NCBI RefSeq assembly: GCF_000397065.2
Contig: NZ_KE007306.1
Coordinates: 354,448 to 418,447, forward strand
Reading direction: 5' to 3'
Length of the DNA: 64,000 nt
Source: Marinobacter lipolyticus SM19
Lineage (GTDB): Bacteria > Pseudomonadota > Gammaproteobacteria > Pseudomonadales > Oleiphilaceae
The notes under the pieces were generated by a model. That model ran no database searches. It worked only from the letters and a program-made list of their open reading frames with translations, and had not been told where the DNA came from. Positions 1-64,000 of the stretch are shown piece by piece; the first letter of the stretch is position 1; every line of letters begins with the position of its first letter. Both the position numbers and the translations under genes were made by a program.

Positions 1-1
1 C

Positions 2-313
2 CTGGAAAATATCGAGATTGTTCCGCTGTACTACTCCGCCGTGCGTCCGGTCGTTGAGCGGGACGGCACACTGATCATGGTGGACGACGATCGCATGCCC
101 CTGAAAGAAGGCGAAAAGCCGATGATGAAATCCATCCGCTTCCGCACCCTGGGCTGCTATCCCCTCACTGGTGCCATCGAATCCGAAGCCACCACGCTGC
201 CGGAGATTATTCAGGAAATGCTGCTGGCCACCAGCTCCGAGCGTCAGGGTCGCGTGATCGACCACGATTCAGCCGGCTCCATGGAACAGAAAAAGCGGGA
301 AGGGTACTTCTAA
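2..313 (+). CDS. cysD: Sulfate adenylyltransferase subunit 2 (CysD), 3' end only
   Basis: The frame is open to the left edge, so this is the last 103 codons of a gene that starts outside the window. The product is the catalytic subunit of ATP sulfurylase, which makes adenosine 5'-phosphosulfate from ATP and sulfate in the cytoplasm. The visible tail has the family features [27 protein letters not shown] and the C-terminal [10 protein letters not shown]. cysN begins one base after the stop codon, as expected for an operon whose products form a heterodimer. The identification is firm; nothing can be said about its start or promoter. Confidence 0.95.
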
Positions 314-314
314 G

Positions 315-1973
315 ATGTCACACCAGTCTGATCTGATCGCCGAAGATATTCAGGCCTACCTGAAGCAACACGAGAACAAGGAACTGCTGCGCCTGCTGAC
401 CTGCGGCAGTGTCGATGATGGTAAAAGCACCCTGATTGGCCGCCTGCTCCATGACACCAAGATGATCTATGAAGATCACATGGCGAGCCTGAAAACCGAC
501 AGCGCCAAAGTGGGCACCACCGGTGAAAAGCTGGACCTGGCATTGCTGGTCGATGGTTTGCAGGCAGAGCGGGAACAGGGCATTACCATTGATGTGGCCT
601 ACCGTTATTTTTCCACGGACAAGCGCAAGTTCATCATCGCCGACACGCCAGGCCATGAACAGTACACCCGCAACATGGCCACCGGTGCTTCCACTGCGCA
701 GCTGGCAATCCTGATGATTGACGCCCGTTACGGCGTTCTGACTCAGACCCGCCGGCACTCGTATATCGCTTCCCTGCTGGGCCTCCGCCACATTGTGGTC
801 GCCATCAACAAGATGGATCTGGTGGACTTCAGTGAAGAGCGCTTCAACGAGATCAAAGACGAGTACCTGGCGTTTGCCGCCAAGCTAGGCCTGAAGGATA
901 TCCGTTTCGTGCCGATCTCGGCTCTGGAAGGCGACAATGTGGTTAACCGGAGCGAGAACACGCCCTGGTTTACCGGCCAGCCGTTGATGGAAATCCTGGA
1001 AACCGTGGAAGTTTCCAGGGACAAGAACCTGGAGCACTTCCGCTTCCCGGTTCAGTATGTCAACCGCCCCAACCTGAACTTCCGAGGCTTCTGCGGCACT
1101 ATTGCCTCTGGTGTTATCCACCCCGGGGACAAGGTTATGGCCTTACCGTCCCGCCGCACCAGTACGGTCAAGGAGGTCGTCACCTTTGAGGGGAACGTGG
1201 AAGAGGCTTACATCGACCAGGCCGTCACCCTCACCCTGAATGATGAGATCGATATCAGCCGTGGTGACATGCTGGTCAAAGCGGAAGATGAGCCGGAAGT
1301 GGGCAACCGTTTCAACGCCAACATCGTGTGGATGACTGACGCCCCCCTGGAAACCGGCCGGCTGTATGACATCAAGCTAGGGCCAACGTTTACCTCTGGC
1401 ACCGTGAAGACAATTCACCACCAGACAGACGTGAACACCCTTGAGCAGAAGAACAACCCAACAGAGCTTCAGCTCAACGAAATTGGGCTTTGCGAGCTGA
1501 CCCTGAGCCAGCCAATCGCGTTTGACGCATACCCACGCAACCACGCGACTGGCAGCTTTATCGTGATCGACAGGCTGACCAACGTAACGGTGGGCGCTGG
1601 CATGATCGCCGGTACCGCGAGTGACGTGGAATCCCTGGAACCGGTCAGCGTGGAAGAACGTGCCCGCCGCCTGGCGCAGAAGCCGGCCATTATTGCCTGC
1701 AACGGCAAGCAAGCGCCGGCACTGGCACTGGCTGTAGAGCGCGCACTGTTTGATCAGGGTAAGACCACGGTCGTACTCAGCGAGGATAATGCCGGCACGG
1801 CGGAAGATCGCCGCCGTACTGCTCAACTGCTGTCCGCCCATGGGCTGATTGCGGTTGCGGTTAACCTGGGTTCCGATGTCGCGACGGCTACGGCTTCCGC
1901 AGACAGCGACCAGGATATCCCTGATGCGGTTTATGAGTTGGTGCAGGATCTGGTTCGTCACAAGCGGATTTGA
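315..1973 (+). CDS. cysN: Sulfate adenylyltransferase subunit 1 (CysN) with an APS-kinase-like tail lacking its P-loop
   Basis: 552 residues. This is the GTPase subunit that drives CysD-dependent sulfate activation. G1 (GSVDDGKST), G3 ([12 protein letters not shown]) and G4 (NKMD) lie in the first 180 residues, followed by EF-Tu-like beta-barrel domains. Stand-alone CysN is usually about 475 residues and CysN-CysC fusions exceed 600; this protein falls between. From about residue 455 the tail ([44 protein letters not shown]) can be laid along the start of an APS kinase domain, but the GxSGSGKST loop is absent and the domain stops early. I infer a decayed kinase domain with no kinase activity, so a separate cysC would be needed elsewhere. 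The GTPase call is certain; the origin of the tail is inference. Confidence 0.95.
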
Positions 1974-1997
1974 TGCCTGGACTTCGGGCATAAGGTG

Positions 1998-2098
1998 GCT
2001 GGTCCCGGGGCGGGGTACCTTTTTCTTCTGGAAAAAGAACTCGCTTCGCTCAGACACCTTTGTTCCGGCAGAAAAAGGCACCCCACCCCGTGACCGAC
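1998..2098. repeat. Large imperfect palindrome downstream of cysN
   Basis: Arms at about 1998-2033 and 2063-2098 are reverse complements with a few mismatches (for example GGGGTACCTTTTTCT against AGAAAAAGGCACCCC), around a 29-base loop containing CTCGCTTCGCTCAGAC. It sits in the 277-base gap between cysN and yejK, where I see no gene. The loop differs from that of the palindromes at 9306, 9593 and 49913, so it may be a separate subfamily. The direction of any function is unknown; it could act as a transcript 3' end or be a non-autonomous repeat. Confidence 0.7.
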
Positions 2099-2129
2099 CG
2101 GATTTTGCGGGAGGTTTCCGTCATGCTGG

Positions 2130-2159
2130 TTGTCGGATTAGCAAAGCGTAATCCGACAA
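2130..2159. repeat. REP-like hairpin, copy 1
   Basis: TTGTCGGATTA and TAATCCGACAA form an 11-bp inverted repeat around GCAAAGCG. It is the first of at least eight related hairpins in the window, all between genes. No REP-associated transposase (RAYT) gene is present here. Confidence 0.8.
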
Positions 2160-2187
2160 TTCACCGGGTCCGGAAAATCGGTACAAT
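2160..2187 (+). promoter_or_regulatory. Candidate sigma-70 promoter for yejK
   Basis: TTCACC (2160-2165) and TACAAT (2182-2187) are separated by 16 bases. Predicted initiation near 2194 would fall inside the terminator-like hairpin that follows, so a transcript from here would not form that hairpin fully. The -35 match is weak. Confidence 0.3.
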
Positions 2188-2190
2188 GCC

Positions 2191-2228
2191 AAGCCCTGGG
2201 GGTTAGCCCTCAGGGCTTTGTTTTTTTA
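2191..2228 (+). terminator. Rho-independent terminator-like hairpin before yejK
   Basis: AAGCCCTG pairs with CAGGGCTT, followed by a run of T from 2219 to 2227. It lies on the coding strand between cysN and yejK and would end read-through from cysDN. Confidence 0.65.
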
Positions 2229-2250
2229 CTAACCAGGGAAAAGCGATTTC

Positions 2251-3264
2251 ATGGCCATCAAGCAGCTTCGTACTCTCTTTGCCAGCCAGTATCAGCCCGG
2301 ACAACCGGCACGGGTTCGTCCAGGCGAGGCCCTGACCGAACCGGGCGGCGACTACGAGGCCCTTCACAAGCAGATGAAGCGCCTGTTCAACAGCAAACCC
2401 GGCAAGAAATACGGCCGCTTCTCCGATGATATCGGCGATAGTCCTTTCAGCAGCTGGCTGAAGGACTACCTGGAAGACAAGCAGTCTTTCACTTCCCTGA
2501 CCGACCGCCTGTTCGGACAATGGCAGGAACTGCTGAACGGCGCCCAGGAGGAATTCGAGGGGCACCTGATGATTGTGCACGAAGCTCTGGCCGATTCCGA
2601 GGTGGTCTATTTGCTGATCCTGGAAAACGACAGCGCCATGCGTTTTGATGCCAAACAGACACTGGATGCTACCGATATTCTCAGCCTTTCCCGCCTGAAC
2701 CTGGCAGCCCGCATCGAACTGGACGACTGGCGCGGTGACAACCCCGGCGAGAATTACCTGACCCTGGTGCACGCCCGTGGTACCGGTGAAGGCGGTGACC
2801 TGTTCATCAAGCTGTGTGGTTTCACCAATCAGGTGGATGTGGAAAAAGAAACCGTTACATTCCTGGATGCGGTGGAGGCTTTCGCAAAAACCTCCGAGCC
2901 CGAAGAGGCCGGTAAAGTGCGCGCCCGTGCCTATGAATTCTGCAAGGAGCAGCACGCCCTGGGCGAACCCGTTGCCATTGAAGCCCTGTCTGGTTACCTT
3001 GATGAGAATCAGCCGGAGCGCTTTAAAGAGTTTGCCTCTCAGGCCGCCGAACTGCCTGAGAGCGGCGTACTGCACCCGGACCACCGCAAGGTCAAGAAAC
3101 TGGTGCGCATCGCCGGTTCCGGCGGTGGCATGAGCGTGTCATTCTCATCGGACCTGGTAAACCAGGCGGTCTACTATGACAAGGACAAGGACGCTCTGAC
3201 CATTACTCGGCTACCAAAGGCGCTACGCGAGCAACTGCAGCGCTACCTTGAAAACCGCGACTAA
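2251..3264 (+). CDS. yejK: 37-kDa nucleoid-associated protein, YejK/NdpA family
   Basis: 337 residues, close to the usual 335 of this family. Members associate with the nucleoid; their molecular role is poorly defined. The family look is clear over the whole length: the YGRFSDD segment, FEGHLMIVHEAL, the ELDDW...NYLTLVHARG stretch in the middle, and a C-terminal part with VKKLVRIAGSGGGMSVSFSSDLV. There is no signal peptide or membrane segment. The start follows AACCAGGGAAAAGCG, with AGGGA as a ribosome site. It is a single gene flanked by hairpins. Assignment to the family is firm; function is only what is known of the family. Confidence 0.9.
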   Translation: MAIKQLRTLFASQYQPGQPARVRPGEALTEPGGDYEALHKQMKRLFNSKPGKKYGRFSDDIGDSPFSSWLKDYLEDKQSFTSLTDRLFGQWQELLNGAQEEFEGHLMIVHEALADSEVVYLLILENDSAMRFDAKQTLDATDILSLSRLNLAARIELDDWRGDNPGENYLTLVHARGTGEGGDLFIKLCGFTNQVDVEKETVTFLDAVEAFAKTSEPEEAGKVRARAYEFCKEQHALGEPVAIEALSGYLDENQPERFKEFASQAAELPESGVLHPDHRKVKKLVRIAGSGGGMSVSFSSDLVNQAVYYDKDKDALTITRLPKALREQLQRYLENRD

Positions 3265-3274
3265 ACCCGAACCT

Positions 3275-3296
3275 GGAGGTGTCGCCCGACACCTCC
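3275..3296 (+). terminator. GC-rich hairpin after yejK
   Basis: GGAGGTGTCG pairs perfectly with CGACACCTCC 11 bases after the stop codon. The following bases (CTTCCCTATCTTCC) are pyrimidine-rich but not a true T-run, so termination is plausible rather than certain. Confidence 0.45.
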
Positions 3297-3358
3297 CTTC
3301 CCTATCTTCCGACCTCATACATCCCTTTCGTTTTCTGGCAAGTGACCTAATATTAATT

Positions 3359-3377
3359 GAGAACAAACGTTGTTCTC
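3359..3377. promoter_or_regulatory. Operator-like perfect palindrome upstream of the solute-binding protein
   Basis: GAGAACAA-ACG-TTGTTCTC is a perfect 8-bp inverted repeat around 3 bases, directly after an AT-rich stretch (TAATATTAATT at 3349-3359) that could hold a -10 box. It starts 79 bases before the next gene. It does not match a LexA, Fur or PsrA site that I know. It could instead fold as a small RNA hairpin in the leader. Confidence 0.45.
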
Positions 3378-3437
3378 GTCTTACCAGCCGCGGGTACCAA
3401 GCACAGCTGGAGGAACTTCCTTCAATGGTAGGCTGCA

Positions 3438-4214
3438 ATGAAAGTGCTCTCGCTGTCTTTATACACTCCAGCTATTTACCATATCTGCAGGATCTTTCTC
3501 GCACTGTCTGCTTTGGCGTGGTCAATACCTGCTCCCGCCACAGAACCACCCTGCCTTGTAGTGAATGGCCCAACAAGTGATCAGACTCTTACCAATGCCA
3601 ACGCAGAATGGACTCAGCACGTTATAGAACGCCTGAAGCTGCGGGATGTCGACTGCGAGGCAGTGAATATTGACCACTGGGCAAGAGCCAACAAGATGTT
3701 CCGCGACGGGACGGCCGATGTCCTTTTCCCTGAAATAGTGGGCGACCCGGAGCAACCCGGTATAACCGGTATGCCGATTGCCCTGACTTACGGCTTCGTG
3801 ATTTTCACCCGGTACGACACAGGCCCACTGAACACGATTGAAAGCCTCGAGGGCCTTAGAGTTGGCACCATTCGGGGACGATTTTATCCAAGTGAGTTCC
3901 TGAATCACCCGGGAATCCAGATTCAACGCACCAATTCGCTGGAGCAAAACATGCATATGCTGGCGCTCGAGCGAATTGATGCCACTATCGAGTACCAGTC
4001 CGATGGCGTGGCGCTTCTGAGCCGCCTGGGGCTGCGCGCCATGATTCATCACGGCGATGAGTTTGGCGTAAATGAGCTCGCTTATCGGTTTCATCTGTCA
4101 GATCGGGGCATCTGGCTAAGGCACCACTTTGATGCCGCAGTCCAGGAACTGATTGAAGACGGCACTTATCAACAAACCTTTGCCGGAACAAGCCAGCGAT
4201 TGATCACCGACTGA
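3438..4214 (+). CDS. Periplasmic solute-binding protein, SBP family 3 type
   Basis: 258 residues. Residues 1-35 form a signal peptide (hydrophobic ICRIFLALSALAWSI, then APATEP). The mature part has the layout of family 3 extracytoplasmic binding proteins: an early VNGPTSDQTL strand, a DVLFPEI segment, LEGLRVGTIRG at the domain hinge, ALERIDATIEYQSDG, and a C-terminal VQELIEDGTYQQTFAG helix. No permease or ATPase gene is nearby, so it may serve a distant transporter or act in sensing; the ligand is not readable. Its own ribosome site is weak (TAGG), while a stronger GGAGGAA at 3409-3415 fits an out-of-frame ATG at 3425, so translation may be coupled to a short upstream frame. Confidence 0.75.
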   Translation: MKVLSLSLYTPAIYHICRIFLALSALAWSIPAPATEPPCLVVNGPTSDQTLTNANAEWTQHVIERLKLRDVDCEAVNIDHWARANKMFRDGTADVLFPEIVGDPEQPGITGMPIALTYGFVIFTRYDTGPLNTIESLEGLRVGTIRGRFYPSEFLNHPGIQIQRTNSLEQNMHMLALERIDATIEYQSDGVALLSRLGLRAMIHHGDEFGVNELAYRFHLSDRGIWLRHHFDAAVQELIEDGTYQQTFAGTSQRLITD

Positions 4215-4303
4215 CTGAAATGTGACACAAAACGGTTACATTGGTCCGGAATTCGGTATGCTTATCCCGCCGAAAAACAAAACGTCAGCAAGGAGTGGTG
4301 ACG

Positions 4304-6352
4304 ATGCAAATCAAGCGGTCAATGGATTTGACCCCCTACGATATTCCACGGATAGAAAGCCCGTTCCTGGCAGCTTCCGAGACCCGCCGCAAAATCAACG
4401 CAGGACAATTTCGCGAACAGGAGCTGCGCCAACTGCTCAGGTTACAGCCGTACGACCGGGTGGACCTCTGCGAGTTGACCGTGAATCTGGTCGCTGCAGG
4501 CGATGCGTTTCTCGTCCACGGACCACTGGACGAAGGCCCCGTCTCCCCGGTGGTCATATGGCGAGAGAACCCCGACCTGGTCAACGGAGGTGAGTGGAAA
4601 CCCAGTAGCGAACTGCCCTTTGGCCTCGGCTACCCCATGCAGGACCTGAACACGTCTCAGCTGACACCACAGGATATCAAGCGCGGACCGTTCTGCATGG
4701 GCTCGCCTGCTCCTGCGCCTCGCCCACGTCCTGAAAGGGACGAGTATCAGCAGCATCGGCCCCAACAGGCGTCCTCCACCCTCGAATCAGCAGCCTCGGT
4801 TATGGCTACTACCATTGCCGGCATTAAATCCGGGGAAGACGCGAGCGAGCAGAAAGAAGAGGAGCCGGAGATTCATGTTGAGGTGGGGATTTTTACTGAT
4901 GGGACGTTGAATAATGCGTTTAATAGCCAGCTTTTAGCACAGGAACTGGAAAAGGAATGTCAGAAATCCGGCGAATACGATGAGATCGAAATAGCCGAGT
5001 GTAGACGATGCTTAGGGTTAATGATGGGCAGCAGCTACAGGAATACGCCCAGTAACGTGGCCAAACTTTGGGAGCTGTATCCAGACACAGACTTACAAGA
5101 CAAAAATTCCCGTAGGTACCAGCTAAAAGTGTACGCAGCAGGTGTAGGCACTGAAACCGGAGATGGGGATTCTTTAATCAGCGCAGCAACCGGCATGGGA
5201 GATACAGGAATTGTCCAACAAGTGGTAAAGACCTTCGAAGAACTGGCTTTACAGATTGAGAGTCGGGTTCAGGGGAAACAAATTCATAAATTAGTTTTCG
5301 ATATATTCGGCTTCAGTAGAGGGGCTGCGGCAGCCCGACATGCAGTTTACGAAATAAACCGAAAAGAGAAAGGTATCTTCGGAAAAGCCCTGCATGCCCG
5401 TGGATTAGCTTGGCCTAAAGCGATGGAGATCAGATTTGTAGGATTGTTTGATTCTGTGGCTGCAATACTAAACATCGCTAATGGGGATCTCAGTGCAGCA
5501 AATGACAATAACGTGCCAGTCAGACTTTTTCTCGATCCGAAGAAGGTCACAAAGGCTGTTCAGCTGACCGCCGAGCAGGAACATCGGAAGCTATTTGCAC
5601 TTAATAGCCTCCGCGGCCCGGATACAAAGTTACCTCCAAACTTTCGGGAAATTAAACTGCCTGGAGCACACTCTGACATTGGAGGCGGATATCCTGAACT
5701 GCAGCAAGAGGATGTGCTAATCAGCCCTCTCCACCCTATCAGCCGCGACCGATTCCCTTGGCCCCAAGAAACCATGCAGTGGGATACCCTGGAGGTCCTG
5801 AAGAAAGACCTCGAATCAGAACGTTGGGTCGGAGAATACAGCCTCCCCGTTGCCCAGCCTACTGCCCGTTCTCCTGGTACAGAAACCCGCAATAATCTGA
5901 GTCAGAGAGAGCCGCGACTGGAGATTCTCACAAAAAGATCCGAGCATCCCGCTCCTGATGGTAGGGTCGAACTTGCGCTCCGTATGTACCGCTCCATCAA
6001 TGGAGGATACTCTCGCGTTGCCCTTGCCCTAATGCATAGATTAGCCAAACAGTCGGGTGTTATTTTTACGCCCATCCCAAAGAGTGGGAACACACAAATA
6101 CCAGAAGAACTAACCCCCATACATCAAAGCCTGCAGGAGCAAATTGACGCTGGTGAGAACTCTCCAAGATTGAACACTCCGCAGCTCAATCTTTTGATGC
6201 AGCGCTACATCCACTACTCAGCTCATTACAACAGCATAAATACAGCAATAAAGGGTGTTCCATTGAGCCTTAGAATTCTACGTAACTTCAATACCAACAT
6301 GCCCGAAGAAGGGAGACAGCGGACCGTCTACTTCAACACGGAGAACAACTGA
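4304..6352 (+). CDS. Tle1-like (DUF2235) alpha/beta-hydrolase, probable type VI secretion lipase effector
   Basis: 682 residues from the ATG at 4304, chosen because AAGGAG (4290-4295) lies 8 bases upstream; longer in-frame starts lack this site. The catalytic part begins near residue 196 with IFTDGTLNN. GFSRG (residues 336-340, Ser338), LFDSVA (Asp383) and GAHSDIGGGY (His456) fit the triad of the DUF2235/Tle1 phospholipase family, whose members are injected into rival cells by type VI secretion. The N-terminal 195 residues are unlike anything I recognise and end in a Pro/Glu-rich linker. There is no signal peptide. The stop codon overlaps the start of a DUF2931 lipoprotein, a typical immunity arrangement. 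Base composition drops within the gene. No vgrG, hcp, PAAR or tss gene is in the window. The hydrolase family is well supported; secretion and target are inference. Confidence 0.8.
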   Translation: MQIKRSMDLTPYDIPRIESPFLAASETRRKINAGQFREQELRQLLRLQPYDRVDLCELTVNLVAAGDAFLVHGPLDEGPVSPVVIWRENPDLVNGGEWKPSSELPFGLGYPMQDLNTSQLTPQDIKRGPFCMGSPAPAPRPRPERDEYQQHRPQQASSTLESAASVMATTIAGIKSGEDASEQKEEEPEIHVEVGIFTDGTLNNAFNSQLLAQELEKECQKSGEYDEIEIAECRRCLGLMMGSSYRNTPSNVAKLWELYPDTDLQDKNSRRYQLKVYAAGVGTETGDGDSLISAATGMGDTGIVQQVVKTFEELALQIESRVQGKQIHKLVFDIFGFSRGAAAARHAVYEINRKEKGIFGKALHARGLAWPKAMEIRFVGLFDSVAAILNIANGDLSAANDNNVPVRLFLDPKKVTKAVQLTAEQEHRKLFALNSLRGPDTKLPPNFREIKLPGAHSDIGGGYPELQQEDVLISPLHPISRDRFPWPQETMQWDTLEVLKKDLESERWVGEYSLPVAQPTARSPGTETRNNLSQREPRLEILTKRSEHPAPDGRVELALRMYRSINGGYSRVALALMHRLAKQSGVIFTPIPKSGNTQIPEELTPIHQSLQEQIDAGENSPRLNTPQLNLLMQRYIHYSAHYNSINTAIKGVPLSLRILRNFNTNMPEEGRQRTVYFNTENN

Positions 6353-6954
6353 TGCTTACCATCTTTCTCAGATGCGCGATCTGCATCACATTGATTGCCT
6401 GCCAAGGCTGCACGTCCATAACCAGCGATACCGGAGAACACCGCCGAGTCACATTCGCAGCCCCAGAGCATTATGACGTTTGGCTTATGGATGTTCTTCT
6501 GGAGAAAAGCGGCGAACGCAGCTGGCGCCAACCCGGAGGCACTGTGAAATGCTGCTGGAAGGGACCAAAAGGCCCCGCTGGGCCGGGGGCGGCGACAGAC
6601 CCGTTCCCAGAACTAATCTGGATACACTGGTTTTCTTTTGCCGAGCAGGAGCACTACGCACACTTGATCCAAATCCCTGCGGGTTTAAATGAGAGAATGC
6701 GTGAGCCAGCGAGGGTTGTAACAAATGTCGACGTTCGAAAGGTGCCACGTCACACCCTAACAATCGGCTTGGCTCCAGGAGGGCAGATTGTTATGTGGAT
6801 TCAGAGCCAGATCGGCAACGAAGTAGAAGTAATGCGCCTACAAGCCAAACCCGTTGAAGGGGACCCATCGCATTTCCAGGAGAGAACGAAAGCGTACCTG
6901 AAGGAACACGGCGACTACCTGAAAACACACGGCCTTCAACTGGACAAATGGTAG
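6352..6954 (+). CDS. DUF2931-type lipoprotein, probable immunity protein for the lipase
   Basis: 200 residues. It begins with a short hydrophobic segment and a lipobox LIAC (Cys17), so it should be a lipoprotein facing the periplasm. The body carries a CCWKGP...PFPELIWIHWFSFAEQEHYAHLIQIP stretch typical of DUF2931 proteins, which often lie beside Tle-type effectors. Its ATG shares one base with the stop codon of the lipase gene (TGATG), so the two are translationally coupled. A periplasmic lipoprotein is the right place to block an effector that attacks membrane lipids from the periplasm. I infer immunity from family and position; a direct inhibitory surface cannot be read. Codon use is AT-richer than in flanking core genes, as in the end of the lipase gene. 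Confidence 0.7.
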   Translation: MLTIFLRCAICITLIACQGCTSITSDTGEHRRVTFAAPEHYDVWLMDVLLEKSGERSWRQPGGTVKCCWKGPKGPAGPGAATDPFPELIWIHWFSFAEQEHYAHLIQIPAGLNERMREPARVVTNVDVRKVPRHTLTIGLAPGGQIVMWIQSQIGNEVEVMRLQAKPVEGDPSHFQERTKAYLKEHGDYLKTHGLQLDKW

Positions 6955-6978
6955 CCCGAAAATCACCGGGAAGTCGGA

Positions 6979-7728
6979 TCAGCCCTGATCCGATTCCTCA
7001 ATAGCCGGTGCGACCGGCGGATCATCCCAGCGGCGACGATTCTTACGTAGTTCACGAACGCCCTGCATCCAGCCGACACCATCAATAAGCTCGCCGGTAT
7101 CCGGATCAATGGGCGGATACGGCAGGTTGCGGTCATCGCAATATCGTTTGACGGTTGGCTGGCACCAGCAGAAGAGCAGGCGGTTGTATTCGTCGTCCGG
7201 CAGACGCCGGTAATCGTATAGCCCTGCGGCTTTTCGCTGGCGCTGGGCTTCGGCGAGAATGATGGCGCAGGCAGCGGAAACGTTCAGGGACTCCACCATG
7301 CCCATCATTGGTATCACGATGTGTTCGTCCGCTAATTCGGCCGCACTGGCGCTTACCCCATCGACTTCATTGCCCATGATCACCGTACAGGGCACCGTGA
7401 AATCGGCTTCACGGTAATCGATGGCGCGATCGGAAAGCTGGGCGGCGTAAAGTTTGTGACCCTGCCCTTTCAGCGCACCAATGGCGTCTTCCATGGTTCG
7501 ATGGGTATGGGTGGTCACCCAGCTGTAACTGCCACCGGCGGTTTTACGGAATGCGCGGAAACCTTCTTTTGGCCAGACAGTGTGCATATTGGCCAGGCCG
7601 AACGCATCGCAGGAACGGATGATGGCGGACAGGTTTCTGGGCTTATGAACCTGGTCGGTAAGGACGCTGAGATCCGGTTGGCGGGTGTTCAGGGTTTGTT
7701 TGATTCGGGCCAGGCGTTCAGGGGTCAT
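6979..7728 (-). CDS. trmH: tRNA (guanosine-18-2'-O)-methyltransferase TrmH
   Basis: 249 residues. It transfers a methyl group from S-adenosylmethionine to the ribose of G18 in tRNA. The SPOUT-family motifs are present: NLSAIIRSCDAFG near the N-terminus, IMGNEVDGVS in the middle, and IPMMGMVESLNVSAACAI forming the trefoil knot. The C-terminal extension, with a GVGWMQGVRELRKNRRRW end, is that of TrmH rather than of the shorter TrmL or the rRNA enzyme RlmB. It is convergent with the lipoprotein gene, with 24 bases between the stop codons, and divergent from miaB. The assignment is firm. Confidence 0.92.
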   Translation of the reverse strand: MTPERLARIKQTLNTRQPDLSVLTDQVHKPRNLSAIIRSCDAFGLANMHTVWPKEGFRAFRKTAGGSYSWVTTHTHRTMEDAIGALKGQGHKLYAAQLSDRAIDYREADFTVPCTVIMGNEVDGVSASAAELADEHIVIPMMGMVESLNVSAACAIILAEAQRQRKAAGLYDYRRLPDDEYNRLLFCWCQPTVKRYCDDRNLPYPPIDPDTGELIDGVGWMQGVRELRKNRRRWDDPPVAPAIEESDQG

Positions 7729-7839
7729 AGCGTTGTATGGGTTGGTTATTGGGTTGTCGGAGATCCGACGAAGCGAATAATACCATAACGGAACTAGTAA
7801 CTAGCCGAGACAATGGTGGTTGCGGATTGATCACCCCGT

Positions 7840-7845
7840 TATAAT
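7840..7845 (+). promoter_or_regulatory. Candidate -10 box of the miaB promoter
   Basis: A consensus TATAAT lies 78 bases before the miaB start, in the 194-base gap shared with divergent trmH. The best -35 at 17-base spacing (TGGTTG, 7817-7822) is poor. The gap also holds a degenerate TCGGAGATCCGA palindrome at 7757-7768. Confidence 0.5.
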
Positions 7846-7922
7846 ACGCAGTTCCTTTTTTGCTAGCGCCTCTGGATACAACCGCAAGCCCGGCGCCACA
7901 TCCACCAGAATACGTGAGAATC

Positions 7923-9269
7923 ATGGCCAAGAAGCTGTACATCAAGACCCACGGCTGTCAGATGAACGAGTACGATTCTGCCCGAATGGCGGACCTGCTC
8001 AAAACCGGTGAAACCGTCGAAATGACGGACACACCCGATGACGCCGACATTCTTCTGCTGAACACCTGCTCCATTCGCGAGAAAGCCCAGGAGAAAGTGT
8101 TTCACCAGCTCGGCCGCTGGAAGGGACTCAAAAGCAAAAAACCGGACCTGATCATCGGCGTGGGCGGCTGCGTGGCCAGCCAGGAAGGTCAGGCTATTCT
8201 CGACCGCGCCCCGTATGTGGATATGGTGTTCGGTCCACAAACCCTGCACCGCCTGCCGGACATGATTACCGAAGTGCGCTCCAAGGGTAACGGTGTTGGC
8301 GTGGTGGACGTCAGCTTTCCGGAAATCGAGAAGTTCGACAACCTGCCCGAGCCCGGCGCTGACGGTCCATCGGCATTTGTGTCCATCATGGAAGGCTGCA
8401 GCAAATACTGCACCTTCTGCGTGGTGCCTTACACCCGTGGCGAGGAAGTCAGCCGTCCGGCGGACGACGTGATCGCAGAAGTGGCACACCTGGCGAGCCA
8501 GGGCGTGCGTGAGGTGAACCTGCTGGGCCAGAACGTTAACGCCTACCGTGGTGAAACCCACGATGGCGACACCATGGACCTGGCGGAACTGATCACCCTG
8601 GTGGCCGCCATCGACGGCATCGACCGCATCCGCTATACCACGTCACACCCGGTGGAGTTCACCGATGCCATGATCGAGGTGTACGAACAGGTCCCGGAAC
8701 TGGTCAGCCATCTGCACCTGCCGGTTCAAAGCGGTTCGGATCGTATCCTGGCAGCCATGAAGCGTGGTCACACGGCGCTGGAGTACAAATCCAAGCTCCG
8801 CCGCCTGCGCAAGATCCGGCCGGACATCAGCTTCTCGTCGGATTTCATTATCGGATTCCCCGGCGAAACCGAGAAAGACTTTGAGGACACCATGAAGCTG
8901 ATCAATGATATCGGCTTCGATATGTCTTTCAGCTTCGTTTACAGCGCCCGCCCGGGTACTCCGGCGTCGGATCTGCCGGATGACACTCCGATGGAGGTGA
9001 AGAAGCAACGCCTGAGCATTCTGCAGGACCGGTTGAATCAGAATGTCATGGATATCAGCCGCAAGATGGTGGGCACGACTCAGCGTATTCTGGTGACTGG
9101 CCTGTCCAAGAAAGACCCGGGAGAATTCGCGGGCCGGACGGAGAATAACCGGATTGTGAATTTCCGGCATGAGAATCCGAATGTTGTGGGGCACTTCATC
9201 GACGTCGAGATTGTTGAAGCTTATCCCAACTCCTTACGCGGCGTGCCTGTTAACGCGGAGTTGTTTTAG
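7923..9269 (+). CDS. miaB: tRNA-2-methylthio-N6-dimethylallyladenosine synthase MiaB
   Basis: 448 residues. MiaB is a radical SAM methylthiotransferase acting on i6A37 of tRNAs, the step after MiaA (encoded here at 41671). The N-terminal UPF0004 domain has [12 protein letters not shown] and NTCSIREKA, with cysteines for the second iron-sulfur cluster. The radical SAM cluster motif CSKYCTFC starts at Cys159. A C-terminal TRAM domain follows (residues ~380-445). I start at ATG 7923 because [13 protein letters not shown] is the family start; an upstream in-frame start would add 21 residues unlike the family. It heads the miaB-phoH-ybeY-corC-lnt row, but 490 bases rich in palindromes separate it from phoH. 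Confidence 0.95.
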
Positions 9270-9305
9270 GGTTCGGCTCTTATTGGTTCGAGCTTGGAGC
9301 ATGGC

Positions 9306-9411
9306 GAGTGGTGGGGCTTCCCTCCCAAAAACCGCTACAAGCACGTCCGTGTGCGCTTCTCTCCGGCCATCCATGGCCTCCGAAATTTTTGGGAGGGAAG
9401 CCCCACCACTC
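9306..9411. repeat. Constant-centre palindrome, copy 1 (perfect 26-bp arms)
   Basis: Arms 9306-9331 and 9386-9411 are perfect reverse complements over 26 bases (GAGTGGTGGGGCTTCCC...). The 54-base centre, read on the minus strand, has GGAGGCCATGGATGGCC followed by AAGCGCACACGGACGTGC and TTGTAGCG. The same centre occurs in the palindromes at 9593 and 49913 with quite different arms. This copy lies in the 490-base miaB-phoH gap, which holds no gene that I can support. Confidence 0.85.
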
Positions 9412-9465
9412 TCCGCTGACTACGAGCGTGCACGCGCTGAGGAAATTCCAATAAGCGGTTTTATC

Positions 9466-9552
9466 GTAGGTTGGATTAGACGAAATAATAATCCAACAAA
9501 AACATGCGACCTCGAATTTTGTCGGATTACGACCTTGTCTAATCCGACCTAC
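9466..9552. repeat. Inverted pair of REP-like hairpins, copies 2 and 3
   Basis: 9466-9497 reads GTAGGTTGGATTA...TAATCCAACA and 9519-9552 reads TTGTCGGATTAC...TAATCCGACCTAC in the opposite orientation, a two-unit arrangement like REP/BIME elements. The first copy has TTGGATTA/TAATCCAA in place of TCGGATTA/TAATCCGA, so both sides of the stem changed together. Confidence 0.75.
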
Positions 9553-9592
9553 TTGTTTTTCAGTTTCGGGCCTGCAAATAGTTAGTTAAGTT

Positions 9593-9696
9593 GGGGTGTG
9601 GGGCACCTTCCACAGACTGTTGAGGGCCATGGACGGCCCGAAACAAGCGCACATGGATGTGCTCGTAGCGTGTCTGTGGAAGGTGCCCCACACCCC
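9593..9696. repeat. Constant-centre palindrome, copy 2 (perfect 25-bp arms)
   Basis: Arms 9593-9617 and 9672-9696 are perfect reverse complements (GGGGTGTGGGGCACCTTCC...). The 54-base centre has GAGGGCCATGGACGGCCC, then AAGCGCACATGGATGTGC and TCGTAGCG, matching the centres of the copies at 9306 (opposite orientation) and 49913. The centre itself contains two small hairpins: GGCCATGGACGGCC and GCACATGGATGTGC. It ends 64 bases before phoH. Confidence 0.85.
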
Positions 9697-9760
9697 GACC
9701 TGACTCAAAATTCAGAAAAGCTGACTCCCGGCAAACCACGGGAGTAAAAACGGAGCACCT

Positions 9761-10744
9761 TTGAAAGCCAACGATTCCAGACAATTTGATCTGCACCCGG
9801 TCGATCAGCACCGGCTGACCACTCTCTGTGGCCAGTTCGATGAGCATCTCAAGCACATTGAACGGCGCATGCGGGTCAAGATTGGCCGCCGTAACCACCA
9901 TTTCCGTGTGGAAGGCGAAACCGAGCATGTGGCTGCGGCCGTCGAGGTTATCCGGCACCTGTATCGGGAAACCGACGCCACTGACGATATTTCCCCCGAT
10001 ACCGTTCACCTGTTCATTCGTGAAACCGGCTTCGAGCGCCTGCCGGAAGATGTTCCCTACGACGGCTCTGTTACCGTCATCAAAACCCCCAAACTGCAGG
10101 CCAAGCCCCGCGGCGCCAACCAGCAGAAGTATGTGCACAATATCCGCACCCATGACATCAACTTCGGTATTGGCCCGGCCGGCACCGGAAAGACCTGGTT
10201 GGCGGTCGCCTGTGCGGTGGAAGCCTTGAAGGATGAGCAGGTCAAACGCATCCTGCTGGTTCGTCCGGCGGTGGAAGCCGGTGAGAAGCTGGGCTTCCTT
10301 CCGGGCGATCTGGCCCAGAAAGTGGACCCTTACCTTCGCCCACTGTACGACGCCCTTTATGAGATGCTGGGCTTTGACCATGTCACCCGGCTGATTGAAA
10401 AGAGTGTGATCGAAATTGCGCCCCTTGCCTTTATGCGTGGCCGCACCCTGAATAACTCGTTCATCATCCTGGACGAGAGTCAGAACACCACCCGGGAACA
10501 AATGAAGATGTTCCTGACGCGGATTGGCTTTGGCTCCACGGCGGTGATTACCGGCGATACGACTCAGGTTGACCTGCCCCGCGGTGAAAATTCCGGACTG
10601 ATTCACGCCTCCGGCGTGCTGAGCAAGGTCTCTGGCATTGGCTTTACACGCTTTGAAGCCAGGGACGTGGTTCGCCACCCCCTGGTCCAACGCATCGTGG
10701 AAGCCTACGACTCTTTTGACGGCGGGAGTGCCACCGGCAAGTGA
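9761..10744 (+). CDS. ybeZ: PhoH-like ATPase (YbeZ)
   Basis: 327 residues. YbeZ is a cytoplasmic P-loop ATPase that works with the rRNA endonuclease YbeY, encoded next. An N-terminal KH-like region (DEHLKHIERRMRVKIGRR) is followed by the PhoH domain with Walker A GPAGTGKTWLA near residue 145, LVRPAVEAGEKLGFLPGDL, and Walker B FIILDESQNTT. The start is a TTG at 9761 with GGAG 5 bases upstream; the next Met is at residue 37 and would cut off the conserved LCGQFDEHLKHIE segment. The end overlaps ybeY by 4 bases. Confidence 0.92.
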   Translation: MKANDSRQFDLHPVDQHRLTTLCGQFDEHLKHIERRMRVKIGRRNHHFRVEGETEHVAAAVEVIRHLYRETDATDDISPDTVHLFIRETGFERLPEDVPYDGSVTVIKTPKLQAKPRGANQQKYVHNIRTHDINFGIGPAGTGKTWLAVACAVEALKDEQVKRILLVRPAVEAGEKLGFLPGDLAQKVDPYLRPLYDALYEMLGFDHVTRLIEKSVIEIAPLAFMRGRTLNNSFIILDESQNTTREQMKMFLTRIGFGSTAVITGDTTQVDLPRGENSGLIHASGVLSKVSGIGFTRFEARDVVRHPLVQRIVEAYDSFDGGSATGK

Positions 10745-11214
10745 ACACACTGACAGTAGACCTGCAGCGGGCTCATTCAGCGCACGGCGTACCCGCGGCG
10801 GAGAGTTTTGAACGCTGGGCTCAATGTGCCTGGCTGGGGAACACCACGTCCGAAGTCACAATCCGTATTGTCGATACTGACGAAAGCGCGGAACTCAATG
10901 GCCAGTACCGGGGCAAAAATGGGCCAACCAATGTCCTGTCCTTCCCATTTGAGGCACCAGCGGGTATAACAGTTCCGTTAGCCGGAGATCTCATCATTTG
11001 TGCTCCGGTTGTTGAAAAAGAGGCCAAAGATCAGCATAAAGAACCAGAGGCCCATTGGGCTCACATGGTTGTGCATGGCATGCTGCATCTTCAGGGCTAT
11101 GATCATATTGAAGATAACGATGCCGAGGTCATGGAAGCCCTCGAAGTCCGGCTGCTGCGGCAGCTCGGGTATGGCAATCCTTACGAATCAGAGGAAGCGG
11201 AACAAGACTCATGA
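10741..11214 (+). CDS. ybeY: Endoribonuclease YbeY (rRNA maturation)
   Basis: 157 residues. YbeY is a zinc-dependent single-strand endoribonuclease needed for 16S rRNA 3'-end maturation and ribosome quality control. The metal-binding signature HGMLHLQGYDH is near residue 115, preceded by the conserved NGQYRGKNGPTNVLSFPFE segment. The start is GTG at 10741, overlapping the phoH stop by 4 bases (GTGA), and its own stop overlaps the corC ATG (ATGA), so the three genes are tightly coupled. Assignment is firm. Confidence 0.94.
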   Translation: MNTLTVDLQRAHSAHGVPAAESFERWAQCAWLGNTTSEVTIRIVDTDESAELNGQYRGKNGPTNVLSFPFEAPAGITVPLAGDLIICAPVVEKEAKDQHKEPEAHWAHMVVHGMLHLQGYDHIEDNDAEVMEALEVRLLRQLGYGNPYESEEAEQDS

Positions 11215-12056
11215 GCGACGATCAGTCGAGTCGCAGTCAGGGCAACAAGTCCTGGCTGGAGCGTATATCACAGGCCTTTTCCAGCGGGCCTGAGTCCGTC
11301 GAGGACGTGCTGGAAATCCTGCGGGACGCCGAGTCCCAGGACATCATCGATACCGATGCCATGAGCATCATCGAAGGTGCCATGCAGGTGATCGACATGC
11401 GGGTGGATGAGATCATGATCCCCCGCTCCCAGATGGTCACCGTCAAGGCAGCCCAGGAACCGAAAGAGTTTCTTGGCGAAATCATCTCCTCTGCCCACAG
11501 CCGTTTTCCCGTTATTGGCGACAGCCAGGACGACGTAATTGGCGTACTGCTTGCCAAGGATCTGCTGCCTTTGGCTCTGAACAATGAGGTCAACTGGTCG
11601 TGCATTCGTGAAATCCTGCGACCGCCAACTTTCGTGCCGGAAAGCAAGCGCCTGAACCAGCTGTTGAAAGAGTTCAAGGAAAACCGCAACCACATGGCCA
11701 TCGTGGTGGACGAGTACGGCGGCACGGCTGGCCTGATCACCATCGAAGATGTTCTGGAACAGATCGTTGGTGAAATCGAAGATGAACACGACTTCGATGA
11801 AGAAACCCACATCAAGGCCCGCGGGGACGGCACTTATGCCGTCAAGGCCGTCACACCGGTGGATGACTTCAATGAGTTTTTCCAGACGGAGCTGGATGAG
11901 GAAGAGTTCGACACCATCGGCGGTGTGGTACTCAAAGAATTCGGCCACCTGCCCAGGCGGGGCGAATCGGTTGCATTTGGCGGGCTGCAATTTACTATTG
12001 CGAACGCCGATAACCGAGTCATCCGTCTGCTGCAGGTAACCCGTAGTGAGCAATAA
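11211..12056 (+). CDS. corC: CorC/HlyC-family protein with paired CBS domains
   Basis: 281 residues. CorC-family proteins are linked to magnesium and cobalt efflux and bind nucleotides through CBS domains. Two CBS repeats (about residues 65-185; MIPRSQMVTV, GVLLAKDLL, ILRPPTFVPESKRLNQLL, YGGTAGLITIEDVLEQIVGEI) are followed by the transporter-associated CorC_HlyC domain with FDTIGGVVLKEFGHLPRRGE. There are no membrane spans, so this is the short cytosolic type found between ybeY and lnt. It overlaps ybeY by 4 bases and lnt by 11. Confidence 0.92.
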   Translation: MSDDQSSRSQGNKSWLERISQAFSSGPESVEDVLEILRDAESQDIIDTDAMSIIEGAMQVIDMRVDEIMIPRSQMVTVKAAQEPKEFLGEIISSAHSRFPVIGDSQDDVIGVLLAKDLLPLALNNEVNWSCIREILRPPTFVPESKRLNQLLKEFKENRNHMAIVVDEYGGTAGLITIEDVLEQIVGEIEDEHDFDEETHIKARGDGTYAVKAVTPVDDFNEFFQTELDEEEFDTIGGVVLKEFGHLPRRGESVAFGGLQFTIANADNRVIRLLQVTRSEQ

Positions 12057-13593
12057 CGATACCATCCCCCTGATTCCGGATACGCGCCTGTCAGGCAAAA
12101 CCTGGCTGAGAACCGTCACCCTTGTGGTGGCGGGCGCCCTGCAAACCCTGACATTGTCACCCTTTCAGTGGTGGTGGCTGGGCCCGGTTTCTCTTGTACT
12201 GATCCTGCTGGCGACCGTTCCGCTGGCGTCTCACAAGCTTTTCCGGGCGGGATGGCTTACCGGTCTGGGAATTTTTGGCAGCGGTGCCAGCTGGGTCTAC
12301 ATCAGCATCAGCGAGCATGGCAATACCTCCATCCCCCTGGCGGTCCTCCTGACCGTCTTATTCGTGGCTGGCCTTGCGTTATTTCACGCTATCGCTTTCT
12401 GGGGCTGGGGTAAATTGGCAAAAGAGAGCCTCGTGCGCCGGCTACTCCTGTTTCCCGCTATCTGGATTCTCGGTGACTGGGTTCGTGGCTGGCTGCTGAC
12501 CGGCTTCCCCTGGCTTTACCTCGGAAATGCCCATGTGGACGGGCCCTTGGGAGGTTTTGCGCCACTGGTAGGCGTACATGGCCTAACCTTCTGGATAACC
12601 GTTACCGGCGTCGCCATCTACGGTGCATGGTGGCTGGTGCTCAACAAGCGTTCAGTAGGCGCCGGATTCGTCGCTGTAGTGGCACTCTTGCCCTGGGTCA
12701 CCGGTCCTGCATTATCGAAAATCGAATGGACTAACGTCAGTGACGAAGCCACCTCCTTTGCCTCCATGCAAGGCAACATCCCCCAGCAGATCAAGTGGGA
12801 CCCGGACTTCCTTCGGGATCAGATCGTTGTATATCTCGGGCTTACAGACGACTACTGGGATACTGATCTCATCCTGTGGCCGGAAACCGCCATCCCCATT
12901 CCCCAGGACCAGGCCGGCAAGATCATCGATCATATTGCCGAAGAACTGGGGGACAACAGCACGCTGATCACCGGTATACCCTGGTACGGCTTCAGCGACC
13001 GCATTGAGGACTTCACGTTCCACAACAGCATCATGGCTATTGGCAATGGGGAAGGCATGTACCACAAGCAGAAACTGGTGCCGTTCGGCGAGTACGTGCC
13101 CCTTCAGCAATGGCTGCGTGGACTGATCGGATTCTTCGATCTGCCCATGTCCAGTTTTAGCCGGGGCCCGGCCAACCAGTCCCCTCTGATCGCCAACGGC
13201 ACGCGCATCATGCCGTTCATTTGCTATGAAGTGGCTTACCCGGATTTCGTTGCCCGCAATGCCCGGGGCACCGACCTGCTGCTGACCATCAGCAACGACG
13301 GCTGGTTTGGCGATTCCATTGGCCCACTGCAGCACTTGCAGATTGCGCGTATGCGGGCGCTGGAAACCGGCCGCTACATGCTTCGGGGCACCAACAACGG
13401 CGTCACTGCAATCATCGATCACAAGGGGCAACTGGCTAAAACCATTCCCCAATTCGAACGTGCGGTCCTGACCGGTGACGTATTCACTGCAAAAGGCAGT
13501 ACGCCCTACATGCAGACAGGCTCCTGGCCCGTGCTGACCCTGGCGCTCATCCTCATTGTCTTCGTGAGGGAGCGGATTATCCCCAAACCGTAG
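12046..13593 (+). CDS. lnt: Apolipoprotein N-acyltransferase
   Basis: 515 residues. Lnt adds the third acyl chain to outer-membrane lipoproteins at the inner membrane; LptE (17050) and the DUF2931 lipoprotein (6352) are potential substrates in this window. The N-terminal half has several hydrophobic helices (SLVLILLATVPLA, AVLLTVLFVAGLALFHAIAFWGW, LTFWITVTGVAIYGAWW). The C-terminal nitrilase domain carries the Glu-Lys-Cys set: Glu280 in WPETAIP, the lysine in HKQKLVPFGEYVP, and Cys393 in FICYEVAYPD. A last helix (LTLALILIVFV) ends the protein. The start is GTG at 12046 inside the corC end; no nearby ATG fits. Assignment is firm. Confidence 0.94.
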   Translation: MSNNDTIPLIPDTRLSGKTWLRTVTLVVAGALQTLTLSPFQWWWLGPVSLVLILLATVPLASHKLFRAGWLTGLGIFGSGASWVYISISEHGNTSIPLAVLLTVLFVAGLALFHAIAFWGWGKLAKESLVRRLLLFPAIWILGDWVRGWLLTGFPWLYLGNAHVDGPLGGFAPLVGVHGLTFWITVTGVAIYGAWWLVLNKRSVGAGFVAVVALLPWVTGPALSKIEWTNVSDEATSFASMQGNIPQQIKWDPDFLRDQIVVYLGLTDDYWDTDLILWPETAIPIPQDQAGKIIDHIAEELGDNSTLITGIPWYGFSDRIEDFTFHNSIMAIGNGEGMYHKQKLVPFGEYVPLQQWLRGLIGFFDLPMSSFSRGPANQSPLIANGTRIMPFICYEVAYPDFVARNARGTDLLLTISNDGWFGDSIGPLQHLQIARMRALETGRYMLRGTNNGVTAIIDHKGQLAKTIPQFERAVLTGDVFTAKGSTPYMQTGSWPVLTLALILIVFVRERIIPKP

Positions 13594-13690
13594 GTTGGAT
13601 TTACCGGTGAACGGCACAATGAGCAAAGCGTAACCCAACAATCGGCATGAACTTCTGTGTCGGATTACGGCTTCGCCTAATCCGACCTAC
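13590..13690. repeat. Inverted pair of REP-like hairpins, copies 4 and 5
   Basis: 13590-13640 is a degenerate copy (GTAGGTTGGATTT...GTAACCCAACA). 13658-13690 is a full copy, TGTCGGATTACGG...TAATCCGACCTAC, identical over 33 bases to the copy at 30147. They fill the 118-base gap between convergent lnt and ybeL. Confidence 0.8.
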
Positions 13691-13711
13691 TTGTTGGGAC
13701 ACGGTGCACCG

Positions 13712-14260
13712 CTATTCCGACTTACGGGGCCAGCGGCTGGTCACGCGTTCGTAGTAATGGGAACCACAGGCCTCACAGGGTTCCAGATGGCTGGTCGCGG
13801 TCAGGCAGCGCATGTGGCCGCAATTCAGACACTGGAACATCCCGGCGGTAGCCACCTCGCCGGAAATGTAATGGCCAGCCTCCTGGTTTTCCAGCTTCTG
13901 GCGCAGCTCCAGGTTATCCACCAACGTCTTGTCCGCGACAGAAAGCAGCCGGTCCGCAAGCTGATGCTCAAGCAGCGCAATATCCAGCTGCAACCACTCC
14001 GTCAGCCCCTCACCGGTCTCCTCCACAAAGTGCATGAGGTGCTCCAGATCCCGCAACAGATAGGCCCCCAACAGGTCTGCCTCCTCGCGGGTCATTTCCT
14101 CCAGCTCGTACTCAAACTCAACCGCCTTCTGGACTTCCTCTTCCAGATTCCGAAGGGACGTTTCCTGCAACTCATTGAGGCGCGACTGCACCCGTTCCAG
14201 CATCCGGTCATAGACTTCCAGGGCTTTTCCGGATAGATGTCTGCGTTCAGACTCGGCCAT
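13712..14260 (-). CDS. ybeL: Zinc-ribbon protein, YbeL (DUF1451) family
   Basis: 182 residues. The function of this family is unknown. The first two thirds are strongly charged alpha-helix, likely coiled coil (EVYDRMLERVQSRLNELQETSLRNLEEEVQK). The C-terminus has a zinc ribbon with CLNCGH and EPCEACGS, four cysteines in two pairs. YbeL genes lie near leuS in several gammaproteobacteria, as here, where it is divergent from leuS with 193 bases between. Its job cannot be read from context. Confidence 0.85.
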   Translation of the reverse strand: MAESERRHLSGKALEVYDRMLERVQSRLNELQETSLRNLEEEVQKAVEFEYELEEMTREEADLLGAYLLRDLEHLMHFVEETGEGLTEWLQLDIALLEHQLADRLLSVADKTLVDNLELRQKLENQEAGHYISGEVATAGMFQCLNCGHMRCLTATSHLEPCEACGSHYYERVTSRWPRKSE

Positions 14261-14283
14261 ATAGACTCCTCACCAAAGTTCGG

Positions 14284-14312
14284 GGGCCGGGCAATTGTCC
14301 TCTGCCCGGCCC
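14284..14312. other. GC-rich hairpin between ybeL and leuS
   Basis: GGGCCGGGCA and TGCCCGGCCC form a perfect 10-bp stem with a 9-base loop, with no T-run on either side. It lies in the 5' leader of ybeL (minus strand), so it may be a leader structure rather than a terminator. The rest of the gap holds a possible leuS -10 box TAGAAT at 14383-14388 without a good -35. Confidence 0.4.
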
Positions 14313-14369
14313 TACCCGCCTGATAACAAGTCTGGCACATGAAACGATTTTTGGCAGACTACCTGTTAA

Positions 14370-17048
<2,679 letters not shown>

Positions 17049-17049
17049 G

Positions 17050-17619
17050 ATGGTAGCCTCGCACCCGTTCCACCACGCCAGAATTTTAGTGGCAGGCCTG
17101 CTGTCCCTGGTCCTGGCTGGGTGCGGCTTTCAATTGCGGGGGGCACCCCCGGTGCCACCTGGTCTACAACCACTGGCTGTCTCCTGCGTTAAAGAGATAC
17201 CGGATGACCTTTGTCAGGCTGTCAAAGAGCAACTTGAATTGGGCAAGATTGATGTTCGTGAGCCGGAACAGGCGGATTACATTCTGCGCCTTCGCGGATT
17301 CCGGCAAGACCGTCGCGCCAGCGCCATTACGGTTCAGGCCGCAGCGGCGGAATACACGCTCCGACAGACCGTCGACATGGACGTGCTGACCCGCGACGAC
17401 CTGCCCCTGATAGCGGAAACCCGTCTTAATAGCAGCGAAACCTATCGCTACGACGAGACCAACGTGCTCGCCAAGCAGCGGGAGGAAGAGGAGCTCAGGC
17501 AACAGCTTTATGATCGGCTGGCACAACAGATCATTTTCCGGCTGGCACCTTTGACGGACTCCCGGGTTACCCAATTGCGGGAACAGGCCGTCAAAGATCA
17601 AGAGCAAGACACGCGCTGA
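17050..17619 (+). CDS. lptE: LPS-assembly lipoprotein LptE
   Basis: 189 residues. LptE plugs the LptD barrel and delivers lipopolysaccharide to the outer membrane. A signal peptide ends in the lipobox LAGC (about Cys25), followed by the family hallmark GFQLRG. The rest has the LptE pattern, including LRLRGFRQDRRASAI and the C-terminal LRQQLYDRLAQQIIFRL helix. It starts one base after leuS and ends two bases before holA, the same order as in Escherichia coli. Confidence 0.92.
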   Translation: MVASHPFHHARILVAGLLSLVLAGCGFQLRGAPPVPPGLQPLAVSCVKEIPDDLCQAVKEQLELGKIDVREPEQADYILRLRGFRQDRRASAITVQAAAAEYTLRQTVDMDVLTRDDLPLIAETRLNSSETYRYDETNVLAKQREEEELRQQLYDRLAQQIIFRLAPLTDSRVTQLREQAVKDQEQDTR

Positions 17620-17621
17620 TT

Positions 17622-18632
17622 ATGAAGACCCAACCGGCCCAGCTTCCCCAGTTACTGAAGAAATCCCTGGCACCGGTCTATCTGATTTCCGGAGATGAAC
17701 CCCTGCTGGTCCAGGAATGCTGTGACCAGGTCCGTAGTGCTGCCAGGGATGCCGGCTTCCTGGAGCGCATGACGTTTCACGCCGATCACCAGCTGGACTG
17801 GAACACCGTAGGCGAGGAGTTTGGCTCACTGTCCCTGTTTGCCGAAAAACGCCGCATCGAAATCCACTTGCCCACCGGAAAACTCGGAGATGGTCGTGCA
17901 GTCCTCGAGAGAGTCCTTCAGGATCCCCCCGAAGACATTGTTCTGCTACTGATCAGTGCCAGACTGGACGCCGCCGAGACGCGCAGGAAGTGGTACAAGG
18001 AATTACAGAACAAGGGCGTGCATGTTCCCGTATGGCCGGTAGACGGCGACAAGTTTGCCGGCTGGCTGCAACAGCGTGCCAATTCCCGGGGACTGAAGCT
18101 GACCCGGGGCGCCCTGAGTATTCTCACCGAGCGACTTGAAGGCAACCTCCTGGCTGCAAGCCAGGAGCTGGATCGGCTGGCTCTCTTTGGCACCGGTAAA
18201 ACCATTGATGAAGAAGCCATAGAACAGGCCGTCCAGGACAGCTCCCGCTTTACCGGATTCGAGTTGGTAACGGAGCTTCTGGCCGGACGGGCTCCTCATG
18301 CCCGCAAGATGATCGGGGTACTCAGGCAGGAAGGCGAGAACCCTTTGGGGTTGCTGGCGGTACTGGTTCGCGACCTGAACCTGACTATGGAACTGCGGTC
18401 AGCAACCGCACAACGTGAGAACCCATCGTCCTTCCTGAAGCAACGCGGCGTCTTCCAGCCACAACGTGCCCGCACCATAGAGCAGGCAGCGCGGCGGCTT
18501 TCCCGCCCCCAGCTCCACTCAGCCCTGGAACTGTGCAGCGATATTGATCGCGCCACCAAGGGATTTTCTCCCAGCTCTCCCTGGAGCCATCTGGAAGATA
18601 TGGCCACCCTGCTGGCAGCCCGCAACACCTGA
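17622..18632 (+). CDS. holA: DNA polymerase III delta subunit
   Basis: 336 residues, the usual length. Delta is the wrench of the clamp loader that opens the beta sliding clamp. Family segments include LAPVYLISGDEPLLVQECCDQVR at the N-terminus, LPTGKLGDGRAVLERVLQDPPEDIVLLLIS, WPVDGDKFAGWLQQRA, and a helical C-terminal collar domain ending in SHLEDMATLLAAR. It is the last gene of leuS-lptE-holA; no clear terminator follows. Confidence 0.93.
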   Translation: MKTQPAQLPQLLKKSLAPVYLISGDEPLLVQECCDQVRSAARDAGFLERMTFHADHQLDWNTVGEEFGSLSLFAEKRRIEIHLPTGKLGDGRAVLERVLQDPPEDIVLLLISARLDAAETRRKWYKELQNKGVHVPVWPVDGDKFAGWLQQRANSRGLKLTRGALSILTERLEGNLLAASQELDRLALFGTGKTIDEEAIEQAVQDSSRFTGFELVTELLAGRAPHARKMIGVLRQEGENPLGLLAVLVRDLNLTMELRSATAQRENPSSFLKQRGVFQPQRARTIEQAARRLSRPQLHSALELCSDIDRATKGFSPSSPWSHLEDMATLLAARNT

Positions 18633-18648
18633 CCCTCCCACTCCCCTC

Positions 18649-18678
18649 TTGACAGGTTTTCAGTTTCGGGAGCATTGT
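18649..18678 (+). promoter_or_regulatory. Candidate promoter for the small helical protein
   Basis: A consensus TTGACA (18649-18654) is followed after 18 bases by CATTGT (18673-18678), which is a poor -10. The strong -35 and the isolated gene downstream make a promoter plausible, perhaps one needing an activator. Confidence 0.3.
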
Positions 18679-18709
18679 AAGGTAACGTCTACCAAAGGAG
18701 GTGTTTCAT

Positions 18710-18973
18710 ATGACGCTTCAGGATGACCTCAAAAAACTGTCAGAGAAAATCAAACAGTACCGTGACGAAGCACGCGTCCAACTTCACCTTGCCCGAGAAG
18801 ACGTCAAGGATGAGTGGGACGATCTCGAAAAAGACTGGGAAAAGTTCCGTCACAAGTTCGATAAAATTCTGCACGATACCGAAGATACAACTCAGGAAGC
18901 TCGTCAGAAAGCCCAGCAATTCGGAGAGGAACTTCGCGCAAGGTACGAGCGCATTCGTGATCGCTTGAAGTAA
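18710..18973 (+). CDS. Small, highly charged helical protein of unknown function
   Basis: 87 residues. The ATG at 18710 is chosen because AAAGGAGG, close to a perfect ribosome site, lies just upstream; a GTG at 18701 sits inside that site. Nearly the whole protein should be one or two long amphipathic helices (DDLKKLSEKIKQYRDEARVQLHLAREDVKDEW..., then KAQQFGEELRARYERIRDRLK). There is no cysteine, signal peptide or membrane span. The pattern recalls apolipoprotein-like or stress-protective helical proteins, but I do not recognise the family. It has its own candidate promoter and a hairpin after it, so it is probably a single, well-translated gene. Confidence 0.7.
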   Translation: MTLQDDLKKLSEKIKQYRDEARVQLHLAREDVKDEWDDLEKDWEKFRHKFDKILHDTEDTTQEARQKAQQFGEELRARYERIRDRLK

Positions 18974-19011
18974 AGGTCGTTAGGGCCTGATCGGCAAAGG
19001 CCCTATCCTTT
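18972..19011 (+). terminator. Terminator-like hairpin after the small helical protein
   Basis: TAGGGCC (18981-18987) pairs with GGCCCTA (18999-19005), extended by AAAGG against CCTTT (19007-19011). The T-run is short. Confidence 0.45.
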
Positions 19012-19031
19012 GTAGCGAGGTATAAGAACGC

Positions 19032-19664
19032 ATGAACCAGACAAGCGCCCTTATCATTACGCTCATACTATTGACCCCATCCCTGACCAATGGTCAGAAC
19101 ACCCGATTCAGTAATCCCGATACGGTTGTCCGCGACCAGTTTTGGGGGAAACTTTACTCCGATGGAGGCACCTCATTCTTCTGCAGAACCCCGTTTAAAA
19201 ACAAGGGGTTCACCATGACAGAAGGTCATATCTACCCTCTCGCCGCAGTTCGTAGCGCTTTGGGCTGCGGCACGAGCAGCCAGTGCGGCCGGAATGACCG
19301 CTATCGCCAGATAGCCTCCGACCTCCACAACATAGTGCCCGTCACCAGCCGTGTCGAAATACGCCGCCGCAACGCTCGCTACGAAGAACTCAGCGCTGGC
19401 GCACGAGAAGATGAATGTGGAAACCGGGAAAGCGCCCAGTTTTTTGAACCCCCTGGAGAGGTAAAGGGCGATGTTGCCCGCGCGGTTGCCTACATGGTCG
19501 ACACCTACGACCTGCCCTGGGTCGGCGCGTCCTCGGTCTTTAAAAGCTGGAACCGGGTCGATCCTCCTGACGACCAGGAACTGACCCGCCACCGTCTGGT
19601 CAGTGAACTTCAGGGGAATGAAAACCGATTCATCAGGAATCCGGAACGTCTGGAGAATCTCTAA
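19032..19664 (+). CDS. Exported endonuclease I-like protein
   Basis: 210 residues. A signal peptide (residues 1-21, ending TNG) directs it out of the cytoplasm. The body resembles the endonuclease I/NucM family of periplasmic or secreted non-specific nucleases: LYSDGGTSFFCRTPF early, a histidine-containing TEGHIYPLAAVRSALGC segment, then SDLHNIVPVTSRVEIRRRNARYEEL, matching the family's D-x-HNLVP...N-x-x-R pattern. The usual EH dipeptide reads EGH here and the second motif has RRRN, so catalytic competence is uncertain. Eight cysteines, or most of them, may form disulfides. A strong bidirectional terminator follows. Family placement is likely; activity is inference. Confidence 0.72.
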   Translation: MNQTSALIITLILLTPSLTNGQNTRFSNPDTVVRDQFWGKLYSDGGTSFFCRTPFKNKGFTMTEGHIYPLAAVRSALGCGTSSQCGRNDRYRQIASDLHNIVPVTSRVEIRRRNARYEELSAGAREDECGNRESAQFFEPPGEVKGDVARAVAYMVDTYDLPWVGASSVFKSWNRVDPPDDQELTRHRLVSELQGNENRFIRNPERLENL

Positions 19665-19714
19665 CCCCCTCATACCAGCCGGAGATGTACATCGCTGAAT
19701 TGTCATAGGCGACA

Positions 19715-19748
19715 AAAAAGGCAGATCCCTCACAGGATCTGCCTTTTT
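19715..19748. terminator. Bidirectional terminator between the nuclease and acyl-CoA dehydrogenase genes
   Basis: AAAAAGGCAGATCC (19715-19728) and GGATCTGCCTTTTT (19735-19748) form a perfect 14-bp stem with a 6-base loop, giving a T-run on both strands. It separates two convergent genes. Confidence 0.9.
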
Positions 19749-19781
19749 GTTTTCACTGCTTCGAAATCTGACCGTCGTTGA

Positions 19782-21572
19782 TCAGAATTCCTCGGCTGTC
19801 AGCGCCATCATCGAGTCACTACCACTGCGGATACCTTCCGCCAGTGATACCGTCTTCGGCAACAGACGGTCAAAGTAGAACCGCGCTGTCTTCAGCTTGC
19901 CGGTGTAGAAACCGGAGGTGTCACTTTCCGCTTTCGGAGCAGCGGCCCTGACGATCTTCGCCCACATGTAGCCCAGAGCCGTCAGACCAAACAGGTCCAG
20001 GTAGTCCACGGACGCAGCACCAATGGCATTGGGGTTGTCCCCCGCCTGGTTGATCACGTGCTCTGTTACATCAGACAGACGCTCAAACGCGGCAGCCAGT
20101 GGCTCGAGGTATGGACGCAGGTGCTCATCATCGCTGTTTTCCTCGATAAAGGACGCCACATCACTGGCAAACAGCTCGTACAGCTTACCCTGACTGCCAA
20201 CGACCTTCCGGCCCATCAGGTCCAGCGCCTGGATACCGTTGGTACCCTCGTAGATCTGGGTGATGCGGCAGTCGCGAACCAGCTGCTCCTGGCCCCACTC
20301 ACGGATGAAGCCGTGACCACCGAATACCTGCTGCCCCATGATGCATGCATCCAGACCGCGATCGGTCAGGAATGCCTTGGCAACCGGTGTCAGCAACGCC
20401 ACCATGCCTTCAGCATGCTTGCGACGCTCATCATCCTCAGCGTACTTGGAGATATCCAGCCATTGCGCAACGTAGGTAGAGAAGGTGCGACCGCCTTCGA
20501 TATAGCTCTTCATAGTCAGCAGCATGCGACGCACATCGGGGTGGACGATAATCGGATCAGCCGCTTTCTCTTTTTCCTGGGCACCGGTGGGCGCGCGACT
20601 CTGGATACGCTCCAGTGCGTACTCACGAGCGCTTTGCAGGGACGCTTCCGCCGCGCCAATACCCTGGATTCCAACACCCAGACGCTCGTAGTTCATCATG
20701 GTGAACATGGCCGCCAGACCCTTGTTTTCTTCACCGACGAGCCAGCCTTTGGCACCGTCGAAGTTCATCACACAGGTGGCGGAGCCCTTGATGCCCATTT
20801 TCTTCTCGATAGAGCCACAGCTGAAACTGTTGCGCTCACCCAGGGAGCCGTCTTCGTTCACCATGAACTTCGGCACCAGGAACAGGGAGATCCCCTTCGG
20901 CCCTTTCGGCGCGTCCGGCAACTTGGCCAGCACCAGGTGGATGATGTTTTCCGCCATGTCGTGCTCGCCCCAGGTGATGAAGATCTTGGTACCTGTGACA
21001 TTAAACGAGCCGTCGTCATTCGGTTCGGCCTTGGTGCGGATAATACCCAGATCGGTACCGGCATGGGGCTCGGTCAGATCCATGGCGCCAGACCAGACGC
21101 CGGAATACATGTTCGGGAGGTACTTTTCCTTGAGCTCCTGGCTGCCATGGGCATCCAGGGCCAGGCACGCACCAGCGGTGAGCATCGGCGCCAGGCCGAA
21201 CGCCATGTTGGCACCCTGCATCATTTCCTCGAACTGGGCTACCAGGGTCTTCGGCATACCCATTCCGCCGAACTCGGTATTACCACCCAGGCCGTTCCAG
21301 CCACCTTCCACAATCGTCTGGTAAGCTTCCTTGAAGCCTTCCGGAGCGGTGACCTCGCCGTCATTCCACTTACTGCCCTGCTCATCACCTTCGCGGTTCA
21401 GCGGGGCCAGTACACCACTGGTGATCTTGCCCGCTTCTTCCAGAATCGCATCAGCGGTTTCCGGGTCTACATTCTCTGCAACTTTTGGCAGAGATGCCCA
21501 GAGTGCCGGTGCATCGAATACTTCGTTCAGAACAAAGCGCATGTCACGTAAAGGTGCCTGATAATCAGCCAT
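19782..21572 (-). CDS. Acyl-CoA dehydrogenase, large FadE type (copy A)
   Basis: 596 residues. It should catalyse the first, FAD-dependent step of fatty acid beta-oxidation. The ~600-residue length with a C-terminal extra domain is that of the FadE1/FadE2 (and DmdC-like) group, not of the ~380-residue short-chain enzymes. Motifs: TEPHAGTDLG and GTKIFITWGEHD at the flavin site, FGGHGFIREWGQEQLVRD, and YEGTNGIQALDLMGRK, which holds the region of the catalytic glutamate. The ATG at 21572 has GGAGAG 8 bases upstream. It is a close paralogue of the next gene (MADYQAPLRDMRFV against MPEYKAPLRDIKFV). A terminator lies between the two, so they are separately transcribed at least in part. Chain-length preference cannot be read. 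Confidence 0.9.
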   Translation of the reverse strand: MADYQAPLRDMRFVLNEVFDAPALWASLPKVAENVDPETADAILEEAGKITSGVLAPLNREGDEQGSKWNDGEVTAPEGFKEAYQTIVEGGWNGLGGNTEFGGMGMPKTLVAQFEEMMQGANMAFGLAPMLTAGACLALDAHGSQELKEKYLPNMYSGVWSGAMDLTEPHAGTDLGIIRTKAEPNDDGSFNVTGTKIFITWGEHDMAENIIHLVLAKLPDAPKGPKGISLFLVPKFMVNEDGSLGERNSFSCGSIEKKMGIKGSATCVMNFDGAKGWLVGEENKGLAAMFTMMNYERLGVGIQGIGAAEASLQSAREYALERIQSRAPTGAQEKEKAADPIIVHPDVRRMLLTMKSYIEGGRTFSTYVAQWLDISKYAEDDERRKHAEGMVALLTPVAKAFLTDRGLDACIMGQQVFGGHGFIREWGQEQLVRDCRITQIYEGTNGIQALDLMGRKVVGSQGKLYELFASDVASFIEENSDDEHLRPYLEPLAAAFERLSDVTEHVINQAGDNPNAIGAASVDYLDLFGLTALGYMWAKIVRAAAPKAESDTSGFYTGKLKTARFYFDRLLPKTVSLAEGIRSGSDSMMALTAEEF

Positions 21573-21711
21573 CTAATAACTCTCCAAAATTCCAGTCAGT
21601 CTGTCAGCACGCCCCCAGCTATGTGCTTTGGCGTACCTCTCGGCTATGTGTCCGCTCAAGGTTATTTTTATAGGGGCGTATTCTACCCTATTGGCGAGCC
21701 TAACTCATGAA

Positions 21712-21742
21712 AAAAGCCCGCCTCCGGGGAGAGCGGGCTTTT
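21712..21742 (-). terminator. Terminator after acyl-CoA dehydrogenase copy B
   Basis: AAAAGCCCGC (21712-21721) and GCGGGCTTTT (21733-21742) make a 10-bp stem; on the minus strand it is followed by a T-run. It ends the gene at 21764-23563 and lies upstream of copy A. Confidence 0.85.
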
Positions 21743-21763
21743 CTGGGTATGCCTGCCCGCGCC

Positions 21764-23563
21764 TTAGATGGCGAAGGCTTCTTCCGGCATATCCATCAGG
21801 CTGTCAGCGCCGGCCAGCATGCTCTCGGCATGTCCCTTGGCTCGGGGCAGCATACGCTTGAAGTAGAAGCGCGCGGTCTGCACCTTGGCGTTGTAGAACA
21901 ACTCTTCGCTGGTTCCGTCTGCCATCTTGTCCAGCGCTACCTTGGCCATACGGGCCCAGAGGTAGGCAAACACGGCGTAACCGGAATACATCAGGTAGTC
22001 CACGGACGCGGCACCGACCTCTTCGCGGTTCTTCATGGCGGTCATGCCGATCTTCATGGTCAGATCGCCCCATTCCTTGTTCAGGGCCGCCAGCGGCTCC
22101 AGGAATTCCTTCAGCTGTTCGTTATCAGCGTTTTCCTTACAGAATACGTGCACCTGCTTGGTGAAGCCCTTCAGGGACTCGCCCTGGGTCATCAGAACCT
22201 TGCGGCCCAGCAGATCCAGCGCCTGGATACCGGTGGTGCCCTCGTAGATCATGCCGATACGGGCGTCACGTACGTTCTGCTCCATCCCCCACTCGGAGAT
22301 GAAACCGTGACCACCGAACACCTGCATGCCCAGGTTGGCTGACTCGTATCCGATTTCGGTCAGGAACGCCTTGGCGATCGGGGTGAGGAAGCCAAGGGCT
22401 TCGTCAGCGGCCTTGCGATCTTCTTCGGACTTGCCGCTGTGAACAATATCGGCCTGCTGTGCGGTCAGATAGATCAGCGCGCGAGCACCCTCGGCAACCG
22501 CTTTCTGGGTCAGCAGCATGCGACGAACGTCCGGGTGAACGATGATCGGATCAGCAATGCCTTCCGGGTTCTTGGGACCGCTCAGTGAACGCATGGCCAG
22601 ACGCTCTTTGGCATAAGCCAGTGAGCCCTGGAAGCCCAGCTCGGCCGCACCCAGACCCTGGATGGCGGTACCGATACGCGCCGTGTTCATGAAGGTGAAC
22701 ATGCAGTTCAAGCCGCGGTTCTCGGGTCCGATCAGCCAGCCCTTGGCGCCGTCGAAGTTCATTACACAGGTGGCGTTGCCATGGATACCCATCTTGTGCT
22801 CAATGGAGCCGCAGGAGACGGCGTTACGCTCACCGGAAGAACCGTCTTCGTTCGGCAGGTTCTTCGGCACGATGAACAGGGAAATACCCTTGGTGCCTTC
22901 CGGAGCGCCCGGCAGACGTGCCAGAACGATGTGAACGATGTTCTCTGCCATGTCGTGCTCACCGGCAGAGATGAAGATCTTGGTACCGGTGATGGCGTAG
23001 CTGCCGTCAGCATTCGGCTCGGCCTTGGAACGCAGGGTACCCAGGTCGGAACCACAGTGCGGCTCGGTCAGGCACATGGTGCCGGTCCACTCACCGCTGA
23101 TCAGTTTGGTGAGGTAAGTCTGCTTCTGCTCTTCGGTGCCGTGAGCTTCAATCGTATTGGTGGCGCCGTGGCTCAGACCCGGGTACATACCCCAGGACCA
23201 GTTGGAAGTGCCGACCATTTCGCTCATGACCAGCCCGAGGGAGTGCGGCAGGCCCTGACCACCGTAGTTGGGATCGGCGGTCATGGACGGCCAGCCACCT
23301 TCAACGTACTGCTGGTAGGCTTCTTTGAAGCCGGTCGGTGTTTTGACACCGTCTTCGCTCCAGCTACAACCTTCGTTGTCACCCACCTGGTTCAGCGGAG
23401 ACAGAACCTGCTCACAGAACTTGGCACCTTCCCCGATAATGGCGTCCACCATATCCGGAGTTGCATCCTCGGCACCTTCCAGCTTTGCGTAGTGCTGCTC
23501 GCTGTCCAGCAGCTCGTTCATTACGAATTTGATGTCACGCAGGGGCGCTTTGTATTCAGGCAT
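21764..23563 (-). CDS. Acyl-CoA dehydrogenase, large FadE type (copy B)
   Basis: 599 residues from ATG 23563, chosen because GAGGTGG lies 5 bases upstream; a GTG at 23572 falls within that site. Same architecture as copy A: MPEYKAPLRDIKF start, TEPHCGSDLG, GTKIFISAGEHD, FGGHGFISEWGMEQNVRD, YEGTTGIQALDLLGRK. It oxidises acyl-CoA to enoyl-CoA and passes electrons to ETF. The upstream region carries two tandem AAAC-N4-GTTT sites of the kind bound by the fatty-acid regulator PsrA, so induction by long-chain acyl-CoA is likely. A terminator follows the gene. The family is firm; substrate range and the regulator are inferred. Confidence 0.9.
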   Translation of the reverse strand: MPEYKAPLRDIKFVMNELLDSEQHYAKLEGAEDATPDMVDAIIGEGAKFCEQVLSPLNQVGDNEGCSWSEDGVKTPTGFKEAYQQYVEGGWPSMTADPNYGGQGLPHSLGLVMSEMVGTSNWSWGMYPGLSHGATNTIEAHGTEEQKQTYLTKLISGEWTGTMCLTEPHCGSDLGTLRSKAEPNADGSYAITGTKIFISAGEHDMAENIVHIVLARLPGAPEGTKGISLFIVPKNLPNEDGSSGERNAVSCGSIEHKMGIHGNATCVMNFDGAKGWLIGPENRGLNCMFTFMNTARIGTAIQGLGAAELGFQGSLAYAKERLAMRSLSGPKNPEGIADPIIVHPDVRRMLLTQKAVAEGARALIYLTAQQADIVHSGKSEEDRKAADEALGFLTPIAKAFLTEIGYESANLGMQVFGGHGFISEWGMEQNVRDARIGMIYEGTTGIQALDLLGRKVLMTQGESLKGFTKQVHVFCKENADNEQLKEFLEPLAALNKEWGDLTMKIGMTAMKNREEVGAASVDYLMYSGYAVFAYLWARMAKVALDKMADGTSEELFYNAKVQTARFYFKRMLPRAKGHAESMLAGADSLMDMPEEAFAI

Positions 23564-23666
23564 GTAATCCACCTCAGGTTTTCGGTCACATCTGCAACCC
23601 AGGTTGCAGTACTTGGCCTTGGGGTTTGCTCAGACACCGTGATGCTATCGCAACACAGCCTTAATT

Positions 23667-23691
23667 AAACACTTGTTTGAAACATACGTTT
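23667..23691. promoter_or_regulatory. Tandem PsrA-like operator upstream of acyl-CoA dehydrogenase copy B
   Basis: AAAC-ACTT-GTTT (23667-23678) and AAAC-ATAC-GTTT (23680-23691) lie one base apart, with a 13-base repeat distance. Each fits the published PsrA pattern of AAAC and GTTT separated by 2-4 bases. They are 104 bases upstream of the start codon. No psrA gene is in the window. Confidence 0.6.
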
Positions 23692-23756
23692 AGAGGTACA
23701 GAATTGTCAATAGCCCGACTGGAAATTTGTGTTGCAATTTGTGGCCGGAAAAGACT

Positions 23757-23783
23757 GGAATGGCGCGGATGCAGCGCCACTCC
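23757..23783 (-). terminator. Terminator-like hairpin after the SprA-related gene
   Basis: GGAATGGCGC (23757-23766) pairs with GCGCCACTCC (23774-23783) with one G-T pair; on the minus strand it is followed by AGTCTTTTCC. It lies 20 bases beyond the stop codon. Confidence 0.5.
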
Positions 23784-23803
23784 GAGGAGAAAAGGTTGTC
23801 CAA

Positions 23804-24400
23804 TCAGGCCATTACAGATTGGAAGGATGAACGCTCTGACTTCGTATCAGAATCGTTCATTTTCGATACCGATTGATAGGTGTCACTGGCCTGCCGATAA
23901 AGATCCGTTTGGGCCTGCAGCATAATCTGCGTTGCCTCAGCTGCGACAGCCCGATCCTGGGAGGAAGGCTCCGCGGGAGCCATAGCCGCGGCGCGAACGA
24001 CCCGCATTTTTTCGATGGTGGCTTCCGGATCACCCTGTACCGGCGAGATATCAATGGATACTTCGCCGCCCACGGCATACCGGGCGCCATCGGGCCCGCG
24101 CTGGTAGTCATAGGAAATGGCGCCTGCGTGCTGGCCACCAACCGCCTTGTGCGCGGCTTCGTGGGCCCGCACTTCCCGGTCTCGCGCCTTAAGCTCGGTC
24201 AATTCCCTGAGCTGCGCTTCATCCAGGGCCTGGACATTTCGGGGATCTCCGGCCGATTTGCGGACGGAAGAGGACTGATCCTGCTCCGAGGATGGCGCGA
24301 CCGGTCCCGGCTCCCTTGCACCAGCAACAACAGGCTTACCGGCGGTGACTGCCGACGACGAGTAGACCGAATTAATGGAAGGAATGGCGCCGGAAATCAT
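23804..24400 (-). CDS. SprA-related putative metalloprotease (HExxH)
   Basis: 198 residues. The N-terminal 50 residues are low-complexity Ser/Ala/Pro. From about residue 58 the sequence fits the SprA-related family (also annotated as a putative CJM1_0395-type metalloprotease): LRELTELKARDREVRAHEAAHKAVGGQHAGAISYDYQRGPDGARYAVGGEVSIDISPVQGDPEATIEKM. HEAAH is an HExxH zinc-protease signature, and the following GGQ...YQRGPDG is the family hallmark. The C-terminus is helical and polar. There is no signal peptide. Substrate and role are unknown to me. It lies 44 bases after the small rod-like gene and may be co-transcribed with it. Confidence 0.75.
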   Translation of the reverse strand: MISGAIPSINSVYSSSAVTAGKPVVAGAREPGPVAPSSEQDQSSSVRKSAGDPRNVQALDEAQLRELTELKARDREVRAHEAAHKAVGGQHAGAISYDYQRGPDGARYAVGGEVSIDISPVQGDPEATIEKMRVVRAAAMAPAEPSSQDRAVAAEATQIMLQAQTDLYRQASDTYQSVSKMNDSDTKSERSSFQSVMA

Positions 24401-24444
24401 CAGTTGGCTCGAAAAACCAAGTCAGTGGGGATAAGGGGTTGCAA

Positions 24445-24690
24445 TCAGGCCATGATATCCAGCAGCGTGCCGAGCGTCTCATCCGCAGTTTTAACGACCT
24501 GTGCGGACGCTTCAACACTGCGTTCATAAAGGTTCAGCTCGACTATGGGCTCAACCAGGGAACCCGCACCCTCGGCAGTGCCCTGGGGACCATCAGCACC
24601 ACCACGGGCAATCTTCCGGGCTGCATTCTCCATGCCCGCCATGCCTTCCTGGATGCCCTGAATACCAATACCCAGTGTGTTACTGATCAT
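24445..24690 (-). CDS. 81-residue protein resembling the joined ends of a flagellar rod protein
   Basis: 81 residues. The N-terminal part (NTLGIGIQGIQEGMAGMENAARKIARG) looks like the first helix of axial flagellar proteins (FlgB/C/F/G type, with the GLxGLxxAxxxLxxxxxNIAN pattern). The C-terminal part (SLVEPIVELNLYERSVEASAQVVKTADETLGTLLDI) looks like their last helix (xxVxExVxMIxAxRAYEANxxVxxTxDxMLxxLLxL). Only about 15 residues, rich in Gly, join them, so the usual surface domains are missing. AGGT about 10 bases ahead of the ATG is the ribosome site. It is downstream of bioD and upstream of the HExxH gene. Resemblance is clear to the eye; any flagellar role is inference. Confidence 0.65.
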   Translation of the reverse strand: MISNTLGIGIQGIQEGMAGMENAARKIARGGADGPQGTAEGAGSLVEPIVELNLYERSVEASAQVVKTADETLGTLLDIMA

Positions 24691-24740
24691 AACTGCGATA
24701 CCTGATGACCCGGATTCAGCTTAGTAAGCCACAAAGCTGA

Positions 24741-25433
24741 TTAATTTTCAAACAGCACGTCAATGTTAAGCGATGCCGCCAGCTCCCGGGGATTTGGCTC
24801 CTGAAGCCAGGGCAGAACCCCGAGGCAAGGCGCGCCAAGATGCATCAAGAGGTAGTTCAGGGTTTCCTGTTCACAACTCATCGCTTCCTGTTCCGGGCGG
24901 TTTGCCACCCAACCCGCCAGAGTCAGGCCATCGTTACGAATGGCTTCCGCGCTCAGCAGGGCATGGTTAATACATCCCAGCTTCAGAGGCACCACCAGGA
25001 TAACCCCCGCACCTAGCTCCTTCGGCACTTCCGAATAGGTTTCCCGGTCATTCAGGGGAACCCGCCAGCCTCCCGCGCCTTCAATCAGCATCAGGTCCGC
25101 CGGCTGCATCTGCAGCCCCCGGCAAAAGCCGACCAGCCGTTGTGCGGTCAGCTGCCGACCGGCCTGTTCTGCCGCCACATGGGGCGCTATTGCCGGTTCC
25201 AGAGTCACAGGATTGATGCGGTCATAAGCTAAAGATTCCGTCATCGCTGCTTGCAGCATCAGCGCGTCTTCGTTCCGTAGCCCTTCCGCTGTCCGGTCGC
25301 AGCCGGACGCCACCGGTTTCATCCCGATGGTCCGCTTGCCCATCACCCTGGCGGCTTCCAGAATGGCGGACGATACAATGGTCTTACCCACTTCGGTGTC
25401 TGTACCTGTGACAAAAAAGCTTTTCCTGGCCAT
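24741..25433 (-). CDS. bioD: Dethiobiotin synthetase
   Basis: 230 residues from ATG 25433 (MARKSFFVTGTDTEVGKT). BioD closes the ureido ring of dethiobiotin from DAPA, CO2 and ATP. The P-loop is GTDTEVGKT, followed by KPVASGC, and the substrate-binding EGAGGWRVPL near residue 113. A TTG two codons upstream is less likely. It begins 11 bases after bioC and is the last biotin gene of the minus-strand row bioB-bioF-bioH-bioC-bioD. Confidence 0.93.
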   Translation of the reverse strand: MARKSFFVTGTDTEVGKTIVSSAILEAARVMGKRTIGMKPVASGCDRTAEGLRNEDALMLQAAMTESLAYDRINPVTLEPAIAPHVAAEQAGRQLTAQRLVGFCRGLQMQPADLMLIEGAGGWRVPLNDRETYSEVPKELGAGVILVVPLKLGCINHALLSAEAIRNDGLTLAGWVANRPEQEAMSCEQETLNYLLMHLGAPCLGVLPWLQEPNPRELAASLNIDVLFEN

Positions 25434-25444
25434 GTGCAACCTGT

Positions 25445-26284
25445 TCAGCAGTCAAGAGAGGGGGATTGATAGTTAATCCAGCACGCCTGATAGGACGCGA
25501 GAACGTTGTCTTCCCGGGTTCGAGGATAATTCGCACACATCGCACGGACACGCCCCGGAGCGGTCACCGTGCGACGACGATCCTGCCCTTTATAACCCGC
25601 ACCCAGGGATTTGAGCTCACGGGTAAGCGCCAGGGGGGACGAATAGTCCAGCGTCACGGTGCCTGTTGTGACTTCCCCACCTGGCAGTACCTCATCCACC
25701 ATTCGCTTGATGGCGGATGCGGCCTCAAATCGATTTACATGCCTCCGCCCCGGATCAGCCTTCGCCCAGGCCTGTTCCAGCTCTTTCAGGGTGCCGTCCA
25801 GCAACGTTGAGCAAACCAGCACACCCCCGGGGCGCAACAAACGCCTGCATTCTGCCAGAACCGAGAGGGGACGCTCGCACCACTGAATCATCAGATTGCT
25901 GAAGACGATATCGACGCTGTTGTCCGGAAACGGTATACACCCCGCGTCTGCCACCAGCCAATCAATGTCAGCCGGACTGTTGGACCTGGCGTGACCAATC
26001 ATGCCCGGAGACAGATCAACACCGGTAACGTGAGCCTCGGGATAAGCCTGCCGTAATGTGCGCGTATACCAACCGGTACCACAGCCCAGGTCGAGAATCT
26101 CTGGTTCATCACTTCCAGGTCGCCATGGGCCAAGCCGATCCAGCATTATATTGCCCATGTGGCGCTGAAGCCGCGACGCGGATTCGTAGGTATCAGACGC
26201 CCCGCCAAAATCCCGGGCAATGTCCTGCTTTCGCGGTTGGTCGTTGCGCTGGGCCTCGCCGGGTGATCGCATCAGGACGTCCAT
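25445..26284 (-). CDS. bioC: Malonyl-ACP O-methyltransferase
   Basis: 279 residues. BioC methylates malonyl-ACP so that fatty acid synthesis can build the pimelate chain of biotin. The SAM motif I is DLGCGTGWYTRTL, with GVDLSPGMIGHAR and DIVFSNLMIQWC downstream, and the N-terminal RKQDIARDFGGASDTYESASRLQRHMG is typical of the family. I start at ATG 26284: GGGAGG lies 7 bases upstream, within the end of bioH, which it overlaps by 13 bases. A second Met (26272) four codons later is possible. Confidence 0.92.
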   Translation of the reverse strand: MDVLMRSPGEAQRNDQPRKQDIARDFGGASDTYESASRLQRHMGNIMLDRLGPWRPGSDEPEILDLGCGTGWYTRTLRQAYPEAHVTGVDLSPGMIGHARSNSPADIDWLVADAGCIPFPDNSVDIVFSNLMIQWCERPLSVLAECRRLLRPGGVLVCSTLLDGTLKELEQAWAKADPGRRHVNRFEAASAIKRMVDEVLPGGEVTTGTVTLDYSSPLALTRELKSLGAGYKGQDRRRTVTAPGRVRAMCANYPRTREDNVLASYQACWINYQSPSLDC

Positions 26285-27027
26285 TGATCTACCTCCCGCG
26301 CGCCAGCCAGGAAAGCTGCCATGGCCTGGTGACAATCACTGGCAGCTTCACCTGTTGGCCAGTGGGCCATGCCCGGTATCACACCAGCGCGGCTTTGCAT
26401 GGACCGCCCAGACCACTCGCTCCAGGGCCTGACCACAACGTCTTTCTCGCCCATGAGGTGCAACGCCGGCACACCGAGATTACCCCACAGGGATCTGTGA
26501 TCTTCCTGCCGTAGCCAACCCAGCCCCTTGACAAGATTTGCACTGGACACCGGCGGGCCCTGCTCCAGCCAGAACCTCAGCCTTTTGCGGGCCAGACGTT
26601 CCCGCCAGTCACCGTTAATCATCAACAACAGAAAGTGCGTCCAGTAGCGATCCGGATCCCGGATGACACCCTTGGCAAACGCCTCAAACTCGCCTTGTGG
26701 CATGCCGGAGGGCCATCCAATAGTTTCGGTGAATCGGGGGAATCCCCCTACAGTGATCACGGCAGTGACAGCACCGGTACGGCGGGCGGCCGCTGCCATA
26801 GCTACTTGTGAACCCAGGGACCACCCCAGCCACACCGCAGGCATCGGGAAACGGCCAAGCAGCTCGTCTGCAACTCCACTGACCGAGTCGCAGCCGGTCA
26901 TCAGCTCGTCATCAAGGCTGACGGGTATCACCTCTCCCGGCCAGAGGTCATAGAGGTCAGACAGCATGTCGCTTCGAACCCCCCAGCCACCGACAACAAC
27001 CAACGGGCCTGTATAACCAGCGGTCAT
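26272..27027 (-). CDS. bioH: Pimeloyl-ACP methyl ester carboxylesterase
   Basis: 251 residues. An alpha/beta-hydrolase in the bioF-bioC interval is expected to be BioH, which removes the methyl group added by BioC. The nucleophile elbow is GWSLG (Ser70), HLMGEKDVVV contains the acid residue, and GMAHWPTGEA contains the histidine. The oxyanion side begins with VVGGWGV. It overlaps bioF by 4 bases at its start and bioC by 13 at its end. Sequence alone would allow another esterase of this superfamily; the context decides. Confidence 0.85.
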   Translation of the reverse strand: MTAGYTGPLVVVGGWGVRSDMLSDLYDLWPGEVIPVSLDDELMTGCDSVSGVADELLGRFPMPAVWLGWSLGSQVAMAAAARRTGAVTAVITVGGFPRFTETIGWPSGMPQGEFEAFAKGVIRDPDRYWTHFLLLMINGDWRERLARKRLRFWLEQGPPVSSANLVKGLGWLRQEDHRSLWGNLGVPALHLMGEKDVVVRPWSEWSGRSMQSRAGVIPGMAHWPTGEAASDCHQAMAAFLAGAREVDQWTS

Positions 27028-28202
27028 GCGGACTGTTCCACAACACTACCTGACAATGCGCGGCAGGCAGACAGGCCAGCCAGCAAGCGATCCACATCAG
27101 CCCGGGTATGGGCTGCACTCAGTGTCACCCGCAGTCGCGCCTCCCCTTCGGGCACCGTGGGCGGACGAATGGCGGTGACCAGCAATCCTTTTTGCTCCAG
27201 CGCCTTACTCAGTGCCAGCGCAGACCAGTTATCACCTACCATGATGGGCTGGATCGGTGTGTCCGAAGGCATCAGCTGATACCCAAGGTTGGCGGCCCCG
27301 CGCCGGAAACGCTCGATCAAGTCACGCAGGTGCGCCCGCCGCTCATCATCCCGCTCGATCAAGTCGAGGCTGGCAACCGTTGCCTCAGCAATCGCCGGCG
27401 GCATCGCGGTGGTGTAAATGTAGGTTCTGGCCTTCTGCACCAGGTAATCCATCAGAATCTGCGGCCCGGCCACAAAGGCACCGCTGGTCCCCACTGCCTT
27501 ACCCAGGGTACCGATCAATACCGGAACATCGTCCTCGGACAACCCCAGTTCCGCCACGCTGCCACGCCCCTGGGGACCCAGCACACCAACACCGTGGGCA
27601 TCGTCCACCACCAGCAAGGCATCATGGGTCTTGCACAATGCCGCCAGCTCCCTTAGCGGTGCGATATCGCCATCCATGCTGAACACCCCATCGGTGACCA
27701 CCAGTTTGTGACCCGACGTTTCGTCCAGCATCCGCTCCAATGCCGCCATATCACTGTGGGGGTAACGGCGAACTTTGGCCCGACTGAGAATGCAGCCATC
27801 AATAATGGACGCGTGATTGAGGCGATCCGAGAAGATCGTATCTCCCCGTCCGGCAAGGGCAGAAATCGCCCCCATGTTGGCCATATAACCGGTGGAGAAG
27901 AACAACGCGGCACTGCGCTGGGTAAAGGCCGCCAGACGCTCCTCCAGACGGTGGTGAGCATCGTGGTGGCCACAAATCAGGTGCGACGCCGCGCCACCCA
28001 GACCGGTCTCCGGCAGAGCATTAACAAACGCTTCGATGTTCGCGGGATGATTGGCCAGACCGAGGTAATCGTTACTGCAGAACGACAGCAGACTCTGACC
28101 ATCGGAGGTCAGAGACGGCTGCTGGGGGCCGGAAATCAGTCGGCGGTGTCGGTGCAGGCCGGACTGTTTACGCTGTTCAAGTTCTGCCGCGAAGTCTCGC
28201 AC
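27024..28202 (-). CDS. bioF: 8-amino-7-oxononanoate synthase
   Basis: 392 residues. BioF condenses pimeloyl-ACP (or -CoA) with alanine, using pyridoxal phosphate. The family features are [58 protein letters not shown] and the PLP-lysine segment [13 protein letters not shown]. The end overlaps bioH by 4 bases (ATGA), so the two are coupled. A REP-like hairpin separates it from bioB, which lies upstream on the same strand. Confidence 0.95.
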
Positions 28203-28233
28203 TGGTCAATTCCTGAGCATTGGTGACGGCGCT

Positions 28234-28274
28234 TGTCGGTTTACGGTGTTCGGTGAATACCTAAACCGACCTAC
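28234..28274. repeat. REP-like hairpin, copy 6, between bioB and bioF
   Basis: TGTCGGTTTA and TAAACCGACCTAC flank an 18-base centre. Against the main form (TCGGATTA/TAATCCGA) the stem reads TCGGTTTA/TAAACCGA, a paired change on both sides. Within an operon it could affect the relative level of bioB and bioF mRNA. Confidence 0.65.
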
Positions 28275-28285
28275 AGGACTTCCGG

Positions 28286-29344
28286 TTACGCGGATTCCCG
28301 GGTTGCGTCGTAGAACATGTGGCGAGTGGCTTCGTACTCGACTGCCTCGGCAATCGACTCTTCTTCCTGCTCCTCGGTCGCACATTGCTCCCGCTGCTCA
28401 GGACGGATTCCCAGACGGCGGAACAGCGCCATGTCGGCATCGGCCTCCGGATTGGCAGTCGTCAGCAACTTCTCGCCATAGAAAATGGAGTTGGCACCAG
28501 CCATGAAGCACAGGGCCTGCATCTGCTCATTCATGTTTTCTCGCCCGGCGGACAGGCGCACGTGGGATTCCGGCATCATGATGCGGGCGACGGCAATAAT
28601 CCTCACGAAATCAAACGGATCCAGGTCTTCCACATCTTCCATGGGGGTGCCTTTCACCTTTACCAGCATGTTGACCGGTACACTCTCGGGGTGATGGGGC
28701 AGGTTCGCCAACTGGACCAGCAGACCGACGCGGTCATCCTCGTCCTCACCCATGCCCATGATGCCGCCACAACAGACTTTCATGCCGGCCTTGCGGACAT
28801 TGTCGAGAGTATCAAGACGATCCTGGTAGGTGCGGGTGGTGATGATATGGCTGTAATACTTCTCGGAGGTGTCGAGGTTGTGGTTGTAGTAATCCAGTCC
28901 CGCATCGGCGAGCTCTTTTGCCTGATCTTCCTGGAGCATACCCAGGGTCATACAGGTTTCCAGTCCCAGGGATTTCACCTGACGTACCATATCCAGAACG
29001 TACGGCATGTCCTTCTTGGTGGGGCTTCGCCACGCAGCGCCCATACAGAAACGGGAGGCGCCTTTCTCGCGGGCGGCCTGTGCTTCTGCGACCACCTTCT
29101 CAATTTCCAAAAGCTTTTCTTTCTCAAGGCCCGTGTTGTAATGACCGCTCTGGGGACAGTACTTACAATCCTCGGGACACGCACCGGTCTTGATCGACAA
29201 CAGCGTGCTGACCTGCACTTCGTTGGGATCAAAGAATTCCCGGTGAACGCTCTGGGCGCGGAACAGCAAGTCATTGAAAGGAAGCTGGAACAGTTCACGG
29301 GCTTCCTGAAGTGTCCAGTCGTGACGGGGAGTTGTAGCGGTCAT
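28286..29344 (-). CDS. bioB: Biotin synthase
   Basis: 352 residues. BioB is a radical SAM enzyme that inserts sulfur into dethiobiotin. Cys56, Cys60 and Cys63 (CPEDCKYC) bind the 4Fe-4S cluster, followed by QSGHY; the second cluster region includes [12 protein letters not shown] and the arginine in [10 protein letters not shown]. It is the first gene of the biotin row, 9 bases inside a BirA-type operator and with a strong promoter just upstream (see 29354 and 29394). The C-terminal tail ([21 protein letters not shown]) is longer than in E. coli and acidic. Confidence 0.96.
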
Positions 29345-29353
29345 AATAGGGCC

Positions 29354-29385
29354 CTGTTAACCTTTGTAGGGTTACTGGTTTACGG
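29354..29385. promoter_or_regulatory. BirA-type biotin operator
   Basis: CTGTTAACC (29354-29362) and GGTTTACGG (29377-29385) are separated by 14 bases. The consensus recognised by the biotin ligase/repressor BirA is TTGTAAACC-N14/15-GGTTTACAA. It lies between divergent bioB and comF and covers the predicted bioB transcription start. Confidence 0.7.
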
Positions 29386-29393
29386 ATAGACGA

Positions 29394-29421
29394 ATGATAA
29401 AGGGACTGAGATTCCTGTCAA
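29394..29421 (-). promoter_or_regulatory. Strong sigma-70 promoter for bioB, overlapping the comF start
   Basis: On the minus strand TTGACA (29416-29421) is followed after 16 bases by TATCAT (29394-29399). Transcription would begin near 29387, at the edge of the BirA operator. The -10 box covers the ATG of comF on the other strand. Confidence 0.7.
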
Positions 29422-30128
29422 CCTTGACAGCACTAAAGGTTAACAGCGAGAAAACAGCAGGAAGCTGTGTCGCCTGCCTGGACTACAGGACAATCAACGG
29501 CTTATGCAAAGGCTGCCACGAGGACTTACCGGTTAACCGCTGGCATTGTCAACGTTGCGCCCTGCCCCTGGCTTTCCACTCTGACACGCATACCTGCGGT
29601 GAATGCCTGTCCACGCCGCCGCCTTTCAGCCAGACCATCGCGCCCTGGCGATACCAATACCCGGTTGACGGCATGATTAGTCGATACAAATACAACGGCC
29701 AGAGGCAATATGCGCGACCACTGATGGCCGGCCTTTCGGAGCACCTGTCCCGACACTTGCAAACCAGGCCTGAGCTCAGACCAGACCTGATCGTGCCCGC
29801 TCCCATGCACCGCAAACGCAGGCGCCAGAGGGGATTCAACCAGGCAGAAGATATAGCGGAGCAGCTCTCCCTGGCACTGAACGTGCCCTGGTCTGCCACC
29901 CGGATCAGACGCCTCCGACACGCCAGGCCACAGCGGGAGCTTGGCCGCGAAGCACGGCTGCACAACCTGCGCGGCATGTTCGAGGTCTGCGGTTCAGTAC
30001 CAGCACGGATAGCCCTGGTGGATGATGTGGTCACCACCGGCGCCACCGCCAGAATGCTGGCGACGGCATTGATAGACGCTGGCGCCGAAGATGTGCAGGT
30101 GTGGGCACTGGCCCGGACACCCGGCTAA
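29394..30128 (+). CDS. comF: ComF family phosphoribosyltransferase-like protein
   Basis: 244 residues. ComF proteins are linked to DNA uptake and competence in several bacteria; the exact activity is unsettled. An N-terminal double zinc ribbon (CVAC, CKGC, CQRC, CGEC) is followed by RYKYNGQRQYARPL and a type I PRT domain with VPAPMHRKRRRQRGFNQAE and the PRPP loop ALVDDVVTTGATA. The ATG at 29394 has only a weak ribosome site; a TTG at 29424 is the alternative and would free the bioB promoter from coding sequence. It is divergent from bioB and convergent with the oxidoreductase gene. Confidence 0.88.
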   Translation: MIKGLRFLSTLTALKVNSEKTAGSCVACLDYRTINGLCKGCHEDLPVNRWHCQRCALPLAFHSDTHTCGECLSTPPPFSQTIAPWRYQYPVDGMISRYKYNGQRQYARPLMAGLSEHLSRHLQTRPELRPDLIVPAPMHRKRRRQRGFNQAEDIAEQLSLALNVPWSATRIRRLRHARPQRELGREARLHNLRGMFEVCGSVPARIALVDDVVTTGATARMLATALIDAGAEDVQVWALARTPG

Positions 30129-30146
30129 CGCCGTTTGCCGGAAATT

Positions 30147-30238
30147 TGTCGGATTACGGCTTCGCCTAATCCGACCTACGGCTTGGGTCTGAAATTCCTG
30201 CCCGTGTAGGTCGGATTAGGCGAAGCCGTAATCCGACA
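30147..30238. repeat. Perfect inverted pair of REP-like elements, copies 7 and 8
   Basis: 30147-30179 (TGTCGGATTACGG...TAATCCGACCTAC) and 30206-30238 are exact reverse complements over 33 bases, 26 bases apart. Each half is itself a hairpin, and the first is identical to the copy at 13658. It lies between the 3' ends of comF and the convergent oxidoreductase gene, so it could act as an mRNA 3'-end stabiliser on both sides. Confidence 0.9.
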
Positions 30239-30244
30239 ATCAGG

Positions 30245-31354
30245 TCAGACTCTGGCAGCGACATAATCGGCAATGGCCAGGCAGGACGTCAGGCCCGGTG
30301 ACTCGATGCCGAACAGGTTTACCATTCCCGGCACCCCATGATCCTCCGGTCCGTCGATCCGGAAATCGGAAAAACCTCCGTCGGGGCCCGTCAGTTTTGG
30401 GCGAATACCCGCATAGGCCGGCTGCAGGCGGCTGGCGTCCATTTCCGGCCACCATTGCCTGATACCCTCGACAAACGCTTTGACCCGGGCCGGGTTGACG
30501 GTGTAGTCCTCGGCGGAAATCCACTCCACGTCCGGCCCGAAACGGGCCTGTCCGGCAAGATCGAGCGTCAGGTGCACCCCGAGGCCGCCAGGTTCTGGTA
30601 CCGGGTAGATCAAGGTGCTGAAAGGATGGCGACCGTTGTAACTGAAGTAAACGCCTCGAGCGAACCATTGCTCCGGTCGACCGGCATCCGGCAGCCCCTC
30701 CCAGTTTTCCGCCAACGGCACTGCACCAAGCCCCGCCGCATTGATGACGCAACGGGCCAACAACTCACAAGGCATGGATCCGCCGACGGTCAGGCGGTGC
30801 GCCGTGTCATCAGAACGGGCGGCTTCCACCGGTGCACGCCTCACCAACTGCCCACCCGCGCATTCCAGGTCGGCCAACAGGGATACCATCAAGCCATGAC
30901 TGTCGACAATACCCGTTTCCGGAGAATACAGGGCCGCACAGGCGGATACTCCTGGCAGGTATTTCTTCACCGCATCCGCACCCTCCATGGCCAGCGCCAC
31001 ACCATTAAGCCTGGCCTGCACCTGGATGCTTTCAAGCTTAGACATCTGGGACCGGCGGGTGGCCACAATCCACTTACCGGTTTTGCGGTGGCCAATGAGA
31101 CGTTTCTGGCAGTAGCCATAGAGCTGATCACGCCCCTGCACGCAAAGGCGCGCTTTCAGGGAACCCTGTGGGTAATAGATGCCTGCGTGGATAACTTCAC
31201 TGTTGCGGGAAGAAATACCTTCACCAAAATGATCGCCCGCCTCCAGCACCAGCACCTCCCTGCCCTGGATTGCCAGAGCCCGGGCAATGGCCAGCCCGAC
31301 AACACCGGCCCCGATCACCACTGTATCTGCCTGGAGTTTCTCCAGCTGCGCCAT
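30245..31354 (-). CDS. FAD-dependent oxidoreductase, L-2-hydroxyglutarate oxidase-like
   Basis: 369 residues. The N-terminal Rossmann motif VVIGAGVVGLAIARALA binds FAD. SSRNSEVIHAGIYYPQGSLKARLCVQG is the hallmark of the LhgO/L-2-hydroxyglutarate dehydrogenase branch of the DAO family. VINAAGLGA and a C-terminal NLFGIESPGLTSCLAIADYVA complete the fold. The protein is slightly shorter than E. coli LhgO (about 420). No csiD or glutarate genes are beside it, so the substrate is not certain. It is divergent from the 31525 gene. Confidence 0.8.
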   Translation of the reverse strand: MAQLEKLQADTVVIGAGVVGLAIARALAIQGREVLVLEAGDHFGEGISSRNSEVIHAGIYYPQGSLKARLCVQGRDQLYGYCQKRLIGHRKTGKWIVATRRSQMSKLESIQVQARLNGVALAMEGADAVKKYLPGVSACAALYSPETGIVDSHGLMVSLLADLECAGGQLVRRAPVEAARSDDTAHRLTVGGSMPCELLARCVINAAGLGAVPLAENWEGLPDAGRPEQWFARGVYFSYNGRHPFSTLIYPVPEPGGLGVHLTLDLAGQARFGPDVEWISAEDYTVNPARVKAFVEGIRQWWPEMDASRLQPAYAGIRPKLTGPDGGFSDFRIDGPEDHGVPGMVNLFGIESPGLTSCLAIADYVAARV

Positions 31355-31460
31355 TCACACCTGCCTTATCATTGATATCTGTATCATTGCTGCCTGCCAG
31401 TGGACTGTATCGCAAATCGCGGATACCGCGAAAAAGCCGGCAGACACACCCGTATTCGCA

Positions 31461-31489
31461 TTACGATACCACGTGGGAAACGTTATACT
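31461..31489 (+). promoter_or_regulatory. Candidate promoter for the 31525-srkA genes
   Basis: TTACGA (31461-31466) and TATACT (31484-31489) are 17 bases apart, 36 bases before the start codon at 31525. Confidence 0.5.
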
Positions 31490-31524
31490 GTGGGGATCAC
31501 GTTAATGCAGGAAGCAGGTGTGAG

Positions 31525-31947
31525 ATGTCGGACAGGAAGCAGTTTTTAACGGTCATGGTGGTTGCGGCCCTGTTTGTGGGCTGGCTCGGCTGGCGAGGGT
31601 TTGAAGTAATCAGCCTGAACCACAACCTGAAAGCTGACGCCGTAGTAGCGGACTACCCCTACCAGCACCGGGTGCTGAGGGTGGAAGGCAACACGGCCAT
31701 CATGAGTTCCCTGCGTTCCCACAACATCCCCACCCGCCAGGCACTGACGACCATTTTTCCGAGCATGCAGAACCTGGGTGACAACCATCGGGACTGGCAG
31801 CGGGCAGAGCGTGAACTCGCCCAGGTCCAGGCCAGGGCAGGTGATATAATACTGAGCGCTGCCAGTATTGACCGTGTCCGATGGGAACTGGATGAAAACT
31901 GGTACCACCTCAGCCACATGCAGGCCAGACAAGACTCAAGGCGCTAA
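31525..31947 (+). CDS. Small membrane-anchored protein of unknown function
   Basis: 140 residues from ATG 31525, with AGGTG upstream and a promoter candidate 36 bases before it. A single hydrophobic segment at residues 8-26 (LTVMVVAALFVGWLGWRGF) should anchor it in the inner membrane, with the rest outside the membrane. The soluble part is mostly helical and charged and contains no motif that I recognise. It lies 10 bases ahead of srkA and is probably co-transcribed with it. The longer frame upstream lacks a ribosome site and reads through the promoter. Confidence 0.65.
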   Translation: MSDRKQFLTVMVVAALFVGWLGWRGFEVISLNHNLKADAVVADYPYQHRVLRVEGNTAIMSSLRSHNIPTRQALTTIFPSMQNLGDNHRDWQRAERELAQVQARAGDIILSAASIDRVRWELDENWYHLSHMQARQDSRR

Positions 31948-31957
31948 TACTGATCCT

Positions 31958-32959
31958 ATGACAGAAACCTCAAGCCATCCTTACGACGCCCTGACTCCCG
32001 ATACTATTCTGGACGCCATGGAAAGCGCAGGTTTCGTCATAAACGGCCGCCTGTTTGCCCTGAACAGTTACGAAAACCGGGTCTATCAGGTCGGTGTTGA
32101 AGACAGTTCACCCATCATTGCCAAGTTCTATCGCCCAGGACGCTGGACCGAGGCTCAGATCCGTGAGGAACACAACTTCACCGCCGAGCTGGCGGCAGCG
32201 GATATCCCGGTTGTCGCGCCGATGGCGATGCCCTCTGGTGATACCCTGGGCCAGTGGCAGGAATTCCACTTTGCGGTCTTTCCCCAACGTGGCGGTCAGG
32301 CACCGGACACCAGCGTCACGGATACCCTGTACCGGCTAGGCCAATGGCTGGGGCAGCTACACAACATTGGTGCCAGCAAACCGTTCCTGCACCGCCCGGC
32401 GTTCAATATTCTTGACGGGATCACCAGCAAGAATCAGATCCTGATAGACGGCGACTGGATCCCGGCAGACCTGCGTCCAGCCTGGGACAGCCTGATTCCC
32501 GATCTGTATGATGCTTGCGCCCGCAGAATAGATGAAGCGGGCGAATGTGAAAGCCTGAGACTCCACGGCGATTGCCACGCAGGCAACATACTGTGTCGTG
32601 AGGAACAGATGCTGTTCGTCGACCTGGACGATTGCCGCACCGGGCCCGCCATCCAGGACCTGTGGTTGCTGCTCAATGGCGACGATGCCGAACGGAGTGC
32701 CCAATTCGGCGAACTGCTGGAAGGTTATGAGATGTTTCGCGATTTCAACCGACGCGAACGCCACCTGATAGAGCCCCTGCGCTGCTACCGGCAAATAGCC
32801 CACTGCGCGTGGCTGGCGAATCGGTGGGATGACCCGGCCTTTCCGAGGTTCTTCCCCTGGTTCACCCAGCCCAGATTCTGGTCGGACCAGGTTTTGGCCA
32901 TGCGAGAACAGCTCGCCGCCTTGCAGGCACCACCCATCAATATTCCCGGTCAGTACTAA
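31958..32959 (+). CDS. srkA: Stress response kinase SrkA (YihE family)
   Basis: 333 residues. SrkA is a cytoplasmic Ser/Thr kinase of the choline-kinase fold that protects stressed cells; in E. coli it belongs to the Cpx regulon. NGRLFALNSYENRVYQVG forms the ATP-binding lobe, the catalytic loop is LHGDCHAGNIL, and the metal-binding acidic motif is FVDLDDCRTGPAIQDLW. The C-terminus keeps YRQIAHCAWLANRWDDPAFPRFFPWF. The start at ATG 31958 gives the normal family length; an earlier in-frame start would overlap the upstream gene. Confidence 0.9.
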   Translation: MTETSSHPYDALTPDTILDAMESAGFVINGRLFALNSYENRVYQVGVEDSSPIIAKFYRPGRWTEAQIREEHNFTAELAAADIPVVAPMAMPSGDTLGQWQEFHFAVFPQRGGQAPDTSVTDTLYRLGQWLGQLHNIGASKPFLHRPAFNILDGITSKNQILIDGDWIPADLRPAWDSLIPDLYDACARRIDEAGECESLRLHGDCHAGNILCREEQMLFVDLDDCRTGPAIQDLWLLLNGDDAERSAQFGELLEGYEMFRDFNRRERHLIEPLRCYRQIAHCAWLANRWDDPAFPRFFPWFTQPRFWSDQVLAMREQLAALQAPPINIPGQY

Positions 32960-32994
32960 CGACCGGACAGACGCATTAACCCGGAGATTTTCTG

Positions 32995-33348
32995 ATGAGC
33001 GAGAAAGAGGCCAGGTTCACGGTCCGCAATCTGATCGCTACCGCCATCGGCACAGCCATCGCCACCGTGGTGGTCCTTGAAGTCAGTGGTCGGATTGATC
33101 ACTCCAACAACAAGGACAATGTGCCGGTCGGCGAATTCCAGGCCATTCATGTCACTCCCGGTGACGAGTTCCGCATGTCACCGAAGTCCTCTGAACTGCA
33201 TGCCGTTTGTGAACAGGGCTACCTGGCGATCGCAGCAGACGTGGACCCGGACTTCCGTGGCATCGTTGTGGACTACAAAAACCGGGGTGTGAGATGCAAA
33301 CGGGCGCCTACTCAGGAGCCGTCAGAGGACACCGCCGGCAATGAGTAA
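32995..33348 (+). CDS. Small single-span membrane protein of unknown function
   Basis: 117 residues. After an 8-residue charged start, residues 11-29 (NLIATAIGTAIATVVVLEV) form a membrane segment; the rest is soluble with two cysteines (CEQG, GVRCKR). I do not recognise the family. GGAG lies 10 bases before the ATG. Its last 8 bases overlap the start of cmoA, so it may be translated with the cmoAB pair, though a link to tRNA modification is not shown. Confidence 0.65.
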   Translation: MSEKEARFTVRNLIATAIGTAIATVVVLEVSGRIDHSNNKDNVPVGEFQAIHVTPGDEFRMSPKSSELHAVCEQGYLAIAADVDPDFRGIVVDYKNRGVRCKRAPTQEPSEDTAGNE

Positions 33349-34099
33349 CAAACCACGCCAACCGCTGCAGGAAACCGATCGCCTGTTCGCCACCGAGCGC
33401 AATCCCGAGGATTTTCGCTTCGATGCCTCAGTGGCCCGGGTTTTCCCGGATATGATTCGTCGCTCCGTTCCCGGATACACCACCATCATCCCGATGATTG
33501 AGGTGATCACCGAACAGTACGTCCAGGCGGGCTCCAATTGCTACGATCTGGGGTGCTCCCTCGGCGCCTCCACCCTGGCTATGAGGCACGGTATTTCCTT
33601 TGATGACTGCAGCCTCGTTGGTGTGGACAATTCACAAGCCATGATTGAACGTTGTGAGCACTACATCGCCCTGGATGACAGCTCCCTGCCTGTCAGCCTG
33701 CGCTGCGAGGATATTATGGACACCGAGCTCAGTAATGCCTCGGTCACCACTCTGAACTTTACGCTGCAGTTTGTGCCACCGGAGCAGCGAGCGGCACTGC
33801 TGGCACGCATTGCGACCGCCACTCGCCCGGGAGGCGTACTGATCCTGTCGGAAAAGATCCGCTTCGAATCAGATGAAGAGCAGGAAACCCAGACCCGCCT
33901 GCACCATGAGTTCAAACGGGCCAACGGCTATTCCGACCTGGAAATCAGCCAGAAGCGCTCCGCCATTGAGCAGGTCCTGATTCCGGAAAGTCTGAACGAT
34001 CACCGCACGCGACTGCAGCAGGCCGGCTTTGACCAGGTCATCGTCTGGTATCAGTGCTTCAACTTTGTCTCCATGCTGGCCATCAAATCTGCTGCCTGA
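33341..34099 (+). CDS. cmoA: Carboxy-S-adenosyl-L-methionine synthase
   Basis: 252 residues. CmoA makes carboxy-SAM from SAM and prephenate for the wobble uridine modification cmo5U34. The N-terminus DRLFATERNPEDFRFDASVARVFPDMI is diagnostic, the SAM site is YDLGCSLGASTLAMR, and LNFTLQFVPPEQR and ILSEKIRFE follow. It overlaps the preceding small gene by 8 bases and cmoB follows after 9 bases. Confidence 0.96.
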   Translation: MSNKPRQPLQETDRLFATERNPEDFRFDASVARVFPDMIRRSVPGYTTIIPMIEVITEQYVQAGSNCYDLGCSLGASTLAMRHGISFDDCSLVGVDNSQAMIERCEHYIALDDSSLPVSLRCEDIMDTELSNASVTTLNFTLQFVPPEQRAALLARIATATRPGGVLILSEKIRFESDEEQETQTRLHHEFKRANGYSDLEISQKRSAIEQVLIPESLNDHRTRLQQAGFDQVIVWYQCFNFVSMLAIKSAA

Positions 34100-34108
34100 G
34101 GAGCTTCC

Positions 34109-35101
34109 ATGGCAACCTTTGACTGGCAGGGCTGCTATCAGGCCCTCCTCAACGAACTCAATAACGAGGGCCAGGAACGCTGGTCCAACCTGCTGACCCA
34201 ACAACTCCGGCGTCGGTTCGAGGACAATCCGCACGGCGACATCGCCCGCTGGATGGCGGCACTGGCACAGCTTCCCGACGTTTCCGATACCCAAGCCAGA
34301 CTGGACACGTCCGCCGTTACCCTGCGCGCGGAAACACTGCTCAACGAGTCACAGCTTGAACAGCTGGAATCCGGCTTAAGAGGACTCATGCCCTGGCGCA
34401 AGGGGCCCTTTGATTTCTTTGGCACCTACATCGACACTGAATGGCACTCGGACTGGAAATGGGACCGGGTTTCGCCCTACCTGTCTGATTTAACCGGACG
34501 ACGCATCCTCGACGTGGGCTGCGGCTCAGGTTACCACTGCTGGCGTATGCTGGGGGAAGGCGCCGCACGGGTGATCGGCATCGACCCCGGACTATTGTTC
34601 CTGTTTCAGTTCCTCAGCGTAAAAAAATACCTGGGAGATGTGCCAGTTGATCTTGTACCAGTGCGCATGGAAGATCTTCCCGGAAAACTGGAATCGTTTG
34701 ATACCACGTTCTCCATGGGCGTGCTCTATCACCGACGCTCACCGCTGGATCACCTGCTGGAACTGAAGGACACCCTGCGCCGGGGAGGTGAGCTGGTGCT
34801 GGAAACACTGGTTGTAGACGGCCCGGAAGGCTACAGCCTGATGCCGGAGGACCGTTACGGCCAGATGCGCAACGTGTGGTTCCTTCCCAGCTGTGACACC
34901 TTGATGCGATGGCTCGACCGCACCGGATTCAGGGACGCGCGGGTGGTGGATGTCACCGAGACCACGATTGAGGAGCAGCGCCAGACCGACTGGATGCGGT
35001 TCAATTCTCTCGTGGACTTCCTCGATCCCGATGACCACAGCAAAACCATTGAAGGCTATCCCGGACCGAAGCGCGCAACGATCATTGCCAACAAGCCCTG
35101 A
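34109..35101 (+). CDS. cmoB: tRNA U34 carboxymethyltransferase
   Basis: 330 residues. CmoB transfers the carboxymethyl group from carboxy-SAM to 5-hydroxyuridine-34 of tRNA. Conserved stretches: LMPWRKGPFDFFGTYIDTEWHSDWKWDR, the SAM site LDVGCGSGYHCWRMLGEGA, FSMGVLYHRRSPLDHLLELK, and the C-terminal DFLDPDDHSKTIEGYPGPKRA. It forms an operon with cmoA and is closed by a perfect 17-bp terminator. Confidence 0.96.
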   Translation: MATFDWQGCYQALLNELNNEGQERWSNLLTQQLRRRFEDNPHGDIARWMAALAQLPDVSDTQARLDTSAVTLRAETLLNESQLEQLESGLRGLMPWRKGPFDFFGTYIDTEWHSDWKWDRVSPYLSDLTGRRILDVGCGSGYHCWRMLGEGAARVIGIDPGLLFLFQFLSVKKYLGDVPVDLVPVRMEDLPGKLESFDTTFSMGVLYHRRSPLDHLLELKDTLRRGGELVLETLVVDGPEGYSLMPEDRYGQMRNVWFLPSCDTLMRWLDRTGFRDARVVDVTETTIEEQRQTDWMRFNSLVDFLDPDDHSKTIEGYPGPKRATIIANKP

Positions 35102-35114
35102 CTTGCTGACTCCG

Positions 35115-35152
35115 CTCACAAAAAACCCGCTCGAAAGCGGGTTTTTTGTGAG
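35115..35152. terminator. Bidirectional terminator between cmoB and purA
   Basis: CTCACAAAAAACCCGCT (35115-35131) and its exact reverse complement (35136-35152) form a 17-bp stem with loop CGAA and six-base T-runs on both strands. Confidence 0.95.
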
Positions 35153-35159
35153 CTATAAC

Positions 35160-36464
<1,305 letters not shown>

Positions 36465-36469
36465 TCAAT

Positions 36470-37651
36470 TCAGCTCAGTTGATCCACGACCCACTGGCCG
36501 TCACGCTTTACCAAAATTCTGTCACAACCCTTTGCAGCCGGATCCGCATCCGACTCGTCAGGCAACGCCCTGACCACTATTTCTGTCAGCCGTAACCCGG
36601 CAATCACCCCTTCCAGCGCAGGGTCGACATCGGCCGGCGCCCAGACGGCACCGGGCCGGCGCACCACACGCTCGCCGAGCGAGACCAGGGCACGCACATC
36701 CAGGCTGAACCCGGTCGCGGGTCTGGCGCGGCCGAAGTCACTGCCAATCGCATCATAACGGCCACCCTTGGCAACCGCGTCGCCATGTCCCGGCGCGTAG
36801 GCGGCAAACACCAGACCGGTGTGATAGTTGTAACCGCGCAATTCACAGAAATCGAATCCGAAACTGATTTCCGGAAAATCCCGGGTCAACATGTCCGCCA
36901 CGCGCCCCAATTGATCGAGGGCTCCCAGCAATGCCTCCGGCGCGCCTTCAAGAATCTTTCTGGCTTCCTGCAGCGCCTCCGCACCACCACTGACCCGTGC
37001 CAGTTGACGCAGGCGACCACCCGCAGACAAGGGATCACAGGAACCAAGCAACTTATCCAGCTCAGGGACCGACTTGCGCGCCATGGCATCGAAGATGGCC
37101 GCTTCAGTATCCCGGTCGAAGCTGGCTTCCCCCATCAGCGTCTCATAGATCGACACATGGGCCAGATCCAGGTGCACCCTGGGCATGCCGGACACCCTCA
37201 GGGTCTCCAGCATCAGGCTGATCACTTCCATATCCGCGGCTTCGGAGGCACTGCCAAACAGCTCACAACCGGCCTGGATCGGAGTACGGCCAGTGAGCAT
37301 GTGCCGCGGACGGGTATGCAGGACATGGCCGGCGTAACACAACCGGGTAATGCCTTCCTGTCCCAGGGTATGGGCATCGATCCTGGCCGCCTGGGGTGTC
37401 ATATCCGCGCGAACGCCCATCATCCTGCCGGTCAGCTGATCGGTCAGTTTGAACGTCTGCAATTCAAGATCGTGGCCGGTTCCGGTAAACAGGGATTCCA
37501 GGTATTCAATCAGCGGCGGGATTACCAGCTGGTACCCCCAGCGCTGGCAAGTGTCCATTACGTCCCGGCGCAGGGATTCAATCTGTCCTGCAAGAGGCGG
37601 GAGAATGTCTTCCACACCATCCGGCAGTAACCAGCGATCAGATACTGTCAT
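36470..37651 (-). CDS. hisZ: ATP phosphoribosyltransferase regulatory subunit HisZ
   Basis: 393 residues. HisZ is a paralogue of histidyl-tRNA synthetase that pairs with short HisG to start histidine synthesis; it does not charge tRNA. The family start DRWLLPDGVEDILPP is clear, then RRDVMDTCQRWGYQLVIPPLIEYLESL, VRADMTPQAARIDA, and GYNYHTGLVFAAYAPGHGDAVAKGGRYD. I start at ATG 37651; an ATG 12 codons earlier would add residues outside the family. hisG is not in the window. A terminator upstream means hisZ-purA has its own promoter. Confidence 0.92.
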   Translation of the reverse strand: MTVSDRWLLPDGVEDILPPLAGQIESLRRDVMDTCQRWGYQLVIPPLIEYLESLFTGTGHDLELQTFKLTDQLTGRMMGVRADMTPQAARIDAHTLGQEGITRLCYAGHVLHTRPRHMLTGRTPIQAGCELFGSASEAADMEVISLMLETLRVSGMPRVHLDLAHVSIYETLMGEASFDRDTEAAIFDAMARKSVPELDKLLGSCDPLSAGGRLRQLARVSGGAEALQEARKILEGAPEALLGALDQLGRVADMLTRDFPEISFGFDFCELRGYNYHTGLVFAAYAPGHGDAVAKGGRYDAIGSDFGRARPATGFSLDVRALVSLGERVVRRPGAVWAPADVDPALEGVIAGLRLTEIVVRALPDESDADPAAKGCDRILVKRDGQWVVDQLS

Positions 37652-37781
37652 GAGATTCCGTTGTCCGTTCTGCCCCGCAGCCATCAAGGTTGGCGGGAAT
37701 GCACAGGATTTAAGGCGAATTCGGGAGCAGGAGAAAAAACCCGAACCAAAACCGGCAGAATTTTACACTGTTGGCGGGCAC

Positions 37782-37815
37782 AAAAAAACCGGAATACCGA
37801 GGTATTCCGGTTTTA
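37782..37815 (-). terminator. Terminator after hflC
   Basis: AAAACCGGAATACC and GGTATTCCGGTTTT pair over 14 bases around a short loop; the minus strand continues with T residues (seven A at 37782-37788 on the plus strand). It ends the hflK-hflC transcript. Confidence 0.88.
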
Positions 37816-37832
37816 GCTAAGGGCAATGCCCC

Positions 37833-38708
37833 TCAGCGACCGCCCTGCGGATCCTTGAGGAATCGGAGGAAGTCACTGTTGGAATCAATCACCATGATGT
37901 CATCCTTGCTTGAGAAGGTGTTCTGGTACGCCTGCAGGCTACGATAGAAGCTGTAGAACTCCTCATTGGCCCCATAAGCATCGGCATAGATTCGCGCCGC
38001 CTCACCATCACCTTCACCACGGGTTTCCTCCGCCTCGGCAAATGCTTCTGCCAGGATGACCGTGCGCTGACGATCGGCATCGGCTCGAATACCCTCCGCC
38101 AGCTCACGACCGCGCGAACGGAACTCCTGGGCCAGCTTTTCACGCTCAGTCGCCATCCGGCGATAGACGTTCTGACTGACCTCACCGGGGAACTCGATCG
38201 CCTTGACCCGGATATCCAGAACTTCGATACCGAACTCTTTCAGAGAGGTTTCGTTAACCCGATCCCGCAGCGTGTGCATCAGCTCATCACGCTGTCCGGA
38301 GACCACTTCAACCATGGTCCGCACACCGAACTCGTCACGCAGACCATTGTCCACCCGGGACAGCAGCAGGGACTGGGCGCGGTATTCATCACCACCGGTT
38401 GCCCGATAAAACTGGTCCACATCGCGGATTTTCCAGGCGATATAGGAATCCACATCCAGAGGCTTCTTCTCGATGGTCAGGTACTGGCGGGAAGGCAGAT
38501 CCATGGTCAGCACGCGAATATCGAACTCGCGGATCTGGTCAATCACCGGTACTTTGAAGTGCAGGCCTGCCTGCATATCCGTTTCTACCAGCTCACCAAA
38601 GCGAAGCTTCACGCCGCGATGGGTCTCGGGAATGATGTAAACGCTCGACAAAACCAGCAGGACTACAATGAGGGCGCCTGCAAGGCCCACTACACCTTTG
38701 GGTCCCAT
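37833..38708 (-). CDS. hflC: Modulator of FtsH protease HflC
   Basis: 291 residues. HflC and HflK assemble a large cage around the membrane protease FtsH. An N-terminal membrane anchor (GLAGALIVVLLVLSSVYII) is followed by the SPFH/band-7 domain (RGVKLRFGELVETDMQAGLHFKVPVIDQIREFDIRVLTMDLP) and a long helical part (YRRMATEREKLAQEFRSRGRELAEGIRADADRQRTVILAEAFAEAEETRGEGD). It starts two bases after hflK. Confidence 0.95.
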   Translation of the reverse strand: MGPKGVVGLAGALIVVLLVLSSVYIIPETHRGVKLRFGELVETDMQAGLHFKVPVIDQIREFDIRVLTMDLPSRQYLTIEKKPLDVDSYIAWKIRDVDQFYRATGGDEYRAQSLLLSRVDNGLRDEFGVRTMVEVVSGQRDELMHTLRDRVNETSLKEFGIEVLDIRVKAIEFPGEVSQNVYRRMATEREKLAQEFRSRGRELAEGIRADADRQRTVILAEAFAEAEETRGEGDGEAARIYADAYGANEEFYSFYRSLQAYQNTFSSKDDIMVIDSNSDFLRFLKDPQGGR

Positions 38709-38710
38709 AA

Positions 38711-39889
38711 TTATCTGCTCCTCCGAATGCCGGTATCCTGCCGTCCACGCAGTTCCTGAATCACCTGATCGGTGAGGGTTGAGATATCAGGTTTGCTGCC
38801 GGAGCTGGTCGATCCACTGTTGCTGGAAATACGCCCCTGGGTCAGGCGATCCAGCGGCAGATACATCATGTTGCCACTGCTTTGAGTGTCCACCAGAACC
38901 TTGCTGGTACTGGACAACACCCCTTCAAGCGCCTGCAGGTACATACGCTCACGGGTCACTTCCGGAGACATCTGGTACACCTCCAGCATGGCCAGGAAGC
39001 GAGCGGTTTCACCGTTGGCACGCTCGATAACCTCTTCCTTGTAAGCATTGGCTTCTTCTATCATGCGCTGGGCCTGACCACGGGCCTCCGGCACAACCTT
39101 GTTACGATAGGTTTCCGCCTCTTCCTTGACCTGCTGCTCATCTTCACGGGCACGCTGGACTTCACGGAATGCGTCCTGCACGGCGGGTGGCGGCTGAGTA
39201 CTTTCAACGTTCACACGCACGATTTCCAGGCCAGCGCCATAGTCACGCAGGAAACTCTGCAGGCGCTGCTCAACGCGAACAGCCAGCTCAGCACGACCTT
39301 CGGTCAGTACCCCGTCCAGGGTGGAGCTGCCCACTTCATGACGCAACGCACTGTCCGTAGCAAACGCCAGGGCCTGATTGGAGTCCCTGATGTTCAAGAC
39401 GTACGCCTTGGCATCACCGACACGATACTGGACCTGAAGGTCCACGGTTACCAGGTTCTCGTCCTGGGTCAGCATCTGACCGCTGGACTCGGCGGTCCGA
39501 ACATTCGTCACACGAACCTTGGTGACATCGTCAATCAGCGGCACCTTAAAGCGGAGACCAGGCTCCTCTGTGCGACTGAACTCACCAAAGCGCAGGACGA
39601 CTGCCCTCTCCTGCTCATCCACTGTGTAGAAGGACTGGAATACAACGTACCCCAAACCAATGATGGCAATCAGTGCCAGAATGGCACCAAACCCACCACC
39701 ACCGGATGAAGAACCACCGGAGCCGCCGGAGCGACCGCCCTTCCCACCCAGCATCCTGTTCAGTTTGTCGAGACCTTTTTTCAGCGCCTCATCGAGGTCT
39801 GGCGGACCTTGATCATTGCCGCCACGACCACCACCGGTTCCCCAAGGGTCATTGTCGTTGCGGTTACCACCCGGTTCGTTCCAGGCCAT
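38711..39889 (-). CDS. hflK: Modulator of FtsH protease HflK
   Basis: 392 residues from ATG 39889 (GGAGAG upstream; MAWNEPGG is the family start). The partner of HflC. The N-terminus is a Gly/Asp-rich cytoplasmic tail with a run of Gly and Ser near residue 65, then a membrane helix (GAILALIAIIGLGYVVFQSF) and an SPFH domain (QERAVVLRFGEFSRTEEPGLRFKVPLID). The helical region includes REVQRAREDEQQVKEEAETYRNKVVPEARGQAQRM, and the C-terminus is Ser/Gly-rich. Confidence 0.95.
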   Translation of the reverse strand: MAWNEPGGNRNDNDPWGTGGGRGGNDQGPPDLDEALKKGLDKLNRMLGGKGGRSGGSGGSSSGGGGFGAILALIAIIGLGYVVFQSFYTVDEQERAVVLRFGEFSRTEEPGLRFKVPLIDDVTKVRVTNVRTAESSGQMLTQDENLVTVDLQVQYRVGDAKAYVLNIRDSNQALAFATDSALRHEVGSSTLDGVLTEGRAELAVRVEQRLQSFLRDYGAGLEIVRVNVESTQPPPAVQDAFREVQRAREDEQQVKEEAETYRNKVVPEARGQAQRMIEEANAYKEEVIERANGETARFLAMLEVYQMSPEVTRERMYLQALEGVLSSTSKVLVDTQSSGNMMYLPLDRLTQGRISSNSGSTSSGSKPDISTLTDQVIQELRGRQDTGIRRSR

Positions 39890-39967
39890 AATGCTCTCCG
39901 TTCCTGACTGATAGAATGGCTGCAAATACTAGGGATTTATGAGCGCCCCGGCAATAGCGTTGCCGGC

Positions 39968-41266
39968 TTACGCCTCCCTTGCGTCTAATCTGATATCGCT
40001 TTCCTGACTGCCGGCACGGCTCAACAACTGGAGCCAGTCCCGGTACTGCAGGCGAACTTCCAGCACCGTATCACCACTGTCCCGGTGCTCTTCACTCAAA
40101 ACCGAACCGGCCTGATGCAGCAGTGCCCGGAGCTTGCCGTCCCGTGGGCCCAGCAATACAAACTGATGAATAACATCCTCGGCCAGACGCTCAACGATCG
40201 CGTCAAACAGCCCCTGGATCCCCTCACCGGTTACCGCGGACAACCATACCCTGACTGGCAAGCCATCCTCATTACGCTCAATGCGCGGAGTAAAATTATC
40301 AAGCAGGTCGATTTTATTAAAGACCTGAAGCACTGGAACCTCATCAGCGCCGATTTCTGCAAGCACTTCCTCCACCTGCTCCATGTTCTCGTCACGACGA
40401 CTATCATGACAGTCGATAATATGGAGCAACAGGGTTGCTTCTATGGTTTCTTCAAGCGTCGCGCGGAAGGCTTCCACAAGCTTGTGGGGCAAGTGTCGGA
40501 TAAACCCGACAGTATCTGCCAATACGACTGGACCAATGTCCGGAAGTTCCAGCCGCCTTAACGTCGGATCCAAGGTAGCAAATAACTGGTCCGCAGCGTA
40601 TACGGACGACGTGGTGATATGGTTGAACAGGGTCGATTTACCCGCGTTGGTGTAACCCACCAGAGAAACGGTGGGAATGTCCGCACGCTTGCGGGCTCGA
40701 CGCCCCTGATTACGCTGGCGCCGAACTTTCTCCAGCCGCTTGTGAATGGACTTGATGCGCTCACGAAGCAACCGGCGATCCGTTTCCAGCTGGGTTTCAC
40801 CAGGCCCACGCAGACCGATACCACCTTTCTGGCGCTCAAGGTGAGTCCAGCCACGAACCAGTCGTGTCGACATGTGTTCCAGCTGGGCAAGCTCTACCTG
40901 AAGCTTACCTTCATGGGTGCGTGCACGCTGGGCAAAGATATCCAGAATCACACCTGTGCGGTCCAGCACTCGACATTTGAGCTCACGCTCTATGTTACGC
41001 TCCTGGGAAGGGCTCAGGGCATGATTGAACAGCACCACGTCGGCCTCATGAGCCGCGACCGCGTCGCGGATCTCTTCCAGCTTGCCCTCGCCAACGAACA
41101 GGCGGGGACTTGGTTGCTTTCTGGAGCCGGTCACCAGCCCCACCGATTCTACACCGGCAGATGCCACCAACTCCTGAAACTCATCCGGATCTTCGGTCTC
41201 TTCGTGAGAGGAAAAATCAATATGGACGACAATTGCCCTTTCACCAACGTCGGGACGCTCAAACAA
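39968..41266 (-). CDS. hflX: Ribosome-associated GTPase HflX
   Basis: 432 residues. HflX binds the 50S subunit and splits stalled ribosomes under stress. The N-terminal domain (SPRLFVGEGKLEEIR, FNHALSPSQERNIERELKCRVLDRTGVILDIFAQRARTHEGKLQVELAQ) is followed by a linker helix and the G domain with GYTNAGKSTLFN, DTVGFIRHLP and NKIDLLD. It follows hfq on the same strand, separated by a terminator-like hairpin, the usual miaA-hfq-hflX order. Confidence 0.96.
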   Translation of the reverse strand: MFERPDVGERAIVVHIDFSSHEETEDPDEFQELVASAGVESVGLVTGSRKQPSPRLFVGEGKLEEIRDAVAAHEADVVLFNHALSPSQERNIERELKCRVLDRTGVILDIFAQRARTHEGKLQVELAQLEHMSTRLVRGWTHLERQKGGIGLRGPGETQLETDRRLLRERIKSIHKRLEKVRRQRNQGRRARKRADIPTVSLVGYTNAGKSTLFNHITTSSVYAADQLFATLDPTLRRLELPDIGPVVLADTVGFIRHLPHKLVEAFRATLEETIEATLLLHIIDCHDSRRDENMEQVEEVLAEIGADEVPVLQVFNKIDLLDNFTPRIERNEDGLPVRVWLSAVTGEGIQGLFDAIVERLAEDVIHQFVLLGPRDGKLRALLHQAGSVLSEEHRDSGDTVLEVRLQYRDWLQLLSRAGSQESDIRLDAREA

Positions 41267-41302
41267 GTGGTAACAACTCCGAAACAGTCAAACCGTTAGC
41301 CG

Positions 41303-41362
41303 CATAAAAACAAACACCCGCGCCCCTAGGAACCGCCAGGGGTTCGTCGGAAACGCGGGTGG
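41303..41362 (-). terminator. Terminator between hfq and hflX
   Basis: CACCCGCG (41315-41322) pairs with CGCGGGTG (41354-41361), with an inner stem GAACC/GGTTC; the minus strand then reads TTTGTTTTTATG. It would end part of the hfq transcript, leaving hflX to read-through or its own promoter. Confidence 0.7.
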
Positions 41363-41384
41363 CAATACAGGGAAACCGGACAAC

Positions 41385-41636
41385 TCAGTCTTCAGCCTCG
41401 CCTTCACCGCCGGGCGCCTGCGGCGGAATGCGTACATTCCGGGCCGGTACAACGGTAGAAATGGCGTGTTTGTAGACCATCTGGCTGACAGTGTTTTTCA
41501 GCAAAATCACGAATTGGTCAAAAGATTCAATCTGGCCCTGCAGCTTTATGCCGTTGACCAGAAAGATGGAAACCGGAATGCGTTCCTTGCGCAAGGCATT
41601 GAGGTAAGGGTCTTGTAAAGAATGCCCTTTTGACAT
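41385..41636 (-). CDS. hfq: RNA chaperone Hfq
   Basis: 83 residues. Hfq is a hexameric Sm-like protein that pairs small RNAs with mRNAs. [48 protein letters not shown] holds Sm1, and the Sm2 motif [10 protein letters not shown] is complete. The C-terminal tail is short and acidic (GGEGEAED), as in Pseudomonas rather than the long E. coli tail. It starts 34 bases after miaA. Confidence 0.98.
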
Positions 41637-41670
41637 GTGTTTTCTCCTGTTTATAAGTAAGTGCAGATCG

Positions 41671-42720
41671 TCATTTTTCAGAGTTAAATGTGGTGCGAAG
41701 TCTGATAATTTTCAAGGCCGCTTCAGTGATATATCTATCGTCACTGTCGAGCCAGTCCACGTCGGACCACTTGCGCAACCAGGTTAACTGCCGTTTCGCC
41801 AACTGGCGGGTCGCAGCCACACCCTTGCTGATCATGGTGTCATAGTCATCATCGCCGGCCAGGTAATGCCAAGCCTGGCGGTAGCCGACACAACGCATGG
41901 AAGGCAAACCTGCATCCAGGTCTCCCCGAGCCATCAGTGCCCGGACTTCCTCCAGAAAGCCTGCCGCAAGCATGTTCATGAATCGCAGACGTATCCGCTC
42001 ATGAAGAACTTTTCTGTCGGACGGAGCAACAGCAAGTTGCACCACAGTATACGGAAGCGATGAGGATTCGTCTGCCTGCCATTGAGTAAAATAGGTGTAA
42101 TCCTCGACATTTGAGGGTTCACCTTGCTCATCGGCGCCATCCTTACCCGAATGTTGCCAGAGTTCCGAGATCGGTCGCCCCGTCAGACGTATGACTTCCA
42201 GGGCTCTTATCAGCCGTTGACGATTGTTCGGATGTATCAGCCCTGCGGCGACCGGATCCCGGTATGCCAGCTCCTCGTGCAGTGCCGCCCAACCCTTTTC
42301 TCCAGCTTCCTTTTCCAGCTCGCGACGAAGTTTCGGGTCCGCCGATGGCAGGTTCGACATACCATGGAGCAGCGCCTTGAAATACATCATGGTGCCACCT
42401 ACCAGCAGCGGAATTCTGCCAGCCCGCGTAATGTCAGCCATCTCCCGCAACGCATCCCGCCGGAAATCGGCAGCCGAATAGCTTTCGGCCGGATCACAGA
42501 TATCAATCAGACGGTGGGGCGCCCGGGCAAGCTCTTTCGCTGAAGGCTTTGCGGTACCAATATCCATACCCCGGTAAATCATCGCCGAGTCGACGCTGAT
42601 AATGTCGCATGGCAACTGGTCACACAACGCCATGGCCAGGTCGGTCTTGCCGGAAGCCGTCGGCCCCATCAGGAAAATGGCTGGTGGCAATTGGGACGCC
42701 GGGGGCAGATGATCGGTCAT
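41671..42720 (-). CDS. miaA: tRNA dimethylallyltransferase MiaA
   Basis: 349 residues. MiaA adds the isopentenyl group to A37 of tRNAs reading UNN codons, giving the substrate for MiaB (7923). The P-loop is [11 protein letters not shown], then [20 protein letters not shown] and the DP...[11 protein letters not shown] segment; [16 protein letters not shown] and [12 protein letters not shown] follow. The C-terminal half is slightly expanded ([20 protein letters not shown]). It starts 7 bases after mutL. Confidence 0.96.
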
Positions 42721-42727
42721 GGCGCTC

Positions 42728-44656
42728 TTATCGTCCCCTGAGGAACAGTTTGTCCAGCTCGGAGAGAGTCACCACCGTCCAGGTGGGACGACCATGATTG
42801 CACTGGCCACTGCGTTCGGTTGCTTCCATATCCCGCAACAGCGTGTTCATTTCCGGGATGGTCAGTTGTCGGTTTGCCCGCACTGATCCATGGCAGGCCA
42901 TGGTACCCAACAATTCGTGAGTCACCGCCTCGACCCGGTCACTCTGACCGTTTTCAATCAGGTCGGCCAGTATGTCCCGCACTAATTGCTCGGTATCCGC
43001 TCCCCGTAAAAGCGCTGGAACCTGCCGAATGGCGAGGGTTTCCGGACCGATTCGCTCCACCTGGAGCCCTAACTGCTGGAGCTCATTGCCATGGGTTTCC
43101 GCCAGCGCCGCCTCTTTCTGGCTGACCGCCAGTGATACCGGCACAAGCAACGGCTGACTTTTCAGATCCTGGGCTTCCAGCGCCCGCTTCATGCGCTCAT
43201 AGGTAATACGCTCATGGGCCGCATGCATATCGACGACAATCATGCCTTGCCGGCTCTGGGCCAGGATATAGATACCGTGCAACTGGGCAATCGCGTAGCC
43301 CAGTGGCGGTTCAGCTTCACCATCTGCCGGCGGCGTGGGATGCCCAACGGTAATTTCTGGTACTGGCGCGCTCTGCTGGCGCCCCGCCAGGCCGCCCCCC
43401 TCGTTCAGGGACTGATAGAACCCCATCTGATCCCGCGCCTGCCACTCATGGTGCGGTTGTTGCTGCTGATGCCCGCCACTTCCCTGGGGCGGAAATACGG
43501 ACGCGGTTTCTCCCCAACTACGGGAGATCCCCTGGTCGGCAGACGATGGCGCATTGCCACCAGAAAAAGACGATGCACCACCAACAACGCCCGTGCCTCC
43601 GACCTCTTCCCGCACCGCCGACTGCGCAACGGCGCCACGCAGATGATCATCGGGGCGAACATCCGCAAGCGCCTTGTGAAGGGTCCGGAAAATGAAATCG
43701 TGTACCAGCCTGCCGTCCCGGAATCGCACTTCGTGCTTGGTCGGGTGAACATTCACATCTACCGTGGCCGGGGCCACTTCCAGGTAAAGGACAAACGCCG
43801 GATGACGATTGTTGTACAGCACATCCCGGTAGGCCTGCCGCACGGCGTGCGCGACCAGGCGGTCACGAATGACCCGGCCATTAACGAAAAAGTACTGCAG
43901 GTCCGCCTGACTGCGTGAAAAAGTCGGCAGGGCGACCCAGCCCCAGAGGCGTAGCCCGGTAGCCTCGGCATCAATCACCACGGCATTATCAATGAACTGC
44001 TGCCCGCACAGGGAACCAATACGGCGCTCCCGATCCAGGGGATTCTCCGCCGGACGCAGGCTCTGAACCACTCGCTGGTTGTGGCGCAAGGTAAATCCGG
44101 CATCAAACCGGCTCAGTGCCTGCCGCCGAACGCACTCCTCGACGTGATTGAACTCGGTTTTTTCAGTTCGCAGAAATTTGCGTCGGGCAGGCGTATTGAA
44201 GAACAGATCCCGCACTTCTACGGTGGTGCCAACCGGGTGGGCAGCGGGTGAAATCCGGGCGTCCATGTCACGACCTTCCACTTCAACACGGGATGCCGCT
44301 TCCTGCGCTTCCGTACGGGACGTCAGGGCAAGCCGGGATACGGAACTGATACTGGCCAGGGCCTCACCACGAAATCCCAAGGAGGCGACTGCCTCCAGGT
44401 CATCCAGGCTCTCGATCTTGCTGGTCGCGTGGCGACTGAGCGCCAGGGGTAAATCGGCTTCACCGATACCGAATCCATCGTCCCGCACCCGAATCAGCTT
44501 CACGCCACCCTGCTCTACATCGATATCAACCCGGTTGGCGCCGGCATCGAGGGCGTTTTCCACCAGTTCCTTGACGACAGAAGCGGGGCGCTCCACCACT
44601 TCGCCTGCGGCAATCTGGTTCGCAAGCCGTGGAGACAGCAATCGTATGGCGGGCAT
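42728..44656 (-). CDS. mutL: DNA mismatch repair protein MutL with endonuclease motif
   Basis: 642 residues. MutL couples mismatch recognition by MutS to strand removal. The N-terminal GHKL ATPase has [18 protein letters not shown] and [15 protein letters not shown] Ser/Gly/Gln-rich linker covers about residues 345-440. The C-terminal dimerisation domain contains [12 protein letters not shown] at residues 476-487, a DxHAxxExxxxE form of the MutL endonuclease motif with Met in place of Gln, plus [11 protein letters not shown] and CNHGRPTW. MutL proteins with this motif nick DNA themselves and occur in bacteria lacking the MutH/Dam system. It lies between amiB and miaA as in E. coli. Confidence 0.95.
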
Positions 44657-44676
44657 GTTTCGGAAAAACCTCTTGT

Positions 44677-46038
44677 TCAGGAAGCGGGAATACGAATGGT
44701 TTGCCCTACCATAACACGGTCGTTGTTCAGGCCGTTAAATCGCATCAACTCGTTAACAGAAATCTGGTTCTCCCGCGCCAGATCTGACAGGGTATCGCCA
44801 CGCCGAATCCTGTACTGACTCACCGAGTTACCGCCCTGCCTGCTCGATTTCTGCGCGGCCAGTAGCGTTCCCGGCGGAGGCGTGTCTGAGAAATAGTCGT
44901 AAATACCGTCGAAAACGGCATTGGCCAGTTTGCGCTGATAGGATGAGCTGGCCAGGTTCCTCTCTTCCTGCGGGTTGGATATAAAACCCGCCTCCACCAG
45001 CAGTGACGGGATATCCGGCGACTTCAGCACCACGAAGGCTGCCTGCTCTACGCCACGCTTGTGCAGCTTGGTGACATTCCCGAGCTTACCAAGAATTGAA
45101 CTACCGATTCCCAGACTGGAGTTAATACTGGCGGTCATGGACAGGTCCAGAAGCACACCCGCCAGCATTTCATCCCGGCCGTTCAACGACACTCCGCCGG
45201 CACCACCAATCAGGTCGGAGCGGTTTTCGCTCTGAGCGAGCCAGCGTGCGGATTCACTGGTTGCGCCGCGTTTGGACAACGCAAACACCGAGGCTCCCCG
45301 AGGTTGCGGCGTTCTGAAAGCATCAGCATGGACCGATACAAACAGGTCCGCATTGTGCTTCCTGGCGAGCAGGGTCCGGCTGCGAAGGTCGATGTAATAA
45401 TCGCCCGTGCGTGTCAGCTTGGCCGTGAAGCCGGGTTTCCCGTCAATGATCCGCTGCAGGGTTTTCGCCATGGACAACACAACGTCCTTCTCGCGAGTCC
45501 CTCTCGGGCCGATCGCCCCCGGATCCTCACCACCATGGCCTGCATCAATCACCACGATGACATCCCGTTTGCCATTGGCGTTATCGGTAACGGTGGGCTT
45601 GGCGGGTTTCTGCACCTTCAGTCCGCCTTCATCGATCAGGTCCACCACCAGACGATGACCATACTGCTGATTGGGCTCCAGCTGGAAACTGCGGGGCTTG
45701 ATTTCGCTTTTCAGGTCCAGCACGACCCGCAGGTCATTACCGTTGCGGGGGGCGCTCCGAATCCTCTGAATCGGGCTCCCGGACAGGTCCAGCGCAGAAA
45801 AATCGGCCTTCAGGGTGACATCCTTCATATCGATCACCAACCTTGAAGGTCCTGACAATGAAAACACGTTGTGCTCCACCTTACCCGCGATATCCAGCAC
45901 CAGCCTTGTATGGTCAGGTGCCGGCCAGATACGCACACTTTCCACGTCTTTGCCCGCCAGAGCAGCTACCGGCCAGATCACCAGCATGGCAAGCATGCCG
46001 GTTGTCATGAAGGTTCTTAGTGTTCTGATGATTGTCAT
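44677..46038 (-). CDS. amiB: N-acetylmuramoyl-L-alanine amidase, AmiB/AmiC type, with LysM
   Basis: 453 residues from ATG 46038 (AGGTGAG upstream; a GTG at 46047 overlapping tsaE is the alternative). The periplasmic enzyme cuts the peptide from muramic acid during daughter-cell separation. Order: signal peptide (to AALAG), AMIN domain ([19 protein letters not shown]...), Amidase_3 domain with zinc ligands in [15 protein letters not shown] and VSVHADAF and the catalytic Glu in [10 protein letters not shown], then a C-terminal LysM ([27 protein letters not shown]). It follows tsaE. Confidence 0.93.
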
Positions 46039-46043
46039 ACTGC

Positions 46044-46574
46044 TCACCTGCGCTTGTCCTGACCCGAAACTGCTTCGGATCGCTTGTTGCCAGCATCCTG
46101 TAGCATCGCCAACAGTGACTCACCGTTCTTCGTTCCTGGCACCAGCCTCGCTGAACGCCCCTCGCCATCCCGCTCAAGGGAGATCACAAGGTCTGCTTGA
46201 GGCAAAACGCCCCGCCCTCTTTCCGGCCACTCGATCAGGCAGGCATTGCCACCCTCGAAATAATCCCGAATCCCCATGTATTCCAATTCTTCCGGATCAC
46301 CCAGCCGGTAGAGATCGAAATGGTATGCCGCCGGCTGGAGGTGTTCGTAGGGCTCCACCAGGGTGTATGTCGGGCTCTTGACCGCCCCTTCATGCCCCAG
46401 CCCTCTCATGAAACCCCGGCTCAGCGTGGTTTTGCCCATCCCCAGGTTGCCCTTCAGGAATAGGGTCCCTCCATGCCCGGCACCCACGACCGCTTTTGCC
46501 AGCTGCCCACCCAGGGCCTCTGTGGCGGCTTCATCAGCCAGAAAGATGTGGAATTCCTGTTGATCAGATTGCAT
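46044..46574 (-). CDS. tsaE: tRNA t6A biosynthesis ATPase TsaE
   Basis: 176 residues. TsaE is the ATPase that recycles the TsaB-TsaD complex making t6A37 in tRNA. GNLGMGKTTLSRGFMRGLG is the P-loop, SPTYTLVEPYE and HFDLYRLGDPEELEYMGIRDYF follow, and CLIEWPERG ends the core. A C-terminal extension of about 20 charged residues is unusual but not unique. It shares one base with nnr at its start. Confidence 0.95.
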   Translation of the reverse strand: MQSDQQEFHIFLADEAATEALGGQLAKAVVGAGHGGTLFLKGNLGMGKTTLSRGFMRGLGHEGAVKSPTYTLVEPYEHLQPAAYHFDLYRLGDPEELEYMGIRDYFEGGNACLIEWPERGRGVLPQADLVISLERDGEGRSARLVPGTKNGESLLAMLQDAGNKRSEAVSGQDKRR

Positions 46575-48142
46575 TACGTTCCCGACTCTATCGCTTGCAA
46601 GCTGCCACGCTTCCTTTCGGTTTCTGCCAATACCGACGGCACGGCATCAATCACATCGCCCGGCAACAGCCCCATAAAACCCTTACTCCGGGCGGCAAGA
46701 TTGGCTGCTGCCAAATGCAGGCAGGCCCCAATGCTGGCAGCGTGTAGTGGGTTACCCAGCTGCCCGTACAGAGCGCCAATGATACCTGAAAGCACGTCCC
46801 CCATGCCTCCCGTCGCCATGCCCGGATTACTGCCAGAAACGATCCGGGGCACTTCCACTCCTGATGCGATGACGGTACCTGCGCCCTTGAGCAACACCGT
46901 CCCACCAAACACCTGACACAATCGGTCGGCAGCCTTGATCCTGTCCACTTCGATTTCAGCTACCTCACAGTTAAGCAACCGCGCGGCTTCACCCGGATGA
47001 GGCGTCAGGATATGGTCATCGTCCTTTACCGCAACCCGGGAAGCCATCAGATTCAACGCATCGGCATCCAAAACCCTGGGCCTGCCACTGGCCACCACCT
47101 GCTCGAGCATTTGCTGCCCCCAGGCACTCCGGCCAATGCCCGGGCCGCATACGACCACATCAGCAACATCCAGCAAAGCAGGCAGTTCTGAGCCATGGAT
47201 CAGCCCCTGAACCATAATCGACGGGCAACGTGCCAGGGCCGGTGCAACATACTCAGGACGCGTCGCCAGGGTGACCAGCCCCGCACCAGCACGGGAAGCC
47301 GCTTCGGCAGCCAGAATTCCCGCACCCCCAAACCCCCTATCACCAGCTACTATCAACACGTGACCAAAACGCCCCTTATGGGCAGTAACTGGCCGACGCG
47401 GCAAGGAAGTCGACACGGAGGCCCAGTCAGCACGGAGCGCCAGGGGCTGCTGTCCACAGCCCTCCAGCCACGGCTCCGTTTCCAGTGACTCGAAACAGAT
47501 GTCACCGCAGGCTTCCGGTCCGTGCCCGGTAAACAGGCCCGCCTTCAAACCGATAAAGGTGACCGTCATATCCGCCCGGATCACATCCCCTGCTGCCGCG
47601 CCTGTTGTCGCGTCCAGCCCCGATGGCAGATCCACCGCAACAACGGGTACGCGGGCAGACTCACAGCGGCGGATCATCTCCGCAAACGGCTCCCGCGGCG
47701 CTCCAGTAACGCCGGTACCCAGCATGGCGTCCACAAGCAGATTTGCTGATCCAAACAGGGCATCCAGTTCATCCGGAGCCATACCGGCACACGCGACAAT
47801 ACCAACCCCATCCTGTTTTGCTTTCTGCCAGGCCAGACGGGCATCGCCCGACAGCTTCCTGACCGGAGCTACAGCTACACAGTTCACATCCAGACCGTGT
47901 CGTTTGGCAGCGGCAGCCACCAGATAACCATCGCCGCCATTATTTCCAGCACCACACAGCACCAGAATCCGGCCTGGCTCAGGCCACCGTTTCACCAACC
48001 GACGAAAAACCGAGGCCGCTGCCGCCTGCATCAGATCGAAACCATTAACCCCTTTTTCATCAATCACATAACGATCGATCTCCCGCACGGCATCTGCGGA
48101 ATACAGGTCTTCTGGTAGACTGTGTAGATCAGACAGGGGCAT
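46574..48142 (-). CDS. nnr: Bifunctional NAD(P)HX epimerase/dehydratase
   Basis: 522 residues. The enzyme repairs hydrated NAD(P)H. The N-terminal YjeF_N epimerase domain has LVLCGAGNNGGDGYLVA, DAMLGTGVTG and VVAVDLPSGLDATTG. The C-terminal ribokinase-like dehydratase has VTAHKGRFGHVLIVAGDRGFGGAGILAAEAA, VCGPGIGRSAWG, LTPHPGEAARLL and GGMGDVLSGIIGAL. It heads the minus-strand row nnr-tsaE-amiB-mutL-miaA-hfq-hflX, with a 125-base AT-rich gap to divergent queG. Confidence 0.95.
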   Translation of the reverse strand: MPLSDLHSLPEDLYSADAVREIDRYVIDEKGVNGFDLMQAAAASVFRRLVKRWPEPGRILVLCGAGNNGGDGYLVAAAAKRHGLDVNCVAVAPVRKLSGDARLAWQKAKQDGVGIVACAGMAPDELDALFGSANLLVDAMLGTGVTGAPREPFAEMIRRCESARVPVVAVDLPSGLDATTGAAAGDVIRADMTVTFIGLKAGLFTGHGPEACGDICFESLETEPWLEGCGQQPLALRADWASVSTSLPRRPVTAHKGRFGHVLIVAGDRGFGGAGILAAEAASRAGAGLVTLATRPEYVAPALARCPSIMVQGLIHGSELPALLDVADVVVCGPGIGRSAWGQQMLEQVVASGRPRVLDADALNLMASRVAVKDDDHILTPHPGEAARLLNCEVAEIEVDRIKAADRLCQVFGGTVLLKGAGTVIASGVEVPRIVSGSNPGMATGGMGDVLSGIIGALYGQLGNPLHAASIGACLHLAAANLAARSKGFMGLLPGDVIDAVPSVLAETERKRGSLQAIESGT

Positions 48143-48267
48143 GCACCCGCGCTCCAGCTAAAGAAATCAGTTTAAGAAAATTGGCCAGATACCTGTAAAG
48201 AATAGCAAAACAGAGAAAAAGGTCATAACTTAATCAGATTAAAATTCCGTACGTTCACCCTGATCCC

Positions 48268-49338
48268 ATGGAAATGACCGCAAAACCAACCACTGTGATT
48301 GAAAACCTGCCGGAATCCATTCGCTCCTGGGCACGGGAACTGGGTTTCAGTGACGCGGGCATAACCTTGCCGGATACTGGCATCCATGGTGAGCGTCTCA
48401 AGAGCTGGCTGGCAAAAGGCTACCATGGCGAAATGACGTACATGGGAGACCATGGCGACAAGCGCTATACGCCCACATCCCTGGTGCCCGGGACCCTGCG
48501 GGTGATTTCCGTACGCCTGGATTACCTGGCATCACCGGACAGCCCGAAAGAAGCGCTTACTAACCGGGAAAAAGCCTACGTCACCCGCTACGCACTGGGT
48601 CGGGACTACCATAAATTGATGCGAAAGCGCCTGGCCACCTTGGCCAAACGCATTGACGAGGCGGTCAGCGGCCACGATTACCGCGCGTTCGTGGACAGCG
48701 CACCGGTACTGGAAAGGGCCCTGGCCCAACGCGCGGGCCTGGGCTGGATTGGCAAGAACAATATGGTTATTCATCCCAAGGCCGGTTCGTTTTTTTTCCT
48801 GGGAGAAATCTTCACCAGCGCCCCGCTGCCGGTGGACGAGCCGTTTGAAGCCGATCACTGCGGCAGCTGCAGCGCCTGCCTGGACCTCTGCCCGACAGAC
48901 GCTTTCAAGGGCCCTCACCTGCTGGACGCCCGCCGGTGCATCAGTTACCTGACCATCGAACTCAAGGGTAGCATCCCCGAAGAGCTGCGCCCGCTGATGG
49001 GCAACCGGGTGTTCGGCTGCGACGACTGTCAGTTGGTCTGCCCCTGGAACAAATTCAGCAAACCCACCCGCGAACCCGACTTCCAGCCGCGGCACGGCCT
49101 GAACAACAGCGAACTTGCCGAGCTGTTTATGTGGACGGAGGAACAGTTCCTGAAACGCACCGAGGGTTCGGCCATTCGCCGTACCGGCTACGAAGGCTGG
49201 CTCCGCAACCTGGCGGTCGGCCTCGGCAATGCGCCCTCAACCATCCCGGTGATCGAGGCCCTGAAGAAGCGTGCCGACTACCCATCAGACTTGGTGCGGG
49301 AACACGTCCAATGGGCCCTGAGGCAGCACGGCTTATAA
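48268..49338 (+). CDS. queG: Epoxyqueuosine reductase QueG
   Basis: 356 residues. QueG carries out the last step of queuosine synthesis, reducing epoxyqueuosine in tRNA with cobalamin and two 4Fe-4S clusters. The cluster motifs are [13 protein letters not shown] (ending in [13 protein letters not shown]) and [11 protein letters not shown]. The N-terminal cobalamin domain includes [30 protein letters not shown] and [23 protein letters not shown]. The 3' end overlaps the convergent orn gene by 6 bases. Confidence 0.95.
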
Positions 49339-49875
49339 TTTGAAGAAGTTTTCCCGGTAGTGGCGCAGCTCGTTGATGGAGTCCCGAATATCATCCAGCG
49401 CCAGATGACTGCCCTTCTTCTGCACACCGGCCAGCACATCCGGCCGCCAGCGCCGCGCCAGTTCCTTGATAGTGCTGACATCCAGATTCCGGTAATGGAA
49501 GAAGCCTTCCAGTTCCGGCATGTATTTCACCAGAAAGCGCCGATCCTGGCCGATGCTATTGCCACACAGTGGTGACTTGCCGGGCTCCAGATACTGCTTC
49601 AGGAACTCAAGGGTTTCCAGTTCTGCTTCGCGTTCGGAGACCTTGCTGTCTTTCACCCGCTGGGTGAGACCGTTCTCTCCATGAGTTTTGGTGCACCATT
49701 CATCCATGGCGTCGAGCAGGCTATCTGACTGATGGATGGCAATCACCGGGCCTTCGGCCACCACGTTCAGCTCCGAGTCGGTGACGATGGTTGCCATCTC
49801 GATAATTCGTTCCTTTTCCGGATCCAGACCGGTCATTTCCAGATCAATCCATACCAGGTTATTCACGTCCGCCAT
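49333..49875 (-). CDS. orn: Oligoribonuclease
   Basis: 180 residues from ATG 49875 (GAGG upstream; [18 protein letters not shown] is the family start). Orn degrades dinucleotides, including pGpG made when c-di-GMP is broken down, which links it to the FimX/FimW signalling later in the window. The DEDD exonuclease residues are seen in [10 protein letters not shown], and in the [17 protein letters not shown] and [18 protein letters not shown] segments. Convergent overlap with queG. Confidence 0.95.
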
Positions 49876-49912
49876 GCGTAATTCCTCAAAACTGTCGGTT
49901 TGGTGCAGGGTG

Positions 49913-50015
49913 CTGGCGGGTGTCACGGTCCGGGACTGTCGGAGGCCATGGATGGCCGGAGATCAAGCGCACAGGGATGTGCTTGTAGCGTGTCCCGGAG
50001 CGTGGCACCCGCCAG
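49913..50015. repeat. Constant-centre palindrome, copy 3
   Basis: Arms 49913-49936 and 49992-50015 pair over 24 bases with two mismatched positions (CTGGCGGGTG...TCCGGGAC). The 55-base centre reads GGAGGCCATGGATGGCC, AAGCGCACAGGGATGTGC, TTGTAGCG, almost the same as at 9306 and 9593. It lies between divergent orn and rsgA, so upstream of both genes rather than at gene ends. Confidence 0.85.
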
Positions 50016-50135
50016 TGCCCGTAAAGTCAGATAAATTCTCAGAGGTTGATGCCAATCGTGCGGGCTGCGATCCTCAGGTTAGCGTATGATGTCACAGCAA
50101 ATACCACCCTTCATCAAGAATCCAGAAATTACTTC

Positions 50136-51191
50136 ATGGCTAAACGGCGACTGAACAAACAGCAGCAATGGCGCATCAAGAAAATCCAGGCGGAACGGAC
50201 GGCGCGGGTTTCCCGAAAGGAGAAGGCCATTGAGGAACTGACGGAAGCCGGTGAGCTGGGCCCTGAGCAGCAGGGGCTGATTATTGCTCACTACGGTCAG
50301 CAGCTGGATGTGGAAGCGCTGGAAGGCGAACACCAGGGTCAGGTGGTGCGCTGTTTTGTGCGCGCCAACATCGACAGCCTGGTCACCGGTGACAAAGTTA
50401 TCTGGCGGCCCGGCAAGAGCGAAACCGGAGTCATCGTTGCCCGCTGTGATCGCACCAACCTGCTGCAGCGCCCGGACAACTTCGGTGCTCTGAAACCGGT
50501 GGCGGCGAATATCGATCACATTATTCTGGTGATCGCTTCGGAGCCGGAGCCCCATGACAACCTGATTGACCGGTATCTGGTGGCGGCCGAGAGCACCGAC
50601 ATTCCGGTGGTGATCCTGCTGAACAAGACCGATCTTCTGACCGACCAGAACCGTCAGGATATCGATGAACTACTGGCGCGCTACGAGGCACTGGGGTATC
50701 AGGTGGTTCGCACGTCCGCAACGGCATCCGGAAGCACGCCGTCACCGCAGGTGGAGGCTCTTGTCCGGGATCAGACCAGCGTTTTTGTGGGTCAGTCAGG
50801 CGTTGGAAAGTCGTCCATTATCCAGACCTTGCTGCCGGATGAGTCGCTCAGGGTCGGGGCGCTGTCGGAGAGCACGGGAAAGGGCACCCATACCACGACG
50901 ACCGCCAAACTGTTCCACCTTGCCATCGGTGGTGACTTGATTGATTCCCCGGGCATCCGGGAGTTTGGGCTCTGGCATATGACGCCGCAGGAGATTGAAT
51001 ACGGGTTTCGGGAAATCCGCGACCTGATCGGACACTGTCGTTTCCGCAACTGCCGCCATCTGGGCGATCCCGGCTGCGCCATTGACGTGGCTGCCGAGGA
51101 TGGACGCATCAGCTATCCTCGCCTGAAGAGCTTCCATCGCATCCTCAAGGACATGGCGGAACAGCAGTCACGGGGTCTCAAGCTGGACTGA
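50136..51191 (+). CDS. rsgA: Ribosome small-subunit GTPase RsgA
   Basis: 351 residues from ATG 50136 (MAKRRLNKQQQWRIKKIQ is the family start; there is no visible Shine-Dalgarno site). RsgA checks late 30S assembly. An OB-fold domain is followed by a circularly permuted G domain, with the G4 LLNKTDLL before the G1 GQSGVGKSS and then the G3 DSPGIREF. A C-terminal zinc domain carries CRFRNCRHLGDPGCAI. A TATGAT at 50085-50090 is a possible -10 box. Palindrome copy 3 lies upstream. Confidence 0.95.
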   Translation: MAKRRLNKQQQWRIKKIQAERTARVSRKEKAIEELTEAGELGPEQQGLIIAHYGQQLDVEALEGEHQGQVVRCFVRANIDSLVTGDKVIWRPGKSETGVIVARCDRTNLLQRPDNFGALKPVAANIDHIILVIASEPEPHDNLIDRYLVAAESTDIPVVILLNKTDLLTDQNRQDIDELLARYEALGYQVVRTSATASGSTPSPQVEALVRDQTSVFVGQSGVGKSSIIQTLLPDESLRVGALSESTGKGTHTTTTAKLFHLAIGGDLIDSPGIREFGLWHMTPQEIEYGFREIRDLIGHCRFRNCRHLGDPGCAIDVAAEDGRISYPRLKSFHRILKDMAEQQSRGLKLD

Positions 51192-51203
51192 CCCGACTTA
51201 CCC

Positions 51204-52163
51204 TTACCAGTTGAGTTCGCCCTCGGCGGGCTCTTCCTGCTCACGCATCCAGTCACCCTGCTTGAGGGTTTCCATCGCCTCGTCCTGTTCTGCTTCCGTT
51301 GGCCGGGTCAGGTCAATCAGGGGCTCATCACCACTCCCCGCATTGTTCTGGATACCTTGCGCCGCTTTCTTGTTGAGGACAATAATCGAAATGCGGCGAT
51401 TCACCGGCGCAGTGGGGTCGTCCTTATCAAACAGCACGGAATCACTCAAACCGACCACACGGGCAATCTGACCTGAACCAACCCCACCGGCAACCAGAGC
51501 CCGGCGAGCGGTATTGGCGCGATCCGCGGACAATTCCCAGTTGGTGTAGCCCGGGCGCCCATTGAATGGCGTGGCATCGGTATGACCGGTAATACTCAGT
51601 TTGTTGCTGACCGCCCCAAGGGGTTTGGCCAGTTCGAACAGAATATCCTGGGAGTAGTACTTGAGCTCGGCCCGACCACTGTCAAACATCGGGCGCTGAG
51701 AGCGATCCACAATCTGGATACGCAGACCCTCACTGGTAATATCAATCAGCAGCTGATCCTTGAACTCCTGCAGTGTTTCGCTTTGCTCTATGCGGTCCTG
51801 GAGCTCCTGAAACAACTCTTCCATCTTGCGTTGCTCAAGGGTTTCCGCCAGCTCTTCCACCACCTGGTCTTCGATCTGAATATCGCTCCTTTCGATATCC
51901 ACAGTACTTTCATTGACCACCGAGGCACTGCCTTCGAGATCAACCGGATTTGGTGAGCCACCCTCGGTAAATCCCACCGGATCCTTGAAGTAGCCTTCCA
52001 CCGCCCGCTTTTGCTCAGGAGAAGCGGTGGCGGTTAACCACAGCACCAGGAAGAACGCCATCATCGCCGTCGCGAAGTCCGCGAAGGCAACCTTCCAGGA
52101 GCCACCATGGTGACCACCGGCAACCTTCTTTTTACGCTTTACAATGATCGGTTGTTCTTCCAC
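51204..52163 (-). CDS. motB: Flagellar stator protein MotB
   Basis: 319 residues. MotB anchors the proton-driven stator to peptidoglycan. A basic N-terminus (VKRKKKV) precedes the single membrane span AFADFATAMMAFFLVLWLTA, with the proton-binding Asp29. A Glu-rich linker follows, then an OmpA-like domain with ITGHTDATPFNGRPGYTNWELSADRANTARRALV. The last 60 residues are acidic and specific to this protein. It follows motA by 29 bases. Confidence 0.94.
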   Translation of the reverse strand: MEEQPIIVKRKKKVAGGHHGGSWKVAFADFATAMMAFFLVLWLTATASPEQKRAVEGYFKDPVGFTEGGSPNPVDLEGSASVVNESTVDIERSDIQIEDQVVEELAETLEQRKMEELFQELQDRIEQSETLQEFKDQLLIDITSEGLRIQIVDRSQRPMFDSGRAELKYYSQDILFELAKPLGAVSNKLSITGHTDATPFNGRPGYTNWELSADRANTARRALVAGGVGSGQIARVVGLSDSVLFDKDDPTAPVNRRISIIVLNKKAAQGIQNNAGSGDEPLIDLTRPTEAEQDEAMETLKQGDWMREQEEPAEGELNW

Positions 52164-52192
52164 AAACCTGCTCCAACAGCCCCTGGCTGGCC

Positions 52193-53044
52193 CTACTTCG
52201 ACCGAACGTGGTCGTTAAGCTCCTGGAATCCCGGGCGCTTGTCCGTTGGCAACGCTTTGCGGCCAAATTCGATCGCCATTTGCGGCGCCTGACCAGAGAC
52301 CGTTGCCACAACTGACGCTTTCACACACTCATACGCTTTCAGCTCGTACTTGACGGCGTGCTCAAGGGCGATGGAGGTTGGGCCAACAAAGCCATACCCC
52401 ATCCAGATCCCGAGGAAGGTACCCACCAGTGCCGCAGCCACGCTGAGACCAATTTTTTCTGGCCCTTCAGACAGGAAGTTCATGGTAATCACGATACCCA
52501 GTACCGCCGCCACGATACCCAGGCCGGGCAAGGCATCAGCTATTTTATTGACCGCATGCACCGGCTCTTCCAGTTCGTGCTGACGGCTATCGATCTCATT
52601 TTCCATCATGCCTTCGAGTTCATGGGTGGCCATGTTGCCGGAACTGATGATGCGCAGGTAGTCGGTCACAAACGCCAATAAATGGCTGGACTTCATGATC
52701 GCCGGGTAGCGGGAAAAGATCTGGCTGGACTCGGGGTTATCGATGTCCTCCTCGATAGCCATGACACCCTGTTTGCGGGACTTGTCGAAGATGTCGTACA
52801 AAAGGCTCAGGAGATCCATATAGAACGCCTTATTGTACGGAGAGCCTGTCAACAGGCGCATGACTCCCTGAAACACCTCTTTAACGGTGTGCATCGGATT
52901 CGCGATAATAAAGGAGCCGACAGCCGCTCCACCGATAATCAGGATCTCGGTGGGCTGCCACAGCACCATCAGGTTCCCGCCGTGCAGGATGTACCCACCG
53001 AGAACACTCGCAACTACTATGACCGCACCGATAATAAGCAACAT
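52193..53044 (-). CDS. motA: Flagellar stator protein MotA
   Basis: 283 residues. MotA forms the rotating ring of the stator with MotB. Four membrane segments are seen: LLIIGAVIVVASVLGGYIL, ILIIGGAAVGSFIIA, LPGLGIVAAVLGIVITMNF and VAAALVGTFLGIWMGYGFV. The large cytoplasmic loop lies between the second and third. The segments before the ATG lack a Shine-Dalgarno site. motA and motB face away from the rest of any flagellar cluster, which is not in the window. Firm. Confidence 0.94.
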   Translation of the reverse strand: MLLIIGAVIVVASVLGGYILHGGNLMVLWQPTEILIIGGAAVGSFIIANPMHTVKEVFQGVMRLLTGSPYNKAFYMDLLSLLYDIFDKSRKQGVMAIEEDIDNPESSQIFSRYPAIMKSSHLLAFVTDYLRIISSGNMATHELEGMMENEIDSRQHELEEPVHAVNKIADALPGLGIVAAVLGIVITMNFLSEGPEKIGLSVAAALVGTFLGIWMGYGFVGPTSIALEHAVKYELKAYECVKASVVATVSGQAPQMAIEFGRKALPTDKRPGFQELNDHVRSK

Positions 53045-53220
53045 GGGAAGAGAGAACGCCTTATGTAATAGGTATCGGGAAATTATTATCGTAATCGCAC
53101 CACCGAATCAGTGCTGATAATAGCAAGGGCCGGCTTGAACCGCGAAGCTGTGAAACAATTTCTATACAAGCCGCTGTATTTGGTAAACTTCGCGCCTTCG
53201 AGCGCAAAGGATCCCATTTA

Positions 53221-54078
53221 ATGTTCAACAAGCTCTTCGTTTTAAGCCAGTACATTACACCCCAGCTGGCTGTTTCACGGCTGGCAGGTCGCCTGGCGGA
53301 CTATGACCGCACGCCGGCGCTCAAGAACCGCGTTGTTCGATGGTTTATCGGCCGCTATGGCGTAAACATGAGCGAAGCGGCGGAATCAAACCCGGAAGCG
53401 TATCCAAGCTTTAACGCCTTTTTCACGCGCGCCCTGAAGCCAGGCGTGCGCCCGGTGGACAGCAGGGACTCGGTACTGGTCAGCCCGGTGGACGGCGCCA
53501 TAAGCCAGCTCGGACAGGTCACCGGTGACCGGGTATTTCAGGCCAAAGGCCAGTCCTTCAGCCTGACGGAACTGCTCGGGGGCGACGAACAGCGGGCTGC
53601 AGAGTTTGCAGAAGGCGAATTCGCCACCATCTACCTCTCGCCCAAGGACTACCACCGGATCCACATGCCCCTCGCTGGCAAGCTCCGGGAAATGGTGTAC
53701 ATCCCCGGCAAGTTGTTTTCCGTAAACCCGGTCACTGCCGAAAACGTGCCCAATCTCTTTGCCAGGAACGAACGCGTGGCCTGTATTTTCGACACCGATG
53801 CCGGCCCGATGGCGATGGTATTGGTTGGAGCGATGATTGTCGGCAGCGTTGAAACCACCTGGAGCGGTGTCGTGGCGCCCGGAACCGGGCTGATCACATC
53901 CACCCGTTACGATGGTGACCAACCGGACATTCAATTCGAGAAAGGTCAGGAAATGGGCCGCTTCCGCTTGGGCTCAACCGTGGTGCTGATGATGCCGAAA
54001 GGCTCGGTCACGTGGAATGAAGACGAGGTGCCGGAGAAAACCGTCAGAATGGGGGAAGCCTTCGGCACCATCGCCTGA
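53221..54078 (+). CDS. psd: Phosphatidylserine decarboxylase proenzyme
   Basis: 285 residues. Psd makes phosphatidylethanolamine at the inner membrane. The proenzyme cuts itself within LGST (in FRLGSTVVLM near residue 250) to give the pyruvoyl cofactor from the serine. Other family segments are SFNAFFTRALKPGVRP, SPVDGAISQLG, YLSPKDYHRIHMPLAG, and PGKLFSVNP. AAGGA lies 8 bases ahead of the ATG. In Pseudomonas psd also lies near motA and fimX, as here. Confidence 0.95.
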   Translation: MFNKLFVLSQYITPQLAVSRLAGRLADYDRTPALKNRVVRWFIGRYGVNMSEAAESNPEAYPSFNAFFTRALKPGVRPVDSRDSVLVSPVDGAISQLGQVTGDRVFQAKGQSFSLTELLGGDEQRAAEFAEGEFATIYLSPKDYHRIHMPLAGKLREMVYIPGKLFSVNPVTAENVPNLFARNERVACIFDTDAGPMAMVLVGAMIVGSVETTWSGVVAPGTGLITSTRYDGDQPDIQFEKGQEMGRFRLGSTVVLMMPKGSVTWNEDEVPEKTVRMGEAFGTIA

Positions 54079-54088
54079 TCAGGCCTCA

Positions 54089-54118
54089 GACAGCCCCGGC
54101 ACATCGCCAGGGGCTGTC
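54089..54118. terminator. Hairpin between convergent psd and epmA
   Basis: GACAGCCCC (54089-54097) and GGGGCTGTC (54110-54118) form a perfect 9-bp stem with a 12-base loop. It has no T-run and its right arm overlaps the epmA stop codon, so its strength as a terminator is doubtful. Confidence 0.4.
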
Positions 54119-55091
54119 AGGCCCGCTCAAAAGGGAAGGCGAGAACATCGGCGATATCACTGGTTCCCAGCTTCAGCATCAAGAGTCGATCCAGCCCAAG
54201 CGCGACACCGGAACATTCCGGAATCCCCGCCTTTAAAGCCTCCAGGAAAGCCGTATCAATCGCCATCTCGGGTTTCCCCGACTGACGCCGGACCTGATTG
54301 TCAACGGCAAACCGTCGGCTCTGCTCAGCCGGCTCGGTCAGCTCCCAATAGCCATTGCACAACTCAATCCCCTGAACATACAGCTCAAAGCGATGCGCCT
54401 GGCGCACTCCATCACGCTCACTGACCCTGGCCAGTGCGGCCTGGGATTCCGGGTAGCCGGTGATAAACACCGGACCATGTTCCGCCAGGGCCGGCTCCAC
54501 CAGATAGCTCATCAACAGATCCAGGCAGCCGTCACGCCCCAGCGTCATGGCTTGCTCCGGCTCCAACCAGGCCTCGCAGCGGCGCGTCAACTCCCGATCG
54601 GAAGCCAGGAAGGGGTCCAGTCCGGCATACTGGTATAAAGCATTCCGATAACTCATCACCCCGGGCTGAGCACACCCCAGCCAGCCGCACACCAGATCGC
54701 CCACTTCCGCCATCAGCTCGCTGTCCGTATACCCCGGCCGGTACCACTCCAGCATGGAAAATTCCGGATTGTGACGACGTCCGCGCTCACCGTCCCGAAA
54801 CACTTTGGAGATCTGGAAAATGGCTCCGGAGCCAGCAGCCAGCAAGCGCTTCATGTGATATTCCGGTGAGGTCTGGAGCCACCCCCCGGCGGCACCGCCC
54901 GCCAGGGCAGAAGAATTGGCGTAAATACCGTCCAGATTAGGATCCGTCACACCGTGACGACCCAGCACCGGCGTTTCCACTTCCAGCACGCCCCTTTGCG
55001 CAAAAAAACCGCGCACCCAGGCAAGCTGGTCTGCGCGGCTTTTGAGGGCGCTTAGCGAAGCCGATGGCTGCCACTCTAACGCGTCGATCAC
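54117..55091 (-). CDS. epmA: EF-P lysine ligase EpmA
   Basis: 324 residues. EpmA is a class II lysyl-tRNA synthetase paralogue without an anticodon domain; it attaches beta-lysine to Lys34 of EF-P. Motif 2 region (GAIFQISKVFRDGERGRRHNPEFSMLEWYRPG) and motif 3 (GVALGLDRLLML) are present, as are VLEVETPVLGRHGVTDPN and LQTSPEYHMKRLLAAG. The short length rules out lysS. efp lies 11 bases upstream on the same strand. Confidence 0.94.
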   Translation of the reverse strand: MIDALEWQPSASLSALKSRADQLAWVRGFFAQRGVLEVETPVLGRHGVTDPNLDGIYANSSALAGGAAGGWLQTSPEYHMKRLLAAGSGAIFQISKVFRDGERGRRHNPEFSMLEWYRPGYTDSELMAEVGDLVCGWLGCAQPGVMSYRNALYQYAGLDPFLASDRELTRRCEAWLEPEQAMTLGRDGCLDLLMSYLVEPALAEHGPVFITGYPESQAALARVSERDGVRQAHRFELYVQGIELCNGYWELTEPAEQSRRFAVDNQVRRQSGKPEMAIDTAFLEALKAGIPECSGVALGLDRLLMLKLGTSDIADVLAFPFERA

Positions 55092-55102
55092 AACAACAGC
55101 CG

Positions 55103-55678
55103 TCAGCTGCTCTTGACGCGGTTGACGTACTCACCGGAGCGGGTATCAACTTTCAGCACTTCACCGATGGTAATGAACAGCGGCACGTTAACTACAGCAC
55201 CGGTAGACAGGGTAGCCGGCTTGGACCCACCCTGGGCGGTATCGCCTTTCATGCCGGGATCCGTATCCACGACTTCGAGCTCGACAAAGTTTGGTGGTGT
55301 AACAGACAGCGGCGCTCCGTTGTACAGGGTGACCGTATACACATCCTGCTCTTTCAGCCACTTCACAGTATCGCCTACAGCCTTGGCATCGGCAGGAAAC
55401 TGTTCAAAGGAGCCGTCGGTCAGCATGAAATGCCAGAATTCACCGTCGGTGTACAGATACTCCATATCCTGATCCATGACGTCAGCCGCTTCCAGACTTT
55501 CGCCGGACTTGAAAGTGCGTTCCCACACCCGGTTGCTCATCAGGTTACGGAGTTTTACCCGGTTAAAGGCCTGACCTTTACCCGGCTTTACGAATTCGTT
55601 CTCAAGAATTACGCAGGGGTCACCATCCAGCAAAACCTTAAGACCGCTGCGAAATTCGTTGGTAGAATATGAAGCCAT
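55103..55678 (-). CDS. efp: Translation elongation factor P
   Basis: 191 residues. EF-P relieves ribosomes stalled on polyproline stretches. The modified lysine is Lys34 within [11 protein letters not shown], matching the beta-lysylated E. coli type rather than the rhamnosylated Arg type of Pseudomonas. This fits the flanking epmA and epmB genes and is a clear difference from Pseudomonas. Three barrel domains are complete. It is divergent from epmB with 45 bases between the start codons. Confidence 0.96.
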
Positions 55679-55723
55679 GAAATGTTCACCCGAAAAGATG
55701 CAATTAAAAAATCAAGGGTCGCT

Positions 55724-56764
55724 ATGATACAGCGAACCCCCACCCGTATAGAAGCCCGGCTGGCCGATAACGACTCCCGCAGCTGGCAACAACTGCTTTC
55801 GGAGTCCATAACCAGCCCGGAGCAACTGCTCGAACGGCTGGATCTGGATCCGGAACAATGGCTGGCTGGCGCCAGACAAGGCCACCGGCTGTTTCCGGTT
55901 CGGGTACCGGAACCCTATCTGAGCCGGATAACCCGGGGAAATCCCCACGACCCGCTATTACGTCAGGTGCTTCCGCTAACCGCGGAGAACGAGCCTGTGG
56001 AAGGCTACGTTTCCGATCCCCTACAGGAGTCCGGCGCCCTGAAAGCCACGGGGTTGATCCGCAAGTACCGCAGTCGGGCACTGCTGATGGTGACCGGACA
56101 ATGCGCCATTAACTGCCGCTACTGCTTCCGCCGCCACTTCCCCTATGAAGAACACCGTTTATCGGCTGCGGACCGGGCCCATGTCATCGACACCCTGGCC
56201 CGGGACAGCGAAATAAATGAAGTCATCTTCAGTGGCGGGGACCCCCTGGCCGTCAATGACAGGCTACTCGCCGCCTGGGCAGAATCCATCAGCACCATCC
56301 CCCACATTCGACGACTGCGCATTCACACCCGGTTACCGGTGGTGATCCCCCAGCGGGTGTGCGACTCCCTGCTGGCCTGGCTTTCGAGGACGCGCTTGCA
56401 GGCCGTGATGGTACTCCACGTTAACCACCCCGCGGAACTGGACCTGCAAACCCGCCAGGTGCTTGGCCAATTGCGGTCAGCCGGCGTCACTCTGCTCAAC
56501 CAGAGCGTCATCCTGAAGGGGGTCAACGACAACGCGGACGTGCTTTGCGAACTCAGCGAACGGCTATTTGACGCAGGCGTGCTACCCTACTACCTTCACG
56601 CCTTCGATCCGGTTGCCGGTGCGCACCACTTTGACGTCACCGACGACCGGGCACGAGAGCTTGTGCGAAACCTGCTGGCAATGTTACCCGGATTCCTGGT
56701 TCCCAGACTGGTGCGAGAGGTGCCCGGAAAAACGGGAAAAACGCCCATCGACCTGTTCGCATGA
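55724..56764 (+). CDS. epmB: EF-P lysine 2,3-aminomutase EpmB
   Basis: 346 residues from ATG 55724 (AGGG upstream; an ATG at 55682 would add 14 residues not typical of the family). EpmB is a radical SAM, PLP-dependent mutase converting lysine to the beta-lysine used by EpmA. The cluster motif is CAINCRYCFRRHFPY, with DEVIFSGGDPL-like NEVIFSGGDPLAVND, IHTRLPVVIPQRV, LLNQSVILKGVNDN and PYYLHAFDPVAGAHHF. The complete epmA-efp-epmB set is here. Confidence 0.94.
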   Translation: MIQRTPTRIEARLADNDSRSWQQLLSESITSPEQLLERLDLDPEQWLAGARQGHRLFPVRVPEPYLSRITRGNPHDPLLRQVLPLTAENEPVEGYVSDPLQESGALKATGLIRKYRSRALLMVTGQCAINCRYCFRRHFPYEEHRLSAADRAHVIDTLARDSEINEVIFSGGDPLAVNDRLLAAWAESISTIPHIRRLRIHTRLPVVIPQRVCDSLLAWLSRTRLQAVMVLHVNHPAELDLQTRQVLGQLRSAGVTLLNQSVILKGVNDNADVLCELSERLFDAGVLPYYLHAFDPVAGAHHFDVTDDRARELVRNLLAMLPGFLVPRLVREVPGKTGKTPIDLFA

Positions 56765-56892
56765 CACCCGGCTCGGGTGCGCAGTTGGCCTGATATCACT
56801 TGTGAAAGTTTGTCAACTCGTGAACTTCTCGCTTTCTGTTCCACCTTTGCTATTTTACAGTTCAAGAACTTGGTATAACTTGGCGCAAAAGA

Positions 56893-58704
56893 ATGGAAGG
56901 AACGATTCTGAAACCCGAACTCCGTGTTCCCGAACAAAGAACGGCGAGCCTCTCGTTTTGCGAGACTTCTCCCAAAGCCTTCCGGAACTGGGTCAGCCAG
57001 TTACCGATGGCGAATATTGGTGAAGCATCACGCCAGCTGTACCATGCCATCATCGAGTTGAATCATCTCTTTATTGCTCCCCAGCAGCGCCTGCAGTTCC
57101 TGGAAATGCTGAGACCAAAGATTCACTTTGTGTGTACCGAACTGTCACGCCACTATCTTGGCCTGTCAGTGGCACTACCAGAAAAGCAGCGCAAGATCGC
57201 GAATCTTTCCCAGGCATTGCAGCTCCACTCCGCTGGCGGCTATAAGCTGTGCATACAGGAACTCCTGGACAGCAGCAGCCTGGACAAGAATCGTAAAGCG
57301 GTTGCCCTGTCGGTGCATCGTGCAATCTCCGAGTTGGCGGCCACCATCCTTCGCGCCCACCAGCTCTACTGTCCCAGCCCTCCGCACAGCTGGCTGGAAT
57401 GTCACCGGCTGTTCCGTTTTGCCTATCGCAACAAACTGGCCGGCATCGACATTGACGATAACACTCTGACGCACCGCCATAGCAGTACCGTCGAAGATGC
57501 CTACAAACGCGTCCTGCTATTGGGCTGTGCACGTCCGAATCAGCTACGACAAAACGAGTTACTACAGAGCTACGAGTTGTTTGAAACCTGGACGGAGCAT
57601 GTCCGCTGCGGCCCCGACATCGGCGATGACAGCCTGTTCGCGGTCAACATGGAGCAAGACAGCCCGCCGATCTACCGAAGCCTTCTGGAACAAGGTCCTG
57701 ATGGTGACACCTTCGGTTTTGACACCGTTGAACTGTCGCAAATGCTGTCAGAGGCACTCCAGGCAGGACTCGCGCGGGGTCAGGACAAAAGCGGTCTGAA
57801 ATTGCCTCCAAGAACCAACGAAACCATGTTGACTCACCTGAGTCAGGCGTTGGGCATTCTTGCCAAACGCAACTTCAACCGCATCTCCAGCCAAGGTAAG
57901 CTGGAGATCAGTGTTGGACTGACTGCCACGCATTATTATGTTGCCGGTGAAAAACAGTTTCATGAATTCGTCAGAGGCAATGACAGCGGACAGCATGACA
58001 CTTCCAACCCCTTCACCTCGCCATCATCTCGCCCGAATGAGGATGTCTGGGCTCAAGCACACGACGCAGCCCCGTTGGAAGATCGATCCAGCTCCTCCGA
58101 TACGCCGATCAATTTCCGTAACAGTGCCGGCAAGTTACCTCAATACGATACCGGCAAGAAGCAACGGCCACCGTCACACCAGGCCCTGCTCGTAAACAGC
58201 AGTCCCGGGGGGTATTGCGCTGCCTGGGAAAGCAACGTGCCCCCAACGCTGCAGACCGGCGAAATTCTCGGAGTCAGGGAACACGCCAGTCACCCCTGGA
58301 GCATAGCCGTGGTACGCTGGATTCGTCAGATCAAGCACAAGGGCACACAGATAGGCATCGAGCTACTGGCGCCGAGCGCCGCCCCCTGCGGTGTTCGCCT
58401 CATCCAGAAAGTCGGCGCCAGCAGCGAATACCTCCGAGGATTGTTGTTGCCGGAAATCAGCGTAGTCAATCAGGCTGCGACACTGATTACACCGAAGCTG
58501 CCTTTTCAGGCTGGCAGCCGTATATCACTGCTTCACGACGGGCGCGAGGATAATGGCCAGTTGTCGCGAAAGCTGGCCGCCACTGGCAGTATCAGCCAGT
58601 TTGAGCTGAAATTGCAGAATAGCAGTGCCTTAAGCACCGGCACGGCGCGGTCTCAGGCTGGCACGAATGAGGATGAATTTGACTCTCTGTGGCCCTCCCT
58701 GTAG
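56893..58704 (+). CDS. fimW: FimW-like c-di-GMP-binding protein (PilZ-like C-terminus)
   Basis: 603 residues. The first two thirds are mainly helical without a recognised motif (VHRAISELAATILRAHQLY, DAYKRVLLLGCARPNQLRQNELLQSYELFETW). A Ser/Pro-rich linker lies near residues 365-420. The C-terminal part (GEILGVREHASHPWSIAVVRWIRQIKHKGTQIGIELLAPSAAP) has the PilZ-type barrel pattern, W-x-I-x-x-V-R-W and G-I-E-L-L, but no clear RxxxR motif. It sits directly before fimX, the place of PA4958 (FimW), which as I recall boosts type IV pili on surface contact in Pseudomonas. The name therefore rests on position and the PilZ-like end. The ribosome site is weak. Confidence 0.7.
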   Translation: MEGTILKPELRVPEQRTASLSFCETSPKAFRNWVSQLPMANIGEASRQLYHAIIELNHLFIAPQQRLQFLEMLRPKIHFVCTELSRHYLGLSVALPEKQRKIANLSQALQLHSAGGYKLCIQELLDSSSLDKNRKAVALSVHRAISELAATILRAHQLYCPSPPHSWLECHRLFRFAYRNKLAGIDIDDNTLTHRHSSTVEDAYKRVLLLGCARPNQLRQNELLQSYELFETWTEHVRCGPDIGDDSLFAVNMEQDSPPIYRSLLEQGPDGDTFGFDTVELSQMLSEALQAGLARGQDKSGLKLPPRTNETMLTHLSQALGILAKRNFNRISSQGKLEISVGLTATHYYVAGEKQFHEFVRGNDSGQHDTSNPFTSPSSRPNEDVWAQAHDAAPLEDRSSSSDTPINFRNSAGKLPQYDTGKKQRPPSHQALLVNSSPGGYCAAWESNVPPTLQTGEILGVREHASHPWSIAVVRWIRQIKHKGTQIGIELLAPSAAPCGVRLIQKVGASSEYLRGLLLPEISVVNQAATLITPKLPFQAGSRISLLHDGREDNGQLSRKLAATGSISQFELKLQNSSALSTGTARSQAGTNEDEFDSLWPSL

Positions 58705-58769
58705 CTTCAGCACCTCGGGTGCCATCGACGGGGAGGCACCGTACATGCGTATCACGAGACGTCTGACGA

Positions 58770-60854
58770 ATGCAGAAAAAGAACGCCACCGTACACCTTC
58801 TGATTCTTGATCCCTCACAAAATGACGCTGAGTCTCTGATCAGCCTGTTGAGGAATTCCGGAAAAGCCACCAGGGCTCACCGAATTACTTCCGAGGAAGA
58901 CCTGGAAGAAGCACTGAAAAGCGGTAGCTGGGACTTGTTACTGGCCCGTGATATCGATCAGGAGTTCCGCGCAGACGACGCGCTGGCGATGATTCGCCGC
59001 ATGGACAAGGATATTCCCTTCGTGCTTTTAACCGGCGAATACGACAGGGACCGAACCGTTTCGATGATGCGTGCGGGTGCCCAGGATACCGTGCCGTTTG
59101 AATATACTGACCAACTGGTTCTCGTGGTCAACCGGGAACTGGCGGCGCTGGACGAAAGGCGACGCCGGCGGGTTCTGGAATCACACCTCAGAGAAGCCGA
59201 ACAGCGCTGCCAGCTGTTACTTGAAAGCTCAAAGGATGCCATCGCCTACATCAATGACGGCATGCACATCTACGCCAACCAGTCCTACCTGGAGTTCCTC
59301 GGCCACGAAGATATTGATGAACTGATCTGCATTCCCGTTCTCGATACCCTGACCCCGGATAGCCAGGACCGGTACAAAGAGTTCATGAAGTCCTTTGCCG
59401 AAAGCGGCAAAGACGGCATGACCCTGACCTGTGTCGCCCGTCGCAGCGATGACCACGAACTGAACGTTGTCATGTCGGTATCGTCGGCCACATACGACGG
59501 CGAGGCGTGTACCCAGATCGTACTCCAGCCAGAACACAGCGATGCTGAGCTGGAAGAAAAACTGCGCCAGATAAGCAGTCAGGATTTGCTCACTGGCCTG
59601 TATAACCGGCAATACCTGATGGACGCCCTGGGTCAGGCCGTCGCCTTGGCCGGCAAGAACAACGAAAGTGGCGCCCTCGCCTATATTGCGCTGGACAATT
59701 TCATGAGCCTGAAGGGCCGGGTTGGCATTGCCGGCGCGGATCTTCTGCTTGGCGACCTGTCCAACATATTGCGGGAGCATGCCCCCGAGGGCGCAACATT
59801 GGCCCGTTTGAGTGACGATGCCTTCTGCCTGCTATGCCAGCCCGGCGACGAAAAAGAGCTGGCCAGCCAGTGTGAAGAGCTTTGCAGAACCGTAGAAAAT
59901 CACTTGTTTGATATCAACGGTCGAACGGTCCCGGTGACACTGAGCATTGGTGTGGCAGCGGTGACCGAGAACTCTCCGAAAGCACCGGACGTCCTTGGGC
60001 GCGCCCATACGGCCTCGGCCGAACTCAAGAAGAAAGATGGCCACGAGCAGGGCAACGGTGTACTGATTTACAATCCGACCGACTACGAAGCCCTGGACGA
60101 CACCAATTCGGCAGAAGCGATTCAGAAGGCTCTGGATGAGAATCGTTTCCGCCTGCTGTTCCAGCCCATCATCAACCTGAGGGGAGAAGGCGAGGAACAC
60201 TACGAAGCCTTCGTGAGGATGCTGGACAAGGATGGCGAGGAAGTCTCGCCCTACGATTTCCTGCCACCGGTCGGACCTACCGACATGTCGATCAAGATTG
60301 ACCGGTGGGTGATTCTGCAAACCATCAAGCAGCTTTCCAGCCACCGTTCCCGGGGCCACGATACCCGATTGTTCCTGAACATTACCGCAGAAACCCTGGA
60401 AGACAAGACCTTCACTTCCTGGCTGAGTGTTGCCCTCAAGGCTGCCAGGTTGCCCGGCGACTCGCTGATTTTCCAGATCCGCGAGGGAGACGCCAACAAT
60501 TACATGAAGCAGGCCAAGGACTTCTCCAAGGCCATTCACGAACTGCACTGCAAGCTTTCCATCTGTCAGTTCGGTTGTGCCCTGAACCCGTTCAACACAC
60601 TGAAACACATCAACGTGGACTACGTGAAGATTGACGGATCCTTCACCGAAGAAATCCAGAAAAGCGATGAGGCCAAGGAAGGGGTCAAGGAGATGGTGAA
60701 GAGCCTGCAAAGCGCTGGCAAACTGACCATCATTCCGTTGGTTGAGAATGCCGGTGTACTGGCCACGCTCTGGCAGGCCGGGGTGAACTACATTCAGGGC
60801 TACTACCTGCAGGCACCGGTGCCAGAAATGAACTACGACTTCGGGGATCAGTAA
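58770..60854 (+). CDS. fimX: FimX-like c-di-GMP receptor for type IV pili
   Basis: 694 residues against 691 in P. aeruginosa FimX, with matching order: degenerate receiver (1-130, VHLLILDPSQNDAESLISLLRNSGKATRAHR), PAS (about 145-255, DAIAYINDGMHIYANQSYLEFLG), GGDEF (265-430, SQDLLTGLYNRQYL) and EAL (445-690, RFRLLFQPIINLRGE...IDRWVILQTIKQL...YIQGYYLQAP). The GGDEF site reads LSDDAF and the EAL site EAF, so neither cyclase nor phosphodiesterase activity is expected; FimX binds c-di-GMP through the inactive EAL domain and sets pilus assembly at one pole. It follows fimW by 65 bases. Confidence 0.92.
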   Translation: MQKKNATVHLLILDPSQNDAESLISLLRNSGKATRAHRITSEEDLEEALKSGSWDLLLARDIDQEFRADDALAMIRRMDKDIPFVLLTGEYDRDRTVSMMRAGAQDTVPFEYTDQLVLVVNRELAALDERRRRRVLESHLREAEQRCQLLLESSKDAIAYINDGMHIYANQSYLEFLGHEDIDELICIPVLDTLTPDSQDRYKEFMKSFAESGKDGMTLTCVARRSDDHELNVVMSVSSATYDGEACTQIVLQPEHSDAELEEKLRQISSQDLLTGLYNRQYLMDALGQAVALAGKNNESGALAYIALDNFMSLKGRVGIAGADLLLGDLSNILREHAPEGATLARLSDDAFCLLCQPGDEKELASQCEELCRTVENHLFDINGRTVPVTLSIGVAAVTENSPKAPDVLGRAHTASAELKKKDGHEQGNGVLIYNPTDYEALDDTNSAEAIQKALDENRFRLLFQPIINLRGEGEEHYEAFVRMLDKDGEEVSPYDFLPPVGPTDMSIKIDRWVILQTIKQLSSHRSRGHDTRLFLNITAETLEDKTFTSWLSVALKAARLPGDSLIFQIREGDANNYMKQAKDFSKAIHELHCKLSICQFGCALNPFNTLKHINVDYVKIDGSFTEEIQKSDEAKEGVKEMVKSLQSAGKLTIIPLVENAGVLATLWQAGVNYIQGYYLQAPVPEMNYDFGDQ

Positions 60855-60874
60855 TCCCCGTTGCCCGTTGAGGG

Positions 60875-62227
60875 TCACTCCCTGAACTCGGCCTTGTCCA
60901 GACCGTGTTTCTTCATTTTATCGTAGAGAGTTTTTCTGGCTAATCCGAGCAGCTCCATGGTGCCCTTGATACTCCCCTGACAGGCATTCAGGGCACTGGC
61001 GATCACTGAACGCTCGAAACCGTCCACCATCTCCGCCAAGCTCTGCTGCCCTGGCACATTGGGCATCAGGCCCTCGTCATTGCCCGCCAGGGCCACAGGC
61101 CCCATCAGCACGTAACGTTCCGCCAGGTTCCTCAGCTCACGGACATTGCCCGGCCAATCATACTGCATCAGCCGGGCGGCCTGGGCGGCGCCAATGGGAA
61201 TACTTTCACGGTCATGGCGGGCGGCAGCCACCAGGGCAAAGTGATGAAACAGCACGGGAATATCTTCCTTGCGGTCCCGTAGTGGCGGAATGTCAACCTG
61301 AACAACATTAAGACGATAGTACAGATCTGCCCTGAACTGTCCGTCGTTACTAAGCGTCTTTAAGTCCGCCTTGGTAGCCGCGATCACCCGTACATCCACA
61401 TCCAGTGGCCGGTTACTCCCCAATCGCTCAACCTTGCGCTCCTCAAGCACCCGCAGCAACTTGACCTGCAGGGCCTGTGGCATGCTTTCCACTTCATCCA
61501 GGAACAGTGTGCCCTGATGGGCGTACTCGAACTTTCCAATCCGAGCCTTATCAGCACCGGTAAACGCTCCGGCCTCGTGACCAAACAACTCACTCTCGAT
61601 CAGATTCTCCGGCACTGCACCGCAGTTGATGGCGACGAACTTTTCCTGACTGCGGGGGCTGTTTTCGTGAATGAAGCGTGCAATGGCATCCTTACCAGCG
61701 CCGGTTTCTCCCTTCAGCAACACATTGGCAGAGGTCGCCATCACCGGTTCAATCGTGGCCAGCACCCGGCGCATGGCCGTGGAATCACCAAGCAGCCTTG
61801 GCCCCGGGCTCGCGAGGTGTCGTAACTGGGCTTTCAGCCGACGATTTTCCAGCGCCAGCTGACGTTTCTCCTGGGCGTGGCGCAGCAGCTCGATCAGCTC
61901 ATCATGGTCAAACGGCTTTTCGATAAAATCGTAAGCGCCCTGCTGCATGGCGTTGACCGCCGTGCTGATATCCCCCTGCCCGGTCAGAATGATCACCGGA
62001 ATCGCCTCATCCCTTTGGCGAACCGCCTCAAGCACCGCCAGCCCGTCCATATCGGGCATGTTGTAATCGCACAACACCACGCCGTCGAAGTCACTATCGA
62101 TATCAGCCAGTCCCGACTCACCATCGGCGTGGCACACCACTTTCATGTCGGCCAGGGCCAGCGTCTGGGCCATCACCTGACGGATGTCAGGGTCATCGTC
62201 GATAAACACCACTGCCGGCCTGGTCAT
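60875..62227 (-). CDS. dctD: Sigma-54-dependent response regulator, DctD type
   Basis: 450 residues. Receiver domain with Asp10-12 and phosphoacceptor Asp54 (VVLCDYNMPDMDG), then an AAA+ domain with Walker A GETGAGKD, the sigma-54 contact loop GAFTGA, Walker B GTLFLDEVES, and PPLRDRKEDIPVLF, ending in a Fis-type helix-turn-helix (GSIKGTMELLGLARKTLYDKMKKHGL). Members of this branch with a DctB-like kinase control C4-dicarboxylate uptake, but no dctPQM or dctA gene is visible. It overlaps the kinase gene by 4 bases (ATGA). Confidence 0.88.
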   Translation of the reverse strand: MTRPAVVFIDDDPDIRQVMAQTLALADMKVVCHADGESGLADIDSDFDGVVLCDYNMPDMDGLAVLEAVRQRDEAIPVIILTGQGDISTAVNAMQQGAYDFIEKPFDHDELIELLRHAQEKRQLALENRRLKAQLRHLASPGPRLLGDSTAMRRVLATIEPVMATSANVLLKGETGAGKDAIARFIHENSPRSQEKFVAINCGAVPENLIESELFGHEAGAFTGADKARIGKFEYAHQGTLFLDEVESMPQALQVKLLRVLEERKVERLGSNRPLDVDVRVIAATKADLKTLSNDGQFRADLYYRLNVVQVDIPPLRDRKEDIPVLFHHFALVAAARHDRESIPIGAAQAARLMQYDWPGNVRELRNLAERYVLMGPVALAGNDEGLMPNVPGQQSLAEMVDGFERSVIASALNACQGSIKGTMELLGLARKTLYDKMKKHGLDKAEFRE

Positions 62228-64000
62228 TCCACTGCCTCACGCTTGCTCACTGTCAGGATGAATTCCGCTCCCGGTCCATCCTCCCGATTCTGCCCGATCA
62301 GGCGGCCGCCCAGGGCCTCCATGATCTGCCTTGAAATGGACAGCCCCAACCCAAGCCCCTGCTTCATGGACTTGGTGGTAAAGAACGGCTCAAAGATCTG
62401 CTCGGAGTTGCCGGGAAGCCCCGGACCATTATCCCGGACCCGACATTGCCAATACTCCCCACCATCCTCGATATCAATCAGAATGCCTGGGGCGGAAGTG
62501 CCTTCCACAGCATGTAGGGCATTGGTCATCAGATTAACCATCACCTGCTCAATACGAATCAGGTCACCATGGCACAACACCGGAAAATCAGGACGTTGCC
62601 ATTGCACCGCAACTCCCTCACTGCTTTCCTGCGCCCGGACAATCTTGAGCGCGGCATCCACTGCCTGCCTCAGATCGATACTGGCGGGACGCCCCTCGGA
62701 TTTACGGGCAAAGACTTTGAACTGCCGGGTCAATTCCGCCATTTTGCCACAAAGAGTCTGGATTTCCGTCAGGTTGGCGTTGACGGTCTCGGTATCGCCA
62801 CGCTCCAGGAACCGTTGACTGTTACGCGCATAGGACTGAATCGCCGTCAGTGGCTGGTTCATCTCATGGTTGAGACCGGCGGACATCTGCCCCAGTACCG
62901 CCAGCTTGGCCGCCTGGATCAGTTCCTGCTGAATTTCCCGTAAATCCCTCTCAGCATCTTCCCGCTGCCGGATTTCCATGAGCAGCTTCTGATTGGATGC
63001 CTCCAGGTCGGCCGTGCGTTCCGCAACCCGACGTTCCAGCTGGACACCGCGCTGGGCCAGCTCCCTCTCCCTTCGATAGCGCTCCTTGAGATAAAGCCAG
63101 GTCAGCACAATGCCCAGATACAGTACGAGCCCCATCGACAGGAAGCTCAGCTGGCTCCACAACACCTGACGCGTCCCCAACATGACCTCCAGCCCCCAGT
63201 CCAATTCCGGCAAGGGTGTGTGAACACTGAGGTATTCCCGCCAGCGATCACCATCGCGAATGCGTACCCGCCGAGACCGTTCGGACACGCCAATCGGGGA
63301 CCCGAGGTACTCGATGGCCATCGGGCTCAGGGATTGCCCGGGATACCGACTCTGAACTCGCGCCAGATCCGCCTTGCCAACATGGTCCACAGGCTTGAAA
63401 TCGCGATAGAGCCATTCCTGTCTGCTGGAAAGGAAGCTGAACCCGTTACTGTCCAGCACGACCATTTCCGCATCAGCAAAGGCTGCGGGTCGCTGCCATT
63501 GAGATTCCAGTTCGGTCACCGGAACTTTAGCGGCAACCACGCCCAGCACTTCCCTGCTTCGAGACTGGATCGGATAGGAGAAATACAGACCGCGGACGTC
63601 AGAGGTAGACCCCAGGGCAAAATACAGGGCCGCCTCGCCGCTGTTAACCGCCTGGTAAAAGTAGGGGCGATAATCGAAGTTGCGACCAATGAAACTGTCG
63701 GCCCGATCGTAGTTACTGGCGGAGATGGTCAGTCCATTGCTGTCCATCAGATACACATCCGAACTGCCCACAATCTCCGCCATACGCTTCATCTGTCGAT
63801 TGGCACGGGCAATCCGCCCAGGGTCCCCGGGGTTATCCAGAGCTTCGCGCAAGGCAGGATGTTCGGCCATCAGCCCCGGGATGGGGCGATAGCGCTTGAG
63901 TTCCCGGTCCACCAACTGACCGTAGCGGAACGCTTCCTTGAGACTCTCCCGTTCCAGCAACTGATAACCAGACCAGGTCCCCAGCTGCCAGGACAGGATG
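62224..64000 (-). CDS. dctB: DctB-type sensor histidine kinase, N-terminus cut by the window end
   Basis: At least 591 residues are visible; the frame stays open to the window edge, so the first helix lies outside. A periplasmic double-PDC sensor domain (YLMDSNGLTISASNYDRADSFIGRNFDYRPYFYQAVNSGEAALYFALG) is closed by a membrane helix (SFLSMGLVLYLGIVLTWLYL). A coiled coil follows, then the HisKA box AGLNHEMNQPLTAIQSYA and the ATPase with NLMTNALHAV, DNGPGLP and GLGLGLSIS. The PDC-HisKA-HATPase layout and the LNHEMNQP box are those of DctB. The ligand is unknown; C4-dicarboxylates are the first guess. Confidence 0.85.
   Translation of the reverse strand, partial: ILSWQLGTWSGYQLLERESLKEAFRYGQLVDRELKRYRPIPGLMAEHPALREALDNPGDPGRIARANRQMKRMAEIVGSSDVYLMDSNGLTISASNYDRADSFIGRNFDYRPYFYQAVNSGEAALYFALGSTSDVRGLYFSYPIQSRSREVLGVVAAKVPVTELESQWQRPAAFADAEMVVLDSNGFSFLSSRQEWLYRDFKPVDHVGKADLARVQSRYPGQSLSPMAIEYLGSPIGVSERSRRVRIRDGDRWREYLSVHTPLPELDWGLEVMLGTRQVLWSQLSFLSMGLVLYLGIVLTWLYLKERYRRERELAQRGVQLERRVAERTADLEASNQKLLMEIRQREDAERDLREIQQELIQAAKLAVLGQMSAGLNHEMNQPLTAIQSYARNSQRFLERGDTETVNANLTEIQTLCGKMAELTRQFKVFARKSEGRPASIDLRQAVDAALKIVRAQESSEGVAVQWQRPDFPVLCHGDLIRIEQVMVNLMTNALHAVEGTSAPGILIDIEDGGEYWQCRVRDNGPGLPGNSEQIFEPFFTTKSMKQGLGLGLSISRQIMEALGGRLIGQNREDGPGAEFILTVSKREAVE

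Follow-up and report, generated by a model that had tools for sequence, protein, structure and literature searches.

Judged by sequence, the two palindromes that lie side by side between the presumed miaB and phoH genes of Marinobacter lipolyticus SM19 belong to a real and widely distributed high-copy family, a variant of an RNA motif that has been catalogued but not characterised. The reading that we prefer, at a probability of roughly 0.6, is that its members are CsrA-binding RNA repeats of the TwoAYGGAY kind (Rfam RF01731), and that their arms are kept matched by template switching together with weak selection on the strand that carries the GGA loops. The window, i.e. the whole stretch of 64,000 nucleotides that was analysed, contains the following features, with coordinates in the own genome (G000) given in brackets.

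9302-9417, minus strand: copy 1, whole match to covariance model R1 (G000 C1:363749-363864), in the miaB-phoH gap
9306-9331, minus strand: copy 1, arm that is the 3' arm of the GGA strand, perfect inverted repeat
9341-9354, minus strand: copy 1, hairpin P3, GCAC-ACGGAC-GTGC
9365-9378, minus strand: copy 1, hairpin P2, GGCC-ATGGAT-GGCC
9386-9411, minus strand: copy 1, arm that is the 5' arm of the GGA strand, perfect inverted repeat
9586-9701, plus strand: copy 2, whole match to model R1 (G000 C1:364033-364148), upstream of phoH
9593-9617, plus strand: copy 2, 5' arm
9625-9638, plus strand: copy 2, hairpin P2, GGCC-ATGGAC-GGCC
9649-9662, plus strand: copy 2, hairpin P3, GCAC-ATGGAT-GTGC
9665-9670, plus strand: copy 2, conserved GTAGCG in the interval between P3 and the 3' arm
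9672-9696, plus strand: copy 2, 3' arm
about 49905-50021, plus strand: third copy in the window (G000 C1:404352-404468), found with the P3+tail pattern and the covariance model

The coordinates and a reverse-complement check bear out the original prediction that the arms are perfect inverted repeats of 26 bp in copy 1 (9306-9331 with 9386-9411) and 25 bp in copy 2 (9593-9617 with 9672-9696), and that they differ between the two copies; an inverted-repeat search of the window returned them as repeats of 29 nt (97%) and 41 nt (85%). The 54-nt centres (9332-9385 and 9618-9671) are indeed oppositely oriented, and both small hairpins are present, as are the TGTAGCG or CGTAGCG ends described for them, but to call the centres nearly the same was slightly generous, as 42 of the 54 positions agree. 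The flanking open reading frames, 7860-9269 (plus strand) before copy 1 and 9761-10744 (plus strand) after copy 2, we take to be miaB and phoH, respectively; the PhoH product is present in all 61 genomes of the genus. Between the two copies, at 9466-9552 of the window, there is also an imperfect inverted repeat, GTAGGTTGGATTAG ... CTAATCCGACCTAC, with 36-nt arms (81%), which recurs in many relatives' element-bearing miaB-phoH gaps and looks like a separate, REP-type repeat.

In regard to the size of the family, a pattern of P3 and tail allowing up to three mismatches matched three places in the window, where shuffled sequences gave 0.00 on average. Searching the genome with the centre alone, as had been suggested, did reveal a dispersed family: an arm-free pattern of 25 bases occurred at 26 places, 24 of them with scorable arms and two with a run of 10 N in the hairpin. 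Several copies (L013, L020, L142, L157, L162) have such runs of 10 N within their hairpins, which looks like a failure of short-read assembly at palindromic sequence. The covariance model built from the 24 scorable own-genome copies gave 72 matches in the same genome with E-values no higher than 0.01; some few of these are only partial, and all 26 pattern places are among them. With the own genome counted in each case, the element was found in 60 of the 61 genomes searched in the genus, in 86 of 244 in the order and in 37 of 274 in the class. The number of matches per genome within the genus ranged from 0 to at least 60, with several genomes holding only 3 to 11, and one nearly complete genome (G048) had none, compared with at least 60 in others. 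Among the 80 stretches listed out of 115 named loci with the tip pattern, 37 were titled Marinobacter, while the other names among the matches listed were Microbulbifer, Halomonas, Saccharospirillum, Sedimenticola, Thiofilum, Catenovulum, Pectobacterium and others. Of the 37 Marinobacter loci, 27 align over at least 800 bp, at up to 91% identity, with the stretches compared from the own genome or from that of a relative, G053, as do 3 of the 43 other loci. A phage origin was considered and set aside, the exact tip pattern being matched by one IMG/VR contig. Tandem forms exist as well, as a Saccharophagus metagenome contig carries three tips at steps of about 153 bp (L340:2181-2512).

The idea that the centre occurs as often without arms, which would make the architecture a product of chance, applies to a minority of cases only. 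In the 80 listed named loci there were 90 centre matches, of which 8 at the edges were dropped; in 66 of the 82 usable ones the stem exceeded all of 150 random positions. The stem was not above random in the remaining 16, several of them with shorter or interrupted arms by eye, so that long arms are missing from a minority of centres.

Read 5' to 3' on the GGA strand, the element opens with the first arm of the stem P1, about 29 nt long, and a GA-rich stretch; hairpins P2 and P3, separated by a short joint, come next, and a tail (YGUAGCG in most of the 24 aligned copies) leads to the second arm. Folding of each of the 24 copies gave a very stable stem, with the long P1 capped by the two hairpins. 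In their alignment, every one of the 29 P1 pairs is changed on both sides in some copy, and 95.8% of the P1 cells are paired; shuffling lowers this share to 65.6%, and sliding the partner lowers it to 48.1% or less. What is conserved is the tip, where the loop letters read CA-GGA-G with two intervening letters free. After duplicates, TCC-rich (i.e. antisense) matches and own copies with N or an inserted domain had been dropped, 184 elements were left, of which 175 have two CANGGANG loops; in 174 of those 175 the distance from GGA to GGA is 20-22 nt. Of 358 loops, 186 have C-G and 164 have A-T as the letters just outside. Two ANGGA were also kept in 26 of the 29 top-scoring elements that come from other families of the class, where the arms look unrelated. 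According to passages of the respective papers, the consensus of CsrA/RsmA-type sites, as given for RsmE, is A/U-CANGGANG-U/A (PMC6849547), and ANGGAN in a hairpin loop constitutes a CsrA-type site (PMC3791407). This consensus is found here in hairpin loops and in pairs, as in CsrA/RsmA-binding RNA, and both tip loops look like putative sites of this type. In regard to the distribution of the protein within the class, csrA was detected in 35 of 37 genomes with the element and in 200 of 237 without it (p 0.13); the two element-bearing genomes without csrA are incomplete assemblies (88% and 67% complete). This co-occurrence is weak and speaks neither for nor against CsrA binding.

The closest catalogued relative is TwoAYGGAY, which is listed as a table entry in PMC2864571 and, in a passage of PMC4333381, proposed to bind CsrA. 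Neither this closeness nor the CsrA/RsmA type of the two tip loops is part of the original prediction. At the Rfam gathering cut-offs no match was obtained for the window, for 16 own loci or for 20 distant loci; the TwoAYGGAY scores reached 35.3 bits on copy 2 and 39.3 bits at best in the own genome, below the cut-off of 43 bits. The microRNA and other families that came up in a relaxed E-value search of Rfam were taken as chance matches to a long hairpin. On the other hand, elements that by eye have the same design exceed the TwoAYGGAY cut-off in two other genomes (G481, 55.0 bits; G513, 49.1 bits), and within the class 13 of the 274 genomes have matches above the cut-off, with many copies in several of these 13. 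Nine such loci that were folded have long, mutually different arms. The resemblance lies in the outer stem and the two hairpins with CAUGGAUG-like terminal loops, and one difference in the letter after the first A, which here is T, G, A or C and hence not strictly AYGGAY. We take the Marinobacter family and TwoAYGGAY to be one kind, with a continuum between them, and our proposal extends the suggested CsrA binding to the Marinobacter family. In the accessible passages of PMC2864571 and PMC4333381, no mention was found of the GTAGCG tail, of tip subfamilies, of about 70 copies per genome or of paired drift of the arms for TwoAYGGAY, and the open-access literature on the tip sequences, TwoAYGGAY, and dispersed CsrA-type or Marinobacter repeats yielded no description of the Marinobacter family.

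Within a copy the arms are complementary, as had been anticipated. In 177 elements, after duplicates, matches with fewer than 16 pairs and matches without two ANGGA were dropped, 3960 of 4065 inner arm cells were Watson-Crick pairs, 59 were G.U, 9 were A.C and 37 were other combinations. The expectation that arms would be unrelated between copies holds for the most part, since only 2 of 1953 pairs of own copies have arms at least 80% alike, but not entirely, as the mean identity of the 5' arms among the 63 copies without N is 48%, compared with 27% from base composition. The arms therefore seem mostly private, with a weak common pattern, and not wholly free. Of the 72 own-genome matches, the 4 with under 18 paired positions were skipped in one analysis. 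G.U outnumbers A.C (binomial p 4e-10, for elements collected with a model that prefers G.U to A.C), and this excess was seen in the own genome (21:2), in the best genus loci (19:0) and in the genome of another species, G053 (13:2), and was not seen in the orthologues at the phoH site (6 G.U and 5 A.C). This excess points to the GGA strand as the one whose fold is kept, although a single-stranded DNA hairpin could be an alternative source of the same asymmetry.

The placement of the copies relative to genes presents the main difficulty for a simple role in mRNA. Of 71 copies, 29 lie in convergent gaps, whereas among 75 other gaps in these loci 10 are convergent (p 2e-4); the count is based on simple scoring of open reading frames, with the elements barred from the frames and two copies in one gap counted twice. 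Another 8 of the 71 copies lie in divergent gaps, and those in co-directional gaps divide evenly, with 17 sense and 17 antisense. Furthermore, neighbouring copies within 400 bp stand as (-)(+) in all 9 pairs. With no orientation bias and with such pairs, many copies would not expose their GGA loops in read-through mRNA, which counts against a simple mRNA or 3'-UTR role; such copies would need antisense read-through, or promoters of their own, to be transcribed from the right strand.

The same observations give some room to a reading in which the family is a mobile or recombinogenic repeat acting at the DNA level, similar to REP or BIME, with the single-stranded hairpin as the substrate of a transposase or a nucleoid protein and the GGA loops serving as a signal for that protein and not for CsrA. 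Dozens of dispersed copies, their variable number within one genus, the inverted pairs, the equality of sense and antisense, and presence or absence at the same site would all be in line with it, and the asymmetry between G.T and A.C is also expected from a single-stranded DNA hairpin. However, each tip carries two CANGGANG that vary at the N positions of the CsrA site, also in genera with unrelated-looking arms, and orthologous copies persist between miaB and phoH in 15 and 16 of 30 species. We consider this explanation possible but on the whole unlikely. REP, BIME and REPIN sequences are small, intergenic, dispersed palindromic repeats, often in inverted pairs, in which the stem sequence is the conserved part and with which, in the case of REP and BIME, a RAYT transposase is associated; the present family shares with them the small dispersed palindromes and the inverted pairs and differs in that the stem varies and the tip is conserved. 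MITEs have conserved terminal inverted repeats and a target-site duplication, whereas the arms here are not conserved between copies and no duplication is visible at the one clean empty site.

Several differences between species bear on how copies arise and change. The copy at C1:888054 is absent from G053, where 183 bp, more than the hairpin, are missing, the empty site has no arm sequence and no target-site duplication is visible, the difference extending beyond the arms; this is the only clean empty site, and insertion and deletion are not distinguishable there. An origin of the arms by capture from each insertion site, which had been offered as one possibility, was rejected on this empty site without arms, and it also finds no support in the outer-arm word GAGTGGTGG, which 12 of the 15 species with copy 1 retain. 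At the miaB-phoH site a single arm or part of an arm is left in five genomes, by eye (L110, L111, L116, L125, L128). Two orthologous sites, C1:404352 (the third copy of the window) and C1:1218096, hold the element in opposite orientation, and in G053 the tips and inner arms suggest that the (-)(+) pair C1:1134791/1135004 has been inverted as one block. The changes of orientation at the two sites could reflect inversion or replacement of the whole element instead of spacer flips. A two-orientation mixture model of the flanks of 69 own copies called none of them flipped; because the flank consensus is weak, flips of the tip and of the whole element are not separable from the flanks.

A structured domain of about 75-95 nt (GTGAGGC..TATGAAGC..GCTTCATGCG.. 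in most) was also observed inside the GGA loop of P3, and once of P2. In the own genome, its pattern was found three times, always in such tips (G000 C1:351356-351514, C1:453437-453493 and C20:437244-437401; L166, L165 and L164), and the domain is also present in G053 (L240 and L176:818-1016). At the domain sites 65, 50 and 33, the orthologous copy in another species has a plain loop, and the domain is possibly an insert with the hairpin loop as its target.

The strongest indication of how the arms stay matched comes from orthologous copies. In the miaB-phoH gap of 30 genomes (own included, some loci broken by contig ends), copy 1 is present in 15 and an element stands at the place of copy 2 in 16. 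The middle of the copy 1 arm changes on both sides together, while at the place of copy 2 the own arms and tip are unlike those of the other 15 genomes, so that one or the other was replaced. For a genome-wide comparison, G053 was used, whose PhoH is 98% identical to the own one; the four-fold divergence of 0.30 taken as the neutral yardstick is that of one gene, phoH. Of 28 own copies with both flanks in the G053 slices, 18 entered the count, with the arm register of each orthologous pair set by the best agreement among five offsets. The ten dropped were those with a different element (index 10, 53), a tip deleted in G053 (16), opposite orientation (20, 70), an N gap (23), absence in G053 (26), and a tip insert or a partial element (50, 65, 71); in index 50 the arms look identical. 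For index 0, the partner taken from G053 was the element that stands where index 23 is expected, as tips and inner arms point to an inversion of the pair.

Among the 432 arm pairs compared, 345 were the same, 77 had changed on both sides, 8 on one side only and 2 otherwise. All 77 double changes lead to another Watson-Crick pair, 40 by transitions and 37 (48%) by transversions, and transversions cannot pass via a G.U intermediate. A Markov model with independent mutation and selection fitted to the pair frequencies predicted 3.4 double and 15.8 single changes at divergence 0.30, or 8.5 and 18.5 at divergence 0.45, with a transversion share of 25-28% among the doubles. The doubles are thus about 9 to 20 times above expectation and the singles below it, and this excess, combined with the shortage of singles, favours the arms being kept matched by templated mutation; the suggestion of arm correction by hairpin templating in the original prediction is well supported by these counts. 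According to PMC8794818 and PMC8604942, homogenization by template switching between the arms of inverted repeats is established, and the pattern observed here, i.e. arms changing together, transversions included, with few intermediates, is the one such switching should leave. 6S RNA, taken as a control with 56 pairs and every pairing of 20 genomes, showed 74 changes on one side and none on both, with 164 G.U in 1120 cells, and is too conserved to be fit for this purpose.

Alternatively, the arms could be replaced in blocks by recombination with other copies, and not corrected base by base. Inner arm blocks do differ as a unit at orthologous sites 9 and 28, the whole element differs at sites 10 and 53, and 40 of the 77 doubles adjoin another change, which may include block exchange with other copies. 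The other 37, however, are isolated, with an unchanged pair on either side, some of them in otherwise identical arms (sites 3, 6 and 43), and donors of whole arms are scarce, given how few pairs of copies are at least 80% alike. As the general explanation of arm change, block replacement is in our opinion rather improbable. Ordinary compensatory selection on the RNA stem alone, without templated mutation, is the standard reading of covariation, and the 59:9 ratio of G.U to A.C agrees with it insofar as the fold of one strand seems to be selected. It fares worse against the orthologue counts: 77 doubles to 8 singles is far from both expected ratios, 3.4:15.8 and 8.5:18.5, and nearly half of the doubles are transversions, where about a quarter would be expected, which makes selection alone a very doubtful account. 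Equally doubtful is a bidirectional terminator or 3'-end stabiliser with an incidental tip, which would suit the enrichment between convergent genes and the very stable stem, but the 3' arm is followed not by the T run of an intrinsic terminator but by a C-rich flank (consensus cCCCCcaAa in 69 own copies), and it is the tip that is conserved while the stem varies.

CsrA-binding repeats with template-switched arms, the reading that we prefer, share features with two sets of known systems. CsrB/C, RsmX/Y/Z and, according to a passage of PMC5864184, Alteromonas Aln1a-c likewise carry ANGGA-type sites that bind or are expected to bind CsrA. Those sequestering sRNAs, however, come from few genes with many sites each, in contrast to two sites in each of dozens of copies here, and no promoter or terminator of its own was identified for the copies. 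With quasipalindrome correction, as described in parts of PMC8794818 and PMC8604942, the family shares the homogenization of arms and multi-base compensatory change; inversion of the spacer is known there, and here two orthologous sites have the element in opposite orientation. What sets the family apart is that the correction seems to operate on about 70 long-armed copies in one genome around a conserved spacer of 54 nt.

In a transcript running in the GGA direction, the tip would present both binding sites to one CsrA dimer, with the long stem holding and protecting it, and the copies could act as CsrA sites in 3'-UTRs or jointly as a distributed sink for CsrA. In the palindromic DNA, the polymerase would switch template between the arms and copy a change from one into the other, and together with weak selection for the fold of the GGA strand this could keep the stems matched while their sequence drifts. 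A more far-reaching version, which from the sequence data we put forward only tentatively and would not expect to hold in full, is that the family forms a distributed CsrA buffer in Marinobacter and many gammaproteobacteria, made of dozens of mobile two-site hairpins whose private stems would be matched chiefly by DNA mutation and secondarily by selection.

How RNA stems stay paired while both of their sides change is an old question. With about 70 replicate stems of about 29 bp on a constant tip, and with orthologues at hand, counts of changes can tell template switching apart from compensatory selection. Should the tips bind CsrA, this family alone would provide such a genome with about 140 chromosomal CsrA sites, which would change models of CsrA titration in these bacteria.
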